Source: Candidatus Edwardsiibacteriota bacterium (GTDB lineage Bacteria > Edwardsbacteria > AC1 > EtOH8). Taken from it: a DNA stretch of 64,000 bases. Position numbers and translations under genes: made by a program. Position 1 is the stretch's first letter. Each line of letters begins with the position of its first letter. Shown piece by piece: positions 1 to 64,000 of this stretch. Location: the NCBI GenBank assembly GCA_020053305.1, contig JAGVNJ010000019.1, positions 1 to 64,000 of the forward strand. Direction: 5' to 3'. The notes beneath the pieces are model-generated. The model saw only the letters and a program-made list of their open reading frames with translations, made no database searches and was not told the DNA's origin.

Positions 1-7
1 ACTACTG

Positions 8-56
8 TAGTGTCGATGCTCATTGTACTGTTTGTTCCTTTCCTCTTTCGACACTA
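8..56. repeat. 9-bp perfect inverted repeat TAGTGTCGA / TCGACACTA with a 31-nt loop
   Basis: Arms read at 8-16 and 48-56. Confidence 0.5.
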
Positions 57-105
57 AATTATACCATACTCACTGTCCCATGCATATTAGCACAGAGGGG
101 TCATC

Positions 106-133
106 GGCCGCATCGCAAACCCGCCGCCCGTTA
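106..133 (+). repeat. attC-like right half (CGCAAACCCG...CGTTA) upstream of the AT-rich ORF
   Basis: GGCCGCATCGCAAACCCGCCGCCCGTTA resembles 915-942 (GGCCACATTCGCAACCCCGCAAACGTTA); its CAAACCCG is the exact complement of CGGGTTTG at 772-779. Confidence 0.35.
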
Positions 134-162
134 CAGACCATTGCTAAGGGAGAAAAGTCATA

Positions 163-792
163 ATGAATATTATTAAAAACCTTTTCTATAGGCGTGAAAA
201 TGTATCCGAACAAGAAGCCGCAGAACTTTTCATTACATTAAGTATAGGAGCTGTAAATCGTGCTTGGCCAAAATTACTGGAACTGCTAAAGGAATCAATA
301 AATTTAGACCTTAAAAATGATGTTCGAATAAAATTTGAATTTGCAATGGCTTTCGTGGTACTACAAGAAAATACACTTAAAATGCTGACACCAAAAGACA
401 AAGGAATTCTTATCAGAAATCATATCCTTGATTATTTAGTTAAATGCTATGAAGGCAATGACTATGGTAAAAATTTAATTCTAAAATATGAAGATATTAT
501 TCAAAAGTATCCTCATATTGATTACCCACAAAAATATCTCACACCCACAATTAATAATTTAACAGAAGCAATTGGCATATATTTTTGTGATTTATTCGGC
601 GAAACTGCTACTATAACAGTTGAACATCCAACAATAGCTGGTGCAAACCAAACAATATATGATTTAGTTACTGCTCAAATAGTCGGCGATTATTTATTAG
701 CATTAAGTTTAGATTGGAACTGGGAAAAGTTTTTTAAGTTATACAAGTTGAAAGCAGCGGCTAATAACACACGGGTTTGTGTCTCGGGCTAA
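163..792 (+). CDS. hypothetical protein, AT-rich orphan ORF (209 aa)
   Basis: Complete ORF with AT-rich codons unlike its neighbours; the C-terminal tail ANNTRVCVSG is encoded by the attC-like sequence. Confidence 0.6.
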   Translation: MNIIKNLFYRRENVSEQEAAELFITLSIGAVNRAWPKLLELLKESINLDLKNDVRIKFEFAMAFVVLQENTLKMLTPKDKGILIRNHILDYLVKCYEGNDYGKNLILKYEDIIQKYPHIDYPQKYLTPTINNLTEAIGIYFCDLFGETATITVEHPTIAGANQTIYDLVTAQIVGDYLLALSLDWNWEKFFKLYKLKAAANNTRVCVSG

Positions 793-943
793 GACAGGCC
801 ACGGAAGCCCAAGCCCTCTACCACATGGGCTATGTCACGCCGCTTGTATGACCTCACCCTAACCCTCACCAATGTGGAGGGGGGAACCATTCCGCAAGCG
901 GCGCGCCACTTAACGGCCACATTCGCAACCCCGCAAACGTTAT
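757..943 (+). other. candidate attC-like recombination site (TAAC-aca-CGGGTTTGTG ... CGCAACCCCG-caaa-CGTTA)
   Basis: Left half 763-781 and right half 924-942 are imperfectly complementary in R''-L''/L'-R' order. Confidence 0.3.
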
Positions 944-982
944 ATTCCATAACCCCTCCTAAAATATTTAAATTAAGCAAGT

Positions 983-1711
983 ATGAAACTCTACAACAAA
1001 TACGCCGCTTGGTGGCCGGTGCTGTCCTCGCCCAAGGACTACAAGGAGGAAGCCGGGCTGTACCGGAAGATAATCAACAAACACAAAAAGAGCATAACCA
1101 CTGCCCTGGAGCTGGGTTGCGGCGGCGGGAACAACGCCTCTTACCTGAAAAAGCATTACCAAATGACCCTAAGCGACGTCTCCCCGCATATGCTCAAAAT
1201 GAGCAAAAAACTCAACCCCGAGTGCCGGCACGTGCTGGGCGACATGAGAACGATCAACCTGCACAAGAAATTCGACCTGGTCTTCATCCACGATGCGGTG
1301 ATGTACATGACCAGCGAAAACGACCTAAAGAAAGTGTTTGCTACCGCATACAACCACCTGTCAGAGGGCGGGATCGTCTTTATCACGCCGGATTATTTCA
1401 AGGAGACCTTCAAGCCCAAGACCAGCCACGGCGGGCACGACGACCCCGTTTCCGGGAGAAGCCTGCGGTACCTGGAATGGGAATACGACGGCGATCCGTC
1501 CGATACTACCGTCGAGACGGACTTCGCCTATATCTTCCGGGAGCGCAACAAGCCGGTGAGGGTGGACCGAGACATATCCATAACCGGGATATTCCCCAAG
1601 AAGACCTGGGAGAAACTGCTGAGGGAGATGGGATTCAGGGTCTATTTCGAGCCGATGGAGCACAGCGAGCTGGAGCCGGGTTCCTATATCGGGATCGTCG
1701 GGAGGAAGTGA
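983..1711 (+). CDS. class I SAM-dependent methyltransferase
   Basis: ALELGCGGGNNASYLKK motif I, LGDMRTINLHKKFDLVFIHDAVMYM. Confidence 0.85.
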   Translation: MKLYNKYAAWWPVLSSPKDYKEEAGLYRKIINKHKKSITTALELGCGGGNNASYLKKHYQMTLSDVSPHMLKMSKKLNPECRHVLGDMRTINLHKKFDLVFIHDAVMYMTSENDLKKVFATAYNHLSEGGIVFITPDYFKETFKPKTSHGGHDDPVSGRSLRYLEWEYDGDPSDTTVETDFAYIFRERNKPVRVDRDISITGIFPKKTWEKLLREMGFRVYFEPMEHSELEPGSYIGIVGRK

Positions 1712-1846
1712 AAACCCCCGATCCCCCGGAGATCAGATATTCCCGGGCCGGGTTGACTTTAGCCTTTTTATGGGTTATCATAGCTCAAGGCCCTGAGAGG
1801 CAAAGTCAGGCTTTATGCAATAGCAATAACTTTGAGGAGCAGATCA

Positions 1847-2038
1847 ATGGGAAGACCAGTTAACAAATTATGGACCGATGAACAGGTTAATCTTTTTAAA
1901 AAATATGCCCGGCAGAAGCTTTCCTCCAAAGAGATAGCTGAGAAAATGGACAGGTCCCCGGCGGCCATATCCGCCAAGGCAAGTTATATGGGGATGTCCC
2001 TGGATTTCCGCAAGAAAAAGCCCAAAAAGAAAAAGTAG
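1847..2038 (+). CDS. small SANT/Myb- or GcrA-like helix-turn-helix protein with Lys-rich tail
   Basis: MGRPVNKLWTDEQVNLFKKYARQKLSSKEIAEKMDRSPAAISAKA; GAGGA RBS upstream of the ATG at 1847. Confidence 0.6.
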   Translation: MGRPVNKLWTDEQVNLFKKYARQKLSSKEIAEKMDRSPAAISAKASYMGMSLDFRKKKPKKKK

Positions 2039-2045
2039 ATATTTG

Positions 2046-2076
2046 CAGCCCCCTTATTAAGGGGGCTGTTCTTATT
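2046..2076 (+). terminator. rho-independent terminator
   Basis: CAGCCCCCTT-ATT-AAGGGGGCTG hairpin followed by TTCTTATTTT. Confidence 0.85.
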
Positions 2077-2149
2077 TTCCGCTTGTTTTTTATTTATGAT
2101 TGTGATATCTTCTTTCTAAGCAAATAATTAATTATTTTGAGGTGTCACC

Positions 2150-4750
2150 ATGCCCAAGTTCTTAAAAATATCACTGATCATTCTGGTGGTAGTCGTCTTC
2201 ATCTTCATCGCCGCCGGAATCACCTTAAAGCTGATGTTCCCGCCGGCCAAACTGCGGGCCCTACTGATGCCCAGGATCGAACAGGCGGTGGGGCGGCCGG
2301 TTAAGGTGGAAAGCTTCTCCCTTAAGGTATGGACCGGGTTGGGCGTCCAGCTTAAGGGCATAGAGTTGGCCAACGCCAAGGATTTCGACAAAAAACCGAT
2401 GGTCTCCATCGAAGCGGTCACCCTCAAGGTCAATCTTTTAGCCCTGCTCAAACGGCAGCTGGCGGTCACCAGCCTGACCATCGACCGGCCCGCCATCCTG
2501 ATCGAGAAAAGCATCAAAGGAGCTTTCAATTTCGACGATCTGATCAAGGTCCTGCCGGCCGATTCGGCCAAGAAACAGCCGCCGCCGGGATCCAGCCCGG
2601 TGTCCATAGCAGTGCAGTCGTTTAAGATCAACGACGGCAGTTTCATCTTCGAGGACAAACAGCTGAAGATGCGGGCCGAGGCTTTGGGGATAAACGAACA
2701 ACTCAAGCTGGACGCCGACGCCAAGCTGGAGAACATCCGCACCACCGGTTGGATCAAGGTCAAAGAGATCAGGACCTCCATGCCGGGCATAAGCCTGAGC
2801 CGCATCTACGTCAACGTCGACCACGATATCAGCGTCAACCTGCCGGCCTCGGTGATCACCATCAACCACCTGACCGTGGCGCCTCAGGGCATCGCCCTGA
2901 CCCTGGCCGGGACAGTATCCGACTTCGACAGCCTGCCGGTGCTGGACCTGGCCTTAAAAACCACCGTCATCGACATGAAGCAGATATTTGCTGCCATCCC
3001 ACCGGAATTTAAGGCCCAGGCCAAGGATGTCCAGGCCACCGGCAGGATCGAGCTGGGGCTTAAAATAACCGGACAGATAGACCCCAAGGACCCCAAGTCC
3101 ATGCCCAAGGTGGACGGGATGGTGGGCCTGCGCAACATCGGGGTCAAATACGCCATGCTGCTGAAATCCATCTCCGACGTCAACGGGGACATCATCTTCT
3201 CCGAGAAGGACCTGGACATCAAAAAGATCTCGGCCAAGCTGGGGACGGCCGGGTTTGAGATGTCCTGCCTGGTCAGGAATTTCGAGGACCCGTATATCAA
3301 GGCGGCCTTCAAGGGCAACTTCGACCTGGGCGAGGTCAAGGAATACGTTCCGCTGGAGGAAGGCATGACCCTGGCCGGGAAGATCAAGGCCGATTTCAAA
3401 GTAGACGGGAAAGTCAATAATATCAATACTTTCAACATGGACGGGCGGATCGATCTGGAAAAAATATCAATGGCCACCAAGGCTTTGATGAAGCCGGTGA
3501 CCGACCTGAGCGGCACCGTCCAGCTGACCAAGAACCTGATCAATGTTCCGGACATCTCCTGCAAGATCGGCCGCAGCTCGATGTCCTTCACCGCCCAGAT
3601 CAAGAATTTTTTGAGCCTGGCCCCGGAAATGCCGGTCAAGCCCGGCCAGCCTGCCATCGCCCTGCCCAAGCAGGGTAAGGCGGTGATCACCTTTGCCCTT
3701 AATTCGCCGCTGCTGGACTTGGACGAGATGCTGCCGCCGCTGCCCAAGCCCGGCGAAGCTGCTGCCGCCAAGGGACAGACCCAGGCGGCTCCCCTGCCGG
3801 TGCTGCCCCCGCTTCCGGACTTTCTGATGGACGGCAAGGTCCGGATCGCCAAGATAAAATTCCTGATGATAGATTACGACAACCTGGCCGGGAACCTGAC
3901 CATGGACAACCGCAAGCTCAATTTAGACGGCCAGGTGGGGGTTTACAGCGGCAAGGTGCTGGGCAGCCTGTGGTCGGACCTTAACGACCTGACCAGGATC
4001 GAATATAAGTTGAAGGCTCAGGCCAGTCAGCTGGAGGCCAACGACTTCTTGAGCGCCCTGACCCCGTTCAAGGATAGGATGTTCACCAAGCTGGATATTA
4101 ACGGCGAATTCTCAGGGCTGGCCCCGGATACCATTCTGATCAAAAAGACCCTGAAGGGCTCCGGCAATGCCAAGACCGGTGATGGCAAGATCGTCAACTG
4201 GGAGCTGTTGGCCAAGGTGTTCGAATACACCAAGCTGACTGGCGACAAGGACCTGACCTTCAAAAGCCTGTCCCTGGGATTCCGGATATTGAATGAGAGG
4301 CTGTACCTGGACGATCTGAAAATGGACAGCCGCTACGGTGATGTCAACCTCACCGGCAGTTCCGGCTTCGACGGCACCCTGGATTACCGGGTGTCCATCA
4401 AACTGACCAAGGAGGAATCCGACAAGCTGCGGGCCAAGTCGACGGCCACCAACCTGTTTGCCGACAAGGACGGCCGGATGGTGCTGGACCTTCTGGTGAA
4501 GGGCCCGGCCCAGAAACCGTCCATCGGCTGGGACACCCAGATGGCCCAGGCGCGCCTCAAGGGCAAGGCCCAGGAGGAACTGGACAAGGCCAAAGCCCAG
4601 GCCCAGGCCGAGGCCGACAAACTCAAAGCCCAGGCCCAGGCCGAAGCGGACAAGGCCAAGAAAGCCGCCGAGGAGAAGGCCAAGAAGGAGGCTGAGGAGC
4701 TCAAGAAGAAGGCTGCCGACAAGCTGAAAGGGATCTTTGGGGGCCACTGA
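2150..4750 (+). CDS. AsmA-family protein with C-terminal Ala/Lys/Glu repeat tail
   Basis: N-terminal TM, AsmA-like start (AVGRPVKVESFSLKVWTGLGVQLKGIELAN) and C-terminal AsmA-like region; 866 aa. Confidence 0.8.
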   Translation: MPKFLKISLIILVVVVFIFIAAGITLKLMFPPAKLRALLMPRIEQAVGRPVKVESFSLKVWTGLGVQLKGIELANAKDFDKKPMVSIEAVTLKVNLLALLKRQLAVTSLTIDRPAILIEKSIKGAFNFDDLIKVLPADSAKKQPPPGSSPVSIAVQSFKINDGSFIFEDKQLKMRAEALGINEQLKLDADAKLENIRTTGWIKVKEIRTSMPGISLSRIYVNVDHDISVNLPASVITINHLTVAPQGIALTLAGTVSDFDSLPVLDLALKTTVIDMKQIFAAIPPEFKAQAKDVQATGRIELGLKITGQIDPKDPKSMPKVDGMVGLRNIGVKYAMLLKSISDVNGDIIFSEKDLDIKKISAKLGTAGFEMSCLVRNFEDPYIKAAFKGNFDLGEVKEYVPLEEGMTLAGKIKADFKVDGKVNNINTFNMDGRIDLEKISMATKALMKPVTDLSGTVQLTKNLINVPDISCKIGRSSMSFTAQIKNFLSLAPEMPVKPGQPAIALPKQGKAVITFALNSPLLDLDEMLPPLPKPGEAAAAKGQTQAAPLPVLPPLPDFLMDGKVRIAKIKFLMIDYDNLAGNLTMDNRKLNLDGQVGVYSGKVLGSLWSDLNDLTRIEYKLKAQASQLEANDFLSALTPFKDRMFTKLDINGEFSGLAPDTILIKKTLKGSGNAKTGDGKIVNWELLAKVFEYTKLTGDKDLTFKSLSLGFRILNERLYLDDLKMDSRYGDVNLTGSSGFDGTLDYRVSIKLTKEESDKLRAKSTATNLFADKDGRMVLDLLVKGPAQKPSIGWDTQMAQARLKGKAQEELDKAKAQAQAEADKLKAQAQAEADKAKKAAEEKAKKEAEELKKKAADKLKGIFGGH

Positions 4751-4772
4751 CCAGAAAATTATCAAGCATGCA

Positions 4773-4798
4773 GGGGCAGTCTGACACTGCCCCTTTTT
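4773..4798 (+). terminator. rho-independent terminator
   Basis: GGGGCAGT-CTGAC-ACTGCCCC followed by TTTTT. Confidence 0.9.
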
Positions 4799-4853
4799 AC
4801 ATTGACAGAGGTCAGCCAGAACTGATATTATTCAAGAAACAGGAGATGAGGCA

Positions 4854-5378
4854 ATGCCGTTATTTTTGGATATCGAGACCGACTTTCACCAAAATATCAC
4901 GGTGGTGGGATTCTATTCCCCATCCACCGGGTTCCGGCAGATAGTGGGAAAGGATATAACCCGTCCCAGGCTGTCAAGACGTTTGCCGAAACCAATCATA
5001 AAAGATCACGGAGAGGCAGCAGGACCGAACCTGAGGGGATTATACACCTTCAACGGGCATTGTTTCGATCTGCCGGTAATTAAAAAGAGATTGGGGCTGG
5101 ATCTTAGGGAAAAGTACGATTCAAAGGACCTGAGGTTCATTTGCAAAAAACACGGGCTGGCCGGCGGCCAGAAGGCCATCGAAAAGATGCTGGGGATCGG
5201 GAGGGAACTGCCGGCTATGGATGGACGTGAGGCCTTATATCTTTGGCAGGACTATGTCGAATTCGGAGATATCGACTCCCTGAATACGTTACTGGCATAT
5301 AACCAGGAAGATGTGATGAATATGGTGAGGATAAAGGAAATTATCGAAAAAATATCAAATGATATTAAACCTTATTAA
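4854..5378 (+). CDS. RNase H-like 3'-5' exonuclease (YprB/DEDD type)
   Basis: LFLDIET, LYTFNGHCFDLPVI, LLAYNQEDVMNM acidic motifs. Confidence 0.75.
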   Translation: MPLFLDIETDFHQNITVVGFYSPSTGFRQIVGKDITRPRLSRRLPKPIIKDHGEAAGPNLRGLYTFNGHCFDLPVIKKRLGLDLREKYDSKDLRFICKKHGLAGGQKAIEKMLGIGRELPAMDGREALYLWQDYVEFGDIDSLNTLLAYNQEDVMNMVRIKEIIEKISNDIKPY

Positions 5379-5414
5379 GTATCCGTAGTCTAATCTTGCA
5401 TAGAGTCTTCATAA

Positions 5415-5492
5415 CCCAAAGAACGGCCATAGTCGGACAGCCAGCTTCCTCCAGAACTGGTATAAACGGCGAAAGGCCGTTCTAAATTTGGG
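5415..5492. repeat. bulged inverted repeat CCCAAAGAACGGCC / GGCCGTTCTAAATTTGGG
   Basis: 14 paired bases with a 4-nt bulge in one arm; intergenic. Confidence 0.55.
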
Positions 5493-5521
5493 CAGGCTCG
5501 GGAAAATAAATTTATGATCTC

Positions 5522-5550
5522 TTGACAAAATAAGGTTTATTGCTTATAAT
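5522..5550 (+). promoter_or_regulatory. consensus sigma70 promoter TTGACA-N17-TATAAT
   Basis: TTGACA at 5522-5527, TATAAT at 5545-5550, about 40 nt before the tetR start. Confidence 0.85.
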
Positions 5551-5577
5551 AGAACTGACCAGTCAGTTCTATTATAA
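5544..5577. promoter_or_regulatory. 34-bp perfect palindrome, likely TetR-family operator
   Basis: TTATAATAGAACTGAC-CA-GTCAGTTCTATTATAA overlapping the -10 and predicted TSS. Confidence 0.85.
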
Positions 5578-5589
5578 TATGGAGAGACA

Positions 5590-6162
5590 ATGAGAACCCG
5601 CAACGACAAGAAAAAGGTATCTATCCTGAAGGCCGCCGGCAAGGTGTTTCCCAAAAAAGGCTTTCATAAGACCCTGATGGACGATGTGGCCCGCGAGGCC
5701 AAGATAGGGAAAGGCACCATCTACCGTTATTTTTCCCACAAGGAGGACCTGTTCTTCAGCATATTGGAGAATGCCATGGATGAGATGTACGGCAGGATGA
5801 TCGATGCCAGGAGAAAAAGGAACAGCCCGGAAAATAAGGTGGAAAAGATGATCGAGGCCATGGCGGATTTCGTGATCGAAAACAGAACTTTGATGAATTT
5901 GGTGCACGAGATCGAGAGCAGGGAGATAATGAAAAGGGTTAAAAAGGTTAAGGCCCATAACCATAAGGTGATAAAGGTCCTGGCAGATGAACTGGAGAAC
6001 GGCGCCAGGGTCGGCAAGTTCAAGCAGGGCGATTATACCCTGTGGGCCGGCATGATGGCCATGGCCAGCCGGGGGGCATTCCATTCACATCCGGAAATTT
6101 CCAAAAGCAAGACCATCAAGAACATAACTGATGTATTTTTCTACGGCATAGCTAAAAATTAG
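5590..6162 (+). CDS. TetR/AcrR family transcriptional regulator
   Basis: AAGKVFPKKGFHKTLMDDVAREAKIGKGTIYRYFSHKEDLF HTH. Confidence 0.93.
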   Translation: MRTRNDKKKVSILKAAGKVFPKKGFHKTLMDDVAREAKIGKGTIYRYFSHKEDLFFSILENAMDEMYGRMIDARRKRNSPENKVEKMIEAMADFVIENRTLMNLVHEIESREIMKRVKKVKAHNHKVIKVLADELENGARVGKFKQGDYTLWAGMMAMASRGAFHSHPEISKSKTIKNITDVFFYGIAKN

Positions 6163-6230
6163 GAAACATTGTATGTTTTCAAAACGTAGTTTTAACGATA
6201 ATTTAAATAAAAGATTTTGAAGGCAAAGAA

Positions 6231-7544
6231 ATGAAAAACTTGACTCTGTTAATGATACTTTCTTGGTTGCCGGCATCAATTTTATTCGCGCAGCCTGCCG
6301 ATCAGTTATTGACTGTCGACCAATGCGTGGAAATGGCCCTGAAGCAGAGCCCGGATTTGGTGCGGGCCCAAAGCAATCTGATCATTGCCGGGGCCGGGTT
6401 GCAGACCTCGGTCTCCGGCATTCTGCCGCATGTCAGCGCCTCCTCCAGCTACGGGCAGAGCGGGCCGGCCACCAGCTACACCACCGATCCGCTGGGTGTC
6501 CCGGTAATAACCGAGGGGGGCAAGAATGAAAGCTACCGGACCTCGCTTTCCGCCAGCCAGAGCGTGGTGAATCTCTCCCAGTGGGCGGATATTCTGGGCT
6601 CATACAAATCGCGGCAGGCGGCCAAATCAGGCTATCAGCAATCGATGGCCTCGCTGGTCTACAATGTCAAAGCGGCATACTACAATCTGGTAAAACTTCA
6701 AAAGGCCATGGAGGTGGCCGAGGCCTCTGTCAAACAGAGCGAGGAGCAGTCCAAGCAGGCCAAACTGATGCACCAGCTGGGATCCATAAGCCAGGCGGAC
6801 AGGCTGAAGATACAGGTGCGCCTGATGCAGAGCAAGATAGACCTGTTGAACGCCCAGAGCGCCCAGCTCTCCGGCCGGCAGACCCTGGCCAATATCCTGG
6901 GCCTGGCCGGAGAAGTGAGGGTTGGCTCGGAAGTGGCATTTCCGGACACCACCAAGCAAATTTTCACCATAGAATCCTTGGATGACAAGATCATTGAGAG
7001 CAATCCCGGCTATCTGTCGGCCCAAAAAAATTACCAGGCCAAAAAATCCTCCGCCTGGTCGGCCTACCTGAGCAAGCTTCCCTATCTGTCTTTTTCATAT
7101 AGCTACGGATATTCCGACAGCATGCAATTCACCAACCACGACAGCTGGAACGCCCATGATTACTGGAGCGCCAGCCTAGCCCTCAACTGGAACATCTTCG
7201 ACGGCACAGCATCGATGGCCAGGATCAGACAGGCCAGAGCCCAGGCCAGATCGGCCGAGGCCGACCTGATCTCGGCCCGGCAATCGGTCTATTCCGAACT
7301 CAAACAGGCAAAGTTGGGAATGGAAACAGCCAGAGAAGCGGTGTCCCTGGTGGGGGATCTGCTGCAACAGGCCAAGGAGGATTACCGCCTGACCAACGAA
7401 AAATACAAATTGGGCTCGGCTTCGGTGCTGGACCTATTGACCAGCCAGCTTACCTATAATCAGGCCCAACAGCAGGCCACCAATGCTCTATGTGAGTATT
7501 ATCTGGCGGACGCCAGAATGGCCAAAGCCTTGGGCCAGTGGTGA
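6231..7544 (+). CDS. TolC-family outer membrane efflux protein
   Basis: Signal peptide; duplicated long-helix OEP architecture. Confidence 0.9.
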   Translation: MKNLTLLMILSWLPASILFAQPADQLLTVDQCVEMALKQSPDLVRAQSNLIIAGAGLQTSVSGILPHVSASSSYGQSGPATSYTTDPLGVPVITEGGKNESYRTSLSASQSVVNLSQWADILGSYKSRQAAKSGYQQSMASLVYNVKAAYYNLVKLQKAMEVAEASVKQSEEQSKQAKLMHQLGSISQADRLKIQVRLMQSKIDLLNAQSAQLSGRQTLANILGLAGEVRVGSEVAFPDTTKQIFTIESLDDKIIESNPGYLSAQKNYQAKKSSAWSAYLSKLPYLSFSYSYGYSDSMQFTNHDSWNAHDYWSASLALNWNIFDGTASMARIRQARAQARSAEADLISARQSVYSELKQAKLGMETAREAVSLVGDLLQQAKEDYRLTNEKYKLGSASVLDLLTSQLTYNQAQQQATNALCEYYLADARMAKALGQW

Positions 7545-7560
7545 TTTATCCTGCTTCCGG

Positions 7561-7595
7561 AAATAGAAAATTGAAAATCAGAACATACAAATGGA
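7561..7595. repeat. degenerate heptanucleotide array (AAATAGA AAATTGA AAATCAG AACATAC AAATGGA)
   Basis: Five period-7 units in the tolC-MFP gap. Confidence 0.4.
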
Positions 7596-7604
7596 GAAAA
7601 TCCG

Positions 7605-8864
7605 ATGATCAACTTCAAAAGCAAGAAATTGTGGATAATTGCCGCAGCGGTGCTGTTGGTGGCAATATTGGTGGTATCCAATATCGTGAAGGGCACCAAG
7701 AAACTGGCCATTCAATCCGCCAAGGTTAAAAAAGGCGAGATAGTGTCCATCGTCTCGGCTCCCGGAAACGTCAAGGCCGAGACCGAGGTTCAGATATCGG
7801 CCTATGTGATGGGCAAGGTCAGCCGGCTTCCGGTGAAGGAGGGAGACCTGGTGAAAAAGGGGCAGATACTGGTGCAGATAGATCCCACCAACTACGCCGC
7901 CCAGGTGAAGCAGGCCCGGGCCAGCCTGGAGCTGGCCAAAGCCAACCTGGCCCAAACCGAGCTTATCTATAAACGCAAGCAGGAGCTTTTTGCCGCCGGA
8001 CTGATATCCCAGGAGGAGAACGAGGCCACCACCACCCAATTCAATCTGGACCGAGCCCGTCTGACTCAGGCCGAAGCCTCGCTGGAGCAGGCCCAGGACA
8101 CTTACAGCAAGACCACCATCACCTCGCCGATCAACGGCACGGTGGTCCAGCTGAACGTGGAGGTGGGCGAGGTGGTGGTCACCGGGACCATGAACAACGC
8201 CGGATCGGTGATCATGGTAGTGGCCGATATGTCCCAGATGGAGGTGGAAGCCCAGGTGGACGAAAGCGACGTCAAGGACATCCGGATAGGCCAGCCGGCC
8301 GAGATAGAGGTGGACGCCATCATAGGCAAAACATTCAAGGGCGAGGTCTCCGAGGTGGGTAACGCCGCCATATCCACCGTCAGCGTCTCCAGCAGCAGCA
8401 ACGCCTCAGTCAATTATACGGTCAAGACCAGGTTCCTCGAAAGATCGGAGTACCTTAAATCCGGGATGTCGGCTAGTGTGGATATCACCACCTCCAACAA
8501 GAAGGACATCCTGCTGATCCCCATCCAGTCGGTGGTGATGCGCAAGGTTGATTCCGAACGCAAGGCCGCCGAGCGCAAGAAAGGCAAAAGCGGGGCCCTG
8601 GCCGGGGAAAATACCAGTGACGGCAAACGGGTCAAGGAGAAGGAGCAGGAGGTAGTCTATGTCGTGGAGAAGGGCAAAACGGTGATCATGCCGGTCAAGA
8701 CCGGGGTTTCCGACCAAGATAACATAGAGGTGCTCTCCGGCCTATCGGACGGCCAGGAGGTGATCAAAGGGCCGTTCAGCGTGCTGAGGAATTTGAAGCA
8801 CAGCGATAAGGTAAAAGTGGCCAAAGATCAGACGGCCGGCAAACAGGGCAACCGGGGAAGGTAG
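7605..8864 (+). CDS. HlyD/MacA-like periplasmic adaptor (MFP) subunit
   Basis: N-terminal TM, lipoyl halves ([15 protein letters not shown] ... [18 protein letters not shown]), coiled-coil hairpin. Confidence 0.92.
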
Positions 8865-8874
8865 GTTTATAGCC

Positions 8875-9558
8875 ATGATTAAAATGGAAAATCTTTCCAA
8901 GGTATATCAGATGGACGGCGTAAAAGTGGAGGCCCTGAAAGGGGTGACGCTGAGCATCGAGGCCGGGGAATACGTGTCCATCATGGGTCCGTCGGGCTCA
9001 GGTAAATCCACCCTGATGAACCTGATAGGCTGTCTGGATACCCCTACCACCGGCGTTTACCATTTGGACGGACTGCTGGTTTCCGAAATGGAGGATGATC
9101 AGCTGGCCGCGGTGCGGAATAAGAAAATAGGTTTTGTTTTTCAGACCTTCAACCTGCTGCCCCGCTCCTCGGCCCTGCATAACGTGGAATTGCCCATGCA
9201 GTATGCCGGGGTTGATTCCGGCATCCGGCGGGCCAAGGCCATCGCCTCGCTGGAATCGGTGGGGCTGGCCCACCGGATACAGCACAAGCCCACCGAGATG
9301 TCGGGCGGCGAGCGCCAGCGGGTGTCCGTTGCCCGGGCCCTGGTCAATGATCCCTCGATACTGCTGGCCGACGAGCCCACCGGGAACTTAGACAGCAAGA
9401 CCGGGGTGGAGATCATGGCCCTGTTTGATCGATTGCATCAAGAAGGCAAAACGGTGATCGTAGTGACCCACGATCAAAAGGTGGGCGAGCATGCCCGCCG
9501 GGCGGTTCGGATATTGGATGGAGAGATCGTCTCCGACCAAATCATAAGGAAAGGGTAA
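8875..9558 (+). CDS. MacB/LolD-type ABC transporter ATP-binding protein
   Basis: GPSGSGKST Walker [16 protein letters not shown] signature, [12 protein letters not shown] Walker B. Confidence 0.95.
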
Positions 9559-9562
9559 GGCC

Positions 9563-10801
9563 ATGAATATTTGGGAATCGGTCAGACTGGCCTTTGACGC
9601 CATCTGGGCCCACAAGCTCCGCTCGGGGCTGACCACCCTGGGGATATTGATCGGGGTACTGACGGTGATCGGGATGCTGGCTTTGATCGACGGGTTCAAC
9701 AAGATGATAGCCAAGCAGCTCTCATCCCTGGGCACCACCACCCTCTATGTTCAGAAACAGGGCCTGGTGATGAGCCATGACGACTGGCTGAATACCAGGG
9801 GCCGCAAGAACCTGACCATCGACGATGCCTACGCAGTGCGGGACAACTGCCCCTCGGTGCTGAGGGTGGCCCCGATGCTGGATATTATGTCCAACGTCAA
9901 ATATGGCAAGCAGGAGGTTCTGGGAACCGAGGTCAACGGCACCACCCCGGAATTCCAGTTCATCGCTGATTACGAGATCATCGACGGGCGGGCCATGTCC
10001 AATGTAGATATGACGCACAGCCGGCCGGTGGCCATGCTGGGTTTTACGGTGGCGGAGAAGCTGTTCGGTCAGCAGGACCCCCTGGGCAAGGAGATAATAA
10101 TCAGCGGCAACCGGTTCGAGGTGATAGCCCTGCTGGGCAAAAAGGGTTCGTTCCTGGGCAACGACCAGGATAACATGCTGATCATCCCCATCTCCACCTA
10201 CCAGAAGATGTTCTCCGGGCAGATCCGCAACCGGGGGCGGGGCGGTTCGGTGACCATTGCGGTTCAGCCGCTGGATGTGGCTCACATCGAGACCGCCAAG
10301 GACGAGGTCACCGAGCTGCTGCGCCGCCGCCGCAAGGTGCCGCCCTCCAAGCCGGACGATTTCGGCATTGTCACCGCCGACCAGATAATGGGCATCTTCA
10401 AGAAGATCACCGCCGGGGTGTTCGGCCTGATGATCGGCGTCACCCTGCTGTCCCTGCTGGTGGGCGGCATCGGCATCATGAACATCATGCTGGTGTCGGT
10501 CAACGAGCGGATCAAGGAGATCGGCATCCGCAAGGCCATCGGGGCCCGCAAGAAGGACATCATGCAGCAGTTCATCATCGAGGCAGTGACCCTGTCCTTA
10601 GTGGGCGGGGTCACCGGGATGATACTGGGATTCATCCTGGCCGGGCTGGTCTCGGTAGTCATCAAACTGCCGGCCTCGGTAAGCTGGTGGTCGGTGCTGC
10701 TGGGCTTCGGCTTCTCGGCGGCGGTGGGGATCTTCTTCGGGTGGTATCCCGCCCAGCGGGCCGCGGAGCTGGACCCGATAGAAGCCCTGAGATACGAGTA
10801 G
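9563..10801 (+). CDS. MacB/FtsX-like ABC transporter permease
   Basis: MacB-PCD and FtsX domains; VGGIGIMNIMLVSVNERIKEIGIRKAIGA. Confidence 0.93.
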   Translation: MNIWESVRLAFDAIWAHKLRSGLTTLGILIGVLTVIGMLALIDGFNKMIAKQLSSLGTTTLYVQKQGLVMSHDDWLNTRGRKNLTIDDAYAVRDNCPSVLRVAPMLDIMSNVKYGKQEVLGTEVNGTTPEFQFIADYEIIDGRAMSNVDMTHSRPVAMLGFTVAEKLFGQQDPLGKEIIISGNRFEVIALLGKKGSFLGNDQDNMLIIPISTYQKMFSGQIRNRGRGGSVTIAVQPLDVAHIETAKDEVTELLRRRRKVPPSKPDDFGIVTADQIMGIFKKITAGVFGLMIGVTLLSLLVGGIGIMNIMLVSVNERIKEIGIRKAIGARKKDIMQQFIIEAVTLSLVGGVTGMILGFILAGLVSVVIKLPASVSWWSVLLGFGFSAAVGIFFGWYPAQRAAELDPIEALRYE

Positions 10802-10864
10802 AATATTCAAATAAACACGGGATGCCGCTTTTCGGTATCCTGTGTTTTTTAACCGGAAAATATC

Positions 10865-12109
10865 ATGCACTATTGGGAATCAATAAAACTGGCCTTCGAG
10901 GCCATCAGATCACACAAGCTGCGCTCTGGCCTGACCACCTTGGGCATATTGATCGGGGTGTTGGCGGTGATCGTGATGATGTCCATGATCGATGGATTGA
11001 ACCGGATGGTCACCAAGCAACTGGATTCCATCGGCAGCACCACTCTTTACGTCCAGAAGAGCACCTGGGGACCTCAGGATGAGGCCGAAAGACTGAAGGT
11101 CATGAGGCGAAAAAACCTGACCCTGGCCGACGCCTACGCCATCCGCGACAATTGCCCCTCGGTGCGCCGGGTGTCCCCCAATCTGCATATGATGACCACC
11201 GTAAAGTACCGCGGGCAGGAGGCCCGGGGCATTCACGTCAACGGCACCACGCCCGACGACCAGTATATCGGCGATTACGAGATAGACCTGGGCCGTCCCA
11301 TGAGTTATTTTGATGTGGACCACAAGCGCCAGGTATGCCTGATCGGCCCCACCATAGCCGAGAAACTGGCCCTGGGGCAGGATCCCATAGGCCGGAAGAT
11401 CATCATCGAGGGCAAGAGGTTCGAGGTGATCGCCCTGCTGAAAAAACAGGGCGTATTTTTGGGCAACGACAAGGACAGCTACGTGGTGATTCCCATCACC
11501 GCCTACATGAAATGCATCTCCGGCGAGATCCGGGAACACGGCGGATTCGGCACCTCGGTTCAGGTGGTGGTCCAGCCGATAGATATCAAGCATGTCGCAA
11601 CGGCCCGGGATGAGATCACCGAGCTGCTGCGCCGTCGCCGCAGGGTGCCGCCATCCAAGCCGGACGATTTCGGGATAAACTCCGCCGACCAGCTGATGGC
11701 GGTATACCGAAGCATCACCGCCGGCATCTTCGGACTGATGATAGGAGTGACCTTTCTTTCGTTGTTGGTGGGCGGCATCGGCATCATGAACATCATGATG
11801 GTCTCGGTGTCAGAGCGCACCCGGGAGATAGGGGTCCGCAAGGCCATCGGCGCCCGCAAAAGCGATATAATGCGTCAGTTCCTGGTGGAGGCGGTGGCCC
11901 TGTCCTCGGTGGGCGGGGTATGTGGGATGATCCTGGGCTTCATTCTGGCGGCCTTGGTGTCGCTGGCCATCAAGCTTCCAGCAACCGTGACCTGGTGGTC
12001 GGTGCTGCTGGGGTTCGGCTTTTCCGCCGCGGTGGGTATCTTCTTCGGCTGGTATCCGGCCCAGCGGGCCGCGGAACTGGACCCGATAGAAGCCCTGCGA
12101 TACGAGTGA
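10865..12109 (+). CDS. MacB/FtsX-like ABC transporter permease, tandem paralog
   Basis: Collinear with 9563-10801; nearly identical C-terminus. Confidence 0.93.
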   Translation: MHYWESIKLAFEAIRSHKLRSGLTTLGILIGVLAVIVMMSMIDGLNRMVTKQLDSIGSTTLYVQKSTWGPQDEAERLKVMRRKNLTLADAYAIRDNCPSVRRVSPNLHMMTTVKYRGQEARGIHVNGTTPDDQYIGDYEIDLGRPMSYFDVDHKRQVCLIGPTIAEKLALGQDPIGRKIIIEGKRFEVIALLKKQGVFLGNDKDSYVVIPITAYMKCISGEIREHGGFGTSVQVVVQPIDIKHVATARDEITELLRRRRRVPPSKPDDFGINSADQLMAVYRSITAGIFGLMIGVTFLSLLVGGIGIMNIMMVSVSERTREIGVRKAIGARKSDIMRQFLVEAVALSSVGGVCGMILGFILAALVSLAIKLPATVTWWSVLLGFGFSAAVGIFFGWYPAQRAAELDPIEALRYE

Positions 12110-12249
12110 GACCATATTAATAACCCAGGCCTTAAGGCCTGAATTGTTAAATGCATCAAGCGGCATATATATCTACCGGCTTGAGTCTGGAGAATATAAG
12201 GCAACCAATATGATAGCAGTAATCAAATAAATCAAGATTTTCTCTATAA

Positions 12250-12276
12250 GGGGCGGCAATTTTGCCGCCCCTTTTT
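12250..12276 (+). terminator. rho-independent terminator of the efflux operon
   Basis: GGGGCGGCA-ATTT-TGCCGCCCC followed by TTTTT. Confidence 0.88.
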
Positions 12277-12316
12277 CTATTGGGCAGGAAGACGAAAATT
12301 TTCCGGCATTTTTTTA

Positions 12317-12343
12317 TTGACTTATGACAAAAAAAGTTATAAA
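12317..12343 (+). promoter_or_regulatory. possible promoter of the chemosensory cluster (TTGACT-N15-TATAAA)
   Basis: Near-consensus hexamers upstream of cheW; 15-bp spacing is suboptimal. Confidence 0.35.
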
Positions 12344-12380
12344 CTGTTAAGCATTATGTATTTAATAGGATAACCGTACC

Positions 12381-12827
12381 ATGACGGAAAAAATTGCATC
12401 CCGGGAAATCGTAATATTCAACCTGGGTAAAGAAAAGTTTGCACTTTTCACCGATCAGGTGAAAAGCATCGAGGAAATGCAGGATATTATCCCGGTGCCC
12501 ATGGCTCCGGGTTATCTCGCCGGGCTTATCAATCTGAGGGGCGAGATAGCCACCGTGATCGATCTGCGGAGAAGACTGCATCTGGAAAACAGCCAGATCG
12601 GCCCCGATGTGGTCATAATTATCGTGGATTATAATCAGGAGACAGCCGGGTTGATCGTGGACCGGGTGGACAGCGTGGAGACCCTTAAGTCCGAGCCCAA
12701 GGATGTTCCCGGCAACATCCGGAAAGTCGCCAACGGGCGGTTCTACGACAAGGTGATAGATATCAACCGTGAAAAAATAATAATACTAAACTTGGATAAA
12801 ATATTATCTTTGGAGGAGGGTAAATGA
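12381..12827 (+). CDS. cheW: chemotaxis coupling protein CheW
   Basis: EIVIFNLGKEKFALFTDQVKSIEEMQDIIPVPMAPGYLAGLINLRGEIATVIDLRRRL. Confidence 0.93.
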   Translation: MTEKIASREIVIFNLGKEKFALFTDQVKSIEEMQDIIPVPMAPGYLAGLINLRGEIATVIDLRRRLHLENSQIGPDVVIIIVDYNQETAGLIVDRVDSVETLKSEPKDVPGNIRKVANGRFYDKVIDINREKIIILNLDKILSLEEGK

Positions 12828-13186
12828 GTCGCAGGGTATTAGTGGTGGACGATGCCATCTTCATGAGAACCATGATCTCGGACATCCTGAAAAAGGGAGA
12901 GTTCGAGGTCTGCGGCGAGGGCGCCACCGGCGCCGAGGCGGTGGACCAGTACCAGAAGCTGAAGCCGGACCTGGTGATCATGGACATCATCATGCCCGAT
13001 ATGGGCGGCATCGAGGCGGTCAAGGCCATCATGCAGTTAGATCCCAACGCCCGGATCCTGATGTGCAGCGCCATGGGCCAGCAGGCTTTGGTGGTGGAAG
13101 CCATCCAGGCCGGGGCCAGGGATTTCGTGGTCAAACCCTTCCAGCCCTCGCGGGTTCTGGAAGCGGCCCAGCGGGCGCTGAAATAG
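12824..13186 (+). CDS. cheY: CheY-type response regulator
   Basis: Stand-alone receiver: VVDDAIFMR, DLVIMDIIMPDMGG, MCSAMG, VVKPF. Confidence 0.93.
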   Translation: MSRRVLVVDDAIFMRTMISDILKKGEFEVCGEGATGAEAVDQYQKLKPDLVIMDIIMPDMGGIEAVKAIMQLDPNARILMCSAMGQQALVVEAIQAGARDFVVKPFQPSRVLEAAQRALK

Positions 13187-13262
13187 CCGCACCGAGCATC
13201 AGGATAACCTGATATCCCGGAACTTCAGCCGCCGGCGAAGGGCCGGAGGATAGGGATATTTC

Positions 13263-15194
13263 ATGGATACCGCAAAATACATAAACCTCTTCGTGTCGGA
13301 GACCAGGGAGCACCTGGTCAGCCTGAACCAGGCGCTATTGGCCCTGGAGAAGAAGCCCGACGAGAGCTCCCGGCTGGATGAGATATTCCGGTCCATGCAC
13401 ACCATCAAGGGCATGGCGGCCTCCATCGGCCTGGATTTCATCGCCGACCTTACCCACAAGGGCGAGGACCTGCTGGACAAGATGCGCCGCCGCCAGACGG
13501 CGGCCGCCTCCGAAGAGATAGACCTGATCTTTTTGGTATTGGATTTTCTGGAGGAGGCGGTGGGATTGGTGGCGGCCGGGAAGCAGCCCGACCAGGGCCT
13601 CGCCCAGCGCTGCCGGGAACTGGTGGGCCAGATTGAGGGATTGACCGCCGTGGCCCAGGAGACGGCCAAGGTGTCCTCCAACGGGGGCAGCGATTTCAAA
13701 AGGATCAACCCGCTTAAGACCGACAATTCCCACGTCTTCAAGATTCGGATATTGCTGGAGCAGGATGTATCCCTTAAATCGGCCCGGGCCTTTTTGATCC
13801 TGCATACCCTGGAGAGGATCGGCCGGGTGGCCTATACCGTGCCGGAGAGGCATGACCTGGAATCGGAAAAATTCGACCGCGGCTTCACCATCTTCCTGGT
13901 CACCGACCAGGAGGACCAGGAGGAGTTGAAGAACGATATCTCCTGCGCCGATGTCGAGGATATCCAGATCGAGGAGGTGCGCGAGGAGAGCGCCGAGGAA
14001 GCCTTGGAGAGAAAGACCATCGGGGCCTTCGTCCAACTGGCCCAGGAGAAGGCCAAGGACGTCAAGGTCAGCGTGACCCGGCTGGACAGCCTGATGAACC
14101 TGGTGGGCGAACTGGTGGTGTGGCGCGAGAGACTGAAACAGCTGGCCGTCCAGAATGGGGACCCGGCCATCCAGGACGGGGTGGACAAGATCGCCCAGAT
14201 AGCCTCCGACCTCCAGCAGGAGGTGTTGGCCGCCCGGCTGGTGCCCATGTCCGACGTACTGGATCGTTTCCCCCGGGTGGTGCGGGACGCCGCCAAGGGG
14301 CTGGGCAAGGAGATCGATTTCACTTTACAGGGCCGGGAGCTGGAGATGGACCGCGCCATCCTGCAGATGCTTTCCGAGCCGGTGATTCACCTGCTGAGGA
14401 ACGCGGTTGACCACGGCATCGAGCTGCCGCACCAGCGCAAGCAGGCCGGAAAGTCCCAGGTGGGCTCGATAACCCTGACCGCCCAGAAACAGAAGGACCA
14501 GGTCCTGATCAAGGTGGCCGACGACGGAAAAGGCTTCGACCTGGAACGGATCCGACGCAAGGTGATAGACAACGGACATCTGACGGCCGGCCAGGCCGCG
14601 GAATTGACCGACCATCAGCTGCACGAATATCTGCTGCTGCCGGGCTTCTCCACCGCCGATAAGATCAGCGAGCTGTCGGGGCGCGGGGTGGGACTGGATG
14701 TGGTCAAGCGCCGGATAGAGGAGATGGGCGGCAGCTTCTCCACGGAGAGCCGGCCCGGCAAAGGGTCGGTATTCAGCATCACCGTCCCTTTAAGCCTGGC
14801 CATCATCCGGACCCTGCTGATCTCGGCCGGTGCCCAGACCTACGCGGTCCCCATCACCCAGGTCAAGGAGATCACCAATATCAAACAGAAATCTCTGAAA
14901 ACACTACATGGCAAGAGGCTGCTGCAGTTCCGGAACCGGGTGATCCCGGTGGTGCGGCTGGCCAGCGTCATCGGGCTTTTCCCGGAGGCCGACATCGGCG
15001 AAGGGCCGGCCCTGATAGTGGAGCGCCAGGGGTCGGAGCTGGCCCTGCTGTTTGATGTTATGATCGGCCAGCAGGAGATCGTGGTAAAGCCGCTGTCCCG
15101 TTTCGTCAAGGGCATCAAAACCTTTAGCGGGGCCACCATCGGCCGGGAGGGACGCCCCATGCTGATCCTGGATCTCAACAATATCGCGGTTTGA
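13263..15194 (+). CDS. cheA: chemotaxis histidine kinase CheA
   Basis: HPt MHTIKGMAASIG, P2-like region, P3, HATPase (HLLRNAVDHGIE), CheW-like P5. Confidence 0.95.
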   Translation: MDTAKYINLFVSETREHLVSLNQALLALEKKPDESSRLDEIFRSMHTIKGMAASIGLDFIADLTHKGEDLLDKMRRRQTAAASEEIDLIFLVLDFLEEAVGLVAAGKQPDQGLAQRCRELVGQIEGLTAVAQETAKVSSNGGSDFKRINPLKTDNSHVFKIRILLEQDVSLKSARAFLILHTLERIGRVAYTVPERHDLESEKFDRGFTIFLVTDQEDQEELKNDISCADVEDIQIEEVREESAEEALERKTIGAFVQLAQEKAKDVKVSVTRLDSLMNLVGELVVWRERLKQLAVQNGDPAIQDGVDKIAQIASDLQQEVLAARLVPMSDVLDRFPRVVRDAAKGLGKEIDFTLQGRELEMDRAILQMLSEPVIHLLRNAVDHGIELPHQRKQAGKSQVGSITLTAQKQKDQVLIKVADDGKGFDLERIRRKVIDNGHLTAGQAAELTDHQLHEYLLLPGFSTADKISELSGRGVGLDVVKRRIEEMGGSFSTESRPGKGSVFSITVPLSLAIIRTLLISAGAQTYAVPITQVKEITNIKQKSLKTLHGKRLLQFRNRVIPVVRLASVIGLFPEADIGEGPALIVERQGSELALLFDVMIGQQEIVVKPLSRFVKGIKTFSGATIGREGRPMLILDLNNIAV

Positions 15195-15381
15195 TAAAAG
15201 GGTCCAATGTTTTTTGACAGGATTTACAGGATGATCAAAATTTGGCGTAACCGGCAAATATTAAAGCAAAACAGGTATATAGCTTTAAATCTGTCCGGTT
15301 TGATTCCGGCCCGAATGCCCCGCAAGGCGGTGGCAGGGAGAACTAAATTAATACATCAGGCGATATAGAGAGGGTTGAAAG

Positions 15382-15999
15382 ATGGAACTTAACGAACTAG
15401 GAGCGATACAGTTGGATGCCCTGAAGGAGGTGGCCAATATCGGGGCCTGCCATGCGGCCACCGCCCTGTCGGAGTTGACCAACGAAAAGGTGCTGGTCAA
15501 CGTGCCGGTGATCAGGATTAATCCCATCGAGGAGATATTCAACCTGGCCGCCAAGCCCAACGAGGTGGTGGCCGGGGTGCTGATCTATTTCCTGGGCGAC
15601 ATGACCGGACGGACCCTGCTGATGTTTCCCCAGGAGGCGGCCTGGCACCTGACCGACTGCCTGCTGAGAAAGCCGGTGGGCAGCACCACCGGCATCGGGG
15701 AGCTGGAGGAATCGGCCCTCAAGGAGGTGTCCAACGTCCTGACCTGCGCCTACATGAACGCCCTGGGCGACCTGCTGGGCCTGGTGATGGTCCCCTCGGT
15801 GCCCAGCATGACGGTGGACATGGCCTCGGCGGTGCTGGACGCGGTGTCGCTGGATTTCGGCAACGACAAGGACCTGGTGGTGTGCATCGAGACCGAATTC
15901 CGCTTTGTGGAGAAGAACGCCGTGCTGCACGGATATTTTCTGCTGCTGCCGGATCCCGACTCGCTGGGGGTGATACTGAAAGCCATCCACCTGGGGTAA
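15382..15999 (+). CDS. cheC: CheC-type CheY-P phosphatase
   Basis: Two helices: ALKEVANIGACHAATALSEL and ALKEVSNVLTCAYMNALGDL. Confidence 0.88.
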   Translation: MELNELGAIQLDALKEVANIGACHAATALSELTNEKVLVNVPVIRINPIEEIFNLAAKPNEVVAGVLIYFLGDMTGRTLLMFPQEAAWHLTDCLLRKPVGSTTGIGELEESALKEVSNVLTCAYMNALGDLLGLVMVPSVPSMTVDMASAVLDAVSLDFGNDKDLVVCIETEFRFVEKNAVLHGYFLLLPDPDSLGVILKAIHLG

Positions 16000-16033
16000 A
16001 CAGAAATATTCATGAGGATCCGGATTTTATAGA

Positions 16034-18721
16034 ATGGAACACGCTGAAGATAAAAACATCTCCCCGGTCAGCCCCGAGGAGCAAAAGATACTGCGGGGCT
16101 TCCGCAGCCGGATAGACGCCGCTGACGCCTCGGCCCACAACAACCTGGGGGTGGTCTATTTCAACAAGGGCATGTATGCCGAGGCGGTGGAGGTGCTGCA
16201 GATGGCCCTGGAGATCGATCCCCAGAACGTGCTGGCCAGAAGCAACCTGGAGGTGGTCTACCGCAAGAGCGGCTATTACGGGGACGAGATCCAGCAGGCC
16301 GAGGAGGCTTTGAAGAAAAGTCCCGACGCCAACGCCTACTTCCGGCTGGCCGAAGCCCTGCGCAATACCGGGCAGTACAAGTCGGCCATCGCCAACTATC
16401 AGAAGGCGGTGGAGCTTAAGCCCGGCGACATGCTGGCCCATCTCTACCTGGGGCTGACCCTGAAACAGCAGGGGCAGTTCAACGAGGCGGTGGATATCTA
16501 CCAGCAGGCCCTGAAGCTGGATCCCGATTCATACGTCATCCGCACCGCGCTGGGAGAGATCTATTACAACCTGGGCCTGCTGGACCAGTCCATCAACCAG
16601 CTGGAGTCCGCCATCAAGATCAACCCCGGCGGCTCGGAGGCCCACTTCCTGCTGGGCTTCACCTACGGCGAGAAGGGACTGCTGGAAAAGGCCATCGATG
16701 AATCCCGCCAGGCCATCGCCCTCAATCCCAATTATTCCAAGGCCCAGGTCAACCTGGGCATCGATTATTACAGCCAGGACCTGCTGACCGAGATCAAGCG
16801 CCATTCCGAGAATCAGGTGCAGGTGGCCCCGGACGGATTCATGACCCATTATAATCTGGGGGTGGGCTTCCGGCGCAAGGGGCTCTTCAAGCAGGCCCTC
16901 AAGGAGTTCGAGCTGGCCCTCTCCTTAGAGGGCGAGAACCGGATCGTCCACAAGGAGGTGGGAGAGATCTACCTGTTCATGGGCCAGAACCAGAAGGCCA
17001 TCGAGTCCTACAAAAAGGCCCTGGAGTTCGACCCCGACAACGCTAAGCTGTACAACGACACCGGCCTGGCCTATCACCGCAAGGGGGCCTCGGCCGAAGC
17101 GGTCAAGTGGTATCAGCGGGCCCTGGATTCCGATCCCGGCTACGTGGTCAGCCTGAACAACCTGGGGATCGCCTATGTCTACCAGGAGCAGCAGCAGCTG
17201 GCGGAGGAGACCTTCCAGAAGGCGGTGGACAGGATGCCGCAGTACGGCGACGCCCATTTCAACCTGGGGCTGTTGTATTCCAAGCAGGGGAAGGACGAAT
17301 TGGCCATGTCCGAATACCAGGAGGTGCTGAAGCTGAATCAGGATTCGGCCCTGGCCCACAACAACATCGGCCTGCTGTACCTCAAGCAGAAATCGTACAC
17401 CGAGGCCCTGGCCCAGTTCGAGCATTGCATCAAGCTGGATTCTGATTTTGCCGAGGCCTATTACAACATGGGATTCGCCCTGGCGGCCCAGGAGAAATAT
17501 CAGGAATCGCTGGCCGCCACCAAGCGGGCCCTGGATCTCAACTCATACTACACCGGCGGCTCCTTCAAGCTGGGCATCGACTTCTATGTGGACGATCCGG
17601 AACTGCTGATCCTGGACGGCTGGCAGGGATCCGGACAGGAGCAGGGCACCACCGTGGCCCAGGACATCTTCGGCGGGGTGCTGGAGGAGGCCTCCATCCG
17701 GGCCAAGGGGGGCAAATGGGACGAGGCGGTCCTGGAGTCGGACATCGAAAGCCTGAAAAAACTCCGGGCCGAGGGCAAGAGCGGCGAGCTGAAGAAGAAG
17801 GCCAAGGCCATCCTGGAACAGCAGCCCCAGAACCTGCTGGCCCTGGAGAGCCTGGCCCGGCTGGCGATGGACGAGAAGCAGGGGGCCGAGGCCATCGTCC
17901 GATACGGAGTGCTGGCCAAGCTGAGCCCGGAGCAGAAGGATTTCAAGATCGGGCTGGCCCGGGCCCATCTGATGCAGGGCGACAGCGACCAGGCCATCGC
18001 CATCCTGCGCGAGGAGATCGCCGCCCGGCCGGAGGATGTGGAGCTGATGTCCCAGCTGGGCCGGATATATCTGGAACGCTGTGACTACCAGGATGCCAGG
18101 ATCTGCTACGAAAATGCTCTGAAGATCAACCCTTCCGATATCTCTCTTTTCCTGGGGCTGGGTGAGATCTTCGCGGTGCAGAACGAGCCGGAGGAGGCCA
18201 TCATGGCTTACCGCCAGGTGATAAAGCTGAATCCCAAACTGCCCCAAGGATACTTTAAACTGGCCCAGCTGTACCTCTCGCAGGACAAGCTGGAGCAGGC
18301 GGTGGAGGAATTCAAAAAAGCGGTGATCAACAGCCCGGCCCATCTGGAATCGCACCTGGCGCTGGGCGAAACCTACGTCAAGCTGGGCCAACTGGACAAG
18401 GCCGCAGTGGAATACGCCCTGTCGGCCAAGATCGCTCCCGATTCGTTCGCCGCCAAACTGGGGCTGGCCCAGTTGGCGGTCAAGGCCGGCAACTCCGACA
18501 AGGCCTACGATCTCTGCCGGGAGCTGATGCAGAGCCACGGCGATCAGCCCGAACTGTACATGCTGTGGGGGAGGCTGCTGGCACAGCGGGGCAAGACCCG
18601 GGATGCGGTGGAGGCCTGGCAGAAGGCCATCTCCTTCACCAGCGACGATGATTTGAAAACCCTGGCCGGGAAGGCCATCGAAGCCGCCATGCAATGGGAG
18701 CAGGTGGCCGGGGGAAGATGA
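16034..18721 (+). CDS. large tetratricopeptide repeat protein (895 aa)
   Basis: Many TPR units (e.g. AHNNLGVVYFNKGMYAEAVEVLQMALEIDPQN). Confidence 0.92.
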   Translation: MEHAEDKNISPVSPEEQKILRGFRSRIDAADASAHNNLGVVYFNKGMYAEAVEVLQMALEIDPQNVLARSNLEVVYRKSGYYGDEIQQAEEALKKSPDANAYFRLAEALRNTGQYKSAIANYQKAVELKPGDMLAHLYLGLTLKQQGQFNEAVDIYQQALKLDPDSYVIRTALGEIYYNLGLLDQSINQLESAIKINPGGSEAHFLLGFTYGEKGLLEKAIDESRQAIALNPNYSKAQVNLGIDYYSQDLLTEIKRHSENQVQVAPDGFMTHYNLGVGFRRKGLFKQALKEFELALSLEGENRIVHKEVGEIYLFMGQNQKAIESYKKALEFDPDNAKLYNDTGLAYHRKGASAEAVKWYQRALDSDPGYVVSLNNLGIAYVYQEQQQLAEETFQKAVDRMPQYGDAHFNLGLLYSKQGKDELAMSEYQEVLKLNQDSALAHNNIGLLYLKQKSYTEALAQFEHCIKLDSDFAEAYYNMGFALAAQEKYQESLAATKRALDLNSYYTGGSFKLGIDFYVDDPELLILDGWQGSGQEQGTTVAQDIFGGVLEEASIRAKGGKWDEAVLESDIESLKKLRAEGKSGELKKKAKAILEQQPQNLLALESLARLAMDEKQGAEAIVRYGVLAKLSPEQKDFKIGLARAHLMQGDSDQAIAILREEIAARPEDVELMSQLGRIYLERCDYQDARICYENALKINPSDISLFLGLGEIFAVQNEPEEAIMAYRQVIKLNPKLPQGYFKLAQLYLSQDKLEQAVEEFKKAVINSPAHLESHLALGETYVKLGQLDKAAVEYALSAKIAPDSFAAKLGLAQLAVKAGNSDKAYDLCRELMQSHGDQPELYMLWGRLLAQRGKTRDAVEAWQKAISFTSDDDLKTLAGKAIEAAMQWEQVAGGR

Positions 18722-18724
18722 AAA

Positions 18725-18759
18725 ATATCTCAAAAATAAAATATCAAAAACCAAAAATA
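18725..18759. repeat. degenerate A-rich heptanucleotide array
   Basis: AAAAATA AAATATC AAAAACC AAAAATA in period-7 register between TPR and DUF4388 genes. Confidence 0.4.
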
Positions 18760-18830
18760 TAACCCAGAAGTGCAAGGCTCTTCCCGGAAATACCTCTACC
18801 TATAATTGAATAAATATTTTATTTTAAAAG

Positions 18831-20096
18831 ATGGCGATCGAAGGCCCTATAAAAGAACTCAGCCTGATGGACCTGTTTCAGCTGCTGGCCATGTCCCGCA
18901 AATCCGGAGTGCTGACCCTGGACTGCACCCGGAACGTGGGCCAGGTGTTCTTCGTCTCCGGCAACATCATTCGCAGCACCCTGCAGCAGGGGCAGGAAAA
19001 ACTGGGGCAGATGATGCTGTCCTCCGGCAAGCTCAGCAAGGACCAGTTAGACATCCTGCTCAAGGAACAGGCCAGCGCCAAGCAAAAAAAGAAGATCGGC
19101 GCCTTGGCGGTGGTGCGCGGCTTCGCCACCAAGAACACGGTGGTGGCCATGCTGAAGACCCAGGTGGAGGAGACGGTCTCCACCATCATGGGCTGGCAGG
19201 AGGGCTATTTCCGGTTCGAGGACATGGAGCTGGTCTCCGACCCCGACCTGGGTTTCCTGCAGATCACCGAGAACGTGATCATGGAGGTCTCCCGGCGGCT
19301 GGACGAATGGTCCAAGATCCAGTCCAAGCTGCCGGACCTGGACATGGTGCTGACTTTGGCGCCGGGCAGCGATCTGACATCGGCCCGGCTGGACCTGAGG
19401 CCGGAGGAGTGGCTGATCCTGGCCAATATCGACGGCCAGAAGACCGCCCGTCAGGTGATAGCCTCGGTGGGGGGGCGCGAATTCGAGATCGCCAAGGTCA
19501 TTTACGGCCTGTGCGCCACCGGCCTGGTGAAGGCTACCGCCCTGAAAGGCCCGCTGTCGCTGGATATCCAGGAACCGGTGATGGATCCGATAAAGGCGGG
19601 CCTGGAGCTGATCAGGAAAGACCAGTTGGAGAAGGCCATCGAGACCTTCTCCGACATCTTGCAGAAAGAGCCGGATTCGCCTCTGGCCCATCTATACCTG
19701 GCCGAGGCCTACTACAAGACCGAGTCCTTCGACGAGGCCATAATGGAGTACAAACTGGCCAGCCAGGGGCGGGACGACAACCCCGAGATCAACTATTGCC
19801 TGGGCTTTGCCTACGCCAAGATCGGGCGGCTGGAACTGGCGGTGGAGAGATGGGAGCGGTTCCTGTCATTTTCGCACCAGGATAAAAGGGCCGGGAAGAT
19901 CCGGGAGCTGGTGGACCTGGCGGTGAGGTGGGCCGAGGGCCTGGAGGAGAAAGCCGACATCGCCGACGGAAAGCAGACCATGGCCGGCTTCGATAAACCG
20001 GCGGAGCCCGCCCCGGAACTAAGCCCCGAGGTGAAAGCCTGGCTGGAGAGGATGAAAAAACTGAAGGAGCGAAGATTGCCGATAGCCGGGGAATAG
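18831..20096 (+). CDS. DUF4388 (PatA-N-like) protein with TPR repeats
   Basis: MAIEGPIKELSLMDLFQLLAMSRKSGVLTL...GQVFFVSGNIIRSTL, TPR-like C-terminus. Confidence 0.82.
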   Translation: MAIEGPIKELSLMDLFQLLAMSRKSGVLTLDCTRNVGQVFFVSGNIIRSTLQQGQEKLGQMMLSSGKLSKDQLDILLKEQASAKQKKKIGALAVVRGFATKNTVVAMLKTQVEETVSTIMGWQEGYFRFEDMELVSDPDLGFLQITENVIMEVSRRLDEWSKIQSKLPDLDMVLTLAPGSDLTSARLDLRPEEWLILANIDGQKTARQVIASVGGREFEIAKVIYGLCATGLVKATALKGPLSLDIQEPVMDPIKAGLELIRKDQLEKAIETFSDILQKEPDSPLAHLYLAEAYYKTESFDEAIMEYKLASQGRDDNPEINYCLGFAYAKIGRLELAVERWERFLSFSHQDKRAGKIRELVDLAVRWAEGLEEKADIADGKQTMAGFDKPAEPAPELSPEVKAWLERMKKLKERRLPIAGE

Positions 20097-20157
20097 GCAT
20101 TGCCGGGACAAGGGTGAAATTAAAGATCAGTGAAAATAAAACAAAAGGGGTAAGAAC

Positions 20158-20523
20158 ATGGATGCTTTGATTAAGTTGATTGGCGGCAATATCAGAAAAA
20201 TACGCAAGGCCCAGGGGCTCACCCAGGAGAAACTGGGCAAGAAGGCCGGTTTTGATTACCGCTATGTCGGCTTCATTGAGCAGGCCCGGGTGAACCCCAC
20301 CATCAAGACCTTGGAGAGGGTGGCTGCCGCGTTGAATTTTTCATTGCTCGATCTGTTTCCCAAAAATTCGGAATTGGAGACCGGCAAAAAGAACACGCCT
20401 TCCAAGGCCGCCGAACGGGAAATAATAATGGCCCACATAATGAAGGATTTGAACAAGGCGGATGAAAAAACGCTTGGGAGCATCAACCGGATAATAAAGA
20501 TCGCGGTGGGGAAGAAAAAATAA
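20158..20523 (+). CDS. XRE-family HTH transcriptional regulator
   Basis: IGGNIRKIRKAQGLTQEKLGKKAGFDYRYVGFIEQARVNPTIKTLERVAAAL. Confidence 0.9.
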   Translation: MDALIKLIGGNIRKIRKAQGLTQEKLGKKAGFDYRYVGFIEQARVNPTIKTLERVAAALNFSLLDLFPKNSELETGKKNTPSKAAEREIIMAHIMKDLNKADEKTLGSINRIIKIAVGKKK

Positions 20524-20602
20524 CCGGGTCCGAGCCTTTGCCTGTTAGCCATAAAACTTGCCAAGTTAGATTTCAAAGCATTTAACATAATTTCGGTGCA
20601 CT

Positions 20603-21616
20603 ATGTTATCAGAAATGCCCTCGGACGGCGTTAAAAAATTCTCGGATCAGGTGGTCGATGATCCCTCGTCGCTGCTGTTCGGCTCACTGGCCGACTTCTA
20701 CCGCGAGAACGGCCTGTACCAGGAGGCCATCAACATCTGCCTGACCGGGCTGGAATCGCATCCCGACAACATCGAGGGCCGATTAGTGCTGGCCCAGTGC
20801 TACAAGGGAATCAACGACATCGAGCAGGCCCGGGCCGAGCTGACCAAGATCCTTTCGGTCCGGCCGGAGAATTCCCTGGCTAAAAAGGTCCTGGCCGAGT
20901 TGGATAGACCAGACCATTCCGAACCGAAATCTCCCGAGATTGCTGCTATTCCAGCCGGGGAAGATTCGACCCCACCCGAAAAGATCGAAATAGAAATCCC
21001 CGGGGCAGAGGAGCCGAGGGCTCCGGAAAACATTTCGGAGGCGGCCATCCCGGCGGAGCCGGCATTGGTTGATCCGGCCGATTTTCACCAGGGAGCCCAG
21101 GCCATGATGGCCCTGGCCGCCGAGGCGACCGAAAAACCCAAGATGGAGTTCGTGCCGCCGGAAACGGCTGCCGAGACTGCTCTGACGGGGATCCCCGCTG
21201 AGCCAACCCCGGGAAAAACCGCTAAGCCTCCGGAGGAGGCCGACCCCAAAACCATGAACGCCTACGGCCGGATTCTCAACGAGATCATCCAGACCCCCCA
21301 GGTCTTTGCCAGCCTGCTGGTGGACGAGTCCGGCTATCCGGTGGCCGGCGCCTTCGCTCCGCAGTCCGCCGGGGTCGACGAGGAATCCTCCGGGGCCCTG
21401 TCATCGCTGGTGTTCTCCACCGCCTCGGAGGCCATGCAGAAGGTGAAGCTGGGCGAGCTGGAGCGGGCGGTGATAGACACCAGGAACGAAAAGATATTCC
21501 TCAGCCGGGTGGGCGGCCAGGTGCTGATGGTGACCGCCGAGAGCTCGGCCAAGACCGGTCTGGTGGCGGTTAACATCAAGCGGGCCATCGAGCGGATAAA
21601 GAACCTGTCAACTTAA
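20603..21616 (+). CDS. TPR protein with C-terminal Roadblock/LC7 domain
   Basis: N-terminal TPR, Pro/Glu-rich linker, C-terminal LC7-like NAYGRILNEIIQTPQVFASLLVDESGYPVAGAF. Confidence 0.75.
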   Translation: MLSEMPSDGVKKFSDQVVDDPSSLLFGSLADFYRENGLYQEAINICLTGLESHPDNIEGRLVLAQCYKGINDIEQARAELTKILSVRPENSLAKKVLAELDRPDHSEPKSPEIAAIPAGEDSTPPEKIEIEIPGAEEPRAPENISEAAIPAEPALVDPADFHQGAQAMMALAAEATEKPKMEFVPPETAAETALTGIPAEPTPGKTAKPPEEADPKTMNAYGRILNEIIQTPQVFASLLVDESGYPVAGAFAPQSAGVDEESSGALSSLVFSTASEAMQKVKLGELERAVIDTRNEKIFLSRVGGQVLMVTAESSAKTGLVAVNIKRAIERIKNLST

Positions 21617-21644
21617 AAAACTTGAGCAGGGTTTTGATCATAAA

Positions 21645-21986
21645 ATGAAGAACATCCTCAACCAGATAAACGACATCCCCGGGGTCAGGGGCAGCCTGGT
21701 GATAGACAAGGAGGGGCTGGTGATCGCCTCCAACATCATGTCCGGCCTGGAGGAGCGGACCATCAGCGCCATGGTGGCCTCCATCTTCAACCAGGTGGTC
21801 AAATCGCTGGCCCGGGGCCAGGAGGAGCAGATCTACGGGGTACAGCTTCTGGCCAGCGAGGGCAACATCATCTTCCTGTGCGCCCAGCACTGCATCCTGA
21901 TCGTGATAACCGAGACCGGATCCAATATCGGCCTGGTGTCCATAAAAATGAAGGCCAGCCTGGAACGCTTGATGGATATGCTATGA
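21645..21986 (+). CDS. Roadblock/LC7 domain protein (MglB-like)
   Basis: NQINDIPGVRGSLVIDKEGLVIASNIMSGLEERTISAMVASIFNQV; 113 aa single domain. Confidence 0.85.
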   Translation: MKNILNQINDIPGVRGSLVIDKEGLVIASNIMSGLEERTISAMVASIFNQVVKSLARGQEEQIYGVQLLASEGNIIFLCAQHCILIVITETGSNIGLVSIKMKASLERLMDML

Positions 21987-22534
21987 CCAATATTCAGTAC
22001 GTCCTGTCGGAGGAGATCAACCAGGCGGTGGAGGTCTCCATGGGCCGCTACCTCAAGGAAAGCCGGGCCAGCTGCGCCCTGCTGCTGGCCAAGAGCGGCC
22101 ACCTGATCAGCCAGGCCGGGTTCACCTCCAATTTCAACGTCCAGTCCATCGCCGCCCTGATCGGCGGGATATTCACCTCCACCCAGGCCCTGGCCAAAAT
22201 AGTGGCCGAGGAAAAGTTCAAGGTGATGTTCCAGGAGGGCAAGACCTGGAACGTGTATTTCTGCCTGATAGCCGACCAGTTCATCCTGGCCACCATCTTC
22301 GACAAATCCACCGTGGTGGGCATGATCCGGCACGCCGCCGGCGAGGCCGAGCGGGAGCTGTCCCCGGTGCTGGCCAGGGCCGTCGTGTCCGATACCGATC
22401 AGGCGGCCCGGGATCTTTCGGAAAAAATGGACCGGCAGCCCTCAGCCGCCCCCGGCGAGTCGGGACCCCAGGAGGAGGCCCTGCCCGATTTCAACCAGGC
22501 GGTGGAGGATGCCCTGTCCAAACTGTTCTCGTAA
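21983..22534 (+). CDS. Roadblock/LC7-like protein with acidic C-terminal tail
   Basis: ATGA overlap with upstream gene; SCALLLAKSGHLISQAGFTSNFNVQSIAALIGGIFTSTQALA. Confidence 0.7.
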   Translation: MTNIQYVLSEEINQAVEVSMGRYLKESRASCALLLAKSGHLISQAGFTSNFNVQSIAALIGGIFTSTQALAKIVAEEKFKVMFQEGKTWNVYFCLIADQFILATIFDKSTVVGMIRHAAGEAERELSPVLARAVVSDTDQAARDLSEKMDRQPSAAPGESGPQEEALPDFNQAVEDALSKLFS

Positions 22535-22543
22535 TACGGGGCT

Positions 22544-22668
22544 GTTAACCGCGGAGAATTTTGGGAAACCAACCGCTAAAACCACGGAATCTCGGGAAAC
22601 ACCAAAAGAAACCTATCCCGGTCTTTTCCGTGATTGTCATTCCAGACCCCGGTGTTCTGCGGTAAAAT
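22544..22668. repeat. intergenic element with imperfect terminal inverted repeats
   Basis: Starts TTAACCGCGGAGAA, ends GGTGTTCTGCGGTAAAA. Confidence 0.4.
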
Positions 22669-22716
22669 CCTTTGCCCAAGATAGAGAAAATAAACAAGAA
22701 ATATTATTTATCTTAA

Positions 22717-23310
22717 ATGTCGTTAATCAACTATTCATCAAAAGAGATCACCTGCAAGATCGTCTATTACGGTCCGGGCCGCTGCGGCAAGACCACCAAT
22801 CTGCAGTACATCTACAGCAAGATCCCGGATATCAAGCGCAGCTCCATGGTCAGCCTGGCCACCGAGAAGGACCGGACGCTGTTCTTCGACTTTCTGCCCC
22901 TGGAGCTGGGTGATATCGCCGGGTACAAGACCCGGGTCCAGCTGTATACCGTTCCCGGCCAGGTGTTCTACAATTCCACCCGGAAGCTGGTGTTGCAGGG
23001 GGCCGATGGGATAGTGTTCGTGGCCGACTCCCAGGTGGACCTGTGGCAGGAGAACACGGAGAGCCTGGCCAATCTGCGGGACAACCTGGGCATCCTGGGA
23101 ATGGACATCAACAAGGTGCCGCTGGTCATGCAGTACAATAAAAGGGACATGCCCAACATCGTCCCGGTGGCAGAAATGGATCACGCCCTGAACCTAAGAA
23201 AGGCGCCCCATTACGAAGCGGTGGCCACCACCGGGGCCGGGGTGTTCGACACCCTCAAGGCCGTCTCCGCCCTGGTACTGCAGTCGCTCAGCGCCAAATA
23301 CCGAAGATGA
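22717..23310 (+). CDS. mglA: MglA-type small Ras-like GTPase
   Basis: KIVYYGPGRCGKTTNLQYIY, DRTLFFDFLPLELG, LYTVPGQVFYNSTRKLVLQGADGIVFVADSQ, MQYNKRD. Confidence 0.95.
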   Translation: MSLINYSSKEITCKIVYYGPGRCGKTTNLQYIYSKIPDIKRSSMVSLATEKDRTLFFDFLPLELGDIAGYKTRVQLYTVPGQVFYNSTRKLVLQGADGIVFVADSQVDLWQENTESLANLRDNLGILGMDINKVPLVMQYNKRDMPNIVPVAEMDHALNLRKAPHYEAVATTGAGVFDTLKAVSALVLQSLSAKYRR

Positions 23311-23323
23311 ATAAGGAAGCCCA

Positions 23324-24685
23324 ATGACCGAAGGGACGCCCCACATATTAAAGAGCGTTTATCAGTTCGATAATTTCGTCACCGGGCCCAGCAACCGGCT
23401 GGCCTTTGCCGCCGCCCGCAAGGTGGCCGAGAATCCCGGCAACGTATATAATCCCCTGCTGATCCACGGCGGTGTGGGGCTGGGCAAGACCCATCTGATG
23501 CAGGCCATCGGCAATGCGGTGGCCCTGGCCCAGCCCGGCTGGAACCTGGTTTTTTTGAACGGCAGCCAGATGTCGCTGGAGGACCTGATCGCCGCCGAGA
23601 AATCGGATCTGCTGCTTTTTGACGACCTTCACCTGGGGCTGGCGGACCGAAAGATGCAGATCCGCCTGCTTCCCCTGTTCGACCGGATGGTGGGCTCCGG
23701 CCGCCAGATAATAGCCACCACCGATATCACGCCCCAGAAGATAGAGAGCATCGATGAGAAGCTGCTGTCCCGCCTGTTGGGCGGCCTGATCATCGGGCTG
23801 AAGGAAGTGGACGTCAACGAGAAGAGCCTGATCATCTCCCGCAAGAGCCGCGATCGGGGCGTGGTTCTGTCGGACGAGATCGCCCTGATCATAGCCTCCC
23901 GGGTTCCCTCCAACATCAGGGAGCTGGAGGGGGCCCTGAACAAGGTGCTGTTGTATGCCTCGCTGTCCGAGGAGTCGCTGACCAAGGCGGTGGTGGACGA
24001 GGCCCTGCCCCCGCTGCAAGCACCGGCCGCTCCGGTGGAGCCGGCGGCCCCGGCAGTTTCGGATGAGCCGGCCGACGACGGCCCGGTCGGCGAGTTCGGA
24101 GATTTCATCTCCGGCCTGGATCACAAGGTCACCGCCCTGATCGACGAGCAGCAGAACGCCGACCAGCTGCGCCAGGGGTACAAGGAGAGGCTGTTCATCT
24201 GGAAAATGAAAGGCTTCAACACTTTCAACATCGAGAGGATCCTGGAGCAGGACATATCCATCGTCACCGAGGCCTACCAGGAGTTTACCCGCAATATCGA
24301 AAAACTGATATCGCTGCAGAAGGAATTCGGGCCGCTGTCGGCCAAGGCCACCCCGGAGCAGATGGAGAAGATCGAGGGCCTGATGTTCGATCCCGACAAG
24401 GCCGACGATCTGGAGATGGCGATAAGGTCTATGGCCCAGAGATCAAGCGCCAAGCCGACTGCTCCGGAGGCCGCTCCGGCCGCCAAAAAACCGGAGCCGC
24501 TTCCCCAAGCCGCCCCGCTCCAGCCGACTTCACCGGACGGGGAGAAGCCGGGTCTCACCAAGGTCGCCTCCCTAAGCCAGGAGGATGAGGGGGAGCGGGG
24601 GAAATCCCAGCCGGCTCCGGCCCACCTAGGGATCATTATAGAGAGCTGGCCGTTTGTGGTGGACCGGCTGATGGAAGATGTTTAG
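23324..24685 (+). CDS. DnaA-like AAA+ ATPase lacking the DnaA domain IV DNA-binding motif, with C-terminal helical and Pro-rich extension
   Basis: YQFDNFVTGPSNRLAFAAARKVAENPG, GGVGLGKTHLMQAIGN, LLLFDDLHL, VPSNIRELEGALNKVLLYASL; no domain IV signature seen. Confidence 0.88.
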   Translation: MTEGTPHILKSVYQFDNFVTGPSNRLAFAAARKVAENPGNVYNPLLIHGGVGLGKTHLMQAIGNAVALAQPGWNLVFLNGSQMSLEDLIAAEKSDLLLFDDLHLGLADRKMQIRLLPLFDRMVGSGRQIIATTDITPQKIESIDEKLLSRLLGGLIIGLKEVDVNEKSLIISRKSRDRGVVLSDEIALIIASRVPSNIRELEGALNKVLLYASLSEESLTKAVVDEALPPLQAPAAPVEPAAPAVSDEPADDGPVGEFGDFISGLDHKVTALIDEQQNADQLRQGYKERLFIWKMKGFNTFNIERILEQDISIVTEAYQEFTRNIEKLISLQKEFGPLSAKATPEQMEKIEGLMFDPDKADDLEMAIRSMAQRSSAKPTAPEAAPAAKKPEPLPQAAPLQPTSPDGEKPGLTKVASLSQEDEGERGKSQPAPAHLGIIIESWPFVVDRLMEDV

Positions 24686-24723
24686 CAAATGAATACTGCA
24701 TTCCACAGAAAGCGTCGTAATCT

Positions 24724-26343
24724 ATGGCCATAAAAGGGTCATTCAAAGAAGTAAACCTGCCCGACGTCCTGCAGTTGCTGGCGGTGGGGCGCAAGACCGG
24801 CTGCCTTAAGGTCACCGACGGCAGCAATTTCGGCAGCGTCTTTTTCAACCAGGGCAAGATCTGTTATGCCAACCTGCTGAACCGGCCGGACCGTCTGGGC
24901 GACAGGCTTTTTTCCCGGGGTCTGATAACCTCCCGGGACCTGCAGGATGCTTTGGCCCTGCAGCAGCAGGAGGGGGGAACCCGGCGGCTGGGAATTCTTC
25001 TTTTGGAGACCGGCCTGGTCAAACAGGCGGACATCGAGGCCGATGTCTCGGGCCAGATCGAGGACACCATCTTCTACCTGCTACGGTGGGTGGACGGAGA
25101 GTTCTTCTTCGAGCCGGATTCACTGCCCGAGGGCGAGACCATCCTGGTCTCCCTGGACGCCATGAACCTGCTGTTGGAGGAGGCCAGGCGGGTCGACGAA
25201 TGGCGGACCCTGGAGAAGAAGCTGCCCACCCCCCAGACGGTGCTGGAGCGGGTGATGATGGACCTGGCCAAACAGGAGGAGCTGAATCTCAACAGCGAGG
25301 AGAAGCAGATCCTGTCGTTGATAGACGGATACCGCTCCCTGGCCGAGATCATGGAGACATCGGCCTTGGGAGAGTTCCTGACCTCCAAGATAGTCTACGG
25401 GCTGCTGCTGGCCGGGCTGGCCAAGCGGGGCTCCGAGAAAAGCAAGCAGGCCGCCGCCTGGAACCTTAATATCATCGACGACCACGGCAACCTGGGAATG
25501 GCCTTCTACCGCACCCAGATGTACGACGAGGCCACCAGGGAATACCGCCGAATCATCGAGATCAGGCCGGACCATTACGAGGCCCGGTTCTACCTGGGGC
25601 TGATCCATTTCCGGAAAGGCGAGTACGCCGAAGCGGCCACCGAATTCCTGGAGGCCATAGCGGTGGAGCCCAAAAAAGCCGCGGCCTACAATAACCTGGG
25701 CCTGAGCCTGGAGCTGATGGGGGAGCGGGAGGATGCCGCCAGGCAGTACCGCCGGGCCGTCGAGCTTTCGCCCGAGAAGGCGATGCCCCGGGCCAACCTG
25801 GCCTGCCTGTTCTGCGGGGACGGTGAAAATGACTCCGCCCGGGAACAGTTGAACCGGATCGACCCGGCGGCCGACCAGCCCCTGCTGGCAACTTTCCTGG
25901 CGGGTTTGATAGCCCTGAGGAGCCGCGACCCCGAACAGGCCAACAAGCTGTGGAGTTCCATTGAAAACAACAATAAGCACAATTACGTCCTGCAGAACAA
26001 CCTGGGCGCCCTGATGCAGGCCAAGGGGCAGGACGAAGAGGCCGAGAGGTACTACAGCGCGGCGCTGAAGGCCCGGCCCGATGACCGGATCATATTGCGC
26101 AATCTGCTGGAGCTGTATTATAAGAACGGCATGATAGCTCAGTCCGTTGAAACCCTCAACCGGATGGCCGAACTCGAGATCATGGATCCCCAGGATATGG
26201 CCCGGCTGGGAAACCTCTACCTTAAGCAGGGCCAGAAGGAGCTGGCCGCCCAGTGGTGGAGGAAGACCCTGAAGGCCGACCCCGAGAACCAGATGGTGAA
26301 GCGAAACCTGGCCCTGATGGACAAGAATGCTTTCGCCAAGTAA
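24724..26343 (+). CDS. DUF4388 (PatA-N-like) + TPR protein
   Basis: MAIKGSFKEVNLPDVLQLLAVGRKTGCLKVTDGSNFGSVFFNQGKICYANL; C-terminal TPRs. Confidence 0.85.
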   Translation: MAIKGSFKEVNLPDVLQLLAVGRKTGCLKVTDGSNFGSVFFNQGKICYANLLNRPDRLGDRLFSRGLITSRDLQDALALQQQEGGTRRLGILLLETGLVKQADIEADVSGQIEDTIFYLLRWVDGEFFFEPDSLPEGETILVSLDAMNLLLEEARRVDEWRTLEKKLPTPQTVLERVMMDLAKQEELNLNSEEKQILSLIDGYRSLAEIMETSALGEFLTSKIVYGLLLAGLAKRGSEKSKQAAAWNLNIIDDHGNLGMAFYRTQMYDEATREYRRIIEIRPDHYEARFYLGLIHFRKGEYAEAATEFLEAIAVEPKKAAAYNNLGLSLELMGEREDAARQYRRAVELSPEKAMPRANLACLFCGDGENDSAREQLNRIDPAADQPLLATFLAGLIALRSRDPEQANKLWSSIENNNKHNYVLQNNLGALMQAKGQDEEAERYYSAALKARPDDRIILRNLLELYYKNGMIAQSVETLNRMAELEIMDPQDMARLGNLYLKQGQKELAAQWWRKTLKADPENQMVKRNLALMDKNAFAK

Positions 26344-27148
26344 TATCACCGATCCGGAGCTGCTGGCTCTGGCCAGTAAAATACTGGCCGACAGCGGGTT
26401 CGATATCCGGCAGTACAAGGAGCGGCCCCTCAAAAGAAGGCTGGCGGTCAGGATGAGGTCCTGCCAGGTGAACAGCTATGAGGAATACCAGCAGAAACTG
26501 AAGGATGACCCCGGGGAATACGCCAAACTGCTGGATACCCTGACCATCAACGTGACCAAATTCTATCGCAATGCCGAGACCTATCTGACGGTCTTTGACA
26601 GGGTCCTGCCGATAATCCTGAATGAGAGCACCACCCGCCCGGTCCAGATCTGGAGCGCGGGATGTTCCTCCGGCGAGGAGCCCTATTCGCTGGCCATCAT
26701 GTGGAAGGAATTCTCGGAATCCCGGGGCCTGATAAAAGAATGCAACATCTACGCCACCGACATAGACCTCCGGATACTGGAGAAGGCCCAGGCCGGGGTC
26801 TATCCCCGGTCCAGCATGGATGAGATCCCCCGGAATCTGATAGAAAAATATTTCGAGGCCCGGAACGACAAGTATCATATCTCCCCCCGGATAAAGGATA
26901 TGGTGCAGTTTGAAAAGCTGGATCTTTTCTCCCGGTATCCCTTCCGTGAAGTGGACCTGATATTCTGCCGTAACGTGTTGATATATTTTTCCCGGCAGAC
27001 CCAGGAGGATATCTTCTATAAGTTCGCCCAGGCCCTGCGGGCCGGCGGTTTTCTGGTGCTGGGCAAGGTGGAGAATATGTTCGGACAGATGAAGGACACC
27101 TTCGTATCGTTCGACGTCAAAGAAAGAATCTACCGGGCCGTAAAATAA
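26327..27148 (+). CDS. cheR: CheR chemoreceptor methyltransferase
   Basis: TKFYRNAETY, IWSAGCSSGEEPYSLAI, DLIFCRNVLIYF; overlaps upstream ORF by 17 bp. Confidence 0.95.
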   Translation: MLSPSNITDPELLALASKILADSGFDIRQYKERPLKRRLAVRMRSCQVNSYEEYQQKLKDDPGEYAKLLDTLTINVTKFYRNAETYLTVFDRVLPIILNESTTRPVQIWSAGCSSGEEPYSLAIMWKEFSESRGLIKECNIYATDIDLRILEKAQAGVYPRSSMDEIPRNLIEKYFEARNDKYHISPRIKDMVQFEKLDLFSRYPFREVDLIFCRNVLIYFSRQTQEDIFYKFAQALRAGGFLVLGKVENMFGQMKDTFVSFDVKERIYRAVK

Positions 27149-27223
27149 TTTTCTTATTTACTGATAGGTGCGGATAATAATAGACGCACCATTATCAGCG
27201 ATAAATGTTTGATAGGGTGTTTG

Positions 27224-27375
27224 TGTCATTCCCGCCCCGCATCAAGTGCGGGATAAACTCCGGTGGGAATCCATAGATAACCTCTGGATACCTGCTGGAA
27301 GCCTGCCCTGTGTAAGGCATGCAAGCCCTGCTGGCTCAGGGTTTATGCTGAATGCAATGAAGTGCAGGTATGACA
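27224..27375. repeat. about 152-bp intergenic element with imperfect terminal inverted repeats
   Basis: TGTCATTCCCGC at 27224-27235 versus reverse complement of GCAGGTATGACA at 27364-27375 (10/12 match). Confidence 0.5.
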
Positions 27376-27453
27376 TCATGAACCAATGTAATACGTTAGT
27401 TAAAAGAAATGTTCACTAATATGTGCTCCGAGCAATATGAAAAGGGGTGAAGT

Positions 27454-27948
27454 TTGTCCGACCAGTTGATAGTGAAAATCGCCGATTTCAAAGTAGCCCA
27501 GAGTCCGGCTATAATAACCACCCACGGACTGGGCTCCTGTCTGGCCATTACCATCTACGACCCCCAGATGAAGATCGGCGGCCTGGCCCATGTGATGCTT
27601 CCCGAGCCCGATCTGGCCCGCAACCAGAGCAACCCGGCCAAGTTCGTCACCACCGCCCTCAAGGAGCTGATCCTGTCCCTAGAGGGGATGGGCTGCTCAA
27701 GGATACGAATGGTCAGCAAATTAGTGGGCGGGGCCAATATGTTCTCCAAATTGCTCAATTCGGGGAAGACCAGCTACAGCAACATCGGGCAGAGGAACAC
27801 CCAGCAGGCCAAGCAGGAGCTGAACAATTACGGGATCCCCATTGTGGCCGAGGACACCGGGGCCGACTACGGCCGGTCGGTGGAGTTTTTGACCTCCTCC
27901 GGGACGGTGATCGTCCACTCCTTCCGGGCCGGGTTGAAAGAGCTGTGA
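27454..27948 (+). CDS. cheD: CheD chemoreceptor glutamine deamidase
   Basis: TTG start; THGLGSCLAITIYDPQMKIGGLAHVMLP, VGGANMF. Confidence 0.93.
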   Translation: MSDQLIVKIADFKVAQSPAIITTHGLGSCLAITIYDPQMKIGGLAHVMLPEPDLARNQSNPAKFVTTALKELILSLEGMGCSRIRMVSKLVGGANMFSKLLNSGKTSYSNIGQRNTQQAKQELNNYGIPIVAEDTGADYGRSVEFLTSSGTVIVHSFRAGLKEL

Positions 27949-28024
27949 GATGGCTTTCAAACTGTCTGCATCTATAATAGCAATATAGTAATAAAGATTT
28001 CAAGTAAAACGGATAGTTTATCGT

Positions 28025-28786
28025 ATGAAGAAATATATTTTAATTCTGTCGGTAATATTTTTATTCAATAGCTGCAGTAAAGATAAAAATCCTGTAAGTG
28101 TTATTGATACATTATATGTTAACAATCCGAAGATATTTTATTGCTGGTTAAAAACATTTACTCAAGATGGGATATTATATTCAAATCCCATAGTAAATCC
28201 TTCAACAACGTCGGTTACTATGAGTTGGGGCAGTAGCAGCCAGACATTATTTTCTTACTTAAGTGATGGTAAAATGTATTTTTATTCTGGCAGTGTTCAT
28301 TATTTTGGTGATACAACTATTAACGTACAGATAATAGCAGAATCAGATACAGGCTTAGGATGTATAAAGGTGCCAAGTGGCACAAGTTTAGTGTTCCCAT
28401 CCGAATTAGATACTTTGCCAATAGAAGATATAAAATGTAAATGGACAACTGCTCAAAGAGCAGATTGGTATAAGTTGAATGTTTGTTATAATATCATTGA
28501 TACTATGGGATACTATCATGGCGGCACAAATTATATTGATACTTTTCTCATTGATACCTCATTTACGATACCGTTAAATTATTATTTAGATCCCATTGCA
28601 CGGGGGTATGAGTTTCAGGTAGTGATAGAACCATATTCAGGTCCATTATATTCACCTAATGCTTTAGGAAATATGTCCGGCAAGATCAAGGGATTTATAT
28701 ATGGTGTAGGTAATGCAGGTTTAAGTTCCTTTTTTGTAGGTGCACCACTAAAAATTGTTAAAAGTAAAAAGAAATATTCAAAATAA
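28025..28786 (+). CDS. AT-rich predicted lipoprotein, function unknown
   Basis: Signal peptide and lipobox LFNSC; strongly AT-rich codons. Confidence 0.7.
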   Translation: MKKYILILSVIFLFNSCSKDKNPVSVIDTLYVNNPKIFYCWLKTFTQDGILYSNPIVNPSTTSVTMSWGSSSQTLFSYLSDGKMYFYSGSVHYFGDTTINVQIIAESDTGLGCIKVPSGTSLVFPSELDTLPIEDIKCKWTTAQRADWYKLNVCYNIIDTMGYYHGGTNYIDTFLIDTSFTIPLNYYLDPIARGYEFQVVIEPYSGPLYSPNALGNMSGKIKGFIYGVGNAGLSSFFVGAPLKIVKSKKKYSK

Positions 28787-28787
28787 G

Positions 28788-29834
28788 ATGACCGATCTCC
28801 GTACCATAAAAGTCCTGGTGGTTGACGACTCCGCCCTGATGCGAAACATGGTGGGCGATATCGTCAAGGCCACGCCGGGGCTAAAGCTGGTGGGCTCCGC
28901 CAAGAACGGCCTGGAAGCCATCGAGCTGGTCCGCCAATTGTCCCCCGACGTGGTGACCATGGACATCGAGATGCCCAAGATGGATGGCCTGCAGGCCCTG
29001 GCCCGCCTGATGACCGAATCCCCGGTGGCCACGGTGATGCTCTCGGCCCATGCCAAGGAGGGGGCCGAATCCACCCTGCTGGCCCTGGAGCTGGGGGCGG
29101 TGGACTTCGTGACCAAACCGTCCGGCTCCATCTCCTTAGACATCGACAAGGTCCGGGAGGAGCTGGTGGAGAAGATCAGGATGGCCGCCGGGGTCGACCT
29201 GGCCAAGCTGAGGCCCGGCAACAGCCATCGCCCGATCCCGGCGGCGCTCGAGAGCAAAGCCCCAACCGGAATCATGAGGACCCTGGCCATCGGCTCGTCC
29301 ACCGGCGGCACCCGGGCCCTGGCCGAGATACTGCCCAAGCTGCCCCGGGAGATAAACGCCGCCCTGCTTCTGGTCCAGCACATGCCGGTGGGCTTCACTA
29401 GATCCCTGGCCGAGCGGTTAGACAACCGCAGCAAGATCAGAGTAAGGGAGGCCCAGGAGGGCGATCGGCTGGAAAGGGGTCTGGCCCTGCTGGCCCCGGC
29501 CGGATACCATATGGAGCTGTCCTCTTCCGGGGACCGGATAAAATTGAACCAGAACCCCCCCAGGTTCGGGGTCCGGCCATCGGTGGACGTGATGATGGAG
29601 TCGGTGGCGCTTTATTCGCCGGCGGAGACGGTGGGCGTGATCCTGACCGGGATGGGCCACGACGGGGCCAACGGAGTGGCCGGAATGAAGAAGAAGGGGG
29701 GGCACATTATCGCCGAGGACCGCTCCAGCTGCGTGGTCTACGGCATGCCCAAAGCGGCGGTGGAGACCGGGGCGGTGGACGAGGTGTTGCCGCTGGACCA
29801 GATCCCGGGGGCCATCGTCAGGGCCTGCCGCTAA
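28788..29834 (+). CDS. cheB: CheB methylesterase/response regulator
   Basis: Receiver (VVDDSALMRNMV, VVTMDIEMPKMDG) plus IGSSTGGT, LVQHMPVGFT, GMGHDGANG. Confidence 0.95.
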   Translation: MTDLRTIKVLVVDDSALMRNMVGDIVKATPGLKLVGSAKNGLEAIELVRQLSPDVVTMDIEMPKMDGLQALARLMTESPVATVMLSAHAKEGAESTLLALELGAVDFVTKPSGSISLDIDKVREELVEKIRMAAGVDLAKLRPGNSHRPIPAALESKAPTGIMRTLAIGSSTGGTRALAEILPKLPREINAALLLVQHMPVGFTRSLAERLDNRSKIRVREAQEGDRLERGLALLAPAGYHMELSSSGDRIKLNQNPPRFGVRPSVDVMMESVALYSPAETVGVILTGMGHDGANGVAGMKKKGGHIIAEDRSSCVVYGMPKAAVETGAVDEVLPLDQIPGAIVRACR

Positions 29835-29882
29835 CGCTTAAAGCAGGGTCAGGGCGATTCCCAGAGATTTTATCAAAAGGGT

Positions 29883-29978
29883 TTTTACCACGGAAACACT
29901 GAATTACCGAAATAAAGGCACCTGGTTTACCATGCTTAATTCCGTGTTTTCAGAATTTCCGTGATTCAGTGGTTAGTT
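29883..29978. repeat. intergenic element, imperfect inverted repeat
   Basis: TTACCACGGAAACACTGAAT ... ATTTCCGTGATTCAGTGGTTA. Confidence 0.4.
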
Positions 29979-30044
29979 TCGTAGAGGCCTCAATCAGTGA
30001 TTTTGGCGATAGTTTTATCGGACAAGTAAAATAAAGAGGTGCAT

Positions 30045-30899
30045 ATGGCCACATTGTCGGACCTGGTGAATGACTTTCAGGGCAAGATAGCCTCCATCCA
30101 GCAGGCGCTCAAAAGCCCCGATGCCAAGACCCAGTCGGCCAGGCTGGAACAGGATATCCGGTCGCTGTACAAGGAGATCGCGGTGGGCATCAAGCACTTG
30201 AGCGCCCTGCACGATTCGGTAAAAGCCCTGATCGACCAGTACAAATCGGCCGCGGTCAGCGACGACGAATCCAAGGTGATGATCAGGTCCTTTGTGGAGA
30301 CCATGCGCACCGATTCGCTGGGCAGCTCCACCTATGTGGCCGAGGGCTGGAACCAGATATGCTCCGGGGAGTTTGAAAAGGCCATCGGCTCACTGTCCAA
30401 CGCCGTCAAGCTGAACCCCAACGACACCAGGGCCCTGGGTCTGCTGGGCTGGGCCTACAGTTACCAGGGGATGTACGACGACGGCCTGGCGGTATGCCTG
30501 AAGGTGCTGCAGCTGGAACCCAACAACGATGCGGTGCGCAATAACCTGGGCTTCATCTCCTTCAAGAAGGGGATCTTCGGCGAGGCCATCGAACACCTGA
30601 GCCGGGTGATCAAATCAGGCAAGGACCGCCCGGCAGTGCTGTATGCCCATTATTATCTGGGCCTGGTCTATCTGGAACGGCAGATGCTGGATGACGCCAT
30701 GTTCTTCTTCTCCAAGGCCACGGTGCTGGGGCCCAACCTGATCGAAGCCTATTACCACCTGGGGCAGGTCTATTATCATAAAAAAATGTACGGGGCGGCC
30801 CTCAAGGAGTGGGAGAAGTGCTTGAAGCTCTCGCCCCATAACTGGTGGGCCAAAAAGGCCGCCGAACAGATGGAACTGCTGAAGAACGACGAGGTGTAG
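30045..30899 (+). CDS. TPR protein with N-terminal coiled coil
   Basis: ATG after AAAGAGG RBS; C-terminal TPR units. Confidence 0.8.
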   Translation: MATLSDLVNDFQGKIASIQQALKSPDAKTQSARLEQDIRSLYKEIAVGIKHLSALHDSVKALIDQYKSAAVSDDESKVMIRSFVETMRTDSLGSSTYVAEGWNQICSGEFEKAIGSLSNAVKLNPNDTRALGLLGWAYSYQGMYDDGLAVCLKVLQLEPNNDAVRNNLGFISFKKGIFGEAIEHLSRVIKSGKDRPAVLYAHYYLGLVYLERQMLDDAMFFFSKATVLGPNLIEAYYHLGQVYYHKKMYGAALKEWEKCLKLSPHNWWAKKAAEQMELLKNDEV

Positions 30900-31451
30900 A
30901 TGGACCAGGACGGCAAATGGCTGTTATGCCGGCTGGGCCATGTCTGGTACGGCCTGGATCTGTCCCTGGTGCAGGAGATAGTCTACCGGCCGGCGCTGAC
31001 CGGCCTGCCGGCCTTGGGCGGATCGGTGGCCGGGATAATGGACTGGATGGGCCGCCAGATAACGGTAGTGGATATCGCCGGCGACTCCGGGGAAGGGCGG
31101 CCGGCCCCCGGGATGGCCCGGGGACAAATGCCGGTGATCGTTTTAAAGGCCGGGCCTGCGTTCGCCGAAACAAGTGCCGCCGCTAAATCCACGGCACTCG
31201 AGGAAGCCCAATATAAGCATAAGCGGACGCCCAGCACCGTAGCCGTGCTTCGTGCGCCCGCCGGCGAAGAGGCGGCCATCGGGTTGCTGGCGGATGAGAT
31301 CGGCGAGATCATCCCCCGGCAGGCGGGAAGCAAAATTGAGATCGACGCCCAGCTGGCGGCAAGCATCAAATCGGTCGACGGTGCCTTTGAATATGACGGG
31401 CAGGTCATATTTTCCCTAAACTGCCAGGAATTGTACCGGGCCGTTGCTTGA
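30900..31451 (+). CDS. CheW-like protein
   Basis: [55 protein letters not shown]. Confidence 0.78.
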
Positions 31452-31512
31452 TCTGCAAAAGGGTCGAACTTATATAAGGCCGAAAAAATATATTTTAGAT
31501 GGAGATAGAAAA

Positions 31513-33537
31513 GTGCTGAGCAGAATAACTATGCGCAATCTGTTTGCCTGGACGGTGGCGGCGGCCGGGGCGGCCCTCCTGATCGTTCACCTGGGCGAAC
31601 TGAACATCCAATGGTGGGTAATGCTGCTGCTGCTGCTGACCGTGACCGTCTGCCAATGGTTCACCGTGGCCCTGCCCGGCGGGGTATTCGTCTCCCTGGA
31701 TCTGGTGGTGGTCTATTTTACCTTTCTGGTATTCGGACCGGTCCCGGCGATCCTGTCCATATATCTGCCCTCTTTCTTTCACCAGATCAAAAGGAAGAAG
31801 CCCTGGCCACGGGTATTCTTCATCCCCGGCCAGTTCGTATTCGCAGTCCTGGCCATGGCCTGGTTATTTGGCGCCCTGGGAGGGCAGAGCGGGGCCGACA
31901 TTTTAAGCTGGGCCAACCTGCCGAAATTGCTGGCCGCCCTGCTGATCTATGTCTTGGTGAACGATCTCCTGGTCAGTTCCTATCACCTCATCGAGGGCAC
32001 CTTCACCATCCAGGATGTCTTGGGACTGACCTGGTCGGATCTGAAGCTGAATCTGGTGCTGGCCCCCATCTCCATCATCGGGGTCTATCTGTTCTCCAAA
32101 CTGGGGGTCATCGGGCTGCTGACCATGCTGGTGCCGGCCTGCATAATAGGCTGGGCCCTGGTCACCTTGTTCAAGGCCATGCAGCAGGACCGGGAGGTGA
32201 GCCTGGAGTCCAAGATCACCAGCGGTTTTGTGATAGTCCTGTTCTCGGCCCTGACCCTGTCCATGGGGATGATCTTGGTGATCATCCTTCAGGTGATGAC
32301 CAAACAGGCGGCCCAGCTAAACCTGGACCCCCTGGTGATAACCCAGCTGTTCCAGAAGCTGCTGAGCAATGTGGTGCTGGTCCTGCTGGTGACTTTTATT
32401 GTGGCGCTGCTGCTGGTCCGCTATATCATCCGGCGGATGGTGGTCAAGCCGGTCGGCATGATCAGCCGTATGATCGGGGACATGGCCAGCGGCTCGGCCG
32501 ACCTGACCACCAAGATAGAGCAGCATTCCAACGACGATATCGGGATACTGACCAAGCACTTCAACACTTTCGTGGAGAAGCTGGAGAAACTGGTCAAGAC
32601 CATCATCAACACCGCCAACGGGGTGGCCACCACCTCCGAGGAGCTGGCGGCCTCCACCCAGGAGATGAACGCCTCCCAGCAGGAGATATCGGCCACCGTC
32701 CAGAGGATATCGCAGGGCATAGGGACCCAGGTGGCATCGGTCCGGGTCACCAAGGAGGCCATCGACGAAATCTCCTCATCGGTGGAGCAGGTCAGCAACA
32801 ACGCCCAGGACTCGGCCCAATCGGCCAGCCAGGCGGTGGAGGTGGCCTCCCAGGGGGGAGCCACCATGATGAGCATAGTCCAGCAGATGGGCAAGATCGA
32901 CCAGACCATGTCTCATCTGACCAATGTGGTCAGCGACCTGGAGAAGCGCACCGGGGAGATCGGCCGGATCACCGAACTGATCTCGGCGGTGGCCCGGCGC
33001 ACCAATCTGCTGGCTCTCAACGCAGCCATCGAGGCCGCCCGGGCCGGGGACGCCGGCAAAGGGTTCGCGGTGGTGGCCGGGGAGGTCAAAAAGCTGGCCG
33101 AGAGGACGGCCGGCGCCACTAAGGAGATCGAGGACCTGATCAAAGAGATCCAGGGCGAGACCGAACAGACGGTTCAGGCCATGAACCAGGTAGACGAGCA
33201 GGTGGCCGAGGGCAAGGATTTTGCCGCCAAAGGCAACCAGGCCTTCTCCCAGATCATCCAGGCGGTGAAACTTTCGGCCGACCGGGCCTCCCAGATATCC
33301 CTGGCCACCGGTAGCCAGGTGGAGGGGGTAAAGAAGATCGCCAAGGCCATCGAGCAGGTGGCGGTGGTGGCCGAGGAGGCGGCCTCGGGCATGGAGCAGA
33401 CCGCCGCCGCCCAGCAGGAACAGATGGCCTCCATGCAGGAGATGACCGCCTCGGCCCAGGAGCTGGCCCATCTGGCCGAGGAGCTCAAGCGCCAGGTGGA
33501 CAGCTTCCAGATAAAGGGGGCGGAAAATGAAAGTTAA
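31513..33537 (+). CDS. methyl-accepting chemotaxis protein with polytopic N-terminus and HAMP-like segment
   Basis: GTG start after GGAGA; multiple TMs; [42 protein letters not shown] hairpin. Confidence 0.92.
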
Positions 33538-35287
33538 CAAATTTAACCTGATCCTGGCAGTCCCGGATGTGATTGCCATTTTCCTGGGGGTTCCCCTGTT
33601 GATTATATTCGTGGGCCATTCGGTGGACCTTCCGCCGGCCGCCCTGAAATTCCTGCTCTTCTTCGGGCCGGTCTGGGCCCTGGTCCTGGCCGCGGAATTG
33701 CAGATCGTCAACCGGAAAAGGCTGCGGCCGGTGATAGGATATTTCAATGAGAACCCATCCGGAAAAGATGAGAGCGACCAGGCATTCAGCATGGCCCTGA
33801 ATTTCCCCCTGATCACCTCCCTGCATATGCTGGCCCATTTTACCGTGGGGGTTCCGGCCTGCGCCTTTTTGATGATGCTTATGGGCACCGGGGTGACCCT
33901 GGCCCACACCGCGGAGATAATACTGCCGGGCTTTTTAACCGGTATAGTTATCGGCGCACTGATATTCCTGATCGAAGAGACCCTGCTGTCCTCCTATATC
34001 TCCTCGCTGGCTAGCGGGCTGGCCGACAGCGAAAAGGTCTACCGACAGTCATACCGCCTGAGCATCCGCTGGAGGCTGATAATCCTGTTCACCGTGATAA
34101 TGACCCTGGCCTTCGTTTTCGGGGTGATCATCGCCAAATATCCCGGCATCTGGTATGTGGCCATTTTGGGGATCGTGGCCACCCTGGCCATAGCCTTTCT
34201 TACCGCCAAAGGAATAAACCGCACCGTGACCATGCTGACCTCCATCCTGCAGAACATCTCGGAGGGCAAGGGCGGCCTGTCCCGGAAACTTCCGGTGCTG
34301 GGCAACAACGAATTGGGGGACCTCTGCCAGGCCTATAACCGCTTTGTGGGGCAGATCCGCCTGATGGTCCGGGAGATAACCAACGTGGCCTCCGGCCTGG
34401 CGGCCAGCTCCCAGCAATTGGCGGCCTCCTCCCAGGAGATGAGCGCCTCCAGCCAGGAGATCTCCTCCACCGTTCAACAGATATCCCGGGGCACCACCGT
34501 CCAGTCGGAGCGGCTGACCCAGATGGCCAAGGAGGTGGAGAAGCTGTCCAATTCCATCAAGCTGATCGAATCCCAGGGCCGGATGACCATGGTATCCTCC
34601 CAGAAAGCCATAGACGCCTCTCAATCCGGAGCCGAGAAGACCTTCGAGGCGGTCTCCAAGATGGCCGAGATATACCAATCGGCCGCCCTAACCAACCAGA
34701 AAGTGCAGGACCTGCAGAAGAAATCGGCCGAGATCGGGGTGGTGGTCAGCCTGATCTCCAACCTTTCCCAGCAGACCGATTTTCTGGCCCTTAATGCGGC
34801 CATTGAGGCGGCCCGGGCCGGCGAGGCCGGCAAGGGTTTCTCGGTGGTGGCCGACGAGATCCGGGTGCTGGCGGTGGAGGCCGGCAACTCGGCCCTCAAG
34901 GTGGCCACCCTGATCGGCGAGGTGGAGAAGGAGATAACCAAGACCGTGGAGGTAATCGATAACAGCCGGAGCACCATCGATGCCAGCAAGGCTACGGTGG
35001 ACCAGACCGAGCAGTCGCTTAAGGTGATCAACAGCACGGTGGCGGTGGCCGGGACCATGGTCAAGCAGATTGCCGAGGCCACCCGGAACCAGAGCAGGAG
35101 CGCCGGCGAAGTGGTCAAGCTGGCATCGGACGTCTCCAATGTGGCCATCGATACCGCCGCCTCCACCCAGGAAGTGGCGGCTGCGGTGCAGGAGCTGACG
35201 GCCTCGATGGAGGAGCTTACCGCGGTGGCCCAGACCCTGTCGCAGTCGGCCGATAAACTGAACACCCTGGTTTCGGAGTTCGATTAG
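33527..35287 (+). CDS. methyl-accepting chemotaxis protein with polytopic N-terminus
   Basis: Multiple TMs; [41 protein letters not shown]. Confidence 0.92.
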
Positions 35288-35291
35288 CAAA

Positions 35292-35666
35292 ATGAGGATT
35301 CTGGCTTTTACCATAGGGCCGCATTATCTGGGCCTGCCGGCCGAGTATATCAGCTCGGTGGGCCGGAGGGAGGCCGCCCCGGCAGGGACTGAACCCGCCG
35401 GGGTAAAGGAGTACGACCTGCCGCAGGCTTTCGGGGTCAAGGACGGGCCGGCTGACCGGGTGATCAACTGTGCCTGGAACGGCAGGGATATCCGGCTGCT
35501 GGTGAACCGGATCGTGGGGTTGGTGGATCTGGACGACCAGACCCTGGGGGTGTGGCCGGCCATCCTGAAGGAGATTCCCCAGTTCTATGCCCTGGGCATG
35601 ACCGACTCGCAGATGTACCTTCTGCTGGACCTGTCCCAGATAGAAACCCTGGGGGCCGCCGGGTGA
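35292..35666 (+). CDS. short divergent CheW-like protein (124 aa)
   Basis: ILAFTIGPHYLGLPAEYISSVGR...IRLLVNRIVGLVDLDD; position between MCP and kinase. Confidence 0.6.
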   Translation: MRILAFTIGPHYLGLPAEYISSVGRREAAPAGTEPAGVKEYDLPQAFGVKDGPADRVINCAWNGRDIRLLVNRIVGLVDLDDQTLGVWPAILKEIPQFYALGMTDSQMYLLLDLSQIETLGAAG

Positions 35667-37375
35667 ATAAAGCCGTCGGGAAATATCAGGCCGTTGAAAT
35701 GCTTTCCACCGGGGGCATGGCCACCATCTACCTGGGAACCCACCGGGAGATGGGCCGGCAGGTGGTGATCAAGCAGCTGCATCCGCACCTGTCCCAGGAC
35801 TCCGAATTCGTCAGGCGGTTCGAGCGGGAGGCCAACATCCTGGGCGGCCTGCATCATCAGAACATTGTCGATATCATCGACTATTTCGTCTTCGAGGGAT
35901 CGTATTACATCGTGCTGGAGCACATAGACGGCGGCTCTTTGAAACAACTGCTGGACAAGGTTAAGACCGCGCCCCTGACGGTGGCGGTATTCATAATCAG
36001 GCAGGTGATAAGCGGGCTGGGATATGCCCACGAAAAAGGCATTGTCCACCGGGACATCAAACCGGCCAACATAATGATCACCAACTCCGGGGTAGTCAAG
36101 ATAACCGACTTCGGTTTGGCCTATGCCAAGGAGGCCCTGACCATTACCGACCCCGGGACCTTCGTGGGAACCCTGGCCTATCTGGCCCCGGAGCAGATAA
36201 AGGGACAGAAGGGCGACGAGGCCTCAGACCTTTATGCGGCCGGCGTGATGCTGTACCAGATGCTGACCGGCGACAACCCCTTTGCCGGGGAGACCCATTC
36301 CCAGAGCATCGATAGGACCTTGAGGCTGTCGCCCCGGAGGCTGGCCAAAATTAATCCGGAGATACCGATCGGGGTAGACCATCTGGTTTTCAAACTGCTG
36401 GAGAAGGACAAGCATCGCCGCTATTCCCGATCAGTCCAGGTATCCTCCGACCTGGAGCCTTATACCCTGATCCGGAACGAAGCCCTGGCGCGCTATATGG
36501 CCGATCCCGGCAGCTACCAGCCGCGGCAGGATGATCAGGAGCTGATCGTAAAACTGGCCAGGCAGGAGCGATGGGATTATTTTCTTAAACGCCTGATCAT
36601 ATATTTTGTGGCTACGGCCCTGGCCCTTAGCGCGGCTTTTTACGGTGTAAAATATCTGGGCCGGTTCTTTAAAAGGAGCCTGCCGGCCGCCGTTATGCCG
36701 GCCGATACATCAATCACAGCGCCGATAGCGACGCCGGAAGCGCGGCAATTGCTGAATATTTCCGGCACCACCGGGGCCGGGGTTTATATCAACGACCGTT
36801 ACCGGGGCAAGATCCCCCTGGCCATCAACACCCTGGACAGCGGTAAACACCGGCTTATGGTGAAACAAACCGGGTATCAGGACCAGTCGTCGGAATTTGT
36901 CCTTAAAAAAAACCAGGAGCTGGCTATCACCGTAGATCTCCTGCCGGTGGTTCTGCCTCCGGGCTATCTCAGGTTTTCCGTCAAACCCTGGGCCGAGGTG
37001 TATGTTGACGGGAATTATATCGACCGGACGCCCATCAAGGCTCCCTTAAAGCTGGATGCCGGGCGCCATGCCCTGATCTTGCGCCACCCCAACCGCCGGG
37101 AACACCGGCAGGATGTTCAGATAACCCCGGGCGACACCGCCCTGGTGGCGCTGGACCTGCCCGAAGCGTACGGCTACCTTAAGCTCAGCGTCCTGCCCTG
37201 GGCCAAAGTGTTGATCGATGGTGCCGAACACGGCACCACCCCGCTGGGCCAGCCGATAAAGGTTTCCATCGGCGAGCATGAACTGAAGCTGATAGGCCCG
37301 GAGGGCAGGGAGTGGAAAGAGACCATCCGGATCGCCGAAGACATTGTCACCGAAAGGCAGATCGTTCTGCAATAA
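35663..37375 (+). CDS. Hanks-type Ser/Thr protein kinase with TM segment and three PEGA repeats
   Basis: GTG start (GTGA overlap); VVIKQL, HRDIKPANIM, DFGLAYAKE, APEQIKG; three PEGA-like repeats. Confidence 0.93.
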   Translation: MNKAVGKYQAVEMLSTGGMATIYLGTHREMGRQVVIKQLHPHLSQDSEFVRRFEREANILGGLHHQNIVDIIDYFVFEGSYYIVLEHIDGGSLKQLLDKVKTAPLTVAVFIIRQVISGLGYAHEKGIVHRDIKPANIMITNSGVVKITDFGLAYAKEALTITDPGTFVGTLAYLAPEQIKGQKGDEASDLYAAGVMLYQMLTGDNPFAGETHSQSIDRTLRLSPRRLAKINPEIPIGVDHLVFKLLEKDKHRRYSRSVQVSSDLEPYTLIRNEALARYMADPGSYQPRQDDQELIVKLARQERWDYFLKRLIIYFVATALALSAAFYGVKYLGRFFKRSLPAAVMPADTSITAPIATPEARQLLNISGTTGAGVYINDRYRGKIPLAINTLDSGKHRLMVKQTGYQDQSSEFVLKKNQELAITVDLLPVVLPPGYLRFSVKPWAEVYVDGNYIDRTPIKAPLKLDAGRHALILRHPNRREHRQDVQITPGDTALVALDLPEAYGYLKLSVLPWAKVLIDGAEHGTTPLGQPIKVSIGEHELKLIGPEGREWKETIRIAEDIVTERQIVLQ

Positions 37376-38088
37376 TGATGAATAAAAATATTATATATAT
37401 TGGGGCGGTGTTCATACTGCTCCCCCTTGCGGCAAAAGGCCAGCGGGACAACCCGATGAACGCCGTCATCAAATCCTATGAGCAGGGTTATTTCCAGGAG
37501 GTGATCGCGATCGCAGAAAAATCCCTGGAGGATACGGCGGGGTTTGCCCAGGAGGAGATCATCTACTTCCGGACCTATCTGGCCTTCTCCCTGGTGGCCA
37601 TGGGGCAGGAGGGCGGGGCCATTGAAAGGTTCCGGCAGATCCTGACCGTAAAGCCGAAGTTGGAGCTCAATCCGGAGTTCGTCTCTCCCAAGATCATAGA
37701 GGTCTTCAAAAAGGCCCAGGCGGAGTTCTTCCGGGCCACCTCCAATGGCGGACAGCGGCCGAACCTGCTGTTTGAAAAGGGGCGGCCCGGCAAGTTCCAG
37801 GGACTCTGGCGGTCATCCCTCTGGCCGGGCTGGGGCCAGTCGCTGCGGGGGGATGCCCGGAAAGGGAAGATTCTCAAATGGGGGGCGGCCGGGGTCGCCG
37901 CCGGGACCGGGCTGGCGGCCCTGGGAAGCTATGTCAGCCATCAGCGGTATCTGGACGCCACCGATCCCGGGGACATCGAAGCCAAGTATAAAACCTATAA
38001 CAGCTGGTATAAGACCCGGAATTTCACCGTCAACCTGGCAGTATCGTTTTGGGCATACAATCTGGTAGATATTATCATTTCAAAGTGA
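37375..38088 (+). CDS. membrane protein, DUF5683-like C-terminus
   Basis: ATG overlaps kinase stop; LWRSSLWPGWGQSLRGDARKGKILKWG. Confidence 0.6.
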   Translation: MMNKNIIYIGAVFILLPLAAKGQRDNPMNAVIKSYEQGYFQEVIAIAEKSLEDTAGFAQEEIIYFRTYLAFSLVAMGQEGGAIERFRQILTVKPKLELNPEFVSPKIIEVFKKAQAEFFRATSNGGQRPNLLFEKGRPGKFQGLWRSSLWPGWGQSLRGDARKGKILKWGAAGVAAGTGLAALGSYVSHQRYLDATDPGDIEAKYKTYNSWYKTRNFTVNLAVSFWAYNLVDIIISK

Positions 38089-38090
38089 AA

Positions 38091-39020
38091 ATGCACAACA
38101 GATTTATCATAGCCTTATGCCTCCTGGCGGTTTGGTCGCTGGGCTGCGGGCCGGATGCCAGGCGCGATAACCCGCTGGACCCGGTGAACGGCAGCGGGGT
38201 CAGCGGCACGGTGTCGGCCTGGGGCGGTGGCGCGGTCAGCAATGCGGTGGTAACCGCAGTGCCGGCCAACCTCTCGGTGAGCACCAACAGCAGCGGCCAG
38301 TACAACATCGAGCTGGAGGGCGGGAGGACCTATTTTCTCACCGCGGAACATCCTTATTATCATACCCAAGTGGACACTATCAATGTTCCCTCCGACGGCC
38401 GACTGAAGAAAAACTTTGTTCTCCGTGGCAAACCCAGGATTGATAATGCCAAGGTATTGACCAAATCGGTTCATACCGTGGAAGGTCAGCTACCGGTTTA
38501 TCTACAGCCGCAGTGTCTGGCAGTCCATCCAGGCGGGGAGGAGATTTTAGCCCTTTACTATAATGTGCGTTGTATCTACAGGGGGGCAACCTATATACCG
38601 GACAGCTCCCGAAAACTTGATCAAGTGACCCGCAGATATTATTGGTGTATCCTGGGCCCGGCAGATCCCTCCAGGGACACACTAGACTTCAGCATCGACA
38701 GCGCCGGGGTTGCCTTCTATCCCTACTTCAAATCGACGGTTCCTCAAATACTAGCGTGGCCGACTATCATTCAGCCGGTCAATAATTCAACCTTTAGTTT
38801 GCCCGATACTTTCATATGGAGTAGCAAGAATACCTACGTGGGCGTTAGGTTTGAGGTTTGGAAGGATACAACGGTGGTTTGGTGCAGGGATACGTCCAAC
38901 ATTGATACTCTCTACTGCGATGCTGCCTTGGAACTCGGCCGGAACTACATTTGGAAGGTAATCAACATCGATGCCGAGGGGAGCCAGGCTATAACGGAAG
39001 CCAGATTTTATTTACCTTAA
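38091..39020 (+). CDS. lipoprotein with carboxypeptidase-regulatory-like domain
   Basis: Lipobox-like VWSLGC; GSGVSGTVSAWGGGAVSNAVVTA...TNSSGQYNIELEGG. Confidence 0.7.
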   Translation: MHNRFIIALCLLAVWSLGCGPDARRDNPLDPVNGSGVSGTVSAWGGGAVSNAVVTAVPANLSVSTNSSGQYNIELEGGRTYFLTAEHPYYHTQVDTINVPSDGRLKKNFVLRGKPRIDNAKVLTKSVHTVEGQLPVYLQPQCLAVHPGGEEILALYYNVRCIYRGATYIPDSSRKLDQVTRRYYWCILGPADPSRDTLDFSIDSAGVAFYPYFKSTVPQILAWPTIIQPVNNSTFSLPDTFIWSSKNTYVGVRFEVWKDTTVVWCRDTSNIDTLYCDAALELGRNYIWKVINIDAEGSQAITEARFYLP

Positions 39021-39046
39021 ACCAGAGAACTTAAACGCAAACAGTT

Positions 39047-40564
39047 ATGACCAATCAAGAAAAAAATACGTCCGATAGAAAAGAGATCCTGGCCCTCTAC
39101 GATATCAGCCAGATCATCAACTCCATCCCCGATTTCGAGGAGCTGCTCAGCAAGGTGATGGACCTGGTGATATCCACCACCCGGGCCGAACGGGGTTTTA
39201 TGATGCTGCGCGACACCCCCCAGGAGGAGATGTCGGTCAAGGTGGCCAGAAACCTGGAGCAGAAGGATATCGACAATCCCGGGGAGATATCCCAGACCAC
39301 CTTGAACCAGGTGCTGGAAACCGGGGAGCCCCTGCTGACCTCGGATGCCAAGACCGACCCGCGTTTCACCGGCTCCGAAAGCGTGATGCTGTATAATATC
39401 CGGTCGGTGCTGTGCACCCCCTTAAAAAAACAGAATGAGATAATCGGACTGATCTACATCGACAGCCGCACCACCTCCAACGTCTTTACCGATGATGACA
39501 AGGCCTTCCTGGCGGCCTTTGCCAATATGGCGGCCATATCCATAGAGAATGCCCGGCTGCAGGCCCGGCTGCGCCAGGAGAACCTGATCCTTAAAAAGGA
39601 GATCCGGCACCACTACCAGTTCGACAATATCGTCGGGAAGTCGGCCAAGTTCCTGGCGGCCCTTTCCCTGGTGGAGAGGGTGCTGGACAGCACGGTGCCG
39701 GTGCTGATCCAGGGAGAATCCGGGACCGGCAAGGAGCTGATAGCCCGGGCCATCCATTACAACGGGCCGCGCCGCGAAGCCATGTTCCTGGCCCAGTACT
39801 GCGGGGCGCTGCCGGAGACCCTGCTGGAATCCGAACTTTTCGGCTATAAGAAAGGCTCCTTCACCGGGGCCACCGCCAACAAGACGGGGCTTTTCGAGGA
39901 GGCCGACGGGGGCACCTTCTTCCTGGACGAGATCGGCGACATCTCTCCCACCATCCAGGCCAAACTGCTGCGGGTGTTGCAGGACGGCGAGATGCGGAGG
40001 ATCGGAGAGAACAAGAGCATCCGGGTGGATGTCCGGATCATTTCGGCCACCAACCGGAACCTTAAACAGGAGGTGGCCGAGGGCCGTTTCCGGGAGGATC
40101 TCTACTACCGGCTGAACGTGGTCACCATAGACCTGCCGCCGCTGCGCGAAAGACGGGATGATATCCCCCTGCTGATCCATTATTTTCTGGAGAATTCCCA
40201 GCAGGCGGCGGCCAAGAAGATATCGGACCTCACCCGGGAGGCCAAAGAGGCCATGGCCGGGTACTACTGGCCGGGGAACATCCGGGAATTGGAGAATGTG
40301 ATCTCTTATGCCATCGTGATGACCAAGGGCAGCATCATCGGGGTGGAGGACCTGCCGGGCTCGGTGCTGTCTCACAAGCCCCAGGCCGAGCCGGTGGCCA
40401 CCGGAAAAACCATGCACCAGATGGAGCTGGACTATATTCTGTCAACTTTGAAGGCCTGCCAGGGGGATCGCAAGAGGACCGCCAACCAGTTGGGAATAAG
40501 CCTGAGGACCCTGCAGTATAAATTAAAAGAACTGAAGCAGGACGGCCATGCGCTGGAGAAGTGA
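39047..40564 (+). CDS. GAF-domain sigma54-dependent transcriptional activator with Fis-type HTH
   Basis: GESGTGKELIARAIH, GSFTGA loop, GGTFFLDEIGD, WPGNIRELENV, C-terminal HTH. Confidence 0.95.
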   Translation: MTNQEKNTSDRKEILALYDISQIINSIPDFEELLSKVMDLVISTTRAERGFMMLRDTPQEEMSVKVARNLEQKDIDNPGEISQTTLNQVLETGEPLLTSDAKTDPRFTGSESVMLYNIRSVLCTPLKKQNEIIGLIYIDSRTTSNVFTDDDKAFLAAFANMAAISIENARLQARLRQENLILKKEIRHHYQFDNIVGKSAKFLAALSLVERVLDSTVPVLIQGESGTGKELIARAIHYNGPRREAMFLAQYCGALPETLLESELFGYKKGSFTGATANKTGLFEEADGGTFFLDEIGDISPTIQAKLLRVLQDGEMRRIGENKSIRVDVRIISATNRNLKQEVAEGRFREDLYYRLNVVTIDLPPLRERRDDIPLLIHYFLENSQQAAAKKISDLTREAKEAMAGYYWPGNIRELENVISYAIVMTKGSIIGVEDLPGSVLSHKPQAEPVATGKTMHQMELDYILSTLKACQGDRKRTANQLGISLRTLQYKLKELKQDGHALEK

Positions 40565-41645
40565 CTGCCGCTATTTTGCCGGAGTCAGGCCCTGTCAATA
40601 TTCCAGGGAATGCGCCGGATGCAATACCCACCGCCCCTGGAAGGAAAACTGTCTGATAATAAAACTGGCTGCCAAGGGGGACGTGCTGAGAACCACCCCG
40701 CTGGTCTCGGCCCTGAAGCAGCACAGCCCGAATATGAAGATCACCTGGCTGACCGATCACGATGCCGCACCGTTGCTGCATAATAACCCGTCAATTGATG
40801 ATCTGCTTTGTTATCAAGCGGCCTCGCTGACCCAGCTGTCGGCCCAGAGCTTTGACCGGATCATCTGCTTGGACAAGGAGCCCCGGGCCGCCGCCCTGGC
40901 CACCATCCTGGAAGCTGATAAGAAGACCGGTTTCGGCTGGGATCCCAAGGGATTTCTCATTCCGCTGGATAAAAACTCGCGATATCTTTATGATCTGGGA
41001 TTATCGGACCAGCTTAAGTTCCGGGTAAACCGGAAAAGTTATCAGCAACTGGTCATCGAAATGGCCGGCCTGGAATATGCCAATCAAAAATACCAGTATG
41101 TCCCAAGCGAAGAGGAGACCCGTTGGGCTGCCGGCTACCTGGCAAAACTGATCAAGAACAAGAACCGGCTTCCCCTGATCGGCCTGAACACCGGAGTGGG
41201 CAGGGCCTTCCCCACCAAGGCCTGGCCGGCAGACAACTATGCCCGGCTGGCGGCCAGTCTTAAGAAAGAGAGGATCGGCCAGGCTGTTTTGCTGGGCGGC
41301 CCGGACGAAAGGTTCCTGGTTAAAAGGCTGGCAAAAAAAATCCCCGGAGCCATCGTCCTGCCGGCCGATCTTGATATCAGGCAGTTTGCGGCCCTGATAT
41401 CGCTGATGGATATGCTGGTCGGCGCCGACAGCCTGGCCATGCATCTGGGGATCGCCCTGGACAAAAAAGTGATCGCTTTATTCGGCCCTACTTGCGAACA
41501 GGAGATCGATCTGTATGGAAGAGGGGAGAAGCTGTCGGCCGGCGCAGAATGCTCGCCCTGCTACCGGGCCTCCTGCCCTGATCTCAAATGCATGGCCGGA
41601 ATTTCCCCGGGGGACGTGCTGGCCGCGGTAAAGAGAAACCTGTGA
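40548..41645 (+). CDS. glycosyltransferase family 9 protein with Cys-rich N-terminus
   Basis: LIIKLAAKGDVLRTTPLVSAL, LVGADSLAMHLGIALDKKVIALFGPT; CX8CX5CX2C. Confidence 0.87.
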   Translation: MRWRSDCRYFAGVRPCQYSRECAGCNTHRPWKENCLIIKLAAKGDVLRTTPLVSALKQHSPNMKITWLTDHDAAPLLHNNPSIDDLLCYQAASLTQLSAQSFDRIICLDKEPRAAALATILEADKKTGFGWDPKGFLIPLDKNSRYLYDLGLSDQLKFRVNRKSYQQLVIEMAGLEYANQKYQYVPSEEETRWAAGYLAKLIKNKNRLPLIGLNTGVGRAFPTKAWPADNYARLAASLKKERIGQAVLLGGPDERFLVKRLAKKIPGAIVLPADLDIRQFAALISLMDMLVGADSLAMHLGIALDKKVIALFGPTCEQEIDLYGRGEKLSAGAECSPCYRASCPDLKCMAGISPGDVLAAVKRNL

Positions 41646-41647
41646 CC

Positions 41648-42541
41648 ATGGAATTCAGCGTAGGCATTGCGGCATATAACGAGGCGGCCAATATCGGCAG
41701 ATTACTGGACCGCCTCTTGATATATCAGCGTGGCGATTCCGGGCTGGCCGAGATACTGGTGGTGGCCTCCGGCTGCACCGACCAGACCGAGGACATAGTC
41801 AGGACATACGCTGCCCGGGACCAAAGGGTACGGCTGATCACCCAGCCCCGGCGGGAGGGAAAGGCCTCGGCGGTCAATCTTTTCATCGAGAATTCCGTTC
41901 ACGATCTGCTGGTGCTGATGAGCGCCGACGTCCTGCCGGATGATGGCGCTCTGATTCATCTGATAGCGTCGTTTTCCGCTGACAAGGTGGGAATTACTGC
42001 CGGCAGGATCATTCCTCGGAACGATCGGACCAGTTTCATGGGCTTCTATGTGAACCTATTCTGGTCGCTTCATCATCGTATTGCGCTGAAGAGCTTCAAG
42101 GCCGGCGAAGTAGTGGCCTTTCGCAAGGTAATTGACGCCATTCCGAACGACACCGCTACCGACGAGACCTGGATAGTCCTATTGGTGCAGGAGAGAGGGT
42201 ATTTCCCCAAATACATACCTCAAGCCGTTTTCAGGAACAGAGGGCCGGACAATATCCGCGATTTCCTCAAGGTCCGGCGGCGGCACCTGGTAGGATACTA
42301 TCATCTTTTGAAACTGAGGCCCGACTGGAAACTTCCCGACACCATGGACAATTTCAAGGTATTGAAGCTATTAAAAAATGAGGTATTGTTCAGCCCCAGG
42401 AACATGGTTTATCTGATGGGCTCCCTGTTCTTGGAATTATGGGCCAGGACGATGGCCCGGTATGATTTTTATCTGGCCAAGAGAAACCCTTATGTGTGGG
42501 ATATGGCTGCCTCCACCAAAGATCCGGAGGGCAAGAAGTGA
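41648..42541 (+). CDS. glycosyltransferase family 2 protein
   Basis: FSVGIAAYNEAANIGRLLDRLL, ILVVASGCTDQTEDIV. Confidence 0.9.
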   Translation: MEFSVGIAAYNEAANIGRLLDRLLIYQRGDSGLAEILVVASGCTDQTEDIVRTYAARDQRVRLITQPRREGKASAVNLFIENSVHDLLVLMSADVLPDDGALIHLIASFSADKVGITAGRIIPRNDRTSFMGFYVNLFWSLHHRIALKSFKAGEVVAFRKVIDAIPNDTATDETWIVLLVQERGYFPKYIPQAVFRNRGPDNIRDFLKVRRRHLVGYYHLLKLRPDWKLPDTMDNFKVLKLLKNEVLFSPRNMVYLMGSLFLELWARTMARYDFYLAKRNPYVWDMAASTKDPEGKK

Positions 42542-43602
42542 ACCACGTCGCCGGACAAATACCCTACCGGATGTTCCGGGCCTGGGGATGGCCGGTGGTC
42601 CTGCCGCTGAACTACACCATCAGCCTGACCACCCGGTGCAATTACCGCTGCGCCACCTGCCGGATATATGAGTCGCATCTTTCCGCGATGACCATCGATG
42701 AATATCGGAAGCTTTTCATCTCCCTGGGGCGTTCGCCCTACTGGGTCACTTTCTCCGGTGGCGAGCCTTTTTTGAGGGACGATCTGGGTGACATCGTTGA
42801 TCTGTGCTGCAGGGTATGCCGTCCCCGACTGGTGAACATCCCGACCAACGGAAGCCTGCCCCAAAGGACGGCGGAAGTGATGAAGGAGCTGGCCATCCGG
42901 CATCCCGGGGTGGATTTCATCGTCAATGTTTCCCTGGATTCAACCGGGGAGGAACAGAACAGCATCCGCGGCAGCGGGGATGCCTGGAGTAATGCCGTCA
43001 CCACCATCGAGGCCCTGAAGAAGGACCAGCCGGCCAATCTCCTGATAGGAATCGGCACGGTCATCTCCAAAAGCAACCTCGATGGGTTCATCGAGCGGCG
43101 AAAAGAGCTGGCTGAACTGGGGGCCAATTCCATGGTGGCCGAGGTGGCCGAAACCCGGGCCGAGCTGCTGAACCAGGGCCTGGACATCACCCCGTCCCCG
43201 GAGGAATATAAGCCGATAGCCGATCATCTGATCAAAGATATCAACTTAAACAAGAAGAAGGGTTGGGCCGGGATCGCCCAGTCATTCCGCCGGCAGTACT
43301 ACGGTTATGTTTACAGGATACTGCAGGGCCAAAGCGGCCTGCCTTGCTATGCCGGATTTGCCTCGGCCCAGATAATGCCGGACGGCGCGGTCTGGGGCTG
43401 CTGCATCAAGGGCGATGTGATGGGTCGGCTGGCTGATCACGGCTTTAATTTCAAAAAGCTGTGGGGCTCGCCCCAGGCCAGCCAAACAAGGAAAATGATC
43501 AAAGCCAGAAAATGCGCCTGCCCCCTGGCCAGTGCTTCGTACACCAATATGATATTCGACCTTCCGGCCTCCCTGAAAGTGATCCGGGATATGATCTTCT
43601 AA
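42538..43602 (+). CDS. radical SAM protein
   Basis: CNYRCATC, FSGGEPFLRDDL; C-terminal Cys residues. Confidence 0.92.
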   Translation: MNHVAGQIPYRMFRAWGWPVVLPLNYTISLTTRCNYRCATCRIYESHLSAMTIDEYRKLFISLGRSPYWVTFSGGEPFLRDDLGDIVDLCCRVCRPRLVNIPTNGSLPQRTAEVMKELAIRHPGVDFIVNVSLDSTGEEQNSIRGSGDAWSNAVTTIEALKKDQPANLLIGIGTVISKSNLDGFIERRKELAELGANSMVAEVAETRAELLNQGLDITPSPEEYKPIADHLIKDINLNKKKGWAGIAQSFRRQYYGYVYRILQGQSGLPCYAGFASAQIMPDGAVWGCCIKGDVMGRLADHGFNFKKLWGSPQASQTRKMIKARKCACPLASASYTNMIFDLPASLKVIRDMIF

Positions 43603-43621
43603 CAATATTGATATATCCCCA

Positions 43622-44623
43622 ATGATTCGTTTTATAATATCCCTGATCAAACAAACGACCGCCGTTGTTCTGTGGCTGTTGCTGAATATTCCGCTTAACA
43701 TCTTTATTCTGTTTGTTTTTATACGGCAGGTCCTGTCGGGCAGAAAACCGGTCGTCACGGAACCGGTTCCTGACGATTCCGATGCCCGGATCAGGCTTTT
43801 TGTGGAGAATAACCTTAGATATATGGCCCCCCGCCGGGGGGACGAAGGGCTGGGGACGAAGTACGAAAGAATAATGGTTGACGGCCTGCTGGGCCGGATA
43901 GCCGGACAGTACGGAATAAAATCAGCCCTGGAATCTCCGGCCGACGGCATAACCGGGATCCCGGGGGCCAATAGCCTGGCGCTGGCCGGTCATTTGTCCC
44001 GGCCGATGAACTTGACCAATCCCTCCTTGCTATTATTGCAGGAAGCCGGGGCCACCTGGAAGGGCAAGGGTCTGGGCGACCAGGTCCGCATTATTCAAAG
44101 CCGGGTGGCGGCGCTGCCCTTTGCCGATGGGAGCCATGAGCTGTCCTGGAGCTTCTGCATGCTGGAAAAGATGAATGATCCGGTGGCATATCTAAAAGAG
44201 CTGTCCCGGGTGAGCTCAAAGATCGTCCTGATGGTCACCATCAACAATAACAACTTGGGGAATGCCCTGCACCGGCGCTATCATGCGATAAGAAAAACGC
44301 CCTGGGATCACGGTCGTATCGACATGACCAGAACGTTCGGGATGATAAATGCCTTTGCCCAGGCTGGCCTGGAGATTCTGGAGACCGGGGCGGTCGACGT
44401 TCCTCCCTCGATGGACACCCAGGATATGCCCTTGAAGGATGATATCGCAGCGGTGGTCCGGTTGTTCGGAAGGAAATGGGAATGGGGACTGCACAATAAA
44501 GCCGAAAATAAATCCGATCTGCTGGGTTGCTTTTGTTGGCTGGAGGCCAATCTGCCGCTCTGGTTCAAGAGGCTCAATGCCCACCATATATATGTCATCG
44601 GAAAAGTAAGGGACGGATCATAG
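43622..44623 (+). CDS. putative methyltransferase with N-terminal TM helix
   Basis: TM at N-terminus; VAALPFADGSHELSWSFCMLEKMNDPVAYLKELSRV. Confidence 0.6.
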   Translation: MIRFIISLIKQTTAVVLWLLLNIPLNIFILFVFIRQVLSGRKPVVTEPVPDDSDARIRLFVENNLRYMAPRRGDEGLGTKYERIMVDGLLGRIAGQYGIKSALESPADGITGIPGANSLALAGHLSRPMNLTNPSLLLLQEAGATWKGKGLGDQVRIIQSRVAALPFADGSHELSWSFCMLEKMNDPVAYLKELSRVSSKIVLMVTINNNNLGNALHRRYHAIRKTPWDHGRIDMTRTFGMINAFAQAGLEILETGAVDVPPSMDTQDMPLKDDIAAVVRLFGRKWEWGLHNKAENKSDLLGCFCWLEANLPLWFKRLNAHHIYVIGKVRDGS

Positions 44624-44629
44624 ATCATT

Positions 44630-45700
44630 ATGCCCAAAACAAAGGTCTCCTATCCCTGGGGAAATAATTATTTCTGGAATCTGCTGAAACGGTTCGTATT
44701 TACGCCATATTTCAGCTGCCGGAAATTTTATAATCTGATGCTGGGCTCGGCCCAGAATTTCCTGCTTCCCGAAAGGGCCTTTGCCCGGCCGGTAAAGATG
44801 ATCATCGAGCCATCCGGCCGGTGCAATCTGAATTGCCCGCTGTGTCCAACCGGCCGGAGGCTGGACGGCAGAAAAGAAACCAATCTGGGGCTCGATATTT
44901 TTAAAAAAGCCGTCGACCCTTTGATTCCGTATCTTTACGAAGTATATTTGTATAACTGGGGCGAGCCCCTGCTGAACCCCAGACTGTTCGAGATGGTCAG
45001 ATACTGTTCCCAAAGGCGCATTCGGACGGTGGTCTCCACCAATCTGACGCTTTTTGAAAACCGGATGATGAACCCCCTGATGGAATCCGGGCTGGATACC
45101 CTGATAGTATCCCTTGACGGGGTCTCGGCCGGAAGCTATTTACAATACCGCCGTCGGGGGGATTTTGAAAAGGTCATCGGAAATCTGAAATCCATCGCCC
45201 ACGAGAGGGCCCGGCTGGGGGCCAGACGGCCCCGGTTGATATGGCAGTTCATCGTATTTGGTCACAATGAGTCTGAGATCCCCCAGGCCATCGCTATGGC
45301 GAAACAGCTGGGGATCGATGAGATCAAATTCATCGCTCCTTTTGCAAGAATGGATACCCTGGCTTATAGCGCTGCCGATATGAAACGGGAGGAATTAGAT
45401 GATTATCTGCCACGGGACCAGCGGTATCACTTATACCTGTCCAATAAAAAAGCCCCTCGAAAAGCTGTTCCCTGTCCCTTTCTGTGGAACCAGATAGCTA
45501 TAAGGACCGACGGGGGCGTTGCTCCCTGTTGCGGCAGTTATCATAAGGATGATGATTTCGGCTCCCTGTCCAACAGCGACATCATGGCCGTATGGAATAA
45601 TGAAAAATATCAACAGGCCCGAAAAACATTGAGGACCGGAGGATGGTTTAAAAGCCATACCATTTGTGATCAATGCATAATAAACGACCCCTACAAATAA
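44630..45700 (+). CDS. radical SAM/SPASM-like protein
   Basis: EPSGRCNLNCPLCPTG; C-terminal CPFLW...CCGSY...CDQC. Confidence 0.92.
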   Translation: MPKTKVSYPWGNNYFWNLLKRFVFTPYFSCRKFYNLMLGSAQNFLLPERAFARPVKMIIEPSGRCNLNCPLCPTGRRLDGRKETNLGLDIFKKAVDPLIPYLYEVYLYNWGEPLLNPRLFEMVRYCSQRRIRTVVSTNLTLFENRMMNPLMESGLDTLIVSLDGVSAGSYLQYRRRGDFEKVIGNLKSIAHERARLGARRPRLIWQFIVFGHNESEIPQAIAMAKQLGIDEIKFIAPFARMDTLAYSAADMKREELDDYLPRDQRYHLYLSNKKAPRKAVPCPFLWNQIAIRTDGGVAPCCGSYHKDDDFGSLSNSDIMAVWNNEKYQQARKTLRTGGWFKSHTICDQCIINDPYK

Positions 45701-45701
45701 G

Positions 45702-46853
45702 ATGCCCGATATATATTTAAAAAAATTCAAACACCTTTCGCATTTCACCGGTTGGCTGAAAGGACTGCCGTTGGATATCCCCCTGGACCGCCCGGTGGTG
45801 CTGAAGCCCAATCTGGTCTATCCCATCAGTTGGAAAAGCGGGGTGGTCAGCGATGTCCGGCTGGTCGGGATGCTGATAGAACACCTGAGGGAGCTGGGGG
45901 TAAGATCAATCACTATGGCCGAGGGACCCGGGCTGGGGGTGGATGCCGCCGAGGCCTTTATTCAGAGCGGTTTTTCGGCCCTGTCCCGGGAAATGAATGT
46001 CCCCCTGATCGACCTGAATAAGGCCAAACGCTATTCCGTAAAATGGTACGACGGGGAACTGCAGCTTCCGGAGATATTCCGGGATGCCTATTATATAAAT
46101 CTTCCCAAGCTCAAGACCCATTTGAACACCTTGGTAACCCTGAGTCTGAAGAACCAGAAGGGATTATTGGCCCATACCGACAAGAAAATATTTCACCGGA
46201 ACGGGCTGCACCGCCCGGTGGCCGAACTGCTTTCAGCGGTCAGGCCCGATCTGACGATTTTGGACGGATTTCTGGCCCTGGAGGGGGACGGTCCTCTGGC
46301 CGGGGGCCGCAAGGTCAAGCTGGGGGCCATTGTTATCGGGACCGACCCGGTGGCGGTGGACAGCGCCGGCTGCCGGTTGATGGGCATAGACCCTATGGAG
46401 GTCGAGCATCTGAAGCTGGCATGCGAAATGGGGCTGGGCAGCGTCGAGCCTGTCATTATAGGGGACCAGTTAAAAGATTGCGCCAGAATTTTCAAACGGC
46501 CGGAGATGGAACTGCTCCGGATCATGGGCCTGCATAACCAGCGGACCCCGCTGGCCTGCAGTATGTGCGGAGGAGCGGCCCGGGAGGGTTTGATCTCCTC
46601 GGCAAAAAAACCCGGCAAGTGGGTCAGGAACCTGATGCCGGTGCTGTGGCAGATGGCCTTCGGCCGGATAAACTTCGTGTACGGCCGGGAGGCATCCCTG
46701 CCCAAAGATCGCCAGAAAGTGATCGCAGTCGGCGACTGTACCCGGCATCTTAAGGATGACCCCGGCGTGATCTGGGTGGAGGGCTGCCCGCCTTCGCCCG
46801 AGATGCTGGTGGTGGCCTTTGGTAAACTAAGGAAAAGAAGGAAGTGTGTATAA
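45702..46853 (+). CDS. DUF362 domain-containing protein
   Basis: VVLKPNLVYP, PKLKTHLNTLVTLSLKNQKGLL, IGTDPVAVDSAGCRLMG. Confidence 0.88.
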   Translation: MPDIYLKKFKHLSHFTGWLKGLPLDIPLDRPVVLKPNLVYPISWKSGVVSDVRLVGMLIEHLRELGVRSITMAEGPGLGVDAAEAFIQSGFSALSREMNVPLIDLNKAKRYSVKWYDGELQLPEIFRDAYYINLPKLKTHLNTLVTLSLKNQKGLLAHTDKKIFHRNGLHRPVAELLSAVRPDLTILDGFLALEGDGPLAGGRKVKLGAIVIGTDPVAVDSAGCRLMGIDPMEVEHLKLACEMGLGSVEPVIIGDQLKDCARIFKRPEMELLRIMGLHNQRTPLACSMCGGAAREGLISSAKKPGKWVRNLMPVLWQMAFGRINFVYGREASLPKDRQKVIAVGDCTRHLKDDPGVIWVEGCPPSPEMLVVAFGKLRKRRKCV

Positions 46854-46961
46854 AAATAAACCTATACGCTATTTACGAGGAACCTTCCGGAGCCCCACAC
46901 ATAAGGATGTACTTGTCGCAACAAATAAATGCAGTCTATAAAACCAATTAAATATTCACCA

Positions 46962-47444
46962 ATGAATCAGAATAACTTTGCGTTTATTGACAGCCAGAAC
47001 CTGAATCTGGCGATACGAGAGCAAGAATGGAAGCTGGACTATAAACGGTTCCGCGTCTATCTCCATGACAAATACCATGTGACGAAGGCATTTCTGTTCA
47101 TCGGGTTTGTCAGCACCAACCAGGACCTGTATCTGTCGTTGCAGGATTACGGTTACCTGCTGGTTTTCAAGCCGACGCTGTATCTGCCCAGCGGCAAGGT
47201 GAAAGGCAACGTCGACGCCGAGCTGGTGCTGCATACCATGATCGAGTACCCGAACTATGACAAGGCGGTGGTCGTTACCGGCGACGGGGATTTTTACTGC
47301 CTGGTCGACCATTTAAAAAAGCACGACAAGCTGGAGAAGCTGATCGTGCCCGATGAAAAACGGTATTCCTCACTGCTGCGGCGGTTCATTCCGGACATCG
47401 CCTTTATGAACGGCCTGCGCGCCAAGCTGGAATACCGTAAATGA
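46962..47444 (+). CDS. NYN domain (LabA-like, PIN-fold) protein
   Basis: NFAFIDSQNLNLAI, GNVDAELVLHTMIE, KAVVVTGDGDFYCLVDHLKK. Confidence 0.85.
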   Translation: MNQNNFAFIDSQNLNLAIREQEWKLDYKRFRVYLHDKYHVTKAFLFIGFVSTNQDLYLSLQDYGYLLVFKPTLYLPSGKVKGNVDAELVLHTMIEYPNYDKAVVVTGDGDFYCLVDHLKKHDKLEKLIVPDEKRYSSLLRRFIPDIAFMNGLRAKLEYRK

Positions 47445-47448
47445 AAAA

Positions 47449-47488
47449 GGGGACATTAACCTTCGGACGAGCCTTAGGTGTGGTCCCC
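47449..47488. repeat. imperfect hairpin GGGGACATTAACCT / AGGTGTGGTCCCC
   Basis: Read directly between two genes. Confidence 0.45.
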
Positions 47489-47561
47489 CATCGTGATTCA
47501 ACTATATTATAATGCCGGGCGGCCGTCTTGTCAAGTAATTATTCAAAATATTTTTAGCATT

Positions 47562-47906
47562 ATGATCAACCGCAGCGTAGTAATAGTCAAGGCCAGGCAG
47601 CCTTTTGTTAACTGGCTGGCGATGCTGCCCGATTCCGTCGCCGTATGCCTGGAGGAGCTTAACCAGGAACCCAACGCGTACCTGATACCGGAATACGAAG
47701 AGGAAGCGGAACGGGAGGGGATAATGTGGAATTATTCCCTGGAAATATTCGAACAGCAAATCTACGAATGGAGCCGGGACAAAAACACATGGCCGGCGAT
47801 AATGGACTATGTGGCCTTTAAACAATGGTTCCAGCTGGAATATGCGCCGTTTGTTTTTGACATAGCCGGTGACATAGCCATGCTGTTCGATGACGAGGAT
47901 GAGTAA
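47562..47906 (+). CDS. conserved hypothetical acidic protein
   Basis: INRSVVIVKARQPFVNWLAMLPD...WPAIMDYVAFKQWFQLEY; internal ATG. Confidence 0.6.
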   Translation: MINRSVVIVKARQPFVNWLAMLPDSVAVCLEELNQEPNAYLIPEYEEEAEREGIMWNYSLEIFEQQIYEWSRDKNTWPAIMDYVAFKQWFQLEYAPFVFDIAGDIAMLFDDEDE

Positions 47907-47930
47907 AAGATAGGAAATGATTATATTGCC

Positions 47931-49310
47931 ATGGCCAAAGTAATGCTCTTAAATCCCCCGGGGGACCGGATATACCTCAGGGACAGCTACTGCAGCAAGG
48001 TCTCCAAGGCGGCCTACCTGACCCCGCCCGTCGATCTGCTGATGATCAGCGGCTATCTGGGCGGGCGGCATGAAATTGTTGCGCTTGACGCCATGGCCGA
48101 CAGGCTCGCTTTTGATTCTGCCATGGGAAGAATAGCGGCCAGCCGCCCGGGTTTTATTATTTCCCTTTTTGGACTGGCTTCGTTCGACAATGACATTGCT
48201 TTTTTCAAACTGATCAAGAAGGCCCTGCCCCGGGTCAAACTTCTAATAAGCGGCGATGCCGGGTTCGATGATACCGAAAAGCTTTTAAGCGATAATACTT
48301 TCATCGATGCTGTTCTGTTGGACTATGCTTCGACTGGATGGCTTCCCTATCTGGATGGCGATGAAAAAAACTCTGTTGATATCGCTTTTTTGTCGAAAGG
48401 AGCATATTGCTGCCGGCGCAGCGCCCGGGCAGAGGAGTATTCCGCAGGCGTTCCCAGGCATGAGATATTTCCTTATAAAAAATACCGGATGCCGTTCGCC
48501 CGCAGTCTGCCTTATACCGGGGTGGTCACTGATTTCGGTTGCCCCTTCAAATGCGATTTCTGCCTGATCGGCCAGCTGCCTTATAAAATGAGGCCGGTGG
48601 AAGAAGTATTGGATGAACTGGAATATCTTAAAGGTCTGGGCATCAAATATTTTTCCTTCGGAGACCAGACCTTTGGAGTTGACCGCAAAAGAACGGCGCT
48701 CCTGCTGGAGGGGATGAATAAAAGGGAGATTGGCCTGCCCTGGGGCTGTTTCTCCCGGGCCGATCTTTTGGCCGAGGATAAATTGCTGTTGATGAAACAG
48801 GCCGGATGTGAATTGCTGATGATAGGAGTGGAATCCGGCAGCCAAGGACTGCTGGACCGGTATCACAAGAACACTACTCTGGAAACCATCCGTCGGGCAT
48901 TTGCCCTTTGCCGGAAGCACCGGATCAGGACAGTGGCCACCTTCATCATCGGACTGCCGGGCGAGACCCGCCAGACGTATGATCAGACAATGAAACTTGC
49001 CTTGGAGCTTGATCCTGATTTCGCCTCCTTCAATCTGCCGGTGGCCAAACCGCTGACGCCCTTAAAATACATGGCCGAAAAGGAAAACTGGGATATTTCC
49101 CGCCAGGGGGACCAGTCAAACGAGGCCGGGATAGTGTCCAGTGAGGTTTCCCCGGAGATGATGAAACAGTGGCAGAAAGAGGCTGTCCGGAAATTTTATC
49201 TGAGGCCGGAGTATCTTATAAAAAGGTTACTGTCTATGCGGTCCTTAACCGAATTAAGGATCAACCTGCAGGAGGCGGCAGGAATATTTTTTAAGAGGCA
49301 GGCGGCATGA
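47931..49310 (+). CDS. B12-binding-domain-type radical SAM protein
   Basis: MLLNPPGDRIY start, CPFKCDFC motif, FGDQTFGVDRKRTALLLEGM. Confidence 0.9.
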   Translation: MAKVMLLNPPGDRIYLRDSYCSKVSKAAYLTPPVDLLMISGYLGGRHEIVALDAMADRLAFDSAMGRIAASRPGFIISLFGLASFDNDIAFFKLIKKALPRVKLLISGDAGFDDTEKLLSDNTFIDAVLLDYASTGWLPYLDGDEKNSVDIAFLSKGAYCCRRSARAEEYSAGVPRHEIFPYKKYRMPFARSLPYTGVVTDFGCPFKCDFCLIGQLPYKMRPVEEVLDELEYLKGLGIKYFSFGDQTFGVDRKRTALLLEGMNKREIGLPWGCFSRADLLAEDKLLLMKQAGCELLMIGVESGSQGLLDRYHKNTTLETIRRAFALCRKHRIRTVATFIIGLPGETRQTYDQTMKLALELDPDFASFNLPVAKPLTPLKYMAEKENWDISRQGDQSNEAGIVSSEVSPEMMKQWQKEAVRKFYLRPEYLIKRLLSMRSLTELRINLQEAAGIFFKRQAA

Positions 49311-50032
49311 AGACTATGGTTATGATCCCGACCTACTGTGAGGCCGAAAATATTGAACGGCTGATAGGACAGATATTCGGCTATGCCTCCCAGGTTGATA
49401 TTCTGGTGGTGGACGATAGTTCCCCCGATGGCACTGGACAATTAATTGATAAACTATCGGTCGAAAATCCGCGGATTCACGTTTTGCATAGAAAGAAACT
49501 GCGGGGAAGGGGCCTGGCCGGGATAGCCGGGCTGCGCTATGCCTTGAACTGGGGGGCCGAGGCCGTTGTGGAGATGGATGCCGACTTCTCTCATGATCCG
49601 AAATATCTGCCGGCCCTGCTGGACGGCTTGAACCAGGCCGATGTGGTGCTGGGCTCCAGATTCGTCAAGGGCGGGGCCGATGTGGGGCGGGGCTTCGTGC
49701 GTCATGCCATCACCGTATTCGCCAACTGGTATATCCGCCTGGTGCTGAAGATCGGGATAAGGGACTGCACTTCCGGCTACCGGGTCTTCAAGCGGGAGGT
49801 GCTGGAGACCATAGACGTTGATTCCCTGATCTCCCGCGGCCCGGCCATCGTGCAGGAGATACTCTACAGCAGCATCCTGTCCGGGTTCCGGGTCAAGGAA
49901 GTGCCGATAGTGTTCATCGACCGGCAGCGGGGCAATTCCAGCTTCAACTTCAAGATCATGTTTGAGGGGTTCCTGATGATCCCCATTCTGCGCTACCTGG
50001 CCAAAAGCGAAAAGTGGGGCCAATTGCGTTGA
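49307..50032 (+). CDS. polyprenol monophosphomannose synthase-like GT2
   Basis: MIPTYCEAENIERLI, VVDDSSPDGTG, VEMDADFSHDPKYLP, DCTSGYRVFKREVLE. Confidence 0.92.
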   Translation: MKTMVMIPTYCEAENIERLIGQIFGYASQVDILVVDDSSPDGTGQLIDKLSVENPRIHVLHRKKLRGRGLAGIAGLRYALNWGAEAVVEMDADFSHDPKYLPALLDGLNQADVVLGSRFVKGGADVGRGFVRHAITVFANWYIRLVLKIGIRDCTSGYRVFKREVLETIDVDSLISRGPAIVQEILYSSILSGFRVKEVPIVFIDRQRGNSSFNFKIMFEGFLMIPILRYLAKSEKWGQLR

Positions 50033-50826
50033 GCGCCGGCAGGAAATATGATTCCGGCAACGCCTATTGGAATGAGGTGGCAGATAAGGTCGGCGGCTAT
50101 TATCTTATTCCCAAACTGGCCGAATATAAAAACCAGGAATATATTGATCTTATAGAGAAATGGGGGGTCGGCACTAATAAGACGATTTTAATTACCGACC
50201 TTTATGAAGCCGTCTTCGGCAATACCGGGATCTATGATTATCTTAACGGCATATCCACTGATATCCTGGGAATGGATATATCTGCCAAATTTTGTTTTAG
50301 GGCCATGGATAATTTCAAGCAGCAAAATGTTGAAATCGGAATCATATCGGGCGATGCCACAATGGCCCCTCTGGCAAGTGAAAGCGTGGAAGTAATAATT
50401 TCTCCCTCGACCTTCGACCATTTCCCACAGATAGATTTGGCCCTGAAGGAATGTTGCCGCATTTTGCGACCTGGGGGGAAATTGGTACTGGCGCTGAATT
50501 CCTCCAATAACCCTTTCTTCAAGCCGGGCGTTCGGCTGGCCGAAAGGGTCAAAAAACATGAATATCAGACCGATCATTTCTATTCCGTCAAACAGGCAAC
50601 AACCCTGCTGAAACAGGCTGGGTTTGCCATCGGGCGGTCGACAGCCATCATGCATGTTCCCATCGGGCTCACAACCCTGATCGAGTTTTTTGACGGAATC
50701 AACAACCCGATCACCGACAGGATCAACGGCATGATGATCGGCGCTTGCCGCAAATGGGGCCGGCTGAATACCCGGCTGAAATTGTTCACCGGTTGGTGGA
50801 TAGTGGTAGAGGGGGTCAAAAGATAG
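50029..50826 (+). CDS. class I SAM-dependent methyltransferase
   Basis: ILGMDISAKFCFRAM, CRILRPGGKLVLALNS; TTG start inferred. Confidence 0.78.
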   Translation: MSAGRKYDSGNAYWNEVADKVGGYYLIPKLAEYKNQEYIDLIEKWGVGTNKTILITDLYEAVFGNTGIYDYLNGISTDILGMDISAKFCFRAMDNFKQQNVEIGIISGDATMAPLASESVEVIISPSTFDHFPQIDLALKECCRILRPGGKLVLALNSSNNPFFKPGVRLAERVKKHEYQTDHFYSVKQATTLLKQAGFAIGRSTAIMHVPIGLTTLIEFFDGINNPITDRINGMMIGACRKWGRLNTRLKLFTGWWIVVEGVKR

Positions 50827-52701
50827 GTGTCTCCAAAACGTATTGGAAAGACCGACAAAAAATTCAGCCAAGCCGTCGGAACGGGGACAACCCGCAGTTG
50901 GGTCTCAAGGTCATGGCCTTACTGGCTGCTGGGACTGCTGGTGTTCCTGGTATATTCCCAGGCGATCGGGTTTGATCTCATTGATTTTGACGATGTCAAA
51001 CTCGCGGCCCTCAGCCGGCAGCAGATACAGGGCCATGTTCCTCTGGTCCGGATATTGACCGGGGATGTGTTCGGCGATGAAACCGGGATCTTTTATCACC
51101 GTCCGGTGCTTTCCCTGTCCCTGCTGGCCGACACCGTCATCGGGGGCGGCGCTCCATGGTTCTATCACCTGTCCAGCATCCTGCTCCATATCCTGGCCTG
51201 CTGCCTGTTCCTGTGGCTGTTGCTTCAGGCGGGGCATAAGAAAGAGCCGGCTTTTCTTCTGGCCCTTATTATCGGGGTGCACCCGGCCCTGGTCCAGGCG
51301 GTGGCCTGGGTCCCGGGACGCAATGATATCCTGCTGGCGGTATTCCTGCTGTTCACCGCCCTCGGACTGTTCCGTTATTTCCGGGGCGGATCCTGGATTT
51401 GGCTGGCTGCTTCGTCGCTTTCGTACCTGCTGGGCCTGTTCACCAAGGAGACGGCGGTCATCTTTTTGTTGATCCTCCCGCCCTGGGCCCTGATGAACGG
51501 CATCAAGCACAGCCGGGGAAAAGCTTTTATAACCGGAGCGGCTCTGCTCGGCCTGTCTGTATTTTGGTTCATAGTCAGGCAGCTGTCGGCGGCCGGAAGA
51601 ACCGGCGGCGATATTCCGATCAGGGAGGGCTTAAAATATGCCGGGAAGGGATTTCTGTCCTATACCGGCAAAGTCGTGCTGCCGTTCAATCTGTCGCTGG
51701 TGCCCGACCATCTGGATGTGAATGTCTTTCCGGGATTGGTCGCCATTGCCGTTTTGGTGTTGGTATTCTGGAGGTTGAGATCGGTCCGCCCCCAAGGATT
51801 GTTCCTGGGCTTGTTGTGGTATGTCCTGTTTCTGATTCCGGCCCTGCCCAATGAGACCTTTCTGGAACACCGCCTCTATGTCCCCCTGATGGGGCTGCTG
51901 TTTGCTTTGGGAGGAATCAAACCCCTGGCCGATCTCAGACTGGGGGATAGAAAACCGACATTAACCTTGGCGGTGCTGGTTGCCTTGTTGATATTCATTA
52001 ACATCGGGCATGCGGCCGGCTTCAATGACCGGGAAACCGCCTGGAGCAGGGCGGTAAAGGTCTCGCCTAATTCGTGGCTGGCCAATATGTCCATGGGCCT
52101 GATATCATCCCGGAGCGGCGACCCGGCCTTGGCCGAAAAATATTACCTGAAGGCCCGGCAGGCCAATCCCGGGAATGCCAAGCTGCAGTTAAATCTGGGA
52201 TTGCTTTACCTGAATAACCGCAGACCGGAACAGGCCAGCAAATTATTTTCCGGATTATTAATCACCCATCCGGATTATCCCGGGGCCAATTATAACCTGG
52301 GTCAGTCTCTGGACCGGCTGAAAAAATACGACCAGGCTGCTGAATGCTATCGGCGGGAATTGGCTAACGACTCAACCAATACCGATGCCAGGATCGCGCT
52401 GGGGGCCTCGCTGGCCGAGATCGGCCGGTATGATGAAGCCAGGGCATCATTCTTGTCGGCGCTGCAATTGGATCAAAATAATTATGAGGCTTTGCTTAAC
52501 CTGGGAGTGATCGAATTCAGGGCCAAGAATATTGCCGGGGCCCAAGACTGGCTGGAACGGGCGGTCCGGGCTTCCCCGGAACGGGCGGAGGGGCACCTGA
52601 ACCTGGGGTATGCTTACCGGGCGGGGAATCGCCTGCCCGAAGCCCGAAGGGAGTTTGGGATCGCCGCCCGGATCGATCCGGCATACAATAATATCAAATG
52701 A
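50827..52701 (+). CDS. polytopic membrane protein with C-terminal TPR repeats
   Basis: DFDDVKLAA, FYHLSSILLHILACCLF, AWVPGRNDILLAVF; TPRs. Confidence 0.88.
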   Translation: MSPKRIGKTDKKFSQAVGTGTTRSWVSRSWPYWLLGLLVFLVYSQAIGFDLIDFDDVKLAALSRQQIQGHVPLVRILTGDVFGDETGIFYHRPVLSLSLLADTVIGGGAPWFYHLSSILLHILACCLFLWLLLQAGHKKEPAFLLALIIGVHPALVQAVAWVPGRNDILLAVFLLFTALGLFRYFRGGSWIWLAASSLSYLLGLFTKETAVIFLLILPPWALMNGIKHSRGKAFITGAALLGLSVFWFIVRQLSAAGRTGGDIPIREGLKYAGKGFLSYTGKVVLPFNLSLVPDHLDVNVFPGLVAIAVLVLVFWRLRSVRPQGLFLGLLWYVLFLIPALPNETFLEHRLYVPLMGLLFALGGIKPLADLRLGDRKPTLTLAVLVALLIFINIGHAAGFNDRETAWSRAVKVSPNSWLANMSMGLISSRSGDPALAEKYYLKARQANPGNAKLQLNLGLLYLNNRRPEQASKLFSGLLITHPDYPGANYNLGQSLDRLKKYDQAAECYRRELANDSTNTDARIALGASLAEIGRYDEARASFLSALQLDQNNYEALLNLGVIEFRAKNIAGAQDWLERAVRASPERAEGHLNLGYAYRAGNRLPEARREFGIAARIDPAYNNIK

Positions 52702-52896
52702 TGATCAGGAGCCATTGACGGGAATTTCGGGGTTTGAACCCAGGGCCACAACGGCAACGGTTGAAGAACACGGCGCACCACCGGAGATTTACAGCCGACA
52801 GATACTATCAAAGCGCTGCTGAGGGGATAATCTTTTCCGCTTATCCCAAACCAACACCGTTATAAAACATCAATAAAATTTATTGTGTATTGCCGG

Positions 52897-53772
52897 ATGA
52901 ATTCGCCGAAAATATATTTTACGGCGCCCAAAGAATATCATCAAATTGTCGCCGGATTAATCCGCGATAAGTGCGAAAAAAACGCGCGGACAGTAACGAT
53001 TGATGCCAGGGAAATTGCTCTTTGGGATATCAATTTAAATTTTATTATCGGCGTATTGTCGAAGAATAAAAAACCGGAAATCTTGAAGGTGTTGGATCTG
53101 GGCTGCGGATACGGCTTCCATACCAATGCCGTAGGCGGTCTCAAATGCCGAACGTTAGGGATCGACATAAACGAGCCAGCCATTGATTTTGCCAAGGGGC
53201 ATAATTTATTTCCCAAAAAGATCATTTTTTCAAATAAAGCCGTTGAGGATTTGCCCGGCAGAAAAGAGTTTGACGCCATAATTGTCAGTGAATTACTGGA
53301 GCATTGCGTTGACCCCGAAGACATTGTCGCCCAGTGTAAACGCCTGATAAAAAATCACGGGATTATAATATTCACCGGACCCAATGGGCGCAGCCTCAGG
53401 GAGTTGGTGGAGATGCTGCTGTTGCCGGTGCGAAGAACCAAAAGGGGCCCGAAAATTCTAAGAAAGATAAGAAATATTGCTTCCCGGATAGTAAATAGTC
53501 AAATCACGGCTTGGGATATATTTGCCGATGATTATCACAAACGGTTTTATACCATGAACGGGTTGTTATCGTTGTTCTCAAAATACGGCTTTATATTAAG
53601 GGAATATCAAAATCAGGATTTCACGGCCACTCTGCTGGGGACAATATTCCCGTATATTAAATTTCCGGCGGGCTTGCTTAAGTTTGATTATAAAACGGCT
53701 GACCGCTTGCCTTATTATCTGGCCGGAGGCTGGATGATGGTTTTTGAACAGCGAGGTGAATATGGCGATTGA
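52897..53772 (+). CDS. class I SAM-dependent methyltransferase
   Basis: KVLDLGCGYGFHTNAVGG, DAIIVSELLEHCVDPEDIV; AT-rich. Confidence 0.85.
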   Translation: MNSPKIYFTAPKEYHQIVAGLIRDKCEKNARTVTIDAREIALWDINLNFIIGVLSKNKKPEILKVLDLGCGYGFHTNAVGGLKCRTLGIDINEPAIDFAKGHNLFPKKIIFSNKAVEDLPGRKEFDAIIVSELLEHCVDPEDIVAQCKRLIKNHGIIIFTGPNGRSLRELVEMLLLPVRRTKRGPKILRKIRNIASRIVNSQITAWDIFADDYHKRFYTMNGLLSLFSKYGFILREYQNQDFTATLLGTIFPYIKFPAGLLKFDYKTADRLPYYLAGGWMMVFEQRGEYGD

Positions 53773-55006
53773 AAAAACCCAGGCCTGCCTGCCGGGCGAT
53801 GATCCGGTGAAATCAATGGAGGCAACAATAAAAAGGACCGTCAAGGAGCACGGCACCCCGCTGGAGATCGCTTCCTGCGGCATGCTGTCCGGCAACATGG
53901 CCCGGGCCCGCCAGATCATGACCCCGTACGGCTGGCAGGATAATATCTTCTATTCTTACAAGACCAACCCGGTGCCGGAGGCATTAAAGATTCTGCATCA
54001 GAACGGGGCCGGGGCCGAGGTGATCTCGGAGCGGGAGCTGAACCTGGCGCTTGATCTGGGCCTCAAGCCTGATCGGATAGTCTTCAACGGCATATACAAA
54101 TCTCCGGCAGCCCTGAAGACCGCGGTGGATAAAAGGATCAAATGCATAAATATCGATGCCCCGCAGGAATTGGATATCGTCAATCAGTTGTCAAAGGATG
54201 CCGAATACAAGATAGGACTGGGCCTGCGGGTCCGTCCCTCGGTGGGCTGGCAGGGCCAGTTCGGACATATCATCAAAGACGGCTCGGCCTACGCCATGGC
54301 CCAAAAGATCTCGGTCAATAAAAAACTCGATCTTAAAACCATTCATTTCCATCTGGGCAGCAGTAATTTAGCGACATATCGCCGGGCAATAGAGGAATCT
54401 TTAGCCTTCATCGGAATCTTAAACCGAAAATTGGGGACCGCTATCCGGGCGCTGGATATCGGAGGGGGCTTTCCGGGTCCTGATATGCGGATGCTGACCA
54501 TTTGGGAGCAGGGGTGGCTGCGGCTGTGGGACCGGCCGTGGCCTTTTCCGGCAGCCGGGCCGAATGATGGATTTAAGATAATGGAGGAAACGGCTGAATA
54601 TTTTAACAGCGCCAGGGCAAAGTATGGTTTGAATGATCTGGAGATGTGGACCGAGCCGGGCCGTTTGATAACCGGGGACGCTCAGATCCTGGCGGTCAAA
54701 GTGGTGGGTTTGCGTAAATCTGGCCGGAAGAATTACGCCGTAGTGGATGGCGGCCGGGTGGGGGCGGCCGGGCCGCTGGTGGGCGAGACGCGGAAAGTGT
54801 CTGTTTTGGGAAAAACAGCAGGTATTAAGAATAAGGTTTACGATATTGTGGGCCCCACCTGCATGCCCTGGGACCGGCTGTTCGCCGGGGTCAGATTGCC
54901 AAAACTGGAGATGGGGGACATCCTGATAATCGAAGGGGCCGGGGCTTATTTTGTCCCGATGGAGGCAGAATTCTCATTTGATAAACCGAAATTTGTAATG
55001 CAATAG
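53762..55006 (+). CDS. group IV PLP-dependent decarboxylase-fold protein (diaminopimelate decarboxylase-like)
   Basis: YSYKTNP PLP lysine, HFHLGSS, LDIGGGFP, TEPGRLI, GPTCMPWDRL. Confidence 0.9.
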   Translation: MAIEKTQACLPGDDPVKSMEATIKRTVKEHGTPLEIASCGMLSGNMARARQIMTPYGWQDNIFYSYKTNPVPEALKILHQNGAGAEVISERELNLALDLGLKPDRIVFNGIYKSPAALKTAVDKRIKCINIDAPQELDIVNQLSKDAEYKIGLGLRVRPSVGWQGQFGHIIKDGSAYAMAQKISVNKKLDLKTIHFHLGSSNLATYRRAIEESLAFIGILNRKLGTAIRALDIGGGFPGPDMRMLTIWEQGWLRLWDRPWPFPAAGPNDGFKIMEETAEYFNSARAKYGLNDLEMWTEPGRLITGDAQILAVKVVGLRKSGRKNYAVVDGGRVGAAGPLVGETRKVSVLGKTAGIKNKVYDIVGPTCMPWDRLFAGVRLPKLEMGDILIIEGAGAYFVPMEAEFSFDKPKFVMQ

Positions 55007-55016
55007 GGGTTTAAAT

Positions 55017-56189
55017 TTGAGCAACGGAAATAAACCCACGGTATTCATATTGGAGGGCAATTTTCTGGGTCTGGAGATGGCCCGGGAACTACGGGATGCC
55101 GGATGTAGCGTAGTAGTGGTGGGCCACTTGAAAAGCGACATCGCCCTGTACGTCAGGGGTGTGAAGGGCGTTGTGCTGCCGTTGCCCCAGGATGCCCCGG
55201 ATGCTTTGATGGCCGGTCTTATGAAGGCGGGCGGAGAAGTTAAGGGGGAAAAGGTGATAATAGGGGCCAGCGAGGGATACGGGAAATGGCTGTCCCAGAA
55301 TAAAAGAGAATTATTCCCGCATTTCAAAATGCTCGATTGCCAAGTTGATGATATCGCCGCAATGTTGGACAAATGGAACCAGCTGCAGACGGCAGTGTCG
55401 GCGGGTATCGCCATACCCCAAAGCTCGATATTAGATGAAAATTGTAAGCCGGCAAATAATATAAAATTCCCGGTGGTGGTAAAGGCCAGGTTTTCCCCCA
55501 AGTCAGTGTCTTTCAGGGATTCCCTGGGTGAAAAGGTTATTATTGCCAACAATGACCTGGAGTTGAGCAAGGCCTGCGCAAAAACAACCAGCCTCGGTTT
55601 CAAACCGATGATACAGGAAGTGATTCCCGGGGTTGATTACAACCAATTTCTATTCGGTGCGGCGGTAAAGGACGGGAAGCCCTATGCCGTCTGTTTGACT
55701 CAAAAGCTTAAAACAAACCCCCAGCCCTACGGCAGCGGGGTGGTGATCCGGACCATCTATCACCAGGAGATTTATGATGCCGGGTTGAAATTTTTAAAGC
55801 AGATAAATTACTCCGGAATCTGCGACATCGAATTCATGCGCAACTGGGATACCGGCGAATTCCAATTTATTGAGTTCAATCCCCGCTATGGGCTGGGGCA
55901 GAGGGTTTCCCAAATGGCCGGGGTCAGCCTGGCTGAGATGGCGGTTGATCTGGCTCTGGGAACCACCCCCACGGATATCAAAATTGCCGAGCCGGGCTTT
56001 TACTGGGTCTATTTTGACGAGTGGGTAAAGGAAAAAGTAATGCCCTGGCGGAATTCGTTTATCAAACAACTACGGAGACGGGATAATACCGCAAGAATTA
56101 TCGATTTTAGGGACATAACCCCGGAAGCTTTTCATCTGTTGAATATTCTAAATCTAAAATTAAAAAGATTAATAAACAGATCTCGATAA
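55017..56189 (+). CDS. ATP-grasp domain protein
   Basis: FPVVVKARF, MIQEVIPGVDYNQFLFGAAV, GICDIEFMRNWDTGEFQFIEFNPRYGLGQ. Confidence 0.85.
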   Translation: MSNGNKPTVFILEGNFLGLEMARELRDAGCSVVVVGHLKSDIALYVRGVKGVVLPLPQDAPDALMAGLMKAGGEVKGEKVIIGASEGYGKWLSQNKRELFPHFKMLDCQVDDIAAMLDKWNQLQTAVSAGIAIPQSSILDENCKPANNIKFPVVVKARFSPKSVSFRDSLGEKVIIANNDLELSKACAKTTSLGFKPMIQEVIPGVDYNQFLFGAAVKDGKPYAVCLTQKLKTNPQPYGSGVVIRTIYHQEIYDAGLKFLKQINYSGICDIEFMRNWDTGEFQFIEFNPRYGLGQRVSQMAGVSLAEMAVDLALGTTPTDIKIAEPGFYWVYFDEWVKEKVMPWRNSFIKQLRRRDNTARIIDFRDITPEAFHLLNILNLKLKRLINRSR

Positions 56190-56236
56190 GAAACGGATAT
56201 GTTCGTTAAAAGATATCCCAGAATTGAACCGATTCA

Positions 56237-57232
56237 TTGATAGGTACAAGAGTGTTTCTAAGCAAAATTAAAAAGAAAATCGCATACATCCTTCGCCAGA
56301 CAGGGTTGGGTAATCGGATTTATTTTATGCTTAAGCAAATAATTCGAAAGCCGGTAATAGATTTTAAATTTCCAAACCTGATAAGCATCGAAGTTGCAAG
56401 TGCTTGCAGCCTAAATTGCGTACATTGTCCGTCGCACAGTAAAGATACGATAGGTAATAAAAGGGAATTGGGATTTATTGACATCGAATTATTTAATAAA
56501 GCGATGGATGAAATTGACTGCTATGGCAAAAGGAGAATATATCTTCATAAGGATGGAGAACCGCTGTTACATCCGAAATTTCCTGAAATATTGCATCGTC
56601 TTAAATTGCACAAAGAACATGAAATATATTTGACGACCAATGCCAGCCATTTGACGGATCCTATGTCGAAATTGTTATTGGATGCCAGGGTAGATATAAT
56701 TAATTTTAGCATCGGGGCATTTACACCTGAAATGTATAAGCACATTAGAGGTGGGGACCTGTCTCGGGTTGTGGCCAATATCCGTAATTTCTTAAATATA
56801 CGGAATGGCTCCGCATGGAAGCCACACGTTATTGTGCAAATTATTGATTTGCAGACGATAAAAATGGACGATGAAATTAAATGCTTTAAAAAGTATTGGA
56901 GCCAATTTGACGTTGAGGTTCAAGTATGGGATGAGCTTACATGGGGCATAAAAGCAGATGCACGCCGGCATGGCTATCGTTATCCCTGCTATTCGTTGTG
57001 GGATTCATTCAATATAAATTCGGACGGCACTGTTACGGCTTGTTGCATGGATTGGAATCAAACCCTTAAAATTGGCGATTTCAAGAAACAGGGTATTTTA
57101 CAAATATGGAATGGCGACAAGTTGAAAACATATCGCTGTGATCACATGAACAATGATTTTGAAGATATGCCAATTTGTAAGCTATGCAATTACTGGCATT
57201 GGCAGACCATGCTTAGGAAATATACATGCTAA
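56237..57232 (+). CDS. radical SAM/SPASM-like protein
   Basis: CSLNCVHC; C-terminal INSDGTVTACCMDW...CKLC; AT-rich. Confidence 0.9.
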   Translation: MIGTRVFLSKIKKKIAYILRQTGLGNRIYFMLKQIIRKPVIDFKFPNLISIEVASACSLNCVHCPSHSKDTIGNKRELGFIDIELFNKAMDEIDCYGKRRIYLHKDGEPLLHPKFPEILHRLKLHKEHEIYLTTNASHLTDPMSKLLLDARVDIINFSIGAFTPEMYKHIRGGDLSRVVANIRNFLNIRNGSAWKPHVIVQIIDLQTIKMDDEIKCFKKYWSQFDVEVQVWDELTWGIKADARRHGYRYPCYSLWDSFNINSDGTVTACCMDWNQTLKIGDFKKQGILQIWNGDKLKTYRCDHMNNDFEDMPICKLCNYWHWQTMLRKYTC

Positions 57233-57308
57233 CAGCATATGGTAGGGCTATTTAACGGTTACGGTCGGTTGGCTTTATAGTATGGCAGTTGGATAAATTA
57301 TTGAATAA

Positions 57309-58316
57309 ATGTTGCAGGAAAAAATAATATATAATAACGCCCATGAATTGCCGGAAATATGGGAATCAGGGTTGTTCGGGCGTTCCAAATTGTATGAAAG
57401 ATCTTTTTTGGCTCATATCCAAAAGGGATCAAATAGCAAGCAATGCTATTATATAATCAAGACCGCGAATAGACTTGATGGTGGAATTGTCTCATCGGTG
57501 AAATTGCGGGCGACCAGATGGCTTCCTCCCATGGATACAGTTATCTGCCGGTACCCCTTGTCGCTTCCAACCAGAGGATATTCCCTGTCTCAAACAGCTT
57601 TTGAGGCGGCGGTGAATATTGTATCGGAAAGAAGCGAGGGCCTGAAAATGATAATATGCGACGAAAAAATACCTAACATAATCCCCCCAGGCTGGAAGAC
57701 AAAGAACGGTATGCCTTATGCGATATTTTTCAATAGATATAAGACGTTTGAAGAATACTTGGATGGTTTAAAGAAGAATTATCGGAAATCAATCAAAAGA
57801 TCTTTAACTAAATTTAAAGAAGTCATTATTTGTGAAGAAAAAGGGAATGAGTTTTCAGACAAACATTACCGGCTTTATCAGGCAGTCTCCCGGAAAGCCA
57901 GATACAAGGGGTTTTTTATGTCTCAACCCTTTTTTACGGATATAAATATTGATCATATATATTTAACCGCTTATTTTAGAGGTCAAATTATCGGATGGTT
58001 AATTCTTTTACTTGACGGCACAACCGTTTATGCCCCTGTCTGTGGATTCGATCTAAAAAAGAACCTTCAATACGATATCTGGAGAAACCTTCATCTATCG
58101 GCTATAAGGAAAGCTATTGATGGCAAGTATTCAAGTATTGATTTTGGTGACACTGCTGAGGTCGGCAAAACAAGGCTAGGATGCGTTTTGAAACCAAGAT
58201 ACTTATTGGTAAAGCATGAGAACAAATTGTTGAACGTTCTATTGTCATTCTCCCGGTGGTTCGAATACAAGCCAACAGGGGCGATGCCACGACCATATAA
58301 ACGAAACGAGGGCTAA
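57309..58316 (+). CDS. FemAB/GNAT-fold acyltransferase-like protein
   Basis: LDGLKKNYRKSIKRSL, HLSAIRKAIDGKYSSIDFGDTAEVGKTRLG; AT-rich. Confidence 0.7.
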   Translation: MLQEKIIYNNAHELPEIWESGLFGRSKLYERSFLAHIQKGSNSKQCYYIIKTANRLDGGIVSSVKLRATRWLPPMDTVICRYPLSLPTRGYSLSQTAFEAAVNIVSERSEGLKMIICDEKIPNIIPPGWKTKNGMPYAIFFNRYKTFEEYLDGLKKNYRKSIKRSLTKFKEVIICEEKGNEFSDKHYRLYQAVSRKARYKGFFMSQPFFTDINIDHIYLTAYFRGQIIGWLILLLDGTTVYAPVCGFDLKKNLQYDIWRNLHLSAIRKAIDGKYSSIDFGDTAEVGKTRLGCVLKPRYLLVKHENKLLNVLLSFSRWFEYKPTGAMPRPYKRNEG

Positions 58317-58319
58317 GTG

Positions 58320-59063
58320 ATGTCTGACTACAATAAATTCTGGCAAAAAGTATATGATGTTGCAGCAACTTCAAGTCAAGAAGAGTACGAAAAGGTATTG
58401 TATCCCTCGGCGGCCGACGAATTATTGCAACGCGCTTTAGTCCACAAACTATTGGCAAAAAGGATAAAGGGAAAGGGGAAAAAACTGGCAGATGTTGGAT
58501 GCGGCACGGGCCGTTACTTCAACGATTTAGAACAAATGGGATTTGAAATCATGGGCTGTGACTATTCATGGAATTTGTTACGCCATGCCAAAACCCAGAA
58601 AAAAGGCGGGTTGTTGCAGGCTGAGGCAGAAAATCTTCCTTATCGTCCCAATACGTTTGATGTGGTTATCTCCATAGGTGTGCTTCAAACGGTTGTCGAT
58701 TATAAGAAAGGAATGGACGAAGTGTACCGCATATTGAAACCAGGGGGTGTTCTAATAATATCAACTCTTAGAAGACCTGTTATCTGGGAACTGCCGTTTA
58801 TGCCGGTTGTGGAGTTGTTTATGTATGATTATTCTATGCTGTCCGGCCAATGGTATCATAAGTTGATCGGTGATCGTACAGGTTTAAGTTGGCATAATCG
58901 CCCTCATGCAAATAGGGCTAAACGTTTCAACGTGTCGGATATAAAGAATTATTTGCACGGGCAAGGTTTCACCGATATTCGGCATTGCTACTTGGGCCGT
59001 TTGAAACATATTCCCATATTGTTGAACTCACAAATAATTACTTTCAGGGCTGTCAAGATATGA
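58320..59063 (+). CDS. class I SAM-dependent methyltransferase
   Basis: LADVGCGTGRYFNDL, NTFDVVISIGVLQTVVDYKKGMDEVYRILKPGGVLIIST. Confidence 0.92.
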   Translation: MSDYNKFWQKVYDVAATSSQEEYEKVLYPSAADELLQRALVHKLLAKRIKGKGKKLADVGCGTGRYFNDLEQMGFEIMGCDYSWNLLRHAKTQKKGGLLQAEAENLPYRPNTFDVVISIGVLQTVVDYKKGMDEVYRILKPGGVLIISTLRRPVIWELPFMPVVELFMYDYSMLSGQWYHKLIGDRTGLSWHNRPHANRAKRFNVSDIKNYLHGQGFTDIRHCYLGRLKHIPILLNSQIITFRAVKI

Positions 59064-60076
59064 CTGAGAACAACGATGGTGTTGTTTATTTTAAAGATCC
59101 TCTGGATATTCCCGAAGGATGGGACGATCTGGCTTGGGATGCCCGATTGTTCAACTCCGTGATATTTTTGCGACATTTACACCTTACGAATAGGGTTGGT
59201 CAGAAATATTTCTTCAGGAACGAGGCTGGCCGCCTTGCTTTGGCGGGTTCTCTTTACCGGACGGTGCTTCCGTTCCGCCTGGGCCCGGCTTGCTTCGGAG
59301 CGCCGGTTTCCGTATGCGGGGTGCCGATGGTGTATGGCAGTCAAGCCGGGTTTGCTCCATTGAAGAACGTACAAGAATCGGCCCAGGTGATGGACAATGC
59401 CTGGCCGGGGTTTCAAATTATAGCCGGTTTGGAGGATAGGACCGAAGGTATCCCTGGTTGGTCTTGTAAAAGATATCTGATTACGGTCGATTTCAATGTC
59501 CGTTGGAAGGATTTCGGAGGATATGTGGAATCAATGAGATCCGATTACCGCAAGCAGGTGGTGGGATCATTGCGAAAGTGGCAGGGGGTGAAAAAAGAGA
59601 TAACCCAGGGTTGCGGTTTCAATAACGATGATTATCGAATGTTTCTTGATATGTACAAGACCGCCAAGGACCAAAGCAAGCCATTGGGGATAGATTTTTT
59701 CCGAAATACGCCCGTGGAACATCAATATATAAAATCATCTTACGAAGATAAAAATCTGGGATGGTGCCTGCTGCTGCCGGAGGGCGGCACCCTGCATCTC
59801 CTGTATTTAGGCTATGAAATAACCCTTAATAACAGATTTGATGTTTACATCAATCTTTTGCTGGAATCCATAAGATATGCAATTGAAAACGGGTACAAAA
59901 AACTGAGAATGGGACAGACCGCTGAACTTATCAAGATGCGTCTGGGTGGAGTTCCAGCTGAACGGTATATCCTGGTCAGGCATACCAATCCCCTGGTCAA
60001 TCAGATAATAAAACGAACCGACATATTCAACTTTAGGAAACACTACCCGCCTTTGCGGGTGTTTAAAAGCGGATGA
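59060..60076 (+). CDS. FemAB/GNAT-fold acyltransferase-like protein
   Basis: ATGA overlap; SDYRKQVVGSLRKW, ESIRYAIENGYKKLRMGQTAELIKMRLGG. Confidence 0.68.
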   Translation: MTENNDGVVYFKDPLDIPEGWDDLAWDARLFNSVIFLRHLHLTNRVGQKYFFRNEAGRLALAGSLYRTVLPFRLGPACFGAPVSVCGVPMVYGSQAGFAPLKNVQESAQVMDNAWPGFQIIAGLEDRTEGIPGWSCKRYLITVDFNVRWKDFGGYVESMRSDYRKQVVGSLRKWQGVKKEITQGCGFNNDDYRMFLDMYKTAKDQSKPLGIDFFRNTPVEHQYIKSSYEDKNLGWCLLLPEGGTLHLLYLGYEITLNNRFDVYINLLLESIRYAIENGYKKLRMGQTAELIKMRLGGVPAERYILVRHTNPLVNQIIKRTDIFNFRKHYPPLRVFKSG

Positions 60077-62181
60077 AAAAGTTTTTATCTAAAATTCACC
60101 GGCCATGCTTTTCATGGCAATGGGCTGTCGCTTTCGTACTGGTGACGGGCTTGGTCCTGGCCGCCGCCATCTATCCGGCCTCGGATCCCGACCTGTACAT
60201 CATGCTGGCCACCGGGAGGCATGTAGTCCAGACCGGCCAAGCCCCCACGGTGGACCTGTGGAGTCATACCGCCTACGGCCAGCCCTGGCCCATGCATGAA
60301 TGGCTTTCCAGTCTGTTGTTTTATGGCCTGTTCCTGCTGTGGGGCGTTAACGGGATAATACTTTTCAAAGCCGCCTTGCTGGCCCTGGCTTTCGGGCTGG
60401 CATTGTACACCATGAAGCTGAAGGGGGTGGCGCCGTCCATTGCTTTGATCACCGCAGCGCTGGCCCTGCTGGCATCCAGTTACGGGTTTGGAGAGCGGAT
60501 CCAGATACTGGCCTTCTTTTTTTTGATCCTGCTTATATTCTGGCTGGAGGTCAACCGGGCCGGAAGGCTCGGGTATCCGGTATTTTTATCGGGCATTATG
60601 GCGCTGATGATCCTGTGGGCCAATGTTCACGTGACCTATGTGTTCGGCATCTTCATCATCGGGCTGTATCTTTTTGACGAATTCATCGCCGCCTTCCGAA
60701 AGAAAGCTTGGGGCTTAATCGTAAAACCGGCCGTGTCCTTTGTGGCGGCATTTGCCGTCACCGGGCTTAATCCTTACGGATTTGACAACCTCTGGCTGAC
60801 CTTGACCTATTACTTCCGGCCCGAAATGCAGAAGGCCGACGCCCAGATATACACCAGCCTTGTGGAATACCAGCCGTTGTTATCTCCCGGCTTCTCCCGG
60901 GAGTCATTGGTGATATCTGGGCTGATATGGATCGTATTTTCATTTGCCGGGATATTACTGGGCTGGAAAAGGCTGAAATTCTCATTCGTCATCCTCTGGA
61001 CATTATTTACCTATTGGGCAGTGGGCTATGTGCGCTTTTTATGGCTGCAGGTGTTCATCACCCTGATCGGGGTGGGATTCCACTGGCAGGGGGCAGGGGA
61101 GGCCTTGAGTTCAAAGTTGAAAGTTGAAAGTTCAAAGCTGAAAGTGTCGGGCAATGCGATATTTGCCATATCTGTTGTGTTGATCCTGCTTGGGGCCGGA
61201 CTGTACCAGCGGACCGGGAAACATATCTGGCAGAGGGTGGAGCTGGGGTGGAAGCCCCGGATGCATTCCGACCAGGCGGCCGGTTTTATCAAACAGCACC
61301 GGAACGGCGGGAAGGTCTTCAACGATTTTGATATAGGCGGCTACTTGCTGTGGAAGGAGATCCCGGTGTTCGTGGACGGCCGGATCGGGCCCTATTTCGG
61401 CACCGAGATATTGCCGGATCACTTCAGGATACTGAGCGGCGATCTGGACCTGCTGGACAAATACGGCATCGACTGGCTTTTTTTGCCCTATGCCAAGACC
61501 AGCCAGACAGAGGATTTCGACCGGTTCAATAAAAAGATCGTTTCTGCCGGAAATTGGGCGCTGGTCTTCTGGGATGACGCCTGCCTGGTGTATGTTCGCC
61601 GAACGGAAAAATACAGGGAAATCATCGAACGATACCAGTACCGGCATGTCAACCCGGCAGTCCCGGATTTCAGCCTGGAACCGAAATTGTTTCTGGGCGA
61701 ACTGACCAGAAGAATCGCCGAAGATCCGGCCCTGCTGATGCCGCACACCCTGGCGGGGAATTTTTTCTTCCACCATAACGATGCCAAGATGGCCGAGCAG
61801 GAGTTCCAAAAGGTCATAAAGATCGATCCATATAACGCGATGATGTATAATAATCTGGGCAATGCTTATTTAAGGCAGGGGAGGGTGGAGCAGGCCGTCG
61901 AATCGTATAAAAAGGCGGTCAAAATTGACGTGAACCTGGGGCTGGCCTATACCAATTGGGGCTATCTGATGGAGGCCAAGGGGGATATAAAGCAGGCGGT
62001 CAAGCTATATACCATTGCCACCAAGGTGACGCCGGGAGATGCCTGGCCGTACAATCGCCTGGGGATAATCGAGATGAAACGGGGCAACCGGGAGAAGGCC
62101 ATCGGCTATTGGAAGAAAAGTGTGGCCATCGACCCATCATCGGAGGCGGCTAAATACTTGCATGAATATTTTAGAAGATAA
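60073..62181 (+). CDS. polytopic membrane protein with C-terminal TPR repeats (copy 1 of tandem paralogs)
   Basis: SDPDLYIMLATGRHVVQTG, WPMHEWLSSLLFY, FNDFDIGGYLLWKEIPVFVDGRI; TPRs. Confidence 0.88.
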   Translation: MKKFLSKIHRPCFSWQWAVAFVLVTGLVLAAAIYPASDPDLYIMLATGRHVVQTGQAPTVDLWSHTAYGQPWPMHEWLSSLLFYGLFLLWGVNGIILFKAALLALAFGLALYTMKLKGVAPSIALITAALALLASSYGFGERIQILAFFFLILLIFWLEVNRAGRLGYPVFLSGIMALMILWANVHVTYVFGIFIIGLYLFDEFIAAFRKKAWGLIVKPAVSFVAAFAVTGLNPYGFDNLWLTLTYYFRPEMQKADAQIYTSLVEYQPLLSPGFSRESLVISGLIWIVFSFAGILLGWKRLKFSFVILWTLFTYWAVGYVRFLWLQVFITLIGVGFHWQGAGEALSSKLKVESSKLKVSGNAIFAISVVLILLGAGLYQRTGKHIWQRVELGWKPRMHSDQAAGFIKQHRNGGKVFNDFDIGGYLLWKEIPVFVDGRIGPYFGTEILPDHFRILSGDLDLLDKYGIDWLFLPYAKTSQTEDFDRFNKKIVSAGNWALVFWDDACLVYVRRTEKYREIIERYQYRHVNPAVPDFSLEPKLFLGELTRRIAEDPALLMPHTLAGNFFFHHNDAKMAEQEFQKVIKIDPYNAMMYNNLGNAYLRQGRVEQAVESYKKAVKIDVNLGLAYTNWGYLMEAKGDIKQAVKLYTIATKVTPGDAWPYNRLGIIEMKRGNREKAIGYWKKSVAIDPSSEAAKYLHEYFRR
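61110..61144. repeat. in-frame heptanucleotide array TTCAAAG TTGAAAG TTGAAAG TTCAAAG CTGAAAG
   Basis: Five 7-bp units encoding SKLKVESSKLKV. Confidence 0.85.
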
Positions 62182-62212
62182 CAGAGTGTCAGCCCGACAT
62201 AGAGTAATTTTA

Positions 62213-62257
62213 ACAGGAATAGCTTGGCTTAAGCTGTTACACCTGAAGAATTCCTGT
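62213..62257. repeat. nested inverted repeats ACAGGAAT/ATTCCTGT enclosing AGCTT-GGCTT-AAGCT
   Basis: Read directly in the gap between tandem paralogs. Confidence 0.5.
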
Positions 62258-62356
62258 CATTAAGCGTAAGTGTCTTTTTATAAGGCTTATGTTGAAAAAT
62301 ATAGCCCAAGCTGTTAATTGGTTTTAATCATTCATTTGGGATTTACCGGGACTTGC

Positions 62357-64000
62357 ATGAACGAAAATAAAGCAAAAATAGTTAATAGCCGTTGGCTTAT
62401 TGTAGCAGTGGTATTGGGATTATTGGTCCTGGCAGCCGCCATCTATCCGGCCTCCGACCCCGACCTGTACATCATGCTGGCCACCGGGCGGTACGTGGCC
62501 CAGACCGGCCAGGCTCCCACAATAGACCTGTGGAGCCATACAGCCTACGGCCAGCCCTGGCCGTTCCACGAATGGCTTTCCAGCCTGCTGTTTTACGGCC
62601 TGTTTCTGCTGTGGGGCATTGGTGGCATTGTTTTATTCAAGGCGCTGGCCCTGGCCCTGGCCTTTTTCCTCGGCCTGCAGATCATGCGGTTGAGGGGGGC
62701 ATCGCCTTTTACCGCCCTGTTGTCCTCGGCCCTGGCCCTGCTGGTGCTGAACCATGCTTTTGCCGAGAGGATCCAGGTGATCAGCTTTGCATTCTTTCTT
62801 TTATCGCTTTACCTGCTGGAGCTTTTCCGCTCCGGCCGGATAAAAAAATGGATATTCCTGGCAAGCTCGGCGGGGATGTTCGCGGTTTGGGCCAATTTAC
62901 ATCTGGGCTATATCATCGGCCTGGGGCTGTATGGGTTAACCCTGATAGACGGATTGCATGCCGGAATAAAAAACAAGGAGTGGGGTCTTCTAAAATGGTC
63001 GGCGGCCGCATTCCTGCTGGCTTTATTGGCCACGGGGATTACCCCCTACGGCTTCGGGTTAACCACAGACATCTTAAAGATTTTTACCGATACGGCTGCC
63101 AAGGATTTTGACATATTCATCTGGAAAACCGTGTTGGAATATCAGCCGCTTTTATCCCCGGGCTTCTCCCGGGAACCGTTCGTCATTTACGGCCTTATCT
63201 GGTTGGCTTTTTCGGGCCTGGGCTTGGCGCTTAATATTAAAAAGACCCGGCTCTCGGAATGGCTGCTGTACATGGTTTTTGTTTATCAGACTTATTGGGT
63301 CACCAGGTACCTGTGGTTTTTGGTCTGGCTGTCATTTCCCTTTACGGCAGTAAACTGGCAGAAGGCTTTTAATAGCTTGAATTCAAAATTCAGAATTCAG
63401 AATTCAAAATATAAGATATCCGGCAGTGTAGCCTTGACCATCTTGATGCTGTTTATTCTGGTTGGTGCGGCGCTGTTCCAGCGCAGCGGGCAGCACCTGT
63501 GGCAGAGGATGAAATTGGGCTGGCGGCCCCGGATGAACTCCGAACGGGGGGTGGAGTTCCTTAAACAGCACCGGGGGGGAGCGAGAGTCTTCAATGATTT
63601 CGATATCGGCGGTTACCTTTTATGGAAGGAGGTTCCGGTTTTTGTAGACGGCCGGATTACCCCCTATGTGAACACCCAGGTGATGCAGGACCAGTTCCGG
63701 ATCTTCGGGGGGCAGCTGCAGCTGCTGGACAAATATCAGATAGACTGGATATTTCTGCCCTACAGCCTTACCGGACAGGTGGCCCAGTTCGAGGCCTTCA
63801 ACCGCTATCTGATAGACAGCCGGAACTGGGCGCTGGTCTTCTGGGACGACGCCTGCCTGATCTATGTCCGGAAAAGCGAAAAATATCGGGATTTGATCCG
63901 GGCCAATAGTTCCCCGGTCAATCCGGCCCTGCCCGATCTGAACCTACCGCCGGAAATATTTTTAAAGGATATGGAGGCCAAGCTAAGAGGGGACCCCAAA
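62357..64000 (+). CDS. polytopic membrane protein, tandem paralog (copy 2), 3' end beyond window
   Basis: Open frame from ATG 62357 to window end (548 codons, absent from ORF track because no stop): NPDLYIMLATGR-type start SDPDLYIMLATGRYVAQTG, FNDFDIGGYLLWKEVPVFVDGRI. Confidence 0.9.
   Translation, partial: MNENKAKIVNSRWLIVAVVLGLLVLAAAIYPASDPDLYIMLATGRYVAQTGQAPTIDLWSHTAYGQPWPFHEWLSSLLFYGLFLLWGIGGIVLFKALALALAFFLGLQIMRLRGASPFTALLSSALALLVLNHAFAERIQVISFAFFLLSLYLLELFRSGRIKKWIFLASSAGMFAVWANLHLGYIIGLGLYGLTLIDGLHAGIKNKEWGLLKWSAAAFLLALLATGITPYGFGLTTDILKIFTDTAAKDFDIFIWKTVLEYQPLLSPGFSREPFVIYGLIWLAFSGLGLALNIKKTRLSEWLLYMVFVYQTYWVTRYLWFLVWLSFPFTAVNWQKAFNSLNSKFRIQNSKYKISGSVALTILMLFILVGAALFQRSGQHLWQRMKLGWRPRMNSERGVEFLKQHRGGARVFNDFDIGGYLLWKEVPVFVDGRITPYVNTQVMQDQFRIFGGQLQLLDKYQIDWIFLPYSLTGQVAQFEAFNRYLIDSRNWALVFWDDACLIYVRKSEKYRDLIRANSSPVNPALPDLNLPPEIFLKDMEAKLRGDPK
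63381..63415. repeat. in-frame heptanucleotide array ATTCAAA ATTCAGA ATTCAGA ATTCAAA ATATAAG
   Basis: Five 7-bp units encoding NSKFRIQNSKYKI. Confidence 0.85.

Follow-up and report, generated by a model that had tools for sequence, protein, structure and literature searches.

Related bacteria keep heptamer arrays at fixed positions in many essential genes, with units that differ by species and a reading frame that stays unbroken

Two tandem homologous genes in the window (the whole 64-kb stretch of DNA analysed) carry different arrays of a 7-nt unit at the same position of the protein. How can one position hold two different repeats of the same form? The preliminary description offered two answers: insertion at a hotspot on two occasions, or the rewriting of one array with its structure kept. 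The two genes encode homologous multi-TM proteins with TPR tails, and their features are as follows.

60073..62181, + strand: copy 1, host gene of array 1; ORF of 702 aa, multi-TM, with C-terminal TPR repeats (TPR Pfam matches)
61108..61145, + strand: array 1, AGTTCAA AGTTGAA AGTTGAA AGTTCAA AGCTGAA AGT, coding for SSKLKVESSKLKV (TRF, lag scan, codon shuffle)
62357..64000, running on to ~64450 on the contig, + strand: copy 2, host gene of array 2; ORF of 697 aa, homologous to copy 1
63380..63414, + strand: array 2, AATTCAA AATTCAG AATTCAG AATTCAA AATATAA, coding for NSKFRIQNSKYKI (TRF, lag scan, codon shuffle)

TRF assigned period 7 to both arrays, and a lag scan found them to be the sole clusters in the 64-kb window with a lag-7 identity of at least 19/28 (24/28 in each). 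In the heptamer register, array 1 consists of five units (61108-61142) followed by AGT. Both arrays are in frame and lie immediately N-terminal of the last predicted TM helix. The description of two five-unit, in-frame, period-7 arrays at a matching protein position before a TM helix was thus confirmed by TRF, lag scan and ORFs. A structure model sets the array in a predicted coil between two helices, at low confidence (pLDDT 54). Among 1000 random synonymous re-encodings of each array peptide, none reached 24/28 (p=0.001 each). The A-B-B-A-C order of units reported for both arrays is present. Units 1 and 4 are read in one codon phase (AGT/AAT TCA A..), however, so some of its symmetry can stem from the protein or from chance. 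The ortholog array in G001 has the pattern ABABA, in contrast to the two window arrays.

Orthologs of copy 1 were found in G003 (82%) and G002 (74%), and of copy 2 in G001 (88%), G006 (75%) and G008 (77%). Arrays occupy the same codons in both ortholog groups, with a unit type that differs by species: AGTTGAA, AATTCAA and AATTAAA among copy-1 orthologs, and AATTCAA, AGTTCAA and AATGCAA among copy-2 orthologs. The G008 copy-2 ortholog has ~90 nt of other sequence inserted at the array position. The array is absent from a third paralog family and from the G009 homolog. Orthologs encoding the same peptide in non-repetitive DNA would have pointed to conservation at the protein level only; the orthologs instead have differing peptides and repetitive DNA. 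Since they keep position, and usually codon register, with a different heptamer, rewriting in place is supported and two independent hotspot insertions are unnecessary. Of the two answers first proposed, the rewriting of an array with its structure kept therefore fits the unit switches seen within both ortholog groups and at about ten other loci.

Those other loci belong to a dispersed family of arrays. Pattern searches of mostly draft assemblies from the bacterial family of the source genome found similar arrays, of about five heptamers and ~35 nt each, in at least 26 host genes, a hand-listed count that includes the two window genes. The discovery patterns were AATTCAR-like and the array counts are accordingly biased to AATTCAR. 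Dispersed arrays far exceeded a reversed-pattern control, which gave few matches. They were mostly intragenic and in any codon phase, and all confirmed coding cases were on the sense strand; the coding status of weak hosts was judged by ORF length. The location mainly outside genes, known from cyanobacterial heptamers, does not hold in this family. Among the hosts identified through Pfam or a clear motif are LeuRS, CCA-adding enzyme, thymidylate kinase (TMK), dihydroorotase, GuaA, FtsY, aspartate-semialdehyde dehydrogenase (ASADH), HypE, ROK kinase, KdtA and glycosyltransferases, with MoaC and CoaE recognised by eye only. In these ordinary proteins the elements occupy tolerant loops, hairpins and termini.

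The periodic span is narrow between species, with a median of 32 nt and a maximum of 42. Units are A-rich with the frame AATNNAR, and the sense strand of coding arrays is free of stops. Because 7 mod 3 = 1, all codon phases of a 7-nt unit yield one and the same cycle of seven residues (e.g. NSEFRIQ), and a unit read alike in all frames offers a simple route from repeat DNA to a protein loop. The opposite strand of common units contains stops, so selection would explain the sense-strand bias. Conserved RNA structure was considered as the trait being kept and rejected: fold z-scores for five arrays ranged from -1.4 to 1.0, with no stable fold.

Some arrays lie outside confirmed genes. One of AATACAG type sits between two genes in three species (L290:1456-1490, L296:1451-1478, L299:1433-1460), where its last unit gives an AGGAG ribosome-binding-like motif right before the next ATG. 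Arrays of AGTT type in G000 (L109:2558-2585) and G003 (L117:2572-2599) have a common downstream flank with TAAAAGCCTGTCACACTGAGA.

Orthologs of the hosts were gathered with array-masked protein queries from ten family genomes and several outgroups. Lag-7 identity reached at least 18/28 at 73 of 106 family sites and at 0 of 21 outgroup sites. When sites that fit the discovery pattern were left out, 40 of the remaining 73 were still period-7, against 0 of 21 in outgroups (p=1.5e-6), and at control lags of 5, 6, 8 and 9 at most 2 sites passed. The orthologous sites were again period-7 with other units, namely AATGCAA, AATCAAA, AATTTCA, AATTCGA, AACTCAA, AAGGCAG, AATACAG and AATGGGA, and the unit type switches between species at about ten loci besides the window gene pair. 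All three codon phases occur between loci, and register is near-constant within each (LeuRS 8/8, HypE 8/8, TMK 5/5, GuaA 4/4). At LeuRS, HypE and ASADH, almost every family member examined has the array. It is missing in some lineages, as for GuaA and KdtA in genus g1 and for TMK in G000, G003 and G008. The element is probably older than the split of the species at several loci. In the G007 LeuRS gene (L234) the array and part of its flank are tandemly duplicated in frame, giving TVEFRILNSELRIQVFTTRP twice.

Several heptamer arrays contain or adjoin a second dispersed element (TTGTCCTGAGC...CGAATGGA / CCCTTCGRC..GCTCAGGGCAAG), nested in frame, at L107 (G000 LeuRS), L241 and L237 (FtsY), L293, L134 (ASADH) and L075 (the G008 copy-2 ortholog). 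Family genomes hold 1-23 copies each of its core, CCTTCGRC..GCTCAGG, vs ~0 in the control.

Close species indicate how the arrays change. Between the sister species G006 and G008, the LeuRS, GuaA and FtsY arrays are 94-97% identical, and the CCA-adding enzyme, HypE, KdtA and ROK kinase arrays have switched (49-69% identical). Flanks are 87-95% identical and broadly alike for kept and switched arrays. Over eight species pairs, mismatch per nt in switched pairs fell from 0.28 over the four codons nearest the array to 0.18 over the four beyond them and then to ~0.14, the background. The excess divergence thus ends within ~12-24 nt (4-8 codons) of the array. Arrays of close species were often either near-unchanged or replaced, a bimodality that is only suggestive because identities, which range from 0.44 to 0.97, include some intermediates at 0.79-0.83. 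Unit type was weakly tied to locus (p=0.01).

Switching, constancy of register and confined divergence together support the view that an old element is rewritten in place and in register. We consider it probable that arrays 1 and 2 belong to a dispersed element, in frame and some five units of 7 nt long, whose sequence is turned over in place, with short-patch replacement helped by slippage as the favoured route. An array would exchange its heptamer for another as a whole, yet stay at its position, at about its former length and usually in its codon register, presumably through selection for an open frame. Replacement would occur when a related array anneals; the AAT..A. frame would let different arrays pair in register, and slippage within the array would assist. 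Loops of 7 nt would exceed the size for efficient MutS repair. Loss of mismatch repair was rejected as a cause, as MutS and MutL domains were found in all ten genomes. Several observations weigh against the favoured explanation. Resident arrays acting as donors predict likeness within a genome, and none was observed (0.743 within vs 0.740 between, p=0.56); genome-wide concordance of unit type, as from a single donor or one recognised sequence, is rejected by the same comparison. The exact copy-1 21-mer has no second copy in the source genome, the intermediate identities in close pairs fit replacement less well, and discovery was biased to AATTCAR. A stronger version is rather doubtful: a dedicated process would draw arrays from a common pool and copy them in register over the resident ones, into in-frame sockets at set places in housekeeping genes, with flanks untouched. 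If true, loops of essential proteins would be rewritten as modules.

In-situ concerted evolution could possibly account for the data by itself, with point mutations in units spread by replication slippage, frameshifted lengths removed by selection and no exchange between loci. The common unit vocabulary would then reflect stop avoidance and tolerated peptides. The absence of concordance within genomes agrees with this, as do mixed arrays, composed of blocks that differ in unit type (two types per array), and the greater likeness of adjacent than of distant units (0.82, 0.78, 0.73 and 0.63 at lags 1-4), a trend that array edges inflate (p=0.05 for interior units only). However, several loci are wholly switched between sister species with flanks 87-89% identical, and like units turn up in other phyla as well as in a non-coding intron. 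Homogenisation would also have to leave array length unchanged, since any net change by one or two units shifts the frame. Templated short-patch replacement and slippage-driven homogenisation may both act. That each lineage instead received its own array at a preferred or tolerated loop is improbable: the lineages lacking arrays at GuaA, KdtA and TMK and the nested second elements landing at array positions would fit such insertions, but one codon register is held across genomes despite different unit types, and arrays are near-universal at LeuRS, HypE and ASADH among the members examined. Least probable is convergence of loops that need an amphipathic NSxFxIQ-like peptide, with the DNA repeat a by-product of codon choice. 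Many array peptides do have an alternating hydrophobic pattern in common. Yet synonymous re-encoding seldom yields the observed lag-7 identity (p<=0.005 at 60 of 106 sites), the peptides differ widely (NAKCKMQ, NQKSKIK, KAEGRRQ), outgroup orthologs do without the array, and none of the orthologs was seen to carry the same peptide in non-repetitive DNA.

In-place rewriting means that tandem-repeat turnover acts inside essential, conserved proteins with the frame unbroken. Annotation would otherwise take the array loops for conserved or lineage-specific protein features.

For switching, the nearest parallel among known systems is the P6b stem-loop of the Nostoc/Calothrix trnL(UAA) group I intron, with heptamers at one fixed position where class I TDNGATT repeatedly replaced class II NNTGAGT between relatives, probably by whole-region replacement (PMC4476775). 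The family arrays likewise undergo class replacement at a fixed position, and the reverse complements ACTCANN and AATCNHA fall within their unit vocabulary. The intron offers one locus in a non-coding paired RNA stem, whereas the family arrays occupy many coding loci with no conserved RNA structure; these many parallel loci allow tests of an old question, raised for one cyanobacterial intron, namely how heptamer repeats change their type. Closest in size and unit are the class 3 multicopy sites of Geobacter metallireducens, five tandem heptamers of consensus MTYCTGA (PMC2700814); read from the opposite strand, this consensus covers AATTCAG in rotated form. The sites are described as putative binding sites of a regulator that occur in pairs on opposite strands, and the available text reports no in-frame coding role or switching (PMC2700814). 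Rickettsia palindromic elements are also short, dispersed and in frame in unrelated housekeeping genes (PMC10969869), as are our arrays in at least 26 hosts, but they are ~150 bp and palindromic, whereas the arrays are ~35 nt (span <=42 nt) without inverted repeats. TAACTGA heptamers of Beggiatoaceae (PMC4679880) and GGGAATC of Xanthomonas/Nostoc (PMC4692102) have a dispersed 7-nt unit in few copies; they are mostly or preferentially non-coding with one unit type per family, whereas the source-family arrays are mostly coding with many types per position. Compared with STRR-like heptameric repeats, the arrays share tandem, dispersed 7-nt units and differ in not being mainly intergenic. A literature search of partial coverage found no report of in-frame heptamers in housekeeping genes, nor of many coding loci with unit switching.

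Related arrays also occur outside the family. G010 (L260:1494-1549) has an in-frame mixed array of AATTTAA, AATGCAA, AATCAAA and AATTCAA in a long ORF, valyl-tRNA synthetase-like by eye. Two other genomes, G038 and G049, have dozens of AATCNAA arrays, and some of those in G049 (L273, L286) are paired at short distance in inverted orientation and might fold into hairpins.
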